In this document: positions 1-64,000 of the stretch, piece after piece | Layout: each line of letters starts with the position of its first letter | Position numbering within the stretch: position 1 is the stretch's first letter | Assembly (NCBI GenBank): GCA_963969365.1 | Contig: OZ017748.1 | Span: 310,001-374,000, forward strand | Direction: 5' to 3' | DNA from: Asterochloris sp. CNOR1 | Lineage: Eukaryota > Chlorophyta > Trebouxiophyceae > Trebouxiales > Trebouxiaceae | DNA length: 64,000 bases | Made by a program: the position numbers and the translations under genes | The notes under the pieces: generated by a model | Databases searched by the model: none | What the model was told of the DNA's origin: nothing | What the model saw: only the letters and a program-made list of their open reading frames with translations

Positions 1-1572
1 CGGGTGGTGCCACCCCGACTGGAACAGAGGGCAATTCAGCAGTGCAGCTAGTGTTCTGGTGCTGCACACATTGCTGCCAACCTGTTGGCCTACACAATGC
101 AGATGTGTGAAAGCAGTGTGCCTTGCAGCCAGACTTTGGCAGTACAGCCACCTTGCGGTGGCAGCAATCCACCTATGCCTGCCCTGATAGCCGTGGACAG
201 GGATGCCATTTCAGATTGACCTTTGCAGTGGACATAATGCAGCCCTACGATGAGCTGGCCAGGGATGAGATGCATGGTTGTTCTCTCCGGCAGGCCAGGG
301 ATGAGATGCATGGTGAGCTGGGCTGTACCTTAGCTGAGATTCCAGTCAAAGTCAAGCTCACCTTTCGGTGGCAATAATCCAGCCCGATGATGAGCTGTTG
401 GAAAATCCATCGGGACTGTGTCTCAGCCAGACGCCCATGGGGGCGGTGCCCCAGAGTGTAGGCGAAGAGGTCTCCGCCCTGAGCAAACTCCATGGAGATG
501 GCAAGGTGCTCCTGCGTCAAGAACACCTGCAACCGAAGCATGGCTGTGAATTTCATGCTTGCTGCACAAAAAACTGGGTGAGTTCCGATTTTTGGGAGAT
601 GCCAATGTGGTCCTGCACCAGAAGCACCTGCAGCAACGCATGATGAATGTGCAGTGGGGTGCAGCAAGCGTGGCCGACTCAGCAAGCTTCAAGGACATGG
701 CCAAGTGCTGTTGCGTGCACAGCAGAAGGTGCCCATGGTGCAGCGTGCAGCAGGCAGGTGGAGGAGAGGCGAGCAGCTGGCGCCGTAGGTGCTCCTACTT
801 TGAGGAGACCATGTGGGCAGGTAGGGAAGCATGAAGCGCCCACGCTGACAGCTGACCCTGCACAGATCAGTGTAAGCAGCACGCCGAGTAAGACAGGCTT
901 GCAGCTTGATGAGAGGGCCGCTGACAAGTGTTCAGGTGAAACAGGGACCAGGGCGCTGTGGCACACAATGCTGTACGACGTATAAAGTGCACTTTTTGAG
1001 GGCATGAAGGCGGCCACCTTGTGCACAAACCAGGCAGCCCCAGCAGAGCTCATGGGTTCAGACGGATCTTTTTGATAGGCCTGAAATGTCCCTTAGCAGG
1101 GACCAACATCTCTGCAAAGCACCCTGTGGCGTTCTGCTGGTCGTACTGCCTTATGAAGTCAGCATTTGAACGCAGCCTTCTGCTAGTTGCACTGCTTCTT
1201 GCAGTCTGCTTCTGCACAGGGCCCACCACGCGGTATGACACAACAGGCACAGCCCTGTCTGTGGAGGCCTTCCTGCTGGCTCGCACCGGTATGGCACACA
1301 GAGAGAGGCTACAAAGTTCCTGCCAGGGCCTTCCACCGGCTTGCACTGCCTTGTCAGGTCAGGCTCTGCACAGCGCTCACCTCTTTGATGGACACAATGA
1401 GTGGGTGGCGCAACCCGCTCTGATTCTGGATCTCCCGCTTCACGTAGGTCTTGTAGTTCTTGACGAAATCCCCACGCGGGAGCAGCTTGATGGCCACCTC
1501 CACAGGGGGTTGCGTCCGCAGGTCAAGAGCCTTGATCACCACGCCAAAGGTGCCCTGCCCCAGCTCGCCCGT
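1..1572 (-). CDS. SnRK2-like serine/threonine protein kinase, partial (N-lobe and start of C-lobe)
   Basis: Two exons are clear. Exon 1572-1381 (64 aa) holds the glycine-rich loop GQGTFG and the VAIK lysine and ends at a GTGAGC donor. Exon 526-362 (55 aa) continues in phase 0 with LTQEHLAISMEFAQGGDL and the helix QQLIIGLDYCHRK, again followed by GTGAGC. The order loop, VAIK, KREI..LRHP, hinge ME(F/Y)A.GG(D/E)LF and FFQQLI.G..YCH is that of plant SnRK2/OST1 kinases, which phosphorylate stress-response targets. The HRDLK and DFG exons must lie left of position 1, and the first exon upstream of 1572 was not found. Both introns and flanks carry decayed copies of the same exon edges. Assignment to a kinase is secure; SnRK2 is the best subfamily guess. 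Confidence 0.85.
90..262 (-). repeat. two decayed downstream copies of the SnRK2 exon end
   Basis: On the minus strand the last codons and donor of the exon ending at 362 (GLDYCHRK then GTGAGC) recur near 222 as GLHYVHCK followed by GTCAAT, and near 152 as DCCHRK followed by GTGGCT. Spacing is about 140 and 70 bp. The region also contains a 22-nt direct repeat (257-278 and 293-314). Confidence 0.65.
570..740 (-). repeat. two decayed upstream copies of the SnRK2 exon start
   Basis: Minus-strand segments resembling TGCAG plus LTQEHLAISMEFA occur just upstream of the working exon (which starts at 526). They read roughly LVQDHIGIS (near 600) and TQQHLAMSLKLAE (near 700). They sit in the intron and are broken by frame changes. 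Confidence 0.6.
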
Positions 1573-2831
1573 CTGCAGGCGGTCAAGGAGCGACGTTGGG
1601 GACCACTATAGAGCTGCAAAGCTCTGATGAAGGCAGAGAGCACGGCCTGTACAGCAGGAGCTGCGTGCAGGTCCAGCGCCTTGATCACCACGGCAAAGGA
1701 GCCAAAGCTGCCCTGACCTGGCTTACCCATCTGCAGCGTTTTAAGGGGGGACAGGGGCACGACACAGGTTTTCTAGAAGCTCAGGGGGCAGCCCAGAGGT
1801 GTTGCATGATGCCAAAGCTGCCCGGGTCCACAGCTGTTGTCTGCAGGGAACGGGGGTGCGGAGCTCGAGAGCAGCCACAGACCCAGAAAGAAAGGCAAAG
1901 CCCAGCTGCTCAGCCTGCCCACTGGCAGCCACAGGTGCTTGAGGAGGCTGGCTGCCCTTGACACCATGCCAACAGTGTTCCACCAAGATTCGCCAGTCTT
2001 CTATCAGCAGCAGAGATGGGCAGACCCTGCTTGCCAAGCCCAGCCGCCCTGCCCCAGCTCGCTGATTGGCAGGTGTGTGCTGACAAAGCAGACTCGTCAG
2101 CAATTGCATGCTGCTAAAGCAGAGGCATCAAGGGCAGGCCATTTGAGGCAACAGGCACCAAAGGGAACCATGCAGTCAATGGAGCCCTGGGCTGCATGTG
2201 CACAATATCATGGACCCCTGCCAAGTACTTGCTGGCAGAAGCTCAGCTGGGTGGGAAAGCGAGATCAGACAAGGCGGGCTCAATGCGATGAGGCGTGCCA
2301 AAAAGCTAAGGCCTGGGGTGTCTGCGAAGCTGGATCATCCCCAGGATTGGTAATTTCCAGGCTGGATGATTCCCAAGCTGGATAATGGCGTAGTAGGACG
2401 ACTGACCCAGCCTGGAAAGAACTCAGACCACTGGGGAACACACCACCGAAAAGGCAACAACATGATTTTTTCAGTCCTCTCACAGGCTGTGCGTGAAACA
2501 GCATATTTTGCATCCTTTGCCGCCTCACGAATGGCAGACAACCCTGCGCCTCTTCTGTCATGTTGTGGCACAGGGCGCAACCCGCCCCATGGTGCTGCCA
2601 TGCAACATGCCACCGAGGTCCAACCGAGCGCAGCAAGCAATGCACCTTCACCCACTAGTGGAGGTCCGCCGAGTGCCCGCAGTGCTTGAGGCGGAGCGGG
2701 TTGGGGCCGCACAGATGGGGGCAAACCTCAACCCCTGAGACTGTCATGGTGCCCTTCTGTGCTCACGCCGAAGCGCTCATACAGAGCTTCTGCCGTTGTT
2801 GAAGACGCAGCCCCTGCCACCAGTGCCTCAC
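1573..2831. other. stretch without a recognisable gene
   Basis: Apart from the kinase-loop copy, no coding exon could be supported here. A short imperfect tandem repeat lies at 2327-2388, with three units related to AAGCTGGATCATCCCC. The missing first exon of the kinase should lie in this stretch, but I cannot point to it. Confidence 0.5.
1640..1750 (-). repeat. decayed upstream copy of the SnRK2 glycine-loop exon start
   Basis: On the minus strand the acceptor and start of the exon at 1572 (TGCAG, then the GELGQGTFGVVIKALDL region) recur about 160 bp upstream as GKPGQGSFG followed by VVIKALDLHA. An insertion after the loop disrupts the copy, so I read it as a dead duplicate rather than an alternative exon. 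Confidence 0.65.
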
Positions 2832-3123
2832 CTGCACATAGTGAGGTATGCCCGCCAGGTACTCGCCATGCTGCTGCTGCGGCTGGGGCTGGGCCTGCCT
2901 GCTGCCCATCAGCAGCAGAGACCGGCACAGCCACGTCCACGGGGACCGGAACGAGAGGTCCGAGAGGTATACAGTGGGCTGTAACTGCGGGGGCTCGGCT
3001 GGCGGCTCAGGCCAGCTGCAGACAAAGTACAGTCTGTTCAGTGGGAGGACAGGTTCAGTGGCAGGCAGCCCATCATACATAAGAGTGTTGGCCGGCAGAG
3101 GCCCTGGCAGCAGGTCAAGCCAG
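2832..3123 (-). CDS. probable internal exon of an unrecognised protein
   Basis: An open minus-strand stretch of about 97 codons begins after a TGCAG acceptor and ends at a GTGAGG donor. It contains LDLLPGPLPANTLMYDGLPA, a hydrophobic/aromatic stretch YLSDLSFRSPWTWLCRSLLL and a glutamine-rich run before HGEYLAGIPHYVQ. Proline/tryptophan-rich composition and good splice signals suggest real coding sequence. I do not recognise the family. A second possible minus-strand exon, with GLLLPEQTVRHLHSLSGRV, lies near 3600-3525; a shorter relative of it (SSLPEQAD) sits at about 3650. These may belong to one gene between about 2.8 and 4 kb, but no start or stop can be fixed. Confidence 0.45.
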
Positions 3124-5143
3124 CTGCAGCGCAAGGGAAGTGATCTAGGGACATGCAGAGTATGGCTAATGCTGCAGGCACCAAGGTGCTGCTGCCAGTC
3201 AGCTCCCAAGAGCACTCCACTGAGGCAGAGGCGCTATCAATGCAGCGGGCAGGCCTCCACACAAGCTTCGCCCCACAGTGCCTATCTGACACACTGCTTG
3301 CAAGTGGTAGAAGGCCGCAAAACAGAAGCATGGACAAAGAGAAGATGGCAGGGGGTAGGTGCCTCAATCCTTATGGCTCAGGAGTTTGCAGAGTCAAGCA
3401 GCAACAAGGCGCAGGAGTCTATGTGGGCAGCGCACCTGAGGCGCTGCTGCCAGAAGGGGTTGGCGGAGGTGATGTCTGCCAGACTGCCAGCGGTGCAGTA
3501 GCTGAGGCCCCTTCAGCCACGGTCCAGTCCCGCCACTCGTCCAGACAGGGAATGGAGGTGCCTCACAGTCTGCTCTGGCAGCAGCAGCCCTGGCTGGATG
3601 CCTCCTAGCGCAGGGGTCAGGCAGGAATCTGCCTGCTCTGGCAGCGACGAGCCTGGGCTGGGCGCCTGGCTCGCTGGGTGTACCCTCACAGCCAGCAGTG
3701 CCCTCCTGCCAGCTCTGGCTGCAAAGGTTGCTGCCGCCTGGGGAGGGGGAGCAAGCACTTGCAAGGGCCTTCTCAGCAGTGGGTTTCCCTGCTGCTGTGA
3801 CTTCAGCAGCAGCCGCAGGCTTGCGCCGGGCTGGGTCCCTGAGCTGCTCAGGGCCCTGCAGCTCTAGCTGCCCTCAGCGGATAACCCTGTGGCTCAGCAA
3901 TAACATTTGGCTCTGCACAGGAGCAGCAGGCATGACAACCAGGTGTGAGTGCAGCATTTTCTTGCTTTGCACAAAGCGCTCACTGAATGAAATCGGCTTG
4001 GAAGCTGAGACACCAGGAGGAGAAGCACAACTGGGCAATGCCATGCTGTGGTTCGTGACGGGCCATGTTGCCCTGGGCATGCATTTGCACCCAGAGGATG
4101 ATCATGCAGCAAAAGGAGAGGGCAGCGAGATGCCATTGCCACAGGCGCTCTGTGCATGCTGGCGCTCTGTGCATGCTTCTACGCCAAGCAACAGAACACA
4201 CCAGAAGGCTGCCGTTGCTGCCGTGGGCTCACCTTGATAGCTGAGCAGGCGGCTCAGCAGCAGCGGACCCTTGTGCCCAGGCCTATGTCAGAGTCTGCGG
4301 CAATCTGGTACTGACAACTGCAGACTGGTGCAGCAATGCCCAGGCCTGCTCTCCTGACTAGGCCCAGGCAGGGCCCCATGCAGGGAGTGAGTTGAGTGCC
4401 CCCTCGGGGGCGTGTTGCATGCCGCTGTGGACGCTCTTGTGCCGGCGAAGTGGGTCAGGACCAGTCCTGGCAAGGCTAGATGCGGGCCTTGCCCTGTGCT
4501 GGCCTGCCTGCCAGATGCAGCCACAGAGCAGGTCGCGGCTTCAAACAAGCAGGCTGCCTGCACGCTGGGCTTGCACTGGCTCTCTGACTGGCTGTTGCAC
4601 ACACGAGCCGCAAAGTGGCCTGCATGCAATAAGGGCGGCATAAGGAATGCCTGCAAGCCTACTATCGGCATTGCCGGCACATGCTGTGCGTTTCAGCCAG
4701 GACAAGCATCAAGCCGGCACATTCTGGTCACTAGAGGGCCCAATTGGGGCAGTTACGGAATGAGCAAACTTGGAAGCATGAAACATAGTGTCTCCAGAAA
4801 CGCCAGGGTGGTAGCCCACCTTTCTAGCCAGATACACGGGGGACGGCCTGACTTTGGGAGATGGGGCACCGCAATCGAAGTTCTGAATTGACAGGACAGA
4901 AGCAGGGCTTGGAAGATCTACCAAGAAAGCAAAGTAGATGCGCTTAGAATTGCTCAATCCCTCTGCAATGGTACAGACAACGGAGAGCCAGCCAGAGACA
5001 TTTGCTGAGGTTGGTCACACGCTTGTGCGAGCTCCATTGACAATTATGTTGCTCCCCAGTGCTGGAATCCTGGCTTCAGCAGAGTTTCTGCCAGTTGAGG
5101 ACGCGCTAGAGAATTACACAAGTGCCTGGGACTGGGCTGCCTC
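3124..5143. other. mostly unassigned; possible exon near 3.5-3.6 kb and a 17-nt tandem duplication
   Basis: Besides the possible exon at 3525-3600 (-), this stretch shows a perfect 17-nt tandem duplication at 4144-4160 / 4161-4177 (unit GGCGCTCTGTGCATGCT). A minus-strand open frame at 4709-4957 has no recognisable motif. I see no supported gene. Confidence 0.4.
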
Positions 5144-5761
5144 ATGCAGTTCTGGCCCTTCTACCTGCGGCAGCACGCCAAGCAGGAGACCAGGCTCCTC
5201 CACTATGTAGGAAGTACCGCTGCTCTGACTGTGGCAGGCGCTTCTCTGGCGGCGGGAAAGTACAAGGTGCTCCCCCTGGTGCTGCTGGCAGGTGGGCAGG
5301 AGCGACAGACACTGTGCCTTGCAAACAGATTGCACTTGCATGCAGCAATTCCTGCTGTGTCCACTGCTTTGTTTGATGTGCCGCGTCCCCACATAGGCCA
5401 GCTGAACATGGTTGGCGCAACTGATACCTGCTGAGTACGCTTTCCATCCACTGCCCTGGTTTTGCAGGCCACAGCTGGCCTGCCTGTGGCCAAAAGCCTG
5501 ATCGACACACCCAGACTTCATAGCCCTGCCTGAGCACCCCTTATCAGGCTGCGGCGCGACCTGGCTTTGGCCTCCTCGTGTATGTCGCCTGCTGAGCACG
5601 CCGTCCGTCCACTGCCTGCAGGCTATGGCCCGGCCTGGTTCAGCCACGCAAGAGTGGAGCGCAACAGGCCAGCTACCTTCACCTACCCCCTGTGGTCGCT
5701 AGCCTCTGACTTCAGGTTCGCTTGGCTCTGCACAGGGAGGTTGCTGCTTCCCATCCTCTGA
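5144..5761 (+). CDS. DUF962 / Mpo1-like membrane protein (complete, 95 aa)
   Basis: Two exons, 5144-5291 and 5622-5761, join in phase (GGCAG|GTGGGC to CTGCAG|GC). The product starts [17 protein letters not shown], has [20 protein letters not shown] as first membrane segment, and in exon 2 the block [17 protein letters not shown] followed by [13 protein letters not shown]. The pattern FWPFYL..H, LHYVG, H..(V)E.NRPATF..P and SL.SDF.M.W is diagnostic of DUF962. Yeast Mpo1, of this family, is an iron-dependent dioxygenase acting on 2-hydroxy phytosphingosine in the endoplasmic reticulum; whether this small plant/bacterial-type member does the same is unknown. The start at 5144 fits the family start, but an upstream exon cannot be excluded. 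The intron contains a degenerate copy of the exon-2 start near 5552. Confidence 0.85.
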
Positions 5762-5954
5762 CTGGTAGCCACCTCTGGCCATCAGTTCCTGCTGCTGCAC
5801 TGGCAGACCTGCCAAATGTGGGAGGGAGGGCAGATTGGCATACAGTGCTGCTGGGCTGGTGCTTGGGGACTCGAAGCCCCCTAGCAAGGATTGAAGCTGC
5901 CTGTTGACCTGCTCAGAGCACAGCATCCTGCTTGGTGTCCTTGTTTGCCTGCAC

Positions 5955-6369
5955 TCATGTCACAGTCTGCTGCCTGGCCACATGCTGCAGATAAGCCCCA
6001 TTGCCCCCCACGACCTGCAGGATGTATTTCTTGTGGCTGGCAGGCCGTTTAAACGCTGAGCTTGAGAAGGCTGGGGTGACCTCAGGGACTGTGGCAGAGA
6101 CTGTGCCAGAAGAGGAGTCATGACGAGATTCAGTTTGCAGATCCCTCCCAAGATATGATCTTGGCCCTTCTGGAATGGATAACAATTGTGATGAACGCTT
6201 GTGTGTGCTGCAGCTCATAGAGCTTGGGTTTCTCTTGTGTCTGATCATCTCTCTCATTTGGCTCCGCAGCGGCATTGTACTTTGTGTCCAGGGGCACAAG
6301 CTGCCTGTCAGTGTATATTTCGTCCAACCTCCGCAGGTACAAAAGGGTTATCACTGCCTGTAATACCAT
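5955..6369 (-). CDS. possible small gene of unknown function
   Basis: Minus-strand frame from a Met at about 6369 reads MVLQAVITLLYLRRLDEIYT, then DRQLVPLDTKYNAAAEPNER, a charged stretch typical of coding sequence. It reaches an AGCTGCAG boundary near 6213. A second open stretch in another frame continues to a stop at 5955 (...FKRPASHKKYILQVVGGNG). A spliced two-exon gene is possible but no clean donor could be fixed. The stretch lies between the ends of the DUF962 and LRR genes. No family recognised. Confidence 0.3.
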
Positions 6370-6613
6370 GAAGCTCCACAAGCTTTGTGCTGCACAGCAT
6401 TTTAGATTGTGTCCTGTGACAAGTAACACCCATACTTGAAATTGACTGTCAGCCAGTGGCTGGTGTACACTTCAGTGCTTGGCACAGTTCAGACTGGCAC
6501 TTAAGAACGGGCAATGCCAGGAGAGCAAGCGGGGGAATGTGATATATGCATGCAGATGAGATGGCTGGCTGGTGTCAAGACAGGTGGCCGGCCAGGGCCT
6601 CTGCATTATTCGG

Positions 6614-9600
6614 TCAGGAGCTGTCCTCACTCTGCAGGAGCTGCAGAATGCTGCTCTGCAGGTCGGCTGCTGGCGGCGCCTCGAGGGGCACACGCTGCAT
6701 GATGGCTCTGACCTTCTTTGTTGCATCCTGGCTCAGGAGCAGCTTGGCTGCCGGCTGCCTGGCTACCTGCTGGAACACCCGCAGCTCGTGTGCCGCAGCC
6801 CTGGCCCCCCCCCGCTTGGGTGCCGCCCCCAGAGACGGCCGCAACGCCTCCCCCTTGCGCACTGGCTGCCAGGCCTGCCCCAGCTTGTTGCCTGCGCGGC
6901 CGGCCCTGCGCTGCGAGCTGGCAGGGTGAGGGCGGAGGCTGACGCTGTCTGTGGCCGCCGGCTCACGACCCTGCGCAGCTGCTGCTGGCGCTGCCTCCTG
7001 CAGGCTTTGGCTGGGGCTGGGCCACCCATTGGGCTGCAGGGCTGCACGTGGCTGCTGCAGGTTGATTTGTACAAGACCAGCCTGGAGGCCGGCCCTCTGC
7101 GGCTGCAGGTGGGGCTGAGCGTCACCACTGTGCCCTGTACTCTGGTCAGCCTGCATCTGCAGCCGCTGCTGCAGGGCCTGCCACTCCAGCAGCAGCGCGC
7201 GCGGGGCGCGGCTCACGCTGACCACAGTCTCAAAGGGGTTGCCTGCACATGCGCAAAGTCAAACGACTAGCTGTGCTAGGGTGTGGTCATGAATGGGCGT
7301 GAACGAGGCCAGATAAGCAGCAGCCTTGCGTGCACGCCAGGCTGCCTGATGCCCACGTCAAGTACTGCCAGCTCAGGTGCCAAGTGACCTGCGCAAGCCA
7401 AGCATATCACGCAGAGTGCGATGCACACAGGATGGGTGCAAGTGGGCATTCCTGGATGCACGCCAGGGAAGCTGAGGTTCACATCAAGTGAACGCAAACG
7501 TGACTGCCCTGTAAGTTGCTCTGCAGGAGGCAGTGGTCGTTGCATAATAGTGCAGGCCGGTTCAGCTGCCAGCAGCCTTCCAGCAGGTTGCAACAGCCAG
7601 CAGTCTCCCATGCAGGCCACCCCGCTGCTGCCAAGGAGGCTTGGCTGCTGCCTAACGGGCTGTGCAAGGGTGTGACCCTGTGAGGACCAGAGCAGGCAGG
7701 CTTGGCAGGCAGCTGAGTGCACTGTGTGGGAGAGCAGCATGGAGCGCTGCCAGAACAGAGAACAGCGATCAGGAGCAGCAGCATCTTTACGCAGTGCATC
7801 AAACTAGCCACGCTAAAAGCATCATGCACAAGCGCACAGTGTGCTGCCGAAGTGCTGAAGTGCAGCCTGTCTGGCAGGTGCAGCCTGTCTGGCAGGCGCA
7901 TCCAGACTCTCACACTGCACCAGGGTCTGCTGACAGCGTCTATGCAGCAGTGCAGCCTGTGCTGACTATGTGTTCTTTCTGGAAGCAAAGCATGGACTTG
8001 CGGAGCCCACCTGAATCGTCCATGCACCCGACTGTCGCCAAGGGCTCAGCCTGCTCTACAACATGCCTCTGCAGGATCCTGGCAGGGCCCCAAGTATGGG
8101 CTCGAATGGTTGCCCCACTGGGGCCGCTGCTCCCTGCTGCTGGCGGTCCCGCCACCACTCTGTGTGGAGGGACCACTGCGGGCTGGCTGTCAGCCAGGCT
8201 TGCGCTGCCTGCCTGAGGGCGAGACGCGCCCCTGCTGGGCGCTCTGCTGGGCAGCTGGGACCAGCCCTGCAAGCGTCTAAGGTTTTGGACGTCCCACTTA
8301 GGGCGCTGCTGTGCAGCCTGCAGCTGCGCCGCCTGCTGCACTGCAGGGCGACAGGGCTCCTGTTCAGGGGGCCTCCGCGCCCAAGCTGGGCGCTGCTGCT
8401 GCTGCTGAGCCCCCTGCTGCCCTGCATGGTCCTGTGCAGACGTCTGGTACGCCCTAGCAGGACTTGCAGGGCGGCTGCAGGGTGCGCTGGTCGGCCCGCT
8501 TGGCAGAGCCTGGAGCATGATGTTGGCTGTCAGACTGTAGGTCGGCACCAGGGGCGAGCGTGTGCTGTGCAGGATCTGTACTGTGGGGGGAGCAACCGCC
8601 CCGTCGCAGATCACCAGACCTGCACAGTGGAGGGCGAGGACCTCAGCGCAATGGACATGGAATACCTGAACCAGACTGTCTTGCTTTTGGTGTCAAAGAC
8701 CTGTCATGAACTCAACCTTCACATAGCAAAGTGTGCGCCCAGAGCAGGTGGCTAGGGGACCTCCCTGCTGGTCAAGACGTGCACTATGAGGGCTGCCACT
8801 ATCCCATGGCAGATCACCCGACCTGCAAGGCAAGAGCAGTCTTAGGATACACCGGAAGCTGCTTGCTGTGCAGGAGGAGGACAGGAGGGCTGCCACATCG
8901 TGGTGGCATTTGTCCAGCCGTGCAGGGCCAGCGGAGCGAATTGTCGTGTTCTGGGCAGAGCAGCGTCCTGGCACTTGTGCCAGCCACAGATCCAGAGGTT
9001 GAGGACAACTGTCAAAGCAGGCACCAATCTGCAGCAAGGCTGCATGGCCTTCAATCAGAGACAGGCAGTGAGGGAGGCAACAAAAGGCCATGGGCTTGGA
9101 TCAACCAAACCAAATGAAGGCCTACTCAGCCCGCGGGTGCATTCATGCTTGAGCTGTGGGGAAACTGATGCAGCAAAAGCAGTACAAAATCTCATCTGCC
9201 GCAGCGCAGGCAGCCTCTCGGTGAAGCAACATAGGCCTTTGATCCAGGCCTGCTCAGCACGCGGCTGCGGAGCCGTGCTTGAGCTGTGATCTCAGCAGCA
9301 CCTGCTGCAGCAGATGAGGCCTCAAGAGGAGCTGTGCTTCCATTCAGGCATGCATCTTGGTATTGGATTTGAGCCCTCTTGAGGTGCAGGCTTTGGTGAA
9401 AGACTGCAATGATCTGAGAGAGCTTAGCCAGAAGTTATGGCATCGCTCCAGCTTGAGCACATAAATCAGGCCTGCCAGGTCTGGCAGCAAAGCACGGCAC
9501 CTTTAGCAATGACTTCCACGCGTACTCAGCACAGCAAGTTCCCTGTGTACAGCACACACGTCCCAGCATGAGCCCTGTGGTCTATCCTCCAGCCGCAGTA

Positions 9601-11987
9601 TTCAGCGGTAGAGGCAGCGCTGTGAACGGCGCACTTTGGCAGCCGCCTTGCCCACTGTCGCCTTGAGCTCAGCAGTGCCAACCTGGCAGCCTAAGCCTCA
9701 GCGAAAAGAAACATGCAGGACATGAATCACTGCACAACCTTCCAGCTCAAGGGTCACATGCAGAGCGTTGCTGGGGCTTTTCAGTGTACACCTCTGCTGG
9801 CGGCCGCCTCTCATTTGCAGAGGCGCCATTAAATGCCAGCATTGCCCACAGCCCTTGCATCGTGCCATGAAGCCCCACGGGCCAACTTTACCGGCGGTGC
9901 AACGCAATTCCAGCCTGGGAGAGCTACAGGATGCCCTGACAGCATGCGAGCCACGGCATGGTTCCCTGGGCATGTAGCCTGGCAGTTGAAACCAGCCCCT
10001 GAACACAAATGCCTGCAACCCGTCAAGCATTGCAGCGCCACAGGGCACTGACCTGGCAGCATGTGCCACAGCAGGATGCGCCGCTGCCTCTCCGGCATGC
10101 CCGCCACGACAGGGTTCCCCGCTAGGGTGAGGTCCTGCAGCTGGGGGAGCGCTGCCAGAGTACGCAGCTCGAGGCGGTTCCTCACGGCATTGCGTGCCAG
10201 CTGCAGGCAGCGCAGACCCAGCAGCCCTGCAGCGCAGATGGTGGAAGACATCTTGAAGGAGCCATGCCTTTAGGAAACAGTGAAGGCTGCCCATGTCATT
10301 CTGCAGGTGAGGGAGTGAGCAGCTTCATGCGCTCCTCCCGCCACAATGCGCCAGCTGCTGGCAGTGCAAGTCCAGCAGCCCTGTACCTGATGTCAGAATC
10401 TAGCGTCAAGGGGCGGAGGACAGCCAACTGATTTGACGAAAGCAGGCAGGTGCTGCAGCTAGGGCCAGCTTTTCTGGCTTTGAAAGACCCCTGCCAGCTG
10501 CAGGCAGGACAGGTGCAGCAGCACTGCAGCAGATGGAGGCAGTGACTTGAGGTAACCAGTTAACATGACAACTGCAGGCAGCTTTCTGGCCCTGCAGCAG
10601 GCAAACTTTTTTGGCACCCCAGGCTAGTCCTGAGCACCACATGCAGCCAGCGCGAGGCTCAGCTCTGCAGTTGTGGAGCAGACCAGATTGTCCCCTGTTC
10701 GGGGATGAGGATGGGGAATGGGGGCAGGGGGAACACAGCACTGCACACCCACAGCAGTGCTTGCAGCAGATGATGCAGAGCACGCCGCATTGAGTCACTG
10801 CTGGACGCCACGCCACTGCTCCACCGCAGCTTTCTGTGTACATCAGGGCACAGCACTGCATTGAGACAGCAGGTCACCTTCAAGCCCCTCCAATCGACTA
10901 AGCTTGTTACCCTCCAGCTTGAGCGTCTGCAGGCGAGCGCAGCGGTGCAGCGCGCGGACATCCTGCAGGGGTGCATACTGTATAGTTTTGTGGCCTGATA
11001 GTCTCAGGTGTGGTGCTGCCAGGCACAGGTGCACGCCAGCAGCACCTGCGTGCAGCGCAACACCTCAGGCTGGCGCACGCCAGACACCTGCAGGCCTCTG
11101 CGAGCGGCGCCTGCCCACAGCAGAAGCATGTCCCGCTGGCACAGGTATGCAGCAGTCATGCCGCACTTGACATGGGCCTCAGCACCACCTGGTGAACTGC
11201 ACTGTGCTGACGCCACCTTTGACCCTCTGTGCACAACGCTGGCTGCGTGCAACTATGCTTCTGCACCACCTGATGAGCCATGTTGTGCTGATGCCCGCTG
11301 CAGGCCTCTGTGTGCAGCGCTGGCTTGCTGTACACAAGGAAAGGGCAAGCCTGTTCGTAAGGCCTCCTTGCAAATCTTGCATGGCTCAGTTTACCCAGGG
11401 AGCTCTGCAGCCCAGCTTGCCTGCGGTGAGGTGCTGCTGGCCACGAGCTCTAAAGCAGGTATAGCCCTGCATGTGAGGTTGCTGCCCTGTTTGCTTGCCT
11501 GCAGAGAGTTGCTGCTGGCATTCAGCCATTCCAGATGCTGCAGCTGTTCCAATCCAGCCAGGGTGGTCAGCTGATTGCCTGAGACGTCCAGGCGCAGAAG
11601 GTGCTGCGGCCACAGGCGTAACCCCGCCGCCTGCAGTCAGAGGGAGTGTAATTCGCAGCAGCGCCTTCCTGCTGCTGCTGCTGCTGCTGCAATTGCATGC
11701 TCATGCTAGGGTGTAGCTGCAGTGCAATGCAGTCTCAGATACTGCCTGCTCACCACTGGCGCCTGCAGGTCTAGAAGCCGGTCTGCTGTGAGGGACAGGC
11801 TAATGAGGCTGCTGTAAGCTTGCAGGCCCTGCAGCGATTTTAGGCTACAGGCAGTAAGCTCAAAGCTCAGGAGGTCTTCAGCCCCAAGCTCTGCTGCATC
11901 AGAGTCTCTTTGATGGCTTTGGCGCAAAATATGGAGAGCATCGCCAATAGAATTTAGCGTGAGGTTGCGGGCTGCAGCAATATACAT
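6614..11987 (-). CDS. leucine-rich-repeat protein with a long Pro/Gln/Ala-rich tail
   Basis: Six exons close in phase from a Met to a stop (about 620 aa): 11987-11754, 11630-11499, 10962-10878, 10226-10053, 8619-8011 and 7242-6614. Exons 1-4 encode SDS22-like leucine-rich repeats: LISLSLTADRLLDLQAP, LLRLDVSGNQLTTLAGLE, LQTLKLEGNKLSRLEGLE and LQDLTLAGNPVV, closing with an LRR-cap-like RQRRILLWHMLPG. Exons 5-6 are low-complexity (QQQQQ, Ala/Pro/Arg-rich) and end in LLQSEDSS. Such repeats are protein-binding scaffolds; no enzyme motif is present, so the role is unknown. The second intron starts with GC (CAG|GCAAGC at 11498). The Met at 11987 is the first available; an upstream exon could exist. 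Introns carry decayed exon-edge copies. Confidence 0.75.
7861..7896. repeat. 18-nt perfect tandem duplication
   Basis: The unit TGCAGCCTGTCTGGCAGG occurs twice head to tail (7861-7878, 7879-7896), in the last intron of the LRR gene. Confidence 0.85.
8750..8830 (-). repeat. decayed upstream copy of LRR-gene exon 5 start
   Basis: The acceptor and start of exon 5 (TGCAGGTCTGGTGATCTGCG, exon start 8619) recur about 205 bp upstream on the minus strand as TGCAGGTCGGGTGATCTGCC. Similarity continues for about 40 bp and then fades. Confidence 0.65.
11669..11690. repeat. CTG trinucleotide repeat (about seven units)
   Basis: A run of CTG units lies in the first intron of the LRR gene, next to the polypyrimidine side of the 11630 acceptor. 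Confidence 0.85.
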
Positions 11988-14900
11988 GGCGGCAGCTTTG
12001 TTGATAACAGCTTTGACACTCCAGTAGAGTCACTCCACTGGGGCATTCATGACCTACATGCTCATGGCATGCGTTGCGGCTTTGTGCTGCCAGCAGCTGC
12101 TGCAACCGGCTGGCCGCCTGTATGCTTAAGCAGATGCAGGCTGCCATACACCCAAGGCGTCACTTGCTGCTGTGGCTGCAGTGCTCACTGGGAGCTGCAC
12201 ATGTGTGCTTAATGCAACTCTGATCCCAGCACTGCATTACGCAGCAAACCCGGACGGCCTTACACAACTCAAAGGCTGCTGCTGCGCAAGCAGCCTGCAC
12301 CGTGTTGTCAGTAGTACCCCGCTGCAAGCCTGCCAATTTGTTCAGTGTTCACGGTCACCAGAATGCAATCAGAAGTGGCTGAAGAGGCTAGTGTGACTGG
12401 CACTGCTCGGGCCCAAGTGTCTACCTGCAGCTTGCCAGGACCCAGGGTCACAGTAGTGTGCCAGTCAGTGCCCCGTGCTTCACTTTGGGTGGCCAAAACA
12501 CTGCTGACCATCTGTACTGAACCACAAGACCAAAGCCTGGAGCACGGGAGGATCTCTCAAGATGTGACGGAAGTGCACAGCTCAGTCATGGGCAACCTGC
12601 CCTTGGGCGCAGAATAGCTAAGAATCCAGCAGATCTGTTTCAGATGGTATTTGCATGACCATCAAAAACCAATCAGGATGCCTGCTTGTAAAGAGAGCTA
12701 TCACACATATCTGCATGGCACGTATGTAGCAGCGAGGCAGTGATGCTGCTAGTTGCTCATGACAGGTTGCCCCTGAGCACCAATGCTCCCTCAATGGGAT
12801 TGCACTGTGGCTTGTAGCAGGCAGATTGAAAGAGCTGCTGCCCTGAGCTGTGGCCCACCTCAATTGAGTTGCATAGCTAGGATTTCACCTGTGACGAGCT
12901 CCCCATCGTCATCAAGCTCTCATCACACAGGTCCATCAGCAATACAGCCCAATTGTCAGCCTTCCAGTCAGCGCTAACGCCAACGCTGCACCTACCAGCC
13001 TACCTCCCAGCTGAGGTCTAGGTTGGTACTGCTTGTTCTGCACTTGCCCCCAAGCCCCTGGCATGAGTGTTGCGCTCAGTCTGTAGCAATTGCTGCTTGC
13101 TTCGTGCTACAAGTGGTCTTGGAGGATTCCTTCCTTCACCTAGGGTCCAGTGACTCCACTCCTTGTGCACTCTGAAGCAAAAGTGCAGATATTGCTGAAC
13201 AAGCTGACATCGCCTTGTTGGAGTCAACTGTGATTGCTGAACTGCATGCAGCTGCTGCACTGCGCAGTCATATAGCATGGCTTCACAAAATGCCACACAG
13301 GCTTTGGAGCGGCCCTGGAGGCTATGCCCTTGGGCACCAACCCCGCTGATGATGCTGGTAAGGTATCACGGCCTGTTGCTCTTAACATTGCTGCTGATGC
13401 AGCCGCACACGAGGCACCAGTGCCTCACTCAGTGTCATTGTCGTCTACTGTGGTTGACTCAGCCACACACTACGCACTTCTACCTACATCACTGCTGGTG
13501 CCAACACTCACTGTTGCATCAGCACCGGCAGCGACCACAGTCCCTTTTCACTGTAGCAGTCATGGACTGGTTCAGAGCTGTGATTCCGCACCCCTTGTCA
13601 CCACCCATTAGGATGTCGTCAGTTGATGCATTGTCTGCTGAGCTCCCACTCGAACTCACAGGTGCCCCTGGGCCCAGAATGCTCTCGTCAGAGTTGGCAT
13701 TGCCATTGCAACGGCTGTGAGAGGCTCAAGTCCCAGAGTGTCCAGGAGCTTGTGGCAACTGGGGTCAAAGGCGGGCATGCCAACAACAAATCTTTCCCTG
13801 ACCTCACTGTGAAGCCACCTAAGCTCGGTTACTTGAGCTGGCAATTGCTGCCTTGGCTGCTGGTGCTATGCAACAGACTTTCGAAAATGATGGCCCTGAT
13901 CAGCCAGGGAACTTTGGCCCATCATTGAGTATGCCAAAGCCACAAATCACTTTCAGTATGGCCCTGCAGAGGGGTCATCAAGGAGCTGACGGGTGGCATT
14001 TGGCCCCAACAAACGCCTTAATGCGGGACTTGCAGACATTGCTGCTAAGCGCATGCACGCCCACATCCCCGCCTGCAAACGGCCAGCTAGCTCAACGAGT
14101 AAGACCACAACCTGCTAATTGCCTCAACTACAAGCAGGGGGAGAAACATGCTCTACTGCAGAGGTATGATAACAATGAGCCGCTTCTCCGCAGCAATCAG
14201 CCCCTGTTGCAAGCACGGCCAGCTGCTGACTATTGCAGGCTTAAAGCTGCACATGTGCTGGCCAGCGCCAACAAGGGATGAAGCAAGGTGACGGAGCTCT
14301 TTGAGGACTGACCAGCACAGTAGCATCTGTTCCCCAAACAACACCATGTGCTACTATTGCAATGCTGCCTGATGCAGGAAGAGGCGCGATGTGCTTTGTG
14401 TCAGCACCTTACTTCTTGACAACAGACCCCCCTGAGTCTCCTGGCTGGGCGGATGTCACTTCACTGAAAGCAACTCCCCCACTGAAGGAAGTTTCCCCAC
14501 TGTGTGCAGCTTTTCATACGGAAGCAGCCTGTGCAGAGGCAACAGTGTCCCCACTGGCAGCATTCTCCTCACTGACAACATCCACCGTGCAGGCATCTGC
14601 CTCCTCACTGGCAGATCAATGCTGCCAGTGAGGGGCTCAGGTCACCTGGGGGCCCGCTGTCAAGAAGGAGGGTGCTGACGCAAAACGTGCTACGCCTCCT
14701 CTGGTTTGGGCAGCAGTGAGGTGAACAGCAAATGGTGCTGTTAAGGAAACGGATGCTGCCGTGCTGGCCGTCGTCAAAGGGCTCCACCAGTTTACCGACA
14801 TGCTGATGCGTCAGGAGACCAGTGTCCGTTAGAGAGCTTTGGCCTCAAGCAGCATTGCCTAGCACGTGTGGAGCCTGCAACAGGAGCTGGCCCAGCCAGT

Positions 14901-17900
14901 GGCTGCCACAGAGAATCAGTGCAGCACCAAGACCGATGCCGTCTCACCTCTGCAACGGAGCGTGCAGAAGCTCGAGAAGCCCCTCTTTCAGCGGTTAGCA
15001 GCAGGCCAACAGCAACTGACGCAGAGGCGGGCGCGCTTACACAAGCCGGCAAAGATGGACAGGAAGCACGCTAGGACATGGAGTTTGCAAGCTCAGCTTT
15101 AAAGGATGGCAGAGGAGCAGGCTGCAGTGCTTGCCAGAGAGAAGGGAGTCGTGCACCTGTGCCTCACCCCTGCACGACCTCACGCCTGTGGGAAATGTTG
15201 GACATGCCAGGCAGGTGGACCCCACCAGTAGCATGATCCTGTGTGGCCCATCATCCCCATTGTCATCACCAAGGTGAGGCTAAAAATTCAGCATTGCCAT
15301 CAATGCTGTTCAAGAGGTACACCGAGGCCTCCACATGTTACAGTGGTTGGACCACTAGACAGTCTCATCGAGAGCCCTGCAGATTTGTAATAGTTTGTCG
15401 GCCAGTAATTCCGAATCCACGGCAGAGCCACTGGCGGCAGCCAGGGCCCTGCAGCAACTGCCCTGCAGCAACTGTGCAAGATGCTGCAGGCTCAAGCCTG
15501 ATCAGTCAAATGCTGCTGGCCATCCCAGAGGCTGAAACATGCAGCTGCTAAAATCACCATGGCGTGCTGATTGAAAGAGCATCAGCCCCTCGAGTCTTGT
15601 CCAAGGCCAAGCTGTGCAGCAGGCAAGATGATGTGCTGCCAGTCTTGCTGGCATGCAAATGCTCTGCAGTCTCATTGCAACACGGGTTGCTCCCGCCGGC
15701 ATGGGCGAGGTTGCGTAGGACTGGGTGCGGTTAGCTAGCACCTTGCGTGTAGCATCAGGTGCCACGATGAATGTTTCACAGGCCATATGACGCCCGTACA
15801 AGTCACACGTGTTTGTACAGATCAGCCTTGTGTCAGGTCATGCAGATTCCCCACTGCTGCTGCTTCAGAGATGTTGGGGAGGGGTTGGCTGGCGCGCTCT
15901 GCAGTACCATCATGCGCACGTGATGCAACACAAGGGTGGCAGCTGCCGAGGGTTCTCGGATGCCACTGGCTAGCCCATGGGGCTGGCCAGCTCCCAAGGT
16001 GAGACGCACCCAGGTCGTCCTAGCTCCGTGCCTGACTTTTCTGATGTGTAGAGGAGCAGAGACTCCGCCCACAATGAATATGTCCAGCAGCTGTGCACCA
16101 ATACTGTGTCATACAAGATACATCTGCACACTCAGCCATCACAGTGAATGTGCTATGCAGGTTGCCTATGAGCATTTCTGATGACCATCCCAGCGTCTTA
16201 CGTCTCCTCCGTCTGAGGAGGCTATAAGACTTCTGAAGGACCTCGGCACCTCTTCGGCCTGATGTCTTGAGCACATGCACCATTGCCCAGTATTCTCAGA
16301 ATCAGTGTAAGCCACAAGCACCACAGTAAGATTGATTATAGCCGTGCCTTGTCCAAAACCATTGTCCAGCAGTCGAGACTTACAACATGACTGTCCATGA
16401 GGCCAGGTAATGGTGAAAGCCGCAGCATGTTTGTTTGTCAAATCGATACTGTCCGCAGTAGTCGCAGCAAAAGGTGTGTGATAGTGCTGTTTTTGATTTC
16501 AAGAAACACTTCATCACCGGACACCTGGGCGCTCAACTGCCTTTGCGCACTGTGTCTTTTCTGTGGTATGGTCTTTTGAACATTGTCTTGTAGCATGAAT
16601 CAGACGCTTCGTCAGTGAACCAAAGCGCAAGTCTTCTAACAATGTTTGCTATGCTTGGGCTCTGGTTGCACTGACAGTTGTGAGCATTGTCAGGGCAAAG
16701 CTTGGCGGTTGCTCAGCCCTTACAGTGGCTAGTAGTTGGGCATAAGCTGGGCAACAATCGACTGGCCAACCACCCCACAGGATGGTCACATAAACTGCTG
16801 CCAGAGGACCACCCCTGACCAGACAACCAGCATAAGACCGGACACAAGTCGCATCATGGCATGCCATCAAGAGTTTTGCCCTGGCATGACACACAAAGAG
16901 GCAGGCAGAGCTCCCAGAACATTTGCGGGTGGCACATCAGTACTACGTAGTACTGTATACAGCTCAAGGTGATGCAAGGCAGAAGACCCAGACAGTGGCC
17001 CAACATTGGCACCCCTCCTGTGGTTGCTGACAGTGCGGTAGCATCTTGGCAATGCCAAGGCCAGTCGGCACTTCCATGACAGGGTGTGGCGCAGCCACCC
17101 TAGCGCTGTGCACACTGTCTTCTTGAAGCCTGTAGAGGAACAAAAGGTGTCTTCAGCTCAAAGTGACTGTCGCATGAATTTGAGCATGATGAGAACGCTT
17201 GATGATCAGAAAGCGTAATGATACAAACCTGCCATGCTGAGCAATCGTTGCTGTTGAATGGCAATAGCTGCTGTTGTTGTATGCCTACAAAAGCTGCCGC
17301 ACCTCTCTGCACTTCATGCATTTTTGCGCTTCCAACAGTGCCGCCCCAGTCTGCAGAGCTGTTTGGGCCTCATTGTGAGCTACAATGGTCCAAACTACAA
17401 ACAAGCCAGCTGTAAAAATTCAAGGCTTCTGACTCCAACGCTGGCCACAAGCACACCAAAGCAATCCCGTCGCTGCGGTGCAGCGTGCTAGCATATCGAC
17501 TCTTGTGGTGCTGCTGCCAAGACAGACATGCTTCGCAAAGGTGCTCAAATGAACTGCTGTTTGATTGCCAAGAAATGCATGCAGTCACACAGGCTCCACC
17601 TTCTGTACAAAGCCCTTGCAGATTACCATGGATTGCCGCAAAAATACGCTGGCAGTGGTCTGCTTGTGCTAACCCACATCTTGTCAGGATGAATACCAGC
17701 CCATAGGAGGAGCCACCTGTGGGTGGTTTCAAGGCATATGCACTTGAGCATGCTGAGGTGACAGCGCAACCAGAGCAGTCCTAACAGAGCAAAGCAGGTC
17801 CCAATTTCACTCACTTGCTATCCAACCTGTCAACAGGGTTCATTCTTGCCCCTCCAGCACATGCCAGCTGGTTTTGTGCTAGGACGACTGCTCCGACAGT

Positions 17901-20900
17901 AGCTTGCAGAGGAGCCTGGCGCCAAGTCTTGACAGGTTCTGGTGGTAGCGGCCTAAGCATGCCAGCAGGCTGAGGTGCATCAGCAGACATGGGCACAGAT
18001 CTTCATTCTCGGCGAAGCATGGCACTTATAGAGGAGCTTGCCGTGGTGAGCACGCCTGCTAGAGGCCTGGGCATCTGTAGCCACCACGGAGTGTCCCCTG
18101 ACACGCCTGGGCAGTGCTGCAATTGAGACAGGTACACCATAGGAAGTGGACACAGCCAACTCACTGTTTACGGGCTCTGGCCAAAGGGTGCTCACATCCT
18201 GACGGTGCACATCCTCTCATCCTGATGTCACACATTCGGCAGGTATGTCACTACAACAGGCAACTCGGCACCATGGTGGCCACCTGAAGATACAACAAGG
18301 CGTCAGGAGACCACAATTCATGGAGTATCTGTGATCACGTCAAGGACATGATCATGACTGCACCGTGTTCTCTGGTGCCACTGCAGTGAATGCTAGCATC
18401 AGCGCTGATGACTTTGAACTGAATCTCAAACCTACCAGTGGCTATCATGACCAGCACAGACTCCTTCTGCTGCTTCATCTAGCGTCTGCCTGACCACAGA
18501 GCTTGACGACTGGTGCCACAAACTCGCATGATGTCAGAGCATTTGCATAGCCTAGTGCTGTGCAGAGTGGTACACATGAGGCTCGATGCTGATGCGCAAG
18601 CTTGCATCGATATTGCAGCAGAGCGCCAGAGCTGTGATGCAGTGCTCCCCTGCTGGGTGCAGTGCCTTGGCCAACACACACATGGTCAAGTCAATTAGTT
18701 AAGTTATTTGGGAGTGCTGATGCGGGCCGCATGCATCTGAAGTATGATGCACAACACGATTGGTGGGAACTGAAGCAAGCAATGTGGCAAAGGCAGTGAA
18801 AGCTATCTGCGGAGACTGCTTGGCAACTGCTAGCTGAGCGCTCAGCGTCACGGGCTGACTCAGACCTAGTGGGGTCACAACCTTGGACCCAGAATGTTAT
18901 ATATAACAACCTATCTACATTTGGGCAACAAGTGCGCCGTGGTAGTCTTTGTGGCCTGCAGTGGCACCAATCGATTCACAGATATCTGATCAGGCCTACT
19001 CTGAGAGTTGCCAAATGCCTTCATTGCCTTCCTGACAGGCACACGTGAGCTGTGCACGCAAGGTGGATGCTAGGCCCAGCACAGGGCACACCATCCAGTG
19101 ATGAAGTTGATGCGGTGAGAAACAGGCCTTGCATGCAGAGTCAGAACAAGTCCTGCCAGCATCCGAGGCTCTGAGACATGAGACTGACACACTCTGTCAG
19201 CTCACACCAGATCATGATGAACCAGATCATCTACACGAATTCGGCTTGTGGAAGGCTCATCCAAGTTGATGATTTCACTCAGATATCTCGGCCGCCGTGG
19301 GGGCTGACGGAATCCAAATGTGAAAATAGGTATTGAATGACGCAACTTGATGTCAGTGGGCACTGAGCTTAGCACAACAGGGGCACGGAAGGGCAGGGCT
19401 GCGTTCATGGCAAAACGAAACAGCACTCTGAATTACGCATCGCGTGTGCGCGGCACATGCTGGTCTGTCATGCAGCTGCAGATGAGCCTCATCCCTGCTC
19501 TGATGCTATAGCATCATGAGCATCAGCATGGTGTGGAAGGAGTGATGTAGTCATGTAAGTACTGCATTTGAAAAGTTGATCTCAAGCGTGACGTCACATA
19601 ATCTTGTTTGAGCTGCTTTGCAGGTCTGGAGGCACTAGGAGGCCGAGGTCCTTGTTCCAGCACAATGTGGGTGGCCCGGCGGGCGGCGCAGAGCCAGACA
19701 ACTTTGGGCCTCATGAATCGTACATGTAGTTCTGCCAGCCTTGGCTGATTCTCTAGCTATCTGCGCCACACTGGCGCCGTGAGGACCTTTTGATGGGAGC
19801 CCCTGCATGTCAGAATGCGCTTACGGCAATCCAGGGCTGAGATGAATCAGACTGCCAGCCCATGGGCGGTGGTGGTGTCCATGCTCCCCTGTTGCAGGCC
19901 AGCCTTGTCCTGGCGTGGCCCATCTTGCAGACTAATCAGTATCGAATTCAGCCATAGATGTGCAAAATGCAGCTCTGCAGCTGGCTCTGCAGCCAAGTCT
20001 GTGGCCATAACCAGCATGTCGGTGGCGTACGTGTACCGGCCGAAGATAATATGATTGTGCTGGTGAGCATGCTGGGCTTCACTGCTTTGCAAAAACCCAA
20101 TTGGGCGCTGCCCAAGAATGCTTGCAATGGCTCCCATGTACTTGATGTTATGCTGTGCACAACCACGCACGCCAGTCTAAACGGTGCCTGTGCATTGCTG
20201 CTTTGGGCAAGCCATCTGGCATTGACGGTGTCAGTGTAGACTTTGCTGCAAGAATGCTGGTAGTGTCTTTGTTGCTCATCAAACACGTGTTTGTGCACGC
20301 TCAGGACAGTGTACCTCTTTGCAGCATGGAACACTTATGGGGTGCAGGCCCAGGAGCCCAACTGGCATTTTCATCTGCCCTTGCGTGCGTCAAGAGCGGC
20401 TTGCATATGTCACGGCACCTTGTACATGTTAGATGCCATTTGAACCCAGGCAAAACATAATTGCTTGCAATTGCATACAGGAGTTCAACAAAGAGAGGTT
20501 ACTGTTGTGCACACTGGCGGTACCGGCATGTGTTGACAGATGGACTGCTCTGGGGCCTTTGATGTGAGCTCCCATCACTGCTGGCACCTGTTGCCAAGTT
20601 GTGATCTGCATGGCCCTGGCATGGCCTCAGCCTAGCAGGCCGGTAAAACCCTGCAATACGCAACTTGCCCTGGAAGCTGTTTTGGCATTTCTAGGTGAGC
20701 CCTGATATACAGGCAGAAACTGCTCTCTGACACTTCACCTAGAAAACTCCTACTGTGTGGGTGAGCTATTGCAGCAATAGCTGCATTTGCCGCAGCTGGT
20801 CTTTGCATGGCAACTCAGGCAGTAAGCTTCGTGGATGCACAATTAGCCGCTCCTCATGGAGCTCTGGCTTGCATAAATGTTTGGCACAGCGGACGTCTGC

Positions 20901-22571
20901 AGTCAAGTCTGCAATGCTATACAAGCAGCTCTCAGCAGAGCATCCCCATGCTTGTGTGGCCAACACCAGTGTTGCATGTATGGGCCGCTGCAAGTCATCT
21001 GCTTTGAGGAATGCATTGCCAGTGGCAACCCTGCTGTTGTTTCCCTTGACCAAATCATGACATCCTATGGCATCTGAGGGCAGGCAAAGCCCGTGGAAGC
21101 TTGGGCTGCGGCCGCGGCCAACGAAGAGTTGCCAGGCAAATGGCTCTGCTTTCAGATGTGAGAAAGTTGTGCAAGATAGTTGCATGCCCCAATGGCTGTC
21201 TTCAGGCCCTGTGCAGCAATAAGACTACAAGCACCCACGGCCATGCAGGGAGCGACACCACAAGGAGCTGCAGCTGCTGGAGCCCATGGAGGTCGGATGG
21301 TCCCAACGTTGGTTAACTGATGTACACGTCGTCTGGCAGGGCCAGGCGCAAGGCGTGATCAGCAAAATGCAGCTGCTTTAAGCATCAGCGTCTGCAGCTG
21401 AGCACAGACGGTCGCTGCATTGGGCACATTGCGGGAGCAGGCTGCTTCTGCTGTGGCTTGACCAGCCATGTTAATGCCGGACATGTCTGCTGCCAGCACG
21501 GGTAGCACACAATTTCCCCACCATCTGATCATGTTTTAGTGGTAGACATTGCTCACATGTGCAATCCGTGAAGCACTGCCCCTGCCCAATCTATGTGTGA
21601 AACGGCCCACCTAGAGCACTGTGTTTTTACCATGTACGCCCACTCCTTGTGGACCTGGCAGCAGCTACAAACCATGCAAGCCCCTCAGACCTCTGCATGC
21701 CCTCGGGCAAATCTGGCTGCTTTTCTAGTGATTTGTTGCAGCTCTTCTCAAGCTCCAACAAGGGCCCTGTTGGCAATATGCAGCTCCCGCAATCTCAATT
21801 GGCCCATGAAGCAAGTTTGTGCTCAGCTCCAGGTCGGTGTGATATGGGCCCACTGCTGCACACTGGGGGCCAGTTCCCAAGCACAGTCTCCATGCAAATA
21901 GCCAATGTCAGGCCCTGAGGGGCCATGAAAGCCTTGAGCCCCGATATATCTGTGGTGTGCACGGAGCGGTAATCACAGGTGCTTGAAAAAATCTACTGCC
22001 AGTGGAGGCAGAGCGCACCTCTGCCATGACAAGCCATGGCGAGAAGGCGGCCTTCTTGCACCAAAGCTCCCCGCTCCGGTCCACATGCATGTGCAGACTT
22101 CGAGGCTGGCTGCATGACTGGTGGTGCTGAGTTCCAGCTCACAGTTCTGGTAAATTTCAGGCAAGCTTGAGGTCGAATGTGCTCAGCATCTGGCAGATGA
22201 AGCTAGATAGAGGGGGTCCTTCACCCGTGAGAAATTCAAGGGTAACTTTGCTGCCAAAAGGCCTCGAAGACCAGGGGTGCATATCCGATCATACCTCAGA
22301 TGGCCCAGACATTCATAAAACGCAAGTATTTAACTGGAGTTGACCGATCAAGGGTGCCCAAAAGCAGCAGGCCAAAGGGTAGCAAGTTGTCGTGTTGATT
22401 GCAGTTCTGCAGCCCTCTACCACATCTCAACTGTTTCCAGACTGGTTCAATGACCATGTTCAGGCTGCACCAGTGCCTAGGCCTCCAGGCACGGCAGGTT
22501 GGAGCTGCTGGTTGACGTTGATCCCACCATCATTGCCATGCAGGCTGGGCCTCACTCAAGCAGCCTGTGCC
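11988..22571. other. 10.6-kb gene-poor stretch with decayed reading frames
   Basis: No exon with convincing splice sites and a recognisable motif was found. Possible remains are a plus-strand, stop-interrupted coiled-coil-like frame at about 14750-15105 (LQQELAQPVAATENQ, RSVQKLEKPLFQRLAAGQQQ) preceded by a Ser/Thr/Pro-rich frame at 14362-14631. On the minus strand there is a 139-codon open frame at 21185-20766 with SRVATGNAFLKADDLQRP and CAKHLCKPELHEERL, and another at 20170-19847 (HIIFGRYTYATDMLVMATDL). These could be old transposable-element or pseudogene pieces, but no reverse transcriptase, integrase or transposase motif, terminal repeat or target-site duplication was seen. Confidence 0.4.
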
Positions 22572-23141
22572 ATGCAGGGTGCGCACAGAGCGGCTGCATT
22601 TGCCAGCGTCACTGACATCACTGACAGCATCAAGAATGCAGCCAGCAGGATTGTTGACAATGTCCGCGGAGCCAAGAAAGACCTGAAGGAGGTCTGTGAG
22701 CTTCACTTTGGTTATCTGCCACGGCACACACATCTGGGCTGAGTCAGAGTGGTGCTGTCTTGCAAGATGTCTGGGGAGCATGACTCCTTTGTTCCAGATG
22801 GGGACAAGAACCCTCACATCAACAAGGAGGCATCCACGGAGGCTCAGCCCTTCCCTGAGGATCGAGGGCGAGGGCCCTGCGTATTGCATTGACCACTTGT
22901 GTGCTGTGACGTGTGATAGATGTGAGCGAATCTGTTGCTTCCCTGCAGGGAGGTCATCTACAAGCAGGCACAGTGGCAGGTAAGCTCCTTGTTTCCATTG
23001 CGCTGGTCTGTCGCTTACTTGCCCTGCAACCTCCAGGATGGCAGCACAGAACACAATGTCAAGCCTGATGGCGGCGGCGTCGACAAGACTGCCAAGGAAA
23101 AGGCCAAGCCAGCCGCTGAGCAGGCCGCAACCAGCATATAG
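22572..23141 (+). CDS. small hydrophilic LEA-like protein
   Basis: Proposed exons 22572-22691, 22767-22880, 22953-22979 and 23037-23141 give about 121 aa. The start reads MQGAHRAAAFASVTDITDSI followed by the amphipathic KNAASRIVDNVRGAKKDLKE. The middle is polar (DGDKNPHINKEASTEAQP), and the end VDKTAKEKAKPAAEQAATSI is Lys/Ala/Glu-rich. Lys/Ala-rich, Cys/Trp-poor, amphipathic composition is typical of late-embryogenesis-abundant-like desiccation proteins, but no named LEA motif is seen. The exon 1 end is uncertain: a stronger donor (GTGAGC) lies 4 nt further on and pairs with an acceptor ending at 22797. The exon 3 acceptor (GGGAG) is unusual. Confidence 0.5.
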
Positions 23142-23190
23142 ATGCCAGTCCAGACTGTGACCATTACAGATTTCAGCTGGGCGTACATTC

Positions 23191-23257
23191 TCTCCAGAGC
23201 ACTGTAGCTCCCAGGTATCTCCAGAGCATTGCAGTCTTCAGAGCATTGCAGCTCCCA
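23191..23257. repeat. short imperfect tandem repeat between the convergent LEA-like genes
   Basis: Three units related to TCTCCAGAGCATTGCAG occur in succession in the gap between the two stop codons. Confidence 0.7.
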
Positions 23258-23259
23258 AA

Positions 23260-23467
23260 CTATTGCTTCTTTTCATCTGGCTTGGCAATCTTCTCCTGGA
23301 TGACCTCCCCAGTCTGCATGGCCCTTGGCATCTTCAGGTTATATGCATGCCAAACTCAAGGCTAAAGCCATGAACTGCTGCTGCCACACCTGTGATTTGC
23401 CAGGCTCAACCTTGTCCTTGACGTCCTGCGCGGCCTTCTTGGCGGCTTCCACCGGTTGGCCTGACAT
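23260..23467 (-). CDS. short LEA-like gene or remnant, convergent with the preceding gene
   Basis: Minus-strand exons 23467-23390 (MSGQPVEAAKKAAQDVKDKV then EPGKSQ, donor GTGTGG) and 23331-23260 (ending VIQEKIAKPDEKKQ and a stop) join in phase 0. The Ala/Lys/Asp/Glu composition matches the neighbouring gene on the other strand, which suggests an inverted duplicate or two related stress genes. The model gives only 49 aa, so upstream exons may be missing or the locus may be decayed. Confidence 0.4.
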
Positions 23468-23939
23468 CGGTGGATAATTGGCACAGCCCCGGCCAGAAGG
23501 AAAGTGTTATCAAACCTTTTGAACGGCCGCACAGGTTTCAATGAAAGCTTGACAATGCAAGATTTGCAGAAGGAACCACAGGTCAGCACCACTTGCGCAT
23601 CTGATCATCAACAAGTCACCAATGACCCGTAGGCATACTACTGACGCCTTTGAGAGCTGACTCCCCAAATATGTGGTGGTGATGAGTTGGAGACCATGCT
23701 GCAACCAAGCAGGATGGCACCTCCCACGATAGCTCTGACTGACTTGCCATCTTGAACATAGGGTCCAAACAATGGGGGCGCTTCACACTCTGCGTCAGCC
23801 TTACTCGCAGAATCATTTATGCAATGGGCAGCAGCTACTGGTCCCGACCCTGCACGCTGCAGATTCATTTGCAGTGCTGACGATGTGGTAGAGGCATTGC
23901 AGGCTGGCTGCTGTTATTTGCTCATTCAGTCACATCATA

Positions 23940-30245
<6,306 letters not shown>

Positions 30246-31438
30246 GGTGATAGCTGCTTGGTAGTTGGTTTGGTCGCTGTCTGAAGATGCAAGAGGCCTA
30301 AATTTGTGATCTGAGTCCACTCTACTTATATTTGTTTCCTTATCACTAAGAATCTGAGCATGTGGGCTTGATCACATGGGCCCTGCTTGTTTGCCACTTC
30401 AGCTCAGCACACCCAGAGTGTGCACAGACTGAATCCTAGACAGGCAGCTGTGCTGCTTCAACATGACAGCTACTATCCATCAGCCAAGGGCACCATTTAG
30501 TGGAAACTTGTCGCAGCAACCCAGAGCCCTCGCCTTTGATAAGTCTGTCAGAGCAAACCGCACTCAATGCTGCACTTCTGCAGCTGGCAACATCCGCACA
30601 ACTCTCAGCCATGCAGGGGCACGCTCTTGTGTGCACAGTGGCAGAGTGAATGCCAGAATCTGAAGTCCATCTGGAGGAAAGGCACTCAGCAGTCTGAGCT
30701 TTTGACACTAGGTCCATGGACAGCGCTGACATCTGTATCTGCACTCCGGAGGAGAATGCCAGCAAACAAGGTCAATGCCTGCTGCTGCACTCAGCTTTGG
30801 CATCTCAACGCACAGCAGGGCTGAGTCTGGGAGCAGGACAGGTATTCAGGCTGGGCAGCGCTTTTGGAGCTGCAGTACCTTGAGTTCAGTGAAGGACGCC
30901 AGCGAGTAGGACAGAGGCATGCAGGGAGGACACTTTGCCACAGAAGCTCACGGCTTCAGAATGTAAATGGCCTGAGCAATGCCGGCATCATGGCAACCTC
31001 ATGGCGCTTGAGGAAGGAGTGGGCTCGAATCTTGGGCGGCAGCCACTCAGAACATCTCCGAAGTGCTCAGAGAATGACGTTGCAAGGCGGACTGCAGGAT
31101 TTTTTGCGCAAATCCAGCACATAACCGCTGCAGCTGACATGCCGAGATCGCAGCAGACGCAGGGTGCCATGGGCAGGCGGTGCCCTCTATAGCAGGCAGC
31201 TGGGTTTCAGTTGTGCATGGCTAAGCTTGAGCTGGGCAGAGTGCCATGCATGCAGATCCAGCAGCAGATGTGTGAGCAAGCAGTGGACATGCATGCTGAA
31301 TTCGACATTAAAGGGATGTTATTGCTCCCCCTTCGCAGCTCATGGCTGAAGATCACAATTCACACATGTGTGAATGTAAAGTGTACACTTTCCTTCCTTG
31401 ACACTGGGGCATTGCGGAAGCCTGTCACGGCTGCAGGG
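30246..31438. promoter_or_regulatory. head-to-head intergenic region between GDH and fumarase
   Basis: The stretch separates the divergent GDH (-) and fumarase (+) start codons by 1.19 kb. It presumably holds both promoters and 5' untranslated regions. I could not single out a TATA box or a regulatory motif. Confidence 0.45.
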
Positions 31439-34400
31439 ATGCTGGCTCTCAGGCTCTTGGGGCGAGGGACTGCGTGCAGCTCAAAATCAGGCATCATCGA
31501 GAGCGAACTTGCAGTGCTGCAATCAAGCATTGTGGCCTCATGGCGATTCAAGTCCACCCGCACGGAAAAGGACACATTTGGGCCCTTGGAGGTACCCGGG
31601 GACAAGTGAGCATGATGATGCCTCACCAGATGCTGGCTCCTGATGCATGCTGTCAGAGGACTGCAAGCCTGGATGCACTGCTGATTGGCAAAATCATCTC
31701 TCAGGTATTGGGGCGCCCAGACACAGCGATCAACGCAGAACTTCAAGATTGGCGGGTTACGGGAGCGCATGCCAGAGCCCATCGTGAGGGCTTTCGGTGT
31801 TCAAAAGCGGGCGGCTGCTAAGGTGGGGGCTGCTGCTTGCAAAGGCCTTTACGTTTCCGCTTGTGGCGTGTCTTGGCACACATGTCCATGTGAAGGCCCC
31901 AGTCAGTGTTGTGCCTCCGCCCAGGGGTTCACTCAAGACTCTGGGGCTGGCTATGTCAATCCTGACCTCCACTAGCGGTGCATTAATGACATGGCTTGTG
32001 CTCCACTGTAGCCTCCTGTGTTGGCGGATAGGGGACATCGGCTCTAATGTTGCATTGTCCAGTTCTCTGATGCTGAGGTCACCGATGACACCTTCTGGCA
32101 CCTTGGCTGCTACAAGTGGTTGCCTACTCATGCTTGGGTAGGGGTTTCTCAAGGCAGCACACATGCCAAGCCTCACTCTGTACTCCTGCCGCCTGGTACT
32201 GCAGGTGATTATGGAGCAGGGGTCGCTCAATACCATGATGCAGATGCCGCAAAGCTAACACAGAGCAGGCAGCGGTCATGGCTGATGAGGGCCCTGACCA
32301 AATACTCCCTGCCTGCCTGTCACCTGCAGGTGAACATGGAGCAGAAGATGCTGGACCCCAAGATTGGGAATGCCATTGTGAAGGCTGCCACCGAGGTGGC
32401 TGATGGAAAGCTGCTGGACCACTTCCCTCTGGTCATCTGGCAGACGGGCAGCGGGACACAGAGCAACATGAATGCCAACGAGGTCATTGCCAACCGGTGG
32501 GAACTCCAGCAACGGCAGTCAATGGCAGCGATTCCCCGCATTGGGCAGTGCTACTGAGTGGGCCAGCTAGCAGTCAGACAGAGGGCAAGAGGGCCAGCAT
32601 TTAGCTTTACTGCGGGTGCCATCCTTATCTTGATCATCTGACATGCAGGCAGTGGGACGCAGAGCAGCATGACTGCCAATGTAGTCACTGCCCATCAGGT
32701 GGAACCACATGCCAAGAGTCCACCTGCTCCCTTGCTGCAGGTCCCAGCAAGCTGAGGATGCAAATATGTGTGCCATAAGTGCTGGCAGCTGGGGGCCAGC
32801 GGGACCACAAGTCCTTTCTGCACCTGAAAGTCGCTTATGTCTGTGCCTTGATACAGGTCCATTGAGATCCTGGGAGGCCAGCTGGGCCGCAAGTCTGCTC
32901 AGCACCTGAAAGCCGCTTCTGTGTGTGCCTTGGTGCAGGTCCATTGAGATCTTGGGAGGCCAGCTCGGGGACAAGTCAGTGGTGCACCCCAACGATCATG
33001 TGAACAAGGGGCAGAGCTCCAATGACACCTTCCCCACCGTGAGCAGTGAGGCGCCTGTAGCTCTGGCTGCAGTGGTGTGTAGTTCCGGGAGTGCGTGGCT
33101 CAGGCTGCCATATCTGCATAGGCCTGAGATGTCTGCATCTGGAGCCTATCGGGGTTGCTCTCTGCCAGTGTGAGCTTTACCACATGCAGGGCCGGGCTGC
33201 ATGGCATCCCTGGATGCATCTGGCTGTGGCCAACAAATTGAGCTGCTCTCTGCCAGGACTGCACGATGCTTCTGTAGGATCTAACCCCGCTTGGTGGCAG
33301 CCTTGCCCTTCTATGGTCAGGGGCCCTCAGTGGCTGCTGCTTGCTGCCTCTGAAGGTGCCATTCCCCGTTAGGTTGGCTCATCAGCAGGCGATCAGGTGT
33401 CACTCCCCCTCTGGCCTGCAGGTGATGCACATCGCCGCTGTGACTGAGGCAAACACACTACTCGTCCCAGCACTGCAGCACCTCCATGTGAGTCTGGCTG
33501 CAATGCATGGATGCCCGGCCCAGTGCAATTGCGCTGCTGCATTGACTTGGGCACTGCTGCCCTGCACTGCCTGCCCACTGAGCCGCTTGGGCATGTGCCG
33601 AAAGCCACATGGGTCCTTGGCATTGCTGAAGAGCATTGCATATCAGTGCAATGTCATCCCTGCTAGCCTTACTGAGCATTGAGCCCTGTGCTGGTGGATT
33701 GCGTCTGCTCTTTGCTGCGCATGATCACAGCTCCAGCGTTTTCACAGGCACAGCACCGCAAGCTGGGTCGCATGCTCTGCAGCAGTGCCGCCCTGCCGTT
33801 GCAGAGAGCACACTGCTGCCTGCAAAGAGCGCCTGGTGCTGTTGCTTTGCAGAGCAGCTGATCACTCAGCCGCCTGCACAAGTGCACTGTGTGGATCTGC
33901 CGTCCTATGGCTGTGGGCAGCTTCAGCCCTTCGTTCTAAAGTCAGCAGCTGCACTGTGATGCAACCCTCGCTCTCCCACTCTGATGCAGGAGGCCGTGCA
34001 GCAGAAGGTGGAGCTGTGGAAGAACATCATCAAGATTGGGCGCACCCACACCCAGGATGCCACGCCGCTCACTCTGGGGCAAGAGTTCAGTGGCTACGCC
34101 ACACAGGTGGGTGCAGGCTGTCTGGCTGCTGTGGCTGCCTGGAATAGAATGCAGGAAGATCCAGATGGTGCTGCCTCGGGCTATGCCCTCTGAGAGGTGA
34201 ATGGTAGCCGCCTGCAATTTGTTGCTGCCTGCAAGCCAGGCAGAAATGCCAACTCCTCAGAGTGCCATGCTGAAAGCAGGACTCAGTGGCTATGCCACAC
34301 AGGTTGGCTGTGGGGCTTGCTGGCGGGGGCCATCTAGCATCCAGAAAGACCTTGTAACAGGCTCAGACCATCCTCTGCGTCATGCATTAGAGCTGCACAG

Positions 34401-37216
34401 GCCGGCTGCCCTGCCTGCTGCCCAGCCAGCCAGCAGGAGCATGCGGGAACAGCTGTAACAATTAGCAGCTGTGGTGATGTGTGGCAATGCAAGAAGGGCT
34501 ATAAACCCTGAAACCACAGCAGAACAGCGCCACCTGCTGCACCACCCAGCGGCCCCTGGAGCAGCTGCACTGCTTGGCTGCAGGTGGAGTACGCCATCGA
34601 CCGCGTCCAGCAGGCGCTACCCAGGCTGTACCAGTTGGCGCAAGGAGGCACAGCTGTGGGCACAGGCAAGTCCTGACCACATGAGCCACATGGGCTGTGC
34701 CTGCAATCTTGGAGGCTTGTGTGCTGAGACGGCTGCAGGATATGGCTGGCAGTGCATGTTGCTTCCAGGGTGCTGCGGCTGCCACCTTGGCAGTCGTAGT
34801 CTGCCAAATCCTGCAGTAGCGTGGCTGCAGCTACTGTGGGGAGCACTCACTCAGGACCGGGCACAGACTGCTGTCCTGCCTCTGCTGCTGCCCACCATGA
34901 GGCCAGGAACAGGCTCATGCCTCACCGGGGGGGGGCTTCCTTATAGGCTGCTGCCTCACTGCAGCCTCCACAGCAGCAGCCAACCCTTTTCTGCAGGCCT
35001 CAGCCCCCTCCTGTCTTAAGTCTGCAGGCCTCTGCTGCAGGCCTCAATGCCAAGCAGGGCTTTGCCGAAAAGTTTGCAGCCGAGGTGGCCAAGGACACAG
35101 GCTACGATTTCGTGACAGCCCCCAACAAGTTTGAGAGCCTGGCAGCCCATGATGCCATTGTGCACATGAGCGGCGCTCTCAACACGGCGGCTGTGTCCCT
35201 GTACAAGGTTGCCAACGACATGAGGTGAGGAGCTGAGACCCAGCAGGGCCCTGTAGACCACACAAACTTGCGTTGGCAGATTCTGGATCCCATGCTGCGT
35301 GACAAGGCTGCCAAGATGAAGGGTGAGCTTTCGCATTGGATTTCCAAGACCATATCACAGCGCATCACCACTTCCCTGGTCATGGCAGCCATGGCCCTGT
35401 ACAATAGTGCCAGCAACATGAGGTGGGTCGCAACCTTTCCATGGACCTGAGACCTGCAGATGATGCTGACGGGCATGTAAGCGGGAGCATGTGAACGGTG
35501 CTTTGGCCAGAGCAGCAGTAGCGATGTGTATGTTTTGTTTTGTTTGCGAGGTGAGCCACAGACGACATATGACATAACTCCTGAGGCTGCTGATCATCAA
35601 GTTGAGCTGCAGCTCAAACAAGCTCTGACTGGTGTTTCTGACTCATGTGCCTGGTGGTACAGGCTGTTGGCCAGCGGGCCGCGCTGTGGGCTGAACGAGC
35701 TGAACCTCCCGGAGAACGAGCCGGGCTCCAGCATCATGCCAGGCAAGGTCAACCCCACGCAGTGCGAGGCTATGACCATGGTCTGCGCTCAGGTACATAT
35801 TTTGGACTTTGGTGCCGAAACAGCAACTGCTCACAGAGAGGGAAACACATCAGGGGAGTCCAGTCCTCCTCTGCACTAGAGTCACGGGGCTATGACTGCA
35901 GCTGCAGACATGTCTGCTGCCCTCAGTCTTGCCTGCTCAGATTCTGCAGCTGCAGGGCAGGCGCCGTTCTGCTTGCGTCCCTATCTGCCTCTCAAGCTCC
36001 CTTTAAAATTAGAGTCCTCAAATGGCTGTCTCCCTACCATGCAGCTCATGGGCAACAGTGCAGGCATCAGTATGGCAGTCTCCATTCGTCATTTTTGGGA
36101 AAATCATTTTTTCCCACGATTTTGCGCTGCAGGTCATGGGCAACCATGCAGGCATCATCACTCAGCATGACGGGTCCAGTTTTGCAGATGGAAACTACCC
36201 AGCTGACACCCCCTCCCCTGCTGGTTGTGGCCATTCACACAGGCATCAGAATACAGGATATTACTGATTACAACAGTGGCCAACCTCCTCCCAACTTTCA
36301 CTTTTCGACCCACATGTATGCTCTGCAGGTTGTGGGACTGAAACCCACAGAGGCATCAGCACGACACGCCAGCATGTTTGATACTCACTGACCATTCCCA
36401 ACCAATATTCAGCATTTTGTCAGCCGGCATGTGCACCCTGCAGGTGGTGGGAAACCATGTAGGCATCAGCATGGCCGGCTCCCAGGGGCACTTTGACCTC
36501 AACGTGTTCAAGCCCATGATGATAGCCTCCCTGCTCCAGTCCATCCGCCTGTTGGGCGATGCGGCCAACTCCTTCACTGACAACTGCGTGGCAGGGACGC
36601 AGGCAAGGAACACCATACGAGAATGACTGTTCTGTGCGTGCAACATGGGCGTGCAGTCCTTTCCCTGCATGCATGGCAGCTTGTGGGACAAGACGGGGCA
36701 CTGCAGCAGGGAGCAGGGGCCACAAATTGGCAGCATAGGCCCCGCAGGTCAGCGAAACCAGAGTGTTGACACTAGTATGTGCTGCAAAGTAAAGAAGGCG
36801 TCGTCTTGCTGATGTGGTTGGCTGCAATGCTCAGGGAGTCAGACTCTGTTAACAGGGTCGACTGCTATGCTAATGCTAGGTCAGCGCAGACCGTCAGGCA
36901 GTAATGTGGATTCAGACTGTGCAGATGTGCATCAGCCCATTGCGTGCCTCAGGCTGGCCATGGCTGCTGCCGACCATCCCCTCCTTCTGCACTGCAGGCA
37001 AATGAGGTGCGCATCAATCAGCTCATGAATGAGTCCCTCATGCTGGTGACAGCCCTGAACAACAAGATCGGGTACGACAAGGCCGCCGTCATTGCCAAGA
37101 AGGCGCACAAGGAGGGCCTCACACTAAAGCAATCGGCGCTCAAGCTGGGGCACGTCACTGAGAAGGAGTATGATGAGTGGGTGCGTCCAGAGACCATGCT
37201 GGGGCCCCGGCCTTGA
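31439..37216 (+). CDS. class II fumarase (fumarate hydratase), probably mitochondrial (502 aa)
   Basis: Eleven exons close in phase: 31439-31605, 31705-31822, 32330-32496, 32939-33038, 33422-33487, 33990-34106, 34584-34665, 35041-35224, 35663-35792, 36444-36602 and 36998-37216. It interconverts fumarate and malate in the TCA cycle. Exon 1 begins [18 protein letters not shown], Arg/Ser-rich and nearly free of acidic residues like a mitochondrial presequence, then enters the mature start [20 protein letters not shown]. Class II signatures follow: [52 protein letters not shown] with the catalytic-dyad histidine, [15 protein letters not shown] (SS-loop signature, about residues 355-370), and a C-terminal domain ending [12 protein letters not shown]. 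Introns after 34665 and 36602 begin with GC. Introns hold many decayed exon-edge copies. Confidence 0.95.
32640..32705 (+). repeat. decayed downstream copy of fumarase exon 3 end
   Basis: The exon 3 end ([16 protein letters not shown] plus GTGGGA, exon end 32496) recurs about 200 bp downstream. It reads approximately [16 protein letters not shown], followed by GTGGAA. Confidence 0.75.
32855..32900 (+). repeat. decayed upstream copy of fumarase exon 4 start
   Basis: The acceptor plus exon start (CAG, then [13 protein letters not shown] from 32939) recurs about 79 bp upstream as CAG, then [13 protein letters not shown]. It is nearly identical over about 40 bp, so it is one of the youngest copies in the window. 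Confidence 0.8.
34275..34320 (+). repeat. decayed downstream copy of fumarase exon 6 end
   Basis: The exon end FSGYATQ plus GTGGGT (34106) recurs about 200 bp downstream as LSGYATQ plus GTTGGC, and the similarity extends into the intron side. Confidence 0.75.
36041..36443 (+). repeat. four-step ladder of copies of the fumarase exon 10 acceptor and start
   Basis: The working junction CAG|GTGGTGGGAAACCATG at 36443/36444 is preceded by four decayed relatives. Their junctions lie near 36044 (CTCATGGGCAACAGTG), 36132 (GTCATGGGCAACCATG), 36222 (GTTGTGGCCATTCACA) and 36327 (GTTGTGGGACTGAAAC). Each is followed by a variant of GCAGGCATCAGCATGGC. Steps are about 88, 90, 105 and 116 bp. The 36132 copy matches the working one at 26 of 33 positions by hand count. 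Confidence 0.85.
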
Positions 37217-37573
37217 GAAATAGACCTTTTCGTCATACGCAAATAAGAGGATGCGCCCACAGACCATGCTGTCTCCCTCTTAGATAGAACAGTGCTCCCA
37301 AGAGACCAGCTGCTGCTTGACTGCTGATATCATTGCTGCTGCCGGAGTCTACAAACAGTGAGAATCAGCAAGCAGCACAGTGCCGCCTCCTTCACATCAA
37401 TCAACACTGTAGTGTTAATGGTTCTGACAAAAGTCACCTCTGCTTGCCTCACAGTGAACAGCGTCCACTGTTCACGCGAAGCTCGTAACAAAAGCCAAAG
37501 GCAACAGAACCTCAAATGATCTGCTGTGATCGTCCCTGCGAGAGCAAGTTGCTGCTGGGTTCTGAGAGCTGCC

Positions 37574-40500
37574 TCAAACACGGCGCTGAATCTTTGGACG
37601 TGGTCTTGCTCCTGGGTTCTGCACGGGGGGCGGGCGGTGGCCCTCAGCAGCCTGCTGCTGCAAGATCTGCCCAATGAGGTCCGCGCGGCTGGACCCCACA
37701 TGGCGGCCACATGGCTTGCCTGCCCGGAAGAAGAGGAAGGTGGGCACCTGCAGGTGTTTGACCAGGAGGTGGAAGAAGGTGGTCTGCAGAGGGCCCTATT
37801 GACATGTCGCACAGCAAGTTCCGCACAGCCTCTTTGAGAAACAGCTGGCCTCGTGCCCTTGTGCAGTCAGCTAGGTGCAGGACCATGCAGCAACATAGAC
37901 TTCAAGCTGCTGTACACGCTACCTGCACACAAGAAGTCCTGCCTTACAACAAATCATTATGATTTGGCCACCATGGAGCTCACCTCCACAATGTTGAACT
38001 CCCGCAGCAGCTCCTTGGTCTCCTGTGAGGCATCCCCAATGAGCCGCGCAAAGCTGGCAAATCTGCAGATGACAAAGCACGAACTCTCTTCCAGCACAGT
38101 ATGGGTGTGGTAGAGGCTTCTGATATTACTGTGCATGCAACACATTCAGGATGACCAAAACAGGTATCAACAGCAGGCCAAATGCACACAGATCAGATAT
38201 GCAAATTTGGTCAGATCATCCTGTTATGAAGGCGTGAGGAGGGTTCGTGAGAAGCAACGGGATCGCTTGCGCAGTTCTTTGTCTCACATGGAGGCCACCT
38301 CACAGGCAATGCCCCTGTTCAGACTCTTGGCCAGAAAACAAAGAATTGCACTTGCGCCCCCATGAGCTGGTGCTAAAATGCTGTAAAGCCATGGGTGCAG
38401 GAGCAGTTTTCCAAAGACATTTTGGGCATGGGGGTTCCTTGCTCACCCTTCCATGTTCTTTGCTAGCGCCAGCACAGCTGGGAAGACGTGGATGCAGGGG
38501 TCGGCGTTGTTGAGGGACACGTCCACCACGCTCAAGACATCTGGGCCCTGGCTACTGAGGTAGGCCTCCAGCTCAGCCCGGCTGGTCAGCTCCTGCACGT
38601 ACTGGGAGACCTTCTCGCCGCGCGCGGCTGTGTCGCCAAAGAACAGGACGCCTGCAGCCAGGAGGGAACCAGTGGCACTGAAATAGGAGAGGCTCTGTTG
38701 CTGCAGGCACCCTGGAGCCCCCACGGCTGCAGCAATCCTAGTCAAGGAGCAAGCGTACAGAGCGCACAGCGCACTGCAAGACTCCTACACCCTTACTTTT
38801 CCCTGAAGCTCAACGCAGCAGCAACAGTGCTCCCACCCCTTGCTAACTCCTGCTGCAGCATCCTGGCCCAGAAGGCATGCCTTGCCCAGGCCTGCATGGC
38901 TGGTGCTTGGCCCTGCGTTATCTGGCTGCATGCCCAGCCGTTATTTCAGCACCCCTGCCCTGTCTCACCTTCCCCTAAGTCCTGCTCCAGCTGCAGGACT
39001 CCCCTGTGCTCCCACAGCATCTGCCTGTCCCGCCAGAACTGCAGCGTGGGCAGCACCTCGATGCCCAGCTCGTCGCAGGCGGCCTGACCGTCAGGTCCAT
39101 CAGCCTGCAGGGTGATGACTGACATGAGCGTGTGCCAAGTCCAGCATCACACTCCAGTATTGAAGTTGTGCTGATCAGATAGGTACCATCCACCGCCAGT
39201 GTGTCAGCGTGCAGAGCAGGCAAGACCTGCAGGCACGCTGCAGCTCGTGCCGGTACGCTTGCAGCCTTGTCGGCCCTGATTTAGTGATCATCCAACTTGC
39301 AGCCAATGACGGCTGCCCTCCACGGCTGCCCCAAACCCTCCTCCAGCATGACTTGCAAAGGTACAGCAGGTTTCAGGGACTACAGTGCAGTACGTGCTTG
39401 AGCTCCAGGCAGTCCTCAGCAGAAACCCTTGTTCCAGAGATCATACAGCCCTCCAAAAGCACCAAATCCCCTCCTGCCCCTAATTTACCTCCAGCGTGAA
39501 GAAGCAGACCTCTGGCAAGTCTTGAGCCGTGCACTGCAGCATGTGCGTCAGCTCCAGGCAGACTGTCAGCAAGACAGCCCTGATCCAGAGTTTGTCGAGC
39601 CCTGAACAACCTTCAACTTCCCCTCACTCCTGACCCCACCTCACCTCCAGCGTGACAAACCGGACGTCTGGCGAATCGCGAGCAGTGCGCTGCAGCACGT
39701 GCTTCAGCTTGAGGCAGGGCGCCAGCGCAGCCTGCTGCTCATCCTTCCAGTACAGCTCAGCTTCCTCTGCCAGCCCCGTCTGGCAGACTTCAGAGGACTC
39801 CACCTCCAGGACGACAAGATTGTGCCCAGCCTGCAGGTGGTCACTGGAGGGATTGGAGGAAGGTCATATGCTGGCACACAGCTGCAGGTTCCAGGGGCCA
39901 GTACACTACGGCCACATGCAGAGGCAGAGGCTGGCAGAGCCAAGGTGACCTGCAAGGATGATGTGTCACGGTTGTCTGCAGGAATGTAGTAACCATACTG
40001 GATGCAGCAAGCCGCCAACACCAGCTGGCAGAGTTTCTCCTTCTTCCTTGTCTGCAGCCGCAGAAAGGCTGAAGGGCCAGCCTGGCGAAAGCCCACAGCC
40101 CTGCAGAGAATGACAGCCAACCCTGTGTCTGCTCCTTCAATGTTGTGCAAGTTGCTGCAGCAAGCGCCGCTGCACTGCAGCAAGAGTGGGCTGCCGTGGG
40201 TTAGCTTGAGGGCCGACATGTGAGCCACAAAGTCTTGAAACTGCTGGCCGGGGGCCGGTCTGAAGTTTGCTGTTGCTTGGGATGCTGTGAGGCGGCCAAC
40301 ATCGTTGAGTCTGCTCCAGGCTGGCCTGAGTTTTGCGCAGACTGGCACAGAGTACAGCAGCGCAAGTATGCCAGCATACAGCTCTTACCACAATCCTGTC
40401 AACATCACAGCATGAACTGTTTCAGGTCACACGATTCAATGCAGCCTGTGGGCAGGCACATGGCAGCAATCTTTTGCATTGCTGCCAGCACCACAGGACC

Positions 40501-41352
40501 AGCCAGTAAGCCCATGGCTGCAGCTCTGTTGGCCACTAGAGCGTCTTCAGCATCAGCTTTGAGCCCCAAAGAGTTCCAGGTGGTGGGCTCATGCTGCCCC
40601 ACCACAGAACAATTGCACTTAATCTGCCTCAGTGAGCGCAGGCCTAAGCCTTGCAGACAGCATGGAGCATGAACTACGCAAATGCACAACAATCTGGCAG
40701 GTGCCCATCACTGGACACCACGCAGGCTCGAACAGAAGCAAACTGTGCTCCGCGATGTCGCACCTTGGCCAGCTGGTCTTCAAACTCGACCTTGGTGTAG
40801 ATGGGTGTGACCCTCTCCTCCACCCGAGCACTTTCCCTGAGGCGCCGCTTGAGGGCCTCTTCCTGCGTCTCATTCGCGTGTGGGGCTGTCGTGCTGCTGG
40901 CTGACCCTGTGTCACTAGAGGCGTCGCATCGTAGCAGGGTCGGGTCTGCAGGGCAGGCAAAGTTGTCCAGAGAGCCGCCCCAGTTCATGTGCTTGCCAAT
41001 GCATAGTGAACTGCAGCAAGCTTATGATTGCAGCAGGCGCTGGCTGCTATATGCTGAGAAGCATGGCAGGCCGCCAATGCATGTTGCGGCATGCATGTCT
41101 GAGACAGCAGACTGCATTGCTTTTGTGCTGTTAATGCAGTCTGCCATGCGCCCTGCCATGGACATGCCAGACAAAGTCAGACTGCCAACAGACACTGGCA
41201 GATCTGGCAGGTGCTATTCACATACCTGAAGCCTTCACACCCAACTCTCTGTCATGCCTGACCCGCTGCTGCCACCGGAACAGAGTGGTAGGAGGTCGAT
41301 GACAAAGAGCTGGTCTGCTGTGCAGCCTGCATGGGGACCCCATAGACTGCAT
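37574..41352 (-). CDS. CDSP32-like chloroplast double-thioredoxin-fold protein (362 aa)
   Basis: Seven exons close in phase: 41352-41226, 40945-40764, 39830-39645, 39104-38969, 38651-38447, 38062-37984 and 37747-37574. Exon 1 encodes a transit-peptide-like MQSMGSPCRLHSRPALCHRP rich in Arg/Ser and lacking acids. Then come a charged linker and two thioredoxin folds: the first with NLVVLEVESSEVCQ and GIEVLPTLQFWRD, the second with VLSVVDVSLNNADPCIHVFP and VPTFLFFRAGKPCGRHVGSS then RADLIGQILQQQ. The linker LGEGVLFFGD and C-terminal block match plant CDSP32, a stress-induced plastid thioredoxin that interacts with peroxiredoxin and methionine sulfoxide reductase. In plants the second domain carries HCGPC; here the site reads NADPC, so the first cysteine is missing. 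It converges on the fumarase with a 357-bp gap. Confidence 0.88.
39385..39600 (-). repeat. two decayed downstream copies of CDSP32-like exon 3
   Basis: The exon 3 end (CLKLKHVLQRTARDSPDVRF then VTLE and GTGAGG; exon end 39645) recurs 156 bp downstream as CLELTHMLQCTAQDLPEVCF then FTLE and GTAAAT (end 39489). It recurs again near 39400 as CLELKHVLHCS followed by a stop. Confidence 0.8.
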
Positions 41353-42699
41353 TGTTGTCCAGTGTTCCGGGATGTCACTGGGCTGGGAAAGATCTAACCT
41401 GATTTGGCCAATGTCACTCCCCACTTGCCTTCAGAACAGTTCTGGGTATCGCTGCCCCACAAGCCTGGAGGTCACCTGTCGCCCTGAAAAGGCTGGAAAG
41501 CCAGCTTTTGCATGCAATGTGCATGCAGTCTGACGCACAGTTGCTGTGGCTATGCAACTTTGTTCCCTGTCTCTGCAGAGTCTGCGAAGCACAGCACCCC
41601 TATGGTACAACTGCCTTGGCAGTGCTGCAAGATGCTGTCTTGGCTGCCAATGAAGAGAGTTTGTGTGGAAGCCATGGAGGGAGGGTTGTGCACAGATGTA
41701 CAAACAATGGCAGCCTGGGGTTTGCAACAGATCTGGAGTGTTTGCGAGGCCATGTGGAGGTGCAACCTGCAGGTGCACTCCAGATGGCTGCTGCAGACAG
41801 GCCAGGGTCTGTTCAATGCTTCTGATCTGACCTGGTAGGCGACCACCTTGCCCCTAGCTGCTGTGGCCTCTTGGAAGCATGGGGAACCCTGGACACGCCT
41901 CCAGTGCCTCCTGATCTGCCCTGGGACACTGTCGCCTCTGTGAGATGTAGAGATTGGCCCAGATACAGCTTATAGGCATGGAGGGGAGTCAGCCTCACCA
42001 AGCTCAGTATGCTTGCTAAACCGGTGATAACGCCTCGGTATATGGGCCTTGCACCTCAAGGAAGGACCGTGTGCCAGGTGTGCACAGAGCTCTTGGTGTG
42101 CCCTTGGGGCAGGGTGAGCATACAGCTGTATGCAGGAACCATCTGGCCCTCAGCTGCATGGGTGCCAGGTGTGTGAAGGCTTTCTTGCTGGTTCTAAGGT
42201 GCAGGTGGCCACGTATGTGAGATGTTTGTGACGTTGAGCAGCAATTATGTGCATACTTGTACACAAAGTCAGCAGACACCCCTCACGCACACCCATACGT
42301 GGCTGTTTCTGCTCTTATGATGGCCAGCAGGACTGCATATCGCCAACCCAGTAGTCAAGAGCAGTTTGCATCATGAGTTGATGTGCTGCTACAAGGGACG
42401 TCACGGTGGCGCCTAGGGTTGCACCACGCCAGCTGGTATTCAGCTGGCAGGCAGGCCAGCATGGCAAGTGCATGACCTCTTGCTTGTGCTGGTGCCCATG
42501 GTGCACAATATGCAGCCCAACTCTGCCTTAGTGCAGGCCTGGTCCAGCATGAATAACATGGCAGCTTCCTGTGCATTGCGGCAGCTTCCTGTGCAGTGCA
42601 AGCATTCCTGGCAGACATGGCAGCTGTGATCTTTGATGCTGCCACCCTGTGAAGGTCAAAGGATTGACCAAATGACCGCCAAACCGGTCTGAAGTCTGC
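41353..42699. promoter_or_regulatory. intergenic region between divergent CDSP32-like and RecQ genes
   Basis: No supported exon. It should carry both promoters. A 15-nt block (GCAGCTTCCTGTGCA) is repeated with a 20-nt period at 42561-42595. Further 5' exons of RecQ could hide here. Confidence 0.4.
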
Positions 42700-45600
42700 A
42701 TGCCCGTTTGCAGCCAGCAGCTGCATGCCCTGCTGCATCAGCATTGGCAGACTGACGACTTCAGGGCCTTGCAGCTTGAGGCGATCTCAGCCACATTGCA
42801 GGGCAGGGACAGCCTGGTCATCCTTCCCACAGGTACGCAGCTCTTGTGGCCATGCAGCTTGATTGTGTTCAACATCAAGCTGGTATGTGCTCCTCAGTGC
42901 TCCAGGTGGTGGAAAGTCGCTCACCTTTCAGCTGCCTTGCCTCACACATGCACATGGCTTCACAGTGGTGAGGCAATGAGGATTTGCAGTGCTGGCAGCC
43001 GCGTGCAGATGTCACACAGGATTGTCATTGCAGTGCGCACAGGCGCTTGCAGGCCAACAATCCCTGCTCCATGTAGGTAGTGTGCCCCTTGATAGCGCTG
43101 GCAAAGGACCAGGTCGACAATGCGCTGGCTCGCAACATCGATGCAGAGATGTTCAACAGTGAAGTGCAGGTGCACTTGTTGCAGCCTCTCTGCAACCCTG
43201 ATGCCCTTAGCCTGATGTCTTCAGCTGCCACCCCACACTTTCTGGGCCTGCAGCACTGTCAGCTGCCTCTTCACCTTTATGCAACATCTGATGCAAATGC
43301 TATGCAAGCCTGCTGAAGTGGCAAGCCCACACTGCACTACAGGAGCTGCATGTAACAGGTTCTGAGCTATTTTGTTCCTGTTCCAGGAGGCAGCGCGTAG
43401 GGCTGTGCTGTCAGACCTTAGTTGCTCAGAACCAACCACAAAGCTGCTGTACACGACACCGGAGAGCTTGCAAAAATCAGAGCTGCAGGAGGTGCTGAAG
43501 CAGGCAAGAACTTCATTTGTCAGGGTGCTGCCTGAGCGCACAATGCGCCTTGCACAAGCGCCATCTGACATGTGGACACTCTCACATGCTCTTTTGGGCT
43601 CCTGCCTTGTGCACATGGCTTTACCAAGGGCCTCTGAGGGCACACTGCCACGCACAATGCCCGCTGCTCAACCAGTTGTGCATATAGTCTGCTGACGTGT
43701 GCGTGCGATGTCAATGGCAATATTCAGGCTGCTGGTCAGCACACATGTCACTGAGGGCAGGCTGTCGGTCAGAGCACAGACATCACAGGCGCTGTCTGAG
43801 TGCAGGCTGCTGAGGAGAACGCCACACTGGTGTCATTTGCCATCGATGAAGCGCACTGCGTCTCCCAGTGGGGCCATGACTTCAGGTAAGGCCTACAAAA
43901 GTGGCCATGGCCTGACAGCTGGTGTGTGTCTGGCGCTGCCTCACGAGGCAAGTCAGCACAGCCATGTCACACTGCCTCCAGCCTTCAGGGCTGACCTCGA
44001 CTTCATCATGCCTGAGCTACAAGTCTGTGCTCTATACAGACTCCCTCCACTGCCTTATGTGCCATGCATGTTTCAGCTGCTGGTGCGTGCCTAAGTAGAC
44101 CGCCACGTACTGCGCAGCAGAGCCATGCCAGCTGGCAGTCCCCCATCCCTCTTTCAAGCTTTTCCCCTATTTGAGTTCCCCTACTTGAGTTGCAGGCCAG
44201 CCTATCTGCAGCTGGGGGATCTGCGCAAGGCCTTCTCCAAGATACCCTTTGCTGCACTGACGGCCACAGCAACTCCAGAGGTCATGGCCAATATCCAGCA
44301 GGTGCTTGGCCTGCAGCAGCCTGTGGTGCTCAAGGGTAGCTTCAACCGTGCCAACATCTACTACGAGGTTCGCTTCAAGGAGCTGCTGCCGGGCGGGGCC
44401 GGTGATGACAGTGTCTTGGCGGTGAGCTGAGTGATTGCATCCAGCAGGGGCAGCTCTCTTCAGGTGTTTCGCTTGCAGGGACTTGTCCCTGGGTGCCATG
44501 GCCACTAGTGGTTGCCGTGCTGGGCAGGTGTTGCCCTTGACCCCGGCTCAGCTGTCAGCATCTCCACGGCGGTGGAGGTCTTTGCCCTTAGGCATTGGGA
44601 GCATGCCCACTGCACCTTTCATCATGATATGGTCCACTGCGAAATCACCTGCAGCCAGCGCAGGCCTGGCAGCTGAGCCAGATGGTGCACAGGCAGCCCA
44701 TGTGTCCTTTGCATGCTTGGCAGCCAGGTCAAGTAGTGTGCACTGAACATGGAGAAGGACAGTCAGATAGTGAAGCTGAGTCCTGCACTGGCCGTGTCTC
44801 ATATGTTGCAGTACTTGAGCAATCCCCATGCATAGCACTGAGTCTCAGCTGGCTTGTGCAGGATCTGATCACCTTCCTGAGAGTGCACCATGGGGAGAGT
44901 GGAATCATCTATGCACGCCTCAGGTCCGTCTGCTCTGCGTTTTTGGGACTCTAAGTGGTGCAGTCCTTTTTGCAGTCTCGTGTCCTCCCTGCAAGTACCT
45001 GGTGCAGCAAAGATACAAGATACGCTTGCACCACTGCACCCTGCATTGCTGCAAGCACACCTCACTACAGCAGGCCTTGCCCTGCAGGTCGACCTGTGAC
45101 TTTGTGGCAGGCCGTCTTCAGGATGCAGACATCGATGCTGCAGCCTATCATGCCGGCCTGTCTGGGGCTGCGCGCTCCAGAGTGCAGCAGGACTGGTCTG
45201 AGGTGGGTGGTCAGCATGCCTCCAGGCCTTTGCTGCAGCTGGGAAGCTACTCTGTTTCAGTCTGCCTTGTTCCTAACAGTGCCATGCCAATGCGCGGTGT
45301 GAAGCAGTAGATGCCTGTCTCCAGTCCTGTGCTGCAGCCTCGGGGGCTGCCCTCATCTGCTGCCTGGTGCAAGATGATGCTGTACGTTGTTTTTGGTTGC
45401 AGGGCAGCACCAGTGTAGTGGTCAGTACCATCGCCTTTGGGATGGGCATCGACAAGGCAGATGTACGCTATGTGGTGCACTGGAATGCCTCCACCAGGTG
45501 GGAGGCATTCAGTGATTTGCCGTGCTCTTGGCTTGCGGTGGTGTTTCTTTGCACGCAGACCTTCGCCATGGACTTTGTCACTTGTACTGCACTGAGAGCA

Positions 45601-47195
45601 GTCCTCTAGGAAGGTAGACCTATGATCATGCAAGTGAGACCAAACACTCTGGTCAATTGCTCAAACCAGGGCCAGGCAGTGGCGGTCATGGCAGAGGTTC
45701 TAGCCAGCTTTTAACAACCTGGCTTTGGCCATGCAGCATTGAAGGATTCTACCAAGAGTCTGGAAGGGCTGGCAGAGATGGTCTTCCCAGCCTGTCCATA
45801 CTCTATGCCTGCAATAGTGAGCTGCGTGACATGCAGCGCTTGGAGAAAGGGTACCGAAAAGGCGCTGTTGGCCAGATGGCTGCTTATGCACTGGTAGGGT
45901 CCCTCGTGTGGCACTACTTTGCTGCATCGGCCGCAGGACTTCCTCTGAAGCCAAAACGGCTGGCACTGTTTGCACTGATGGATGTGCTGCTGCTGGCGAC
46001 CCTTTATGAGATCAGAGCCAGCCAAGGCAGCCTGCATGAACAATCAACTCTGGCACTGACTGCATCCGCAGCGACATGCAGGCCCAGCAGAGCCGCCACA
46101 TGCCAGATGCAAACAAAAGGATGGCTGCCTGCAGTACCCAAGCTGTCGCCGCAAGGTGCTGCTGAGGCACTTCAAAGAAGAGCGTGGCAGCTGTGATGCG
46201 GCACATGAGCTGTCTTGTGACTACTGCCAGCGTCCAGGCCGCATCTGCAGCCATCTGTCGCAGCTGGAGGCAGTTCTGCAGGCACCTGGGCAGGCCCAGG
46301 TGAGCAGAGTGATCAAGCACGACACACAATGTTCCAGTGTTCTGAGCGCATCTGCTGGAGGCTCCCTCTTGGTGCTGTTGTCTCTTTTGTCTGAGATCTG
46401 CAGCTTCATGTGCATTGGACCATGCGTGCAGGATCCAGCCCAGCAGGGGCCTGCTCCAGCAGACAGCCAGCACCAAAGTCCTGAATCCACAACAATGCTG
46501 CCGGCGGGCATGCCTCGACGGGGCAATCTTCAGCCCCTTGCCAAGCGGGTCAGGACAACCAATTATGGCAATCCCTTGGCAGTTTGGAAAACAGCCATGG
46601 ACATTGCAGCTGAGCCCAGCCGGCCGACGCCACAGGGAAGTGCAGCGCCTTGGCAGCTGGCAAGGCAGTACAGTGTTCAGGAAGACAGACCAGTCGTGAG
46701 CATTTCACAGCAGGAGGCAGCCCTTCCACAGGAGCAACCCGAGAGTGCTGGCCAAGCAAGGCAAATGGGATGCCACAACAAAGCAACAGCTGCAACTTGG
46801 ACTGACACAGCCTCGCAGCCACTGCGCCAGCCCCTGATTGGCACCAATTGCAGAGCAAACTGCAGAATGTCCAGGCCTCTTGCAGGTAACTAATGGGTTG
46901 TTACTGGGTTGCCTTGCTTGACAAGGCTCATCTCAGTATGTGTAATTAGGCTGCAGATCTCTTGTTGCTGCCCGGCAGGGTCTTACCTGCTCCAATTGCC
47001 ATGGCTTTGAGCAGCCCATTCTTGTGCTCACTTTCCTCAGTACTAGGCGCTGCTCAGACATCAGCCTGGTGGACTGAGCGACTGAATCGTCTAAATGCAG
47101 CTGGCCCTGAGGATCCTGGCAAGTCAGAGCAGATTGCCATCAGAAGCATGACCAACAGACGCTCTAAATTCACTGTCCCCAGGAAGCAATGCTGA
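42700..47195 (+). CDS. RecQ-family DNA helicase (about 637 aa)
   Basis: Thirteen exons close in phase: 42700-42832, 42906-42967, 43077-43169, 43387-43503, 43806-43885, 44196-44421, 44862-44923, 45088-45202, 45403-45497, 45737-45893, 46135-46299, 46432-46885 and 47041-47195. It is a 3'-5' DNA helicase for recombination and replication repair. Motif 0 is [19 protein letters not shown]; motif [14 protein letters not shown], is split by an intron; Ia is [13 protein letters not shown] is [19 protein letters not shown] is [11 protein letters not shown] is [22 protein letters not shown] is [12 protein letters not shown]. The RecQ zinc motif follows ([13 protein letters not shown] then [12 protein letters not shown]). 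The tail is polar and no HRDC domain is seen. Intron 4 starts with GC. The start Met is the nearest in frame; an upstream exon may exist. Confidence 0.92.
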
Positions 47196-47723
47196 GGTTG
47201 TCAAGTCATCTGTTGCCTGCTGAGATGGCATACTGGCACCCTTGACCACAACATCCTTTGTAAGACCAATTCTGCCAGAGCTCCACCATCTATGCATGCA
47301 TTTGCCTGCATGTGTCTGCAAGCAATTGCAGCTGCACCACTCATTGACAACTCATCACACTACCATGTTCCAACTCATACCAGAATGCGGGGCATGGCTG
47401 CTCAAGGCATCTCTTGGCAAAGCTAGAGATTCTCAGATTCCTGTCATCCTTTCGTCACATGATGCTGGGACCAAGCCAGCACCCATCACTTAGCTCCGGT
47501 TGGTATAATGTTGGCATTTCGGCCATGTGATCATTGCGTGTAGCTGTTAAATGCTGCTTCTTGGTATGGAGCCGATCTGTAGGCCATGCCACTGCCAGGT
47601 TTTGAGACAATACACTGACCTGGAGCCTGTCTGATCTCTGCAGGTTCGCATGTTGACGAAATCTGCCATCTTACAAGCAGCAAGTTTGTGACGATGCTGT
47701 GACACTCCGCATCCCACCTCAGT

Positions 47724-50700
47724 ATGGGAGCTCACTTCAGCAGTCTGGCAGAGGCAGCTGATGCCAACAACCTGGCAGCTGTTGAGAGCTTTCTGGCCAC
47801 ATGTGACGCAAACGAGAAGGATCCAGTGAGGCAGATAACTCTGCTTCACATGCACGGCTGCACCATGAGTCCAAGAATTTTGCCTCAATCGGACTCAGTT
47901 GTGTCGCTCTGCCAGCAAGCAGGCGTATAGTATACGCAGCCTCTGTTACGCTGACTTTACGCATGTTGCTGCCTCATGTAGGATGGCTGGACTGCGCTGC
48001 ATTTTGCAGCCTGGAAAGGACATAAGCATGTTGTGCGTAGCCTGCTGGACCACCGGGCAGTTGTCAATGTGCAGGCAAAGGTACGCCAGCGCATTGGACA
48101 TTTTCACCTGCAATGGTACAAGGGGATTTGGTTTTGTCCAGGGGCGGTAGACAGCAGTTTGTGGCGAGGCACCTGCAGGGCGTGCTGCTTGCAATCTGTG
48201 CTGTGCCAGGACTGGTCACTTGTCGTCAAGGTAATGAGACCTGTGGCAGCTGTGGCAGGGAGAGGTCTTTATTGACTTATTCAAAACAGCCAGCTGTTCT
48301 CCTGAAGCAAGCTGAGGGCTAACAGCACCCACAGGTGCTGAGCATCCCAGGCAGGCAGCGCCCACAGGCTCCAGCCCCAGGTGCCTGCTGTGGCCTCTTG
48401 AGCACCTGTGGCCGAAGCCTGAGGGTGCTGCGTGTCATGGTGCCCATTTTCAAGGCATCAGCTGGGTGCATGCAGCACAGCAGGGTGCCCTTTCATGCAT
48501 CATGTGATATAGGAAGCAATAGCTTGCTGGGTTGCTCAGCACAGGCAACACCGCAAGCACTACACCTGTGGCCCTGCAGAACATCTCAGGCCGCAAAGTA
48601 GTGCTGGCTCTGCATAAAGGCAAATGCAACCCAATCAGCATCATAGTGCAGTCTGCAGAACAGGAGGTGCCTCTGCCCTGTGTCACTGCTCACAGATGTT
48701 AGCCCTTGCCTGCTCACAGCACTCTCAACCTCCCTCCAACAAATAGGCATGCCCTGCAGAAGGGGCGGGGTTCTCTGCACAGACAGCCCTCTGAGGCTAC
48801 ATGCATGAGCTGGCGGTGCCACTGAGTCCAGCACAGCGATCAGCAACACACTGCAGTCATGCTGCTGCAGCGGTGCTCCGCAGCACAGGCCGCTCGGCTC
48901 GAAACCAATCACGCTCTGCAGGATGGGCGCGCTCCTCTGCACCTGGCTGCCCTGTCAGGCTGCGAGCAGACCCTGGCCCTGCTGCTGGGCGCACATGCAG
49001 ACGTGAACCTGGCCGACAACTCTGGCATGACTGCGCTGCACAAGGCCGCCACACTGGGGCACTCGCGGGCCGTGAAGCTGCTGTTGCAGCGAGGAGCTGA
49101 CCCCCACACTCTCATGAAGGTGAGGCAGCCAGAGGACCTGCTGGTGAGCAGACTGTGACTGCAGCTGGGAAGCCAGTCTTGCTCAGCCTGGGACTGATCC
49201 TACATAGTGCAGGTTGGTGCGGCAACACTGTCTCCAGATTGTTGGTGGTATGCCGGCATTTGCTGCTGCGGCATGCAAGGGCTGTTGCCCTGCTGCTATG
49301 GCTCGGGCTTGGCAGCTGGGGTCTCTGCCTCAGAAAGCCATCAGGGTGGCCAGCAAAGCCTTCTTGATTGTGAGGTATATGCATTTTCAAAGCAGCATGC
49401 CAGTGCTGCTGGTCACCTACCTGCAGTGCTATGAGGGTGAATGCTGCAGGCACAATGTGCTGTTGAGCCCTGACAGTTGGTGTGGTCTGTAGACAACATC
49501 GATCCCTATGCAGCGGCCAATCCTGAGCCGCCACACAAACATACTCACCTGCTGCCACAGCTGCTGAACGCAACCTTACAGGAGAGCACTGCTCGTCTGC
49601 AGCCCTGGCCAGCCAGCTGCAGGGCGTCTCATCTTGACCAGCTTCTGATCACTTCTGCAGGGAGGCACCTGCGCACTGCACATGGCAGCCTGGAAGGGCA
49701 GCGAGGAGTGCACCAAGCTCCTGATTCAGTCAGGCGCAGATGTCAAGGTAAGTCCTGCTTCTGCGCATTGTCATCTCTGGAACATTCAGAGTAGCTCTAC
49801 AGAGCAGTGACCGCATACACCAGCAAAAGTTTGGCATCTGACAGCAAGAGCTCATTCAGAGTCATGGTTCACACCGCTAAGCAGGATGTTGGTGAAGCCA
49901 CCATAAACACAGGGGGCACCTCACAATGAAAGTTCCAGTCATGGCAACTTTCAGCCTGCTGTGAGCCAGCCTTGCCCGCAAAGGTATATCGGCCTGCCTG
50001 ACTTGACAACTAACCTTGCGGATGGGTCAAGCATTCGGCACCGTTCTCGTCATGGCATGCAGGCAGAGAACACCACGGGTGCCTCGCCTCTGCACGATGC
50101 CGCCTCCCGTGGGCACAGCCAAGTGGTGCGGGTGCTACTACTGGCGGGGGCAAGAGCAGAAGCCACAGACCAGGTGGGGCCCCACATGGTCCTGCACCAA
50201 CCACCAATGGCTACATTGAGGGGGAATGCTCTTTGTCCTGCTCTAAGGTGCAGCGCTTGCTGGCCGCCTCATGCCTGTGTCTGCTGTGCAGAAGGTGCGT
50301 GTCATGCACCAGGTGCCTGCACAGGAATGCAGCCCATCAGCTGCTGGACGACCCAGCTGCTAGCGGTCACGCATCTGCTGAGACTGCATCTGTGCTGTGC
50401 ACTGAGGTGGCAACACTCCCCGCTGCCTGGCAGGCGGTTGCCTGACGCCCCAGCTGCTGCAAGAGCTCCGCAGACTGGTGGCTGTGACAGAGGGGCAGCA
50501 AAACTGGGGTGCAGTGGGCATGTGGAGCAACGCCTCATGGCTGAATTCCAAGCTCTCACTGCAGGAGTGCAACGATTTTGTGATCTGGCAGCACGGGCAG
50601 GGCGCTGCCACAGAACCATCTGCTGGTGGGCTGTGCCGCATGTTTGCTGCCTCTCTGCAGGAGGGCAACACGCCCGGGGACCTGGCAGCCCAGGCCGGCC

Positions 50701-53700
50701 ACTACGAGACCGCCCAGCTGCTGGGAGAGCGCCGCAGACTGGTGGCTCTCGCAGAGGGGCGGCGTGCCCAGGGCACAGTGCGCAGCGTAGGCGCAGGCGC
50801 AGGCGCAGGCGCTCCCTCAGCGCCCCCCTGGCAGGCCCCACCTGGCCGCAGCAGCAGCTCAGCGGCTTTGCCCCAGCACGGCTCTGCCAGCTCCAGCCAG
50901 GCAGCGCCCAGCAGCAGCGAAGCGGCAGGCTCACACCTCCGCAGCTCTGGCAGGGTGCCTTTGCTGGCCGAGCCAAGTGGCAGCGCAGTAGGTCAAAGCA
51001 ACCACCCTTCCAGGGCGCCTCTGTACCCCCAAGTCTTCAGTCTGGCGCACCAGTTGTGCTGCTGTGTTGTAATACACGTGCAGGCTCACAACTACCTTGA
51101 GATCATACCCCCTGTTTCTTGGCCTGCGCCAATCACGCTGCTGTGCTGCTATGCACATGTCCAAGCTGACTGTGGCGACCAGTCCTGCAACTTCTGGTCT
51201 CTCCAGGTTGCAAACACATTGCTGAGCTGAGCCTGGCATAGTCAAGCTCACGTTTCTTGTACCAGCTGGACGCAAGACGCCTGCTGTGATTTTTTTGCAT
51301 ACCCATGTCAAAGCTTAAGGCTGCATCCCTGATGTACAGAACGTCTGCATTATCTTGGTCAATAGATGGATCTGATGTGCTTGCAGTATACAGTAATGTG
51401 TTGCCGCAGTGTGCATCCTCACCCTAGCACAGCATTCAACCTCACGTCCTCTCAATGTGGTTTTGCAGGCAGAGGAAGGGGGCACAGGGCCTGCAGACGA
51501 GCATCATGCCACTGGCAACGGAACAACAGCTGTGGCAGCAGCCGAGGCTGCATCACAGCAGGGGGCACCTGAAGCTGCAGGCGTGGCAGGCTGGCTTGGA
51601 GGCATGTGGCAGGGTGTGGCTGGCATGTTCCGAGGTGGTGGTAGCCCACAGCGGCAGGCCACACAGGCAGAAGCACAGCACCCTCCAGCAGTGAGCTCTG
51701 AAATTGCACTGCTGCATGCCTTGCAGCAGTGAGCCAGGAACACCATGCTTTGCCAATGGCTGCCATAGCAGTAGGCGTGGCAGGTTGCATTGGGGCGCAT
51801 GGTGGGGGATGGCTGGCATTTTGAGGGCATCTGGATTTCCTCAGCAGCAGGACAGCCAGTCCAGAGGCAAGGCACTCTGTCCAGCTTCAGGGAGCCCTGG
51901 AGGGCTGTGTATCTTGCACAAGTTGCAGCATCCATGCGGGCATACCTGGGCTGCCATGTGCTCTCGAGTGGCACATCACCTGCCAATATTTGGAGTGTGA
52001 GGCTAGCTGCCATACTCAGAAGCCAGCTCTTTACGCAATGGGGTCACCTGCATGTCAGCATGGCATTTTGCAGCTTCAAGTCTGGCTCAGGACGGCATAC
52101 GCTCCTCTGCCCTCAAAGAGCACGTCAATGTGCTGTTCAAAGTTCCACACTGGGCTAGTTGCTGGTCTGGCATGGCTCAGGTATCCTCCACATGCAAGTA
52201 GCAACCCCACCCACACTGCAGCTGCAATGCGCCACATACATGGGGCAGGCCCCTGACATACAGCAGCCTGATATGTCCAGGTTGCCTGCTGTGTGCATGG
52301 TCGCAGCTTTCCTGACAACCTCCAGGACCCGTGTCAGAGCTCAACAAGCCGTGATGGTACAGGTGGGGGAGCAGCCACGTGTTGGACGGCGGCTGGGGCT
52401 GACCAGCCCAGACAGCAGTGATGACAGCGAGGATGAAAGTGCACCACAGGGGCACTCGGTGAGTTTTCAGGGCATGAAGGCATCTGAACAAGGTGCATGC
52501 TCATGGTAAAGTAGTGCGCAGGTCGTCATATGAGCACAGGAACCTCTCATGCACACATCACTGTGCCTCCTGTGCATGAAGGTCTTGCTTTGCTCTGTGC
52601 ACTATGTGACTCGGCGATGATAGTAGTGATGAGAGTAGATGTGAGGCTGCACTACCAGGCCAATAGCCGCATAGCCCCAGTGAGTTTCAGAACCACATGG
52701 CGCCAGCAGCCTCAGCAGCTGACACACGCAGCCTTTTGCTGTGCTGCGACCTGCCATGCTACCATCCCTTCTTGACCTGATCCAAGCCACAGCATGAGCC
52801 AGCTGACGCAGCGCCCATTGCTAATGTCAGATGCTTCAGTGCAATCTTTCTGACCTGCTGCAGCCACAGCAGTATGCAGAAGTCAAGCAGTCCATCCAGC
52901 AGTTGTGGCAGATGTTCCCATCTAAGCTGTGATCTGATGAAAACATTGCCAATACCTGCAGGCACAACAGGAGGCAGAAGGTGGCCAGCTGGGCCAGCAG
53001 CTGTCCCACCTGCAGATGCAGTCAGCACAGGAGGGGCCCGTCCACCCAGAGCCTGCGCAGTGCCCAGTGCTGACGTAAGCTGCCTGGCTGACAGAGAATT
53101 TGCGATGCGCTCTGCCAAGAGCTGCGTGTTGAGTGTTGGCTTGCTAAGTTTTTGGGGGTTGTGGCGGCATTTGCCAAGAGCTGCATCAGTTCAGGCGACT
53201 GCCTGCATACACTGCTTCTCTGAGATGGTGTTGCCTGCCATGCTGCACGACCTCTACTGCCTGCTGGCGCCAATCTCAGCACAAAAGAGGCACACAAAAC
53301 TGCTGCAGAATTAAGCAGACTCACACAGATATTGCTGGCATGTCCTGAACTTCAGAACCGCCACTTCATCTACAGGTCGTCAAACACCTTACTGCCCCAA
53401 CCAGCACGCACTGGCTGTGATGCATCAAGAAGCACATGACTGCTGGACATCAAATTGATGCAGACAACTGTTTGCTGCAGCGTAGGCAGGTGTCTGGAAG
53501 TGTCTTTAACCCCAAAGCTCTCTGCTGTGGCTCCCAGCCCCTCCTGTCCTTTGCTGCAGGCGCTCTGAAGTGGAGCAGGCAACTGGAAACTTCAGTGCAG
53601 AGCGGCATTTGGGTCATAGCGCATTGGGGGAGGTCTTCTCGGGGCACCTCCTGGATAGAGCAGTTGCGATCACGCAGCTGGCGCGCTTCGAGGCCGGCAT

Positions 53701-56700
53701 GCCCCTGACTGATCCTCGGTTGAGCCTGCTGAGCAAGCTGCAGTTCCCCAACCTGCTGCCACTGCTGGGCATCAGCCACTCAGGAGACCTGGTCTACCCA
53801 CTGGCCGAGGTATAGTGGCAATCAGGCTCGCTCATGCATAGAAATGTGTTGGAATACATTGAGCCATTGCGACGCATCAGCAGGCTAGATTTGCCGGCCT
53901 GCTCCATATTCACAACCAGCTTTTCAGTCTTTCTTGCAGACAGCAAACATGCCGGTCCTGCATCCTGAACAGCCTGCGCAGAGTGGCCCTTATTGCACCT
54001 AGCAGCATCAGACTTGCCTCACTCAACGATTTCCCATGGCGCTCTGAGGCCAGTGCTCAGAGCCAGACACAAGAGCATTTACAGCTGCTCGCCACCTGAG
54101 GTCTTGGTTGGAGCAGCCCACATGGGCCTCCATCGCGCTGCATAACGGCCTTCTGAAGCAAGCCCTGAGTGAGCTGCAGACTCCATCTGGGGTAATGCGA
54201 GAGCCTGTAGTAGTGCACCTCTGCCTAGCAACTCAGACCTGCAGCCAGCTTTCTGCTGCAGAATGGGCTTCTGAAGCACGCTCTGAGCGGGCTGCGAACA
54301 CGGGCTGTGGCTGCTCCAGTGCATCTGAGTTACCCCCAACGCATCCGCATCGCGTACGAGCTCTTCCAGGCGGTGTTGCAGCTGCAGACTGAGGCACCGG
54401 TGAGCAGCAATGCAGCTGTTTCATTCTCCTGTTTGAGGGTGCAAGTATGTATGATGTTGCTCTGCAGCACCTATGCCTAGAGGCGCTGGTCATACAGGCT
54501 CAAATTATACAAGCACAAACACCAGACTGGGCAGCGGCTCTGCGTTCTTTCCAGGATATGCAGAAACGGTCGCACTATGCATGATGTGGCTGTATCGGCA
54601 AGGCCTCTATAGAGTGCGACACCAGTGAGGTGGTTGTGTCTCAGGTGTCCACTCATGCAAGGAGCGCACTTTTGAACATGTAATGCCTGCCGAAAACCCC
54701 CTGGGTGAACCTCATATTCATGTCATCACGTGCAGGTTCAGCGCCATGCTCAGCCCTGTGATTTGTTGTCACAGGGTGTTATGCCCTGCAGGTGTTGTCT
54801 TACGAGGTGTCTTCTGGAGACTCTTTCTGGACGCCCAGAGAGCAGGCCAGTGCTGTTATGTTCTCTGCAGTCGCTGCTGTGCAGGGTGTCTCCAGAGGAC
54901 ATCTTTCAGGTTGCCCAAACAACATACAACATGGCTTGCACTGAAGATTGCCCTGCAGGCGCTGCTGTGAAATGAGGCTCCCCAAGCACAGCTTCCTGGA
55001 CAACCAGAAAGCACTCAAGGTTGCTGCACTCTGCAGGCGCTGCTGTGCAAGGCGTCCCCTGATCACATCTTCCTCGACGCCCAGCTCCACGCCCAGCTGT
55101 GCTATGCTGGCGTCTGGCAGCTGCTGGGCCCCCACTTCTTCCACAGCCAGGCAGCACAGGAGCGGTACCAGCAGGGCATGGAGTGCGGGGATGTCGGTGC
55201 CGCCGGGAGGCACCTGGCTGACCTGGGGGTGACCATGCTGCAGCTGTTGACAGCCAGGTGGGGTCACCAAAGGCAGCACACTTGCCAGAGGGGGGTTTGA
55301 GCAAGAAGGGGAGGGAAACATGTGCATGCACTGCGGGGGGCAAGGGGGCTGCTGGGAGGGTCCTTGCAGACCTGGGGATGGGCATGCTGCAGCTGCTGAC
55401 TGCAAGGTGCATTGGTGGCAGCAAAGCACCCACTGCAGCCTGACAGGCCTAGCAACCTGCAGGTGATCTGCTGACATGGGAGTCATCATGCTGCAGCTCA
55501 TCAGTGAGGACGAGGAGGAGTGCCAGATGGGGTAGTCTGTGACATTGTGAGTGCCTTCTGACAAACATAGGGCATAAGGTGCATTGAGGCAGGGGCTGCA
55601 GCAAGGCATCTGGCTGATCTGAGAGGCATCATGCTGCAGCTGCTGATGGCTCAGTGGGAAGCAGTACGGGCAGCTAGTGGGCAGCCCCACAGCTGCAGGT
55701 TTTTGTGTGCTCAGGGGTGCAGCAGTGACACAGGCTGGTGATCCTCAGGTTGGAGCTTTGCCACTGTGCCAGATGCCTCCAAGTTTGTGGTCTTGCTGGT
55801 GTGAAGGCGTCTGACTGACAGATGGCATGGCTGTCTGTGTTGTCAATGCTTCACAAAGCTGCTCGACTGTTACCAACCCTTGCCCAGCATGCTGCTGCTG
55901 GAGCCAGGCACGTGCCCTGGAAGTACTTGTTGGCATGCAGCATGTCGTTTATTGTCACTGTCATACATTTGTGTGAGATAGCAGTCTTCCCTCTGAACCC
56001 AATGCTCCTGCTGCAGAGAGGTATATGAGCTGCAGGGAGACCCTCAAGAGGGAGAACCCCAGATATCTCGCTCGAGCTATCTCTCCGTGTCTGTGGGCAG
56101 TGCCTGGCTGCTGCTGCAGGGAACAGTGTGGGCTAGAGGCCCTGGGTGAGGCTGTGGCCTCAATGCAATCGCGACCCCAATGGCTGTTCTGTGCCGGGAA
56201 GCGCGGGCTAGATACCCTTGCATACAAGACAGCCGCATATTAGTTGCGTCCCTGACCCTCCTTGCTTCAGGGTCCTGAAGCCCAGTGTATGAATGTCTTG
56301 CACAGAAGACTTAATCGGGCAACAGGGTACAAGTGCATGGCTGCTGCTGCAGGGAAGCACGTGGGCTGGAGGACCTGGCCAGAGATACTGCAGCAGTGCA
56401 GTCCATCATCGACCCCTGCGTGCCCACGTGGCCGGCGCAGGAAGCACAGGCCTTCATGCAGCTGGCTCTTAGGTACGCATTAGGATGCCGTTCACAGAGA
56501 GGAGCTGCATGACAGCCTCTTCTGGGAAGTGCAGGCATCTATTCAGCGGGCTTTGAGGTGTGCATCAGGGTGCCATTTGCAGTGAGCAACTGCATTCCAG
56601 CTCTGCATGAGAGGTGTAGGCCTTTACAGATGTGTCTCTTGCACGCTTGTTGGGGTGTTAGGGTTTAGAGAAATGCTGCCTGCCCTGCATGGAAGCTGCA

Positions 56701-57924
56701 TGTTTTTATCTGGCCCAGGGACCACTGCTGTTGTCTGCTGTGCACGACCTGCCTGCCTTGCAGCATTGCAACCTGGGGTTCACTGCCAGCGAGCCCTGCC
56801 ATCAGTTGGAATTGCTGCTGCGGCAAGTGCCCACAGGGAAAATTCTGTACGCCAGCTTACCTCAACCACTCGTGGCATAACCCTGCCGTGCAGCTACTGC
56901 AACTTGGAGGTCACTGCGAGTGGGGCCTGCCCCCAGCTGGAGTGCTGGTCGGCAGCAGGCAGCTGCAAGTTGTTGCACAACAGCTGGCCGCAAGCTCTCC
57001 CTGACATGCAGGTGCTGCAATGTTCAGGACACTGCCGGCAGCAGCTGGAGGGTCTCCTCCTGTCAGCGCAGTACCCCTCCAGCAACCAAGCCTGCAGGCT
57101 TCTGACGTGCAGGTGCTGCCACCTGGAGATCAGTGCAAGCGAGGCCAGCCAGCAGCTGGAGGGGCTGCTCCAGAAGGCAACCACCAGGGAGGCAGACCAG
57201 CAGCACCGTCAGCAGGGGTCTGTGTTGCGCATCCCAACTGAGCCGCCTTCTGAGTGAGCCCTGCACTTTGACATGCAGTACTGTTTAGGGTTCAGGGGAG
57301 CCGGGCAGCCACAAGGGAAGCAGAGCAGCTGCCCCGCCAGCAGGTCTCTGCGTCATGCAGCCCAAAAGGGCATCACCATGCTTCTTCGCTGCATCCCGTG
57401 GCCGGAGGTCACTGTTCTGGCAAACAATCAAAGGGAGGCAAAGCAACATCAGCACCACCAGAAGCAGATGAGCCACTGTCTAGTGTACGAACCTCTTGTG
57501 CTGTAACTCATGCCCTGTTAAGCGTCTCTTCCCTGGAGGCCCTGTCAGTACGCAGCACTGTTCCAAAGTCAGCAAGTCTGTGATGTAGATTGCCACATGC
57601 ATGCCCTGCCTGCCGCTGTCAGTAGACCAAGCAGCGCCTGTGACTTTGCAGCAGCGCCTGTGACACCAAGTCTATGAGGCTGACAAGAGCATGCTGCTGC
57701 TGGTTTGCAGGTACATCTGCCCCATCACAACTGACCTGATGGAGCAGCCTGTCTTTGCTTCAGATGGATATGTGTATGAAAGGTCCGCAATCGAACGCTG
57801 GTTCCAGGGCCACAGCACATCCCCCATGACGAACAAGAGGTTGGCTGATCTCAAGCTGCAGCCCTGCCACCCACTTAGGAGCGCCATCCAATCCTGGCGT
57901 GAGCACCATCCAGATGCAGCCTGA
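47724..57924 (+). CDS. ankyrin-repeat / pseudokinase / U-box protein (812 aa)
   Basis: Fifteen exons close in phase: 47724-47825, 47982-48080, 48922-49119, 49661-49747, 50063-50173, 50661-50987, 51469-51690, 52363-52458, 52962-53074, 53560-53809, 54262-54399, 55037-55257, 56353-56472, 57113-57253 and 57711-57924. Residues about 35-225 are ankyrin repeats (DGWTALHFAAWKGHKHVVRS, DGRAPLHLAALSG, SGMTALHKAATLGH, GASPLHDAASRGHS, GNTPGDLAAQAGH). Next come a Ser/Ala/Gly-rich linker, an acidic stretch (SSDDSEDES, about 400) and a short Gln-rich coiled coil. A kinase-like fold (about 455-740) starts ATGNFSAERHLG and contains LADLGVTMLQLLTAR. It lacks the VAIK lysine (VAIT), HRD (CKAS) and DFG (CYAG), so it is a pseudokinase. 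The U-box (742-812) reads CPITTDLMEQPVFASDGYVY, ERSAIERWF. U-boxes recruit E2 enzymes for ubiquitination. Confidence 0.85.
50370..50660 (+). repeat. decayed copies of U-box-gene exon 6 start
   Basis: Exon 6 (starting 50661: EGNTPGDLAAQAGHYETAQL and LGERRRLVALAEG) has relatives upstream. A segment near 50450-50500 reads LRRLVAVTEGQQ, and one near 50565-50640 begins CAGGAGTGCAACGATTTTGT, aligning with CAGGAGGGCAACACGCCCGG. All lie in the preceding intron. Confidence 0.7.
51775..51905 (+). repeat. decayed downstream copy of U-box-gene exon 7
   Basis: The stretch GTTGCATTGGGGCGCATGGT and what follows aligns with the exon 7 part encoding GWLGGMWQGVAGMFRGGGS. It is displaced by about 190 bp and lies in the next intron. 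Confidence 0.65.
52600..52690 (+). repeat. decayed downstream copy of U-box-gene exon 8 end
   Basis: GATGATAGTAGTGATGAGAG... CCAGTGAGTTTCAG aligns with the exon 8 end GACAGCAGTGATGACAGCGA ... TCGGTGAGTTTTCAG (exon end 52458), including the donor. Confidence 0.7.
52861..52930 (+). repeat. decayed upstream copy of U-box-gene exon 9 start
   Basis: CAG, then PQQYAEVKQSIQQLWQM, lies 98 bp upstream of the working CAG, then AQQEAEGGQLGQQLSHLQM (52962). The copy has no usable in-phase donor, so I treat it as a decayed duplicate. Confidence 0.7.
54110..54200 (+). repeat. decayed upstream copy of U-box-gene exon 11 start
   Basis: HNGLLKQALSELQTPSG lies about 130 bp upstream of the working NGLLKHALSGLRTRA (54262). 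Confidence 0.75.
54785..55036 (+). repeat. three-step ladder of copies of the exon 12 acceptor and start
   Basis: The working junction at 55036/55037 (CAG|GCGCTGCTGTGCAAGGCG) is preceded by copies with CAG at 54789-54791, 54868-54870 and 54956-54958. Each is followed by a variant of GCGCTGCTGTGCAGGGTGTC and of the following ASPDHIFLDAQ coding. Steps are 79, 88 and 78 bp. Confidence 0.85.
55258..55680 (+). repeat. three copies of the exon 12 end, downstream
   Basis: The exon end LADLGVTMLQLLTAR (55257) recurs as LADLGMGMLQLLTAR (end near 55406), DMGVIMLQLISED (near 55508) and LADLRGIMLQLLMAQ in a broken frame (near 55654). Some retain donor-like GTGCAT or GTGAGG. Confidence 0.8.
56030..56340 (+). 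repeat. decayed upstream copies of exon 13 acceptor and start
   Basis: CTGCTGCTGCAGGGAACAGT at 56110-56129 and its continuation (encoding CGLEALGEAVASMQS) match the working CTGCTGCTGCAGGGAAGCAC with GLEDLARDTAAVQS at 56341 on. A fainter copy begins near 56034. Confidence 0.75.
56473..56660 (+). repeat. two decayed downstream copies of exon 13 end
   Basis: The exon end (GAAGCACAGGCCTTCATGCA ... GCTCTTAG, then GTACGC, at 56472) recurs near 56557 (GCAGGCATCTATTCAGCG ... CTTTGAG, then GTGTGC) and near 56640 (GTAGGCCTTTACAGATGTG). Steps are about 85 bp. Confidence 0.75.
56755..57112 (+). repeat. three-step ladder of copies of exon 14 acceptor and start
   Basis: CAG junctions at 56761-56763, 56891-56893 and 57009-57011 precede the working one at 57110-57112. 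They are followed by coding relatives CNLGFTASEPCHQLELLL, CNLEVTASGACPQLE and CNVQDTAG, against the working CCHLEISASEASQQLEGLL. Steps are 130, 118 and 101 bp. Confidence 0.85.
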
Positions 57925-58182
57925 CCCCAGCATTGCTGACCATTTGATGATTGATCGTTGATCACAACTCTCTTTTGTTTGCATCTGAAGAGAAGCATGA
58001 AGTCAAATGGGAAAGACACCTCCAGGTAGTGCTCAGCAGGACCAATGCTTCCATGCTGCCAAGCACTGACAAGAGCAGCAGACAGCAAGCTGAGCGGGCT
58101 GCTGCTTCACGACCAGGCCCCACTTGGGAAGCGTCTGAGCAACCTTGAGATTCAGCATGCCGGTACCAGATGCCGGTGTTGC

Positions 58183-59810
58183 TCAGCCAGGTCCCACTTT
58201 GGGAATGTCATGGTGTTCACTGAGGTTGGACAGGTGTTCATTGTACTCAGCGATGCGCTCCCTGCAAAGCAGCATGGCACAGCTAATTGCATTGCCTCAT
58301 GTTCTGCAGCTGAGCAGAGGTGTTGCAGGCCCAAAGGTAAAATATGGGCTTAGCTTATTGGCATGTGCGCAGCTGTCCAGAGCAGCGATGGTCCGCTGCA
58401 ACCTTGGTCACAAAAACATCTGACAATAGCACAGCCCACCTGTGAGATTTCATGGCCATCTTCTTTGTCTTCTCAGCAGCTCGCTTAGCCATCATCTCAT
58501 CGTAGCGGCGCTCTGCAGGGGTACGCCTGTCCTCTGCCTCACTGGGCTCGGGCAGGTACTGACCATCAGGCACCTCCGCGCTGCCCTGCAGCAGTCGCAG
58601 CACGCATGTTAGACGTTTGATAGTAAGGACTGAAGGTGCCGTTCCCTACGCTACAGAGTGGGGCTGGTGCCTTTTCCGAGGTTACAGAGCGGGGCTGGTG
58701 CCCTTCGTGGGACACCTGCATCAAAATCCTTCAGCAAGGAGGGCCTGGCTTTCAGCATACATCTTCCTGTTCTCAGCCTCACGTGGCTTCGGCAGATCCT
58801 GCGTCTCCGTCAAGCACCTTGCTGCTGCTGTGCAGCAGAAATGATGCAAGTCGCATCAGTGGGACATCAGCCAGGTACCCTTCCTGTGCTCATTGACCTC
58901 AGCTCTTTCCCTGTGCCCCTACTGCAGCACATGCGGGTAGAAGTATAAACATGGGGTGCACCATTGGATGCTGTTCTGAGCTCTAACAGTGCTTGTGCGG
59001 TTGACAGGCTGCTGTCTGTTAGGTACTGTTGTGTGCCCTGCAACATATGCAATGCAAGTCAATCATACAGACGCGCAATATTGGGCCAGCGCGCACTGTA
59101 CAGGGATGTGGCTGGCCTTGACTGGACTGAGACCTTGCTACCCTGCAGGAGGTGGTGTTGGGCAAGGTGTCGTAGCGGTCACATGATAGCTTCAAAGATT
59201 GCAGTTGACAGCTTTGTCAGCACCTCTTGGTCTGACGATGTTGATAGACGTCTGCTCTGTACACACGCAGTGCCATGAGGCCACTGCTCATGCGCTTTGC
59301 CATGCACTACCTAACCCAGCTGCAGGAGGGTTTGGATGCCTGCAGGTAAGCAGACACAGTGCTCAGCAGGCACTTTGGCTGAGCCACCCCTGCGCCTGCC
59401 ACCTTACCTGTTGCAGCCACCTGTTGCAGCCATGAGGCTGTTCACGCTACTGGACCCGCAGCGACCAACCACAGACACGCACCTGGGCTGTGATGAGTGC
59501 CAATACCCCTGCCATGCCCTGTCTGTTCGCTGCTCTCTCAGCACGCGCAGCATGTGCTGGAGACAGGGGCAGGCCACATGCACGCATCTAGTGCTGCCCG
59601 TGTCATGTGTAAGACATGTGCATTGCACATATCACCTCCCACATCATGTTCCACACCCACCTGGGCTGTGGAGAGTGCAAGCTCCTGTCCCTCGCTCTGT
59701 TGCGCTGTGTCGTCCTCGGCAGGAGCTTTCCTTTTCTTTTTCTTCTTCTTGTCCACGCCTCCCAGGCTCTGCCCGCCCTTGAGCTTGAGCTTGCCTCCGG
59801 TGAAGGACAT
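58183..59810 (-). CDS. FAM32A-like nuclear protein (124 aa)
   Basis: Three exons close in phase: 59810-59661, 58585-58440 and 58261-58183. The protein starts MSFTGGKLKLKGG and has a KKKKKKRK stretch. It then has RRTPAERRYDEMMAKRAAEK and KKMAMKSHRERIAEYNEHL and ends LSNLSEHHDIPKVGPG, which is the FAM32 signature (GPLKLKG..., RTPAE..., THK.R.E.FN..L..L.EHYDIPKV). Human FAM32A is a nuclear protein found at the catalytic spliceosome, where its C-terminus helps 3' splice-site use; the same C-terminal block is kept here. Length is close to the family norm (about 112). The gene converges on the U-box gene with a 258-bp gap and lies downstream of OST4 on the same strand. Confidence 0.93.
58720..58930 (-). 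repeat. decayed upstream copies of FAM32A exon 2
   Basis: Minus-strand LPKPREAENRKMYAESQALL near 58800-58735 is a diverged copy of exon 2's LPEPSEAEDRRTPAERRYDE (working exon starts 58585). A fainter copy (RERAEVNEHRKGT) lies near 58915-58880. Between the working exon and these, a 30-nt unit is repeated twice (58651-58710). Confidence 0.7.
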
Positions 59811-60075
59811 GGCAGCCGGGACCTGGCTGGGACAGTCAAGCGGGCAAGCACTCAGCAGCAGCTGCTCAGGCTGAGCTGCAGCATGCTGCGGCGCTTATTG
59901 TGGGTGCTGCCTTGAGGGGATATGGTGGCCGGAGACTCCTGCAGCATTGCGCTACAGTCGTGGTGAAGCTGAATGAATGCTTGTTGCCAGCAGCCATTGA
60001 CCATGAGCCACGCTGCACCTGCAGAGGTGCGACGATCTCAGCACCGGCTTTAAGAGAGCATGGGGACTCACCTGT

Positions 60076-60412
60076 TCAGCGCAGCTTGGGGTCTGCCAGG
60101 ATGATGTGGTACAGAACAAGGGAAATCACGATAAATATCGCCAGCCAGTTCTGCAGCGCAGCATGCCACTTTTACATGACACTGCATGGAAGACAGGGGT
60201 GCATGCTGCACACCTGCTCAATGGTGATCTGCCTTCACTCTGGCGTATGTTTCGCTTTTGAGGCAGTTCGGTGCTGCCAATGAGAGGCAACTAGGCCCAG
60301 CACAGCCAGCCAGACAAGAGCCAGGCAGATGGCAGCAATGGTGAAGTCCAAGGGAGCACTCAAGTTGAGCATTACTCACGGTGAAGAAGCCCAGCTGATG
60401 CTCATCTACCAT
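60076..60412 (-). CDS. OST4: OST4, small subunit of oligosaccharyltransferase (35 aa)
   Basis: Two exons, 60412-60380 (MVDEHQLGFFT, donor GTGAGT) and 60150-60076 (NWLAIFIVISLVLYH, then IILADPKLR and stop), join in phase 0. The result is a 35-residue single-span protein with the OST4 pattern (M..(D/E).QL..F.N.L..F...V.YHY(I/V).A(D)PK). OST4 is the smallest subunit of the endoplasmic-reticulum complex that transfers glycans to asparagine, where it stabilises contact between the catalytic subunit and others. Plant OST4 proteins have 35-37 residues. Because both exons are tiny the gene is easily missed by automatic annotation. It is divergent from RPS13. Confidence 0.9.
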
Positions 60413-60698
60413 GTCTGCGCGCAGCGATGCAGATGGCAGCAAATATGGGCACTCGAGTACCTGTCGAAACGATCAAGTCTACTCAGCTTGCGTGCGACTG
60501 ACTGCCCTATTCAGAGAGCGGGTCTGACCCCGGAGGCAGCAGGACAGGTGAGCCTGCGCCGGCACCTTGGGCGGCCGCCCCTGGTCTTTGCTGCTGCAAA
60601 GCCGAACAGAGATGGCACACTTTCTAGGCCTGGCTATTAACAGGATATCTGCTTGCAGTTGCCTGACAAGGGAAGGCTCACACTAGCAGGGCGCCACC
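60413..60698. promoter_or_regulatory. 286-bp divergent promoter between OST4 and RPS13
   Basis: The region lies between the two start codons, so both promoters and 5' leaders must fit in it. The RPS13 start sits in GCCACCATGG, a strong eukaryotic initiation context. No TATA box recognised. Confidence 0.6.
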
Positions 60699-62353
60699 AT
60701 GGGGCGCATGCACAGCAGGGGAAAGGGCATGAGCTCCTCAGCTCTGCCCTACAAGAGATCACCACCCAGCTGGCTGAAGATCAGGCCAGAAGAGGTGGGC
60801 AGCAACCTCCAATGATGGAGGAGATGCAAGCTGCAGCGTCCCATTGCTGTCCCTTGGCAGTCAACGGGCAAGGGTCGCTCCGCTGGCTGCCGCATCATCT
60901 GCATGGCAGGGCTCTACAAGCACAGCTGATGGCACGCAGCAGCCTACACCACAGTGCACGGCTGCCTACCTGAGCAGTTCATGGACGACCTGCAGCATGT
61001 GCCGTCAGCTGCCTCACCTGCACAGTGCCCGCAGCCAGGAAACTGGAGTGCAGCATCACCTGCATTGCCGTCTGCGGACTGGACGCATCCACAATTGAAC
61101 AGCCTGCGGCGGCAACAGCACACGCAGAGGTCAGGCGGCGTGCTGCCCGCTCTGATTGGGCGAGGTTGTGGTCAGTGGCAGCCTGGGCACGTCTCTCGTC
61201 ACTACTGAGCTGGGTTGTAGGGGTCCCAGAGGAGGGGCTTGGCATTGTAGCAGCAGATCAGAGCAGCACTTTCTGGCGCAGCAGCATGGCTACGACAGCC
61301 TACGATGACGGGGGCATGGGGCAGCACAAGCCAAGGGGCAGCGTGTCTGCAGCTGCACGGTGCTGCTTGTGACACAGTGGCTGGGCACTGAACATCTTTG
61401 TCATGCTGCCATGCGCAGGCAGAGGCCGACTCGCATGCAGCCACGGTATGCGCATGCAACGCATCAGACGGTCTCCCTGTGCAGGCTTCTGGGGCAGCAC
61501 AGCTCCACTGTTGTAAGCTTTTTTGTCTGCTGGTGTGACGTGTTCGCCTGCTGCAGGTGGATGAGATTATCACCAAGATGTCGCGCAAGGGCATGACCCC
61601 TTCCATGATCGGCGTCGTCCTGCGGGACTCCCATGGCGTCCCCCAGGTTGGGTCAGTCACCGGCTCCAAGGTGCTCCGCATCCTCAAGAAAAACGGGCTG
61701 GCCCCCGAGATCCCCGAGGATCTGTACTACATGATCAAAAAGGCTGTGGTCATGCGCAAGCACCTGGAGGTCAACCGCAAGGACAAGGATGGCAAGTTCA
61801 GGCTCATCTTGGTTGAGAGCCGCATCCACAGATTGGCGCGCTATTACAAGGTGAGAGCACAGGCAAAGGCGCATGCTCTGTCCAGGCTCGTCCAGGTGGT
61901 CGTCTGCAGTTCTGGACTGGCGGGCTACTTGCAACGCCAAGTATTGCTTTGATGTGGGCCTGGGTATGTCGGCCTCACCGCTTGGGGCAGTCCTATCAGG
62001 TTTGCAACCCGCAGCCTTGCACTCAGCTCCCAATCTTCTTGAGGTATGCGCCTGCCTAGATGTGCTGGGCAGGTGCTCTGAGCAAAACCTTGGAGCAAGG
62101 GTAGGCAGGTTTCACGCCTTCAGCCCTGTGTGGTGGTGCTTGGGCGTGCAGCGTTGCCGTGCTGGACTGCAGTGCGCATCGGGCGTGCAAGTGTTGTGGA
62201 CCTCTGCTGAGCATGCTGCCAGTGCCCCCCGTCTCCATCCTGCTGTAAGCCCTGGCAGTAGCTGATGCCCGCTTCTTGTCTGTGCAGCGTGTCAAGAAGC
62301 TGCCGCCCAACTGGAAGTACGAGTCTTCAACCGCCTCAGCCCTGGTCTCATAG
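60699..62353 (+). CDS. RPS13: cytosolic ribosomal protein uS15 (RPS13), 151 aa
   Basis: Exons 60699-60794, 61557-61850 and 62288-62353 close in phase and give exactly the family length of 151 aa. The N-terminus [20 protein letters not shown] then SPPSWLK is the eukaryotic RPS13 start. Exon 2 has [40 protein letters not shown] and [17 protein letters not shown], and the end is [19 protein letters not shown]. It binds 18S rRNA in the platform of the small ribosomal subunit. The start is certain from the conserved N-terminus and the GCCACCATGG context. TGTAA, the green-algal polyadenylation signal, occurs about 95 bp past the stop. Confidence 0.97.
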
Positions 62354-63420
62354 GCAAGCTGATCCCTAGTCAACAGCAGCTGCATGCTGCGAGGGCGCTT
62401 CTGCTGACCATCAGTGCTGTTTGTGTCTTCCATGGCTGTGCTTAACTTGTAAGCTGGTCGTGATGTGCTCATCCAGACTAGGCTGTAAGCATGAGAGATG
62501 TGGGGCACACAGCTGACAACTTCTGGATTATTTCTGTAGACACCCACAGTAGCTGTAGTACAGGGCAGCCCCACCTCCAGGTGTACTGTCAGTAGTACCT
62601 ATGTGCAACAGAGATAGCCTCCATCCTGTGTATGCAACCATTGCCTTCTTGATCAGCTGTTGATTGCACCAACTTGTAGGGCTTGGTGGCCATGTGGTCT
62701 CGCAAGCTTTAGGGACAAAGGCGTACTGCTGAGGGATTGCCTACAGTGCGGATGTGGAGGAATCACTGGCTGGCTGTGGGACCAAGCACAGCCCGGGCGG
62801 CCCATGTTTTAGCAGGATATGCAGGCCAGCACTGACCGTGAGTGGCTGATGTTTGCGCCAGGATGGGATGCCATAACCTGTAAGGATGCACCGTCATGTC
62901 AGGCGCCCGTGAGGTGCCTTGCTCAGGCACTGCCATGCGTGCAGCAGATGCACATTTATGTTGGTGCTATTTGGCCATGACCCTGCCAAAGCACGGCCTG
63001 GCGAGGGTCAGCATGTTTACTGGCAAGAGAACAAGGCACTGTGCTGCTTCATGTGGCAATGCAGGCAGTTGCAGACTTCAGCAATATCACAGTGATGATT
63101 CTGATTCATCATTTGCAGCTGCAAGCAAGTGCTTGCAGCCCAATCACCTATCTGTGATGCCGCCCTGATGTGCTGCGACTGCAGTAACACCTCTGTGAAA
63201 GATTATCTCAAGGCAACCTGTCCATTGAGCGCTACTTGCTAGCATGTGGCAAGATGTCATGACCAGCACAAGCTGAGCTGATACTGCAGCCAGATGCCAC
63301 CAGTTGTTCAGCTCGTGAACAGATAACACAGCAGACACTGTTGAGCTCCTTGCACGAGTCTGGTGAGTGGCTTGCTATGCTTGTGCATGCGTCTAGCCTG
63401 GGTGCAGACTACTCGAGATT
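62354..63420. other. intergenic region without a supported gene
   Basis: This is the gap between the convergent RPS13 gene and the unknown minus-strand gene. I see no exon, RNA gene or distinct repeat in it. Confidence 0.5.
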
Positions 63421-64000
63421 CTATTCCTCCTTGTTGTGCTCATCAATGAGGAGCCCCGCGTCATCAAGCTGCACAGGAACAGGGATGGTACCGTCACCAT
63501 GTCGCAACCCCACCAGGGCAAATGCCAGGGCAGAGCCTGCACAGAGCCCACTGCACAAGCAACTGGGCGGAGGCATCAGGCCGGGCAGATCAGCCAGGCA
63601 GCCCCCAAACACACCTCAGCCAGCATGTCTGCCAAGCCAGCAAGGGCTCCCAGCATGGGCAACTGCTGACCTGAACCCCCTCAGCAGGCACATCAGCCAG
63701 CAATATGGGCAGCACATTGCTGCCCTCAGGCAACACAAGTAGGTTGACTCACAAACAATCACAGAACCCAGTTGGTCGACCCACAAACAGTCACAGACAT
63801 TGCAGTCATGTCTGCACTGCTGACCTGAGAAACTGCAGCAGGCACAGCACCCAGATAACTGGCCACAAGAAGCAGCAATGTGACTTTGGGCACCTCAACA
63901 CACCTGCCACATGAAGGTAATGGAGCATGAACACAAACATTTGACAGCTTTGCTGACCTGAGGCACTCCAGCGGGCAGATCTGTTAGGTTCTTCAGCCCC
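63421..64000 (-). CDS. C-terminal part of an unrecognised protein, running off the right edge
   Basis: The last exon 63468-63421 reads LDDAGLLIDEHNKEE and stop after a TGTGCAG acceptor. The preceding exon ends at 63958 with GLKNLTDLPAGVPQ and a GTCAGC donor; both are phase 0 and join cleanly. Between them are about three decayed copies of the exon end plus donor (each ending ...CAG|GTCAGC or similar near 63830 and 63675, and a fainter one near 63600). Most of the protein lies beyond the window; no family can be named. Confidence 0.5.

Follow-up and report, generated by a model that had tools for sequence, protein, structure and literature searches.

In the conserved genes examined from the genome studied here, many of the longer introns carry worn copies of the edges of the exons that adjoin them. 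The reading we favour, with a probability of about 0.8, is that local tandem duplications spanning exon–intron junctions have lengthened these introns with the protein unchanged, the inner copies persisting as exon-edge fossils. Our starting point was a sequence-only reading of one window, the whole 64,000-nucleotide stretch C3:310001-374000, which had claimed a ladder of five versions of one acceptor and exon start inside a fumarase intron. The genome comprises 56.4 Mb, assembled in 21 contigs. A green-lineage alga is indicated by its 31 chlorophyll a/b-binding matches and by RuBisCO small-subunit matches, split into three pieces, on a 4.5-Mb contig. The ladder is real. It is also not unique to that intron: the pattern is found in other introns of the same gene and in two more gene families, CCT and proteasome.

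A ladder in a fumarase intron

The gene concerned encodes a class II fumarase. Its product, read across the joined exons of a 10-intron splice model, stays open for 469 amino acids, matches the profile TIGR00979 with 749.9 bits and finds the mitochondrial fumarate hydratase chain 5upp_A in the PDB with an E value of 4e-219. The only basis of the splice models for fumarase, and of those for the CCT genes below, was protein homology, splice consensus and an open frame. Two of the fumarase introns (34666-35040 and 36603-36997) are GC-AG introns, and GC also starts the exon after each. The modelled gene is as follows:

31537..37216, + strand: modelled portion of the class II fumarase gene, its 5' end outside the model, 11 exons and 10 introns
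31606-31704, 31823-32329, 32497-32938, 33039-33421, 33488-33989, + strand: introns 1-5
34107-34583, 34666-35040 (GC donor), 35225-35662, + strand: introns 6-8
35793-36443, 36603-36997 (GC donor), + strand: introns 9-10

Four decayed copies of the acceptor and exon start of intron 9 lie in register within that intron, which confirms the ladder (in the motifs below a slash marks the junction):

35793..36443, + strand: ladder intron, fumarase intron 9, 651 bp
36036..36083, + strand: rung u1, decayed acceptor and exon start (CATGCAG/CTCATGG), junction 36044
36124..36160, + strand: rung u2 (TGCAG/GTCATGG), junction 36132, 85% identical over 34 bp to the working copy
36216..36252, + strand: rung u3 (TGCTG/GTTGTGG), acceptor AG lost, junction 36223
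36320..36361, + strand: rung u4 (CTGCAG/GTTGTGG), with a 5-nt insertion, junction 36328
36435..36482, + strand: u5, the working acceptor and exon start by the gene model, junction 36443

All five claimed versions are thus present, and the working exon adjoins only the last of them, u5, in the model that gives the open 469 residues. From u1 to u5 the junctions are spaced 88, 91, 105 and 115 bp apart. Rung u1 is 77% identical to the working copy over 48 bp and 90% identical to u2 over 30 bp. A shared 8-mer, AGGCATCA, lies 17 nt past the junction in u1, u2, u3 and u5 and 22 nt past it in u4, which has the 5-nt insertion; of its 10 occurrences on the + strand across the whole window, 5 lie inside the ladder. 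When the 50 exon bases following CAG (the CAG itself left out) were aligned to intron 9, the four top scores were 35, 33, 22 and 19, each above every one of 1000 dinucleotide shuffles at the same rank (maxima 27, 22, 19 and 17). The matches are long at rungs u1 and u2; those at u3 and u4 measure 12 and 11 bp and keep the common register. Searching the 56.4-Mb genome with 35225-36479, the one intron-bearing query used, with very common words skipped, gave no match beyond the locus itself.

One part of that reading did not survive. It had treated the ladder as a time series, with divergence rising with distance from the working exon, and we find no such rise. Over 38 columns the identities to the working copy are flat (29, 30, 27 and 30 for u1 to u4), and a longer alignment, in which some rung junctions fall one base off, gives 56/107, 52/109, 38/107 and 64/116, again with no trend; a readable time series is therefore unsupported. 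We also considered whether u1 and u2 are the older copies. Their second codon is ATG, and it is GTG in u3, u4 and the working exon; the best-matching fumarase chain in the PDB, which we take to be human, has Met at this position, as the ATG of u1 and u2 would encode, and this would suit a greater age for the two rungs. They also share GCA against GTA (Val, the residue of that chain), however, and this common GCA fits sister copies, so we draw no conclusion.

Intron 9 is not alone within the gene. Copies of exon edges, from donor as well as acceptor sides, occur in four other introns:

32181..32219, + strand: acceptor-edge copy in intron 2; original 32303-32344; score 37 with intron-side bases; outside the p ≤ 0.01 set
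32631..32702, + strand: intron 3, copy of the donor edge at 32430-32500, offset 201
32791..32895, + strand: intron 3, acceptor-edge copies in tandem with a period of 82, reaching into the working exon (to 32977)
34283..34307, + strand: intron 6, copy of the donor edge at 34087-34111, offset 196
35381..35425, + strand: intron 8, copy of the donor edge at 35183-35227, offset 198
35302..35314, + strand: intron 8, possible further donor-edge rung, weaker than the first; 13-bp match, score 21

At p ≤ 0.01, 3/10 donor edges and 2/10 acceptor edges of fumarase have such a copy. The acceptor array of intron 3 shows a 105-bp match at offset 82 with 83% identity, and a 68-bp alignment that spans the junction.

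A self-comparison of the whole window found direct repeats that include these exon-edge copies. Among its rows with E up to 0.007, 19/22 are direct repeats 78-396 bp apart and 3/22 are inverted. Some other features of the window deserve mention in their own right. One of its few inverted repeats is an imperfect pair of 140 bp at 14293-14431 and 14648-14785 (73%), and an imperfect palindrome of about 84 bp lies at 48352-48434. A direct repeat at 39383-39717, with an offset of about 149-156 bp and an alignment of 186 columns, carries no gene assignment. Another, 86% identical, pairs 50449 with 50713 inside the reading frame 49961-51100, which by eye presumably encodes ankyrin-like repeats; the frame 45657-46196 has what we take, also by eye, to be a RecQ-helicase-like motif.

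Exon-edge copies in three gene families

The chaperonins gave us a larger sample. A profile search with PF00118 returned 84 matches, from which 12 CCT/chaperonin loci were taken; 11 of the 12 yielded 56 introns, intervals with a profile gap being left out. Tested against their own intron, 11/56 donor-side and 14/56 acceptor-side exon edges reached the minimum p of 1/61. Three of the 56 introns had no splice model and were left out of what follows (one of them is the ladder intron of locus L033, below), giving a splice-modelled set of 63 introns, 53 from CCT and 10 from fumarase, with 126 edges. On the same strand, 27/126 edges in 24/63 introns have an adjacent exon-edge copy at p ≤ 0.01, some of the matches spanning just 10-17 bp. 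Reverse complements gave 1/126 at p ≤ 0.01 and 7/126 at p ≤ 0.05, and non-adjacent introns of the same genes gave 4.4% of 504 tests at p ≤ 0.05. Both controls are near chance, and the copies are specific to the adjoining exon. Identity to the exon edge is 74-95% for 25/27 of the significant copies, a figure that flatters them, being selected on the exon side by the test itself; the remaining 2 are short exact matches. The earlier claim of duplication at acceptor edges stands and proves too narrow: the two sides contribute similarly, with 12 donor and 15 acceptor edges copied. A second acceptor ladder accompanies the first:

1984-2296 of CCT locus L033 (gene strand): five TGCTGTGCAG/G steps, the last being the working one

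Copies go with long introns. From the shortest length class to the longest, they are present in 0/14 introns (<300 bp), 6/19, 8/15 and 10/15 (at least 600 bp), hence in 24/49 modelled introns of at least 300 bp. The median length is 547 bp for introns with copies vs 360 bp for those without (Mann-Whitney p = 0.0002).

The proteasome genes were examined twice, on a non-random sample and with an edge definition that differed between the runs. In the first, on six deliberately compact genes with 13 introns and 24 usable edges, 0/24 edges reached p ≤ 0.01, with 2/24 reaching p ≤ 0.05. The second run took in four more loci, most of which have longer introns, and applied explicit splice models to all ten; 5 introns that lacked a model and 2 that had a profile gap were left out, leaving 16 introns from nine loci. 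Here 6/32 edges were significant at p ≤ 0.01 and 9/32 at p ≤ 0.05, vs 1/32 for the reverse complement. Two of the 6 matches came from loci that had none at that level in the first run, because the edge definition had changed, and one sits exactly at threshold. By length, the p ≤ 0.01 matches divide into 0/18 edges for introns below 300 bp (3/18 at p ≤ 0.05) and 6/14 edges for those of at least 300 bp. The proteasome genes therefore agree in direction with the length pattern in CCT and fumarase, as a non-random sample can.

Local direct repeats are abundant in the sequence sampled. BLAST self-comparison of 227,900 bases found 96 direct vs 2 inverted repeats, self-palindromes uncounted. An ungapped scan of the same bases, in which one array's rows may count more than once, found 86 direct repeats scoring at least 38 vs 0 in one Markov shuffle per piece; 64/86 have offsets of 75-300 bp and 14/86 fall below 60 bp. 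From each of eight contigs a 10-kb stretch at one fixed coordinate was also examined; BLAST found 34 direct repeats in these, with none in 2/8. We had entertained a minimum repeat period of about 60 bp as the mark of a minimum-intron-size filter, and dropped it: the ungapped scan has those 14 repeats of shorter period, and the lower limit of about 60 bp in the self-comparison is attributed to BLAST's minimum diagonal separation.

How the introns may have grown

The mechanism we propose has few parts. Local tandem duplications would arise in the genome with units mostly of about 75-300 bp. One that happened to span an exon–intron junction would leave the splice site and the exon edge in two copies. 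If the outer sites (first donor, last acceptor) were then the ones spliced, the protein would stay the same, the inner copy would become intron and the intron would grow by the unit length. The inner copy would decay and the exon would be conserved, leaving a recognisable exon-edge fossil, and repeated rounds would produce a ladder. Tandem duplication is probably the mutational step behind all the copies, the outer sites are presumably those used in RNA, and the copies themselves are likely to be neutral and silent, as far as sequence can indicate. The earlier proposal of repeated duplication across the junction, with the outer copy kept as the exon and the intron lengthened, is borne out by rungs that keep junction register and by the greater length of copy-bearing introns. 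Counting against it are the weak intron-side similarity of the copies and the modest retention of GT and AG among them (figures below), the shortness of some matches and the first proteasome result. Tentatively, and at somewhat short of even odds, we would go further: splice junctions may act as a one-way ratchet that absorbs duplications, this may be the main route to long introns, and introns above about 300 bp may consist largely of worn exon edges that record past states of the exon.

Junctions might instead be preferred targets of duplication, for example through co-transcriptional breaks, rather than merely the places where duplications stay visible. The classification of repeats speaks for this. 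With the 31/53 rows that touch unmodelled sequence left out, 22 repeats lie wholly in modelled gene sequence: 19 pair an exon edge with its own intron, 2 pair rung with rung, and just 1 is purely intronic without being rung-to-rung, despite 29 kb of intron vs 13 kb of exon. Intron-only copies, however, decay on both sides and fade sooner, which could alone give the bias. Because the intron side decays in both copies, intron-only duplications of the same age are hard to see, and a junction preference is not implied. We consider such targeting unlikely.

It is improbable, to our minds, that repair simply copied tens of base pairs of a nearby exon edge into the intron as a short templated insertion, with no true tandem duplication. 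Many matches are indeed far shorter than their offset, and the intron-side flanks are only weakly alike on average (mean identity 0.34 at donors and 0.33 at acceptors; controls 0.26), so the junction-spanning extent is not directly visible for most copies. Intron-side homology is clear in L033, where the copy takes in 24 intron-side bases, and in introns 2 and 3 of fumarase. Some of the longest matches, on the other hand, run to about one period or more, as in the 105 bp matched at offset 82 within intron 3 of fumarase and a 95-bp direct match at offset 104 in locus L037, and most significant copies sit where duplication in situ would place them.

The copies could conceivably be functional, as decoy acceptors, alternative exon starts or recursive splice sites working in CAG/GT steps, a prospect we rate as rather improbable. 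Rungs u2 and u4 keep CAG/GT and could act as acceptor and donor at once, but u1 and u3 lack it. By strict mapping, AG is retained in 7/15 acceptor copies and GT in just 4/12 donor copies. Exons that start with GT are not significantly more frequent where the acceptor edge is copied (9/15 vs 18/48, p = 0.15), nor are those that end in AG where the donor edge is copied (6/12 vs 29/51, p = 0.75).

The background model of the sequence-only reading, in which an AGGT-bearing exon segment is tandemly duplicated (the Rogers/Hellsten type) and the intron is the duplicated piece of exon, makes a prediction opposite to that of growth. Growth should copy the start of exon 2 upstream of the acceptor and the end of exon 1 downstream of the donor; AGGT gain should put them at the other ends, the exon-2-start copy at the intron head and the exon-1-end copy at its tail. 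GT does start 27/63 of the exons after introns, AG ends 35/63 of those before them, and both fumarase GC-AG introns are followed by an exon that starts with GC, all of which would suit AGGT gain. Its head and tail copies, however, are at chance across the 63 modelled introns (3/63 and 1/63 at p ≤ 0.05), and in-register head/tail identity is the same as in shuffled pairs; growth-type placement reaches p ≤ 0.05 in 17/63 and 13/63. The placement fits growth through junction-spanning tandem duplication rather than intron gain from AGGT in an exon. Very old gains with erased traces set aside, AGGT gain is disfavoured as the source of the visible copies, and we think it very improbable. A dispersed repeat element or an assembly artefact is a negligible prospect, for which we found no supporting evidence: the queried 35225-36479 matches itself alone, the copies are specific to their adjoining exon, and 25/27 of them are, at 74-95% identity, too diverged for misassembly.

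Known routes to intron change

Internal gene duplications are reportedly a source of intron change (Gao and Lynch 2009), and in that respect our case resembles theirs. Intron sequence decays fast, which makes it difficult to document intron lengthening that involves no mobile elements. Exon edges are under selection and so give a lasting standard for counting and dating duplications into the intron. Were the rate of 24/49 for introns of at least 300 bp to hold genome-wide, a single assembly would suffice to measure how often small tandem duplications arise, how large they are and how well splicing tolerates them. The 24/63 rate is for this genome alone, and we make no claim of lineage specificity.

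Tandem duplication is established as a source of introns, as several papers attest (PMC3443670, PMC4974935, PMC2891723, PMC2812944). In the potato RdRp case (Ma 2016) an intron–exon structure was duplicated, with a separate 83-bp duplication inside an intron of the gene (PMC4974935, which also cites Rogers and Hellsten 2011 for intron gain by tandem duplication). For fly lines, 1901 duplications, mostly tandem and with a median of 367 nt, are quoted in PMC2891723. Introners supply intron sequence across many genes (PMC9860276); they are dispersed copies of one element, whereas every copy here derives from its own neighbouring exon. Across the titles and abstract openings searched and the passages cited here, we found no account of widespread exon-edge copies in introns.

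As in intron sliding in Drosophila (PMC2891723) and tandem repeats at human boundaries (PMC2812944), duplications at or near junctions alter exon–intron structure; those reports, in the parts consulted, deal with single cases or recent paralogs, without a broad record of worn exon edges in introns. As in tandem-duplication gain of the Rogers/Hellsten and potato RdRp kind, a local duplication would be neutralised by splicing. Unlike in those cases, an existing intron is lengthened here, no new position is needed, and the copies lie at the sites that growth predicts. What is notable against the known systems, and recurs, is the growth of existing introns from both donor and acceptor sides, in 24/63 modelled introns of conserved genes.
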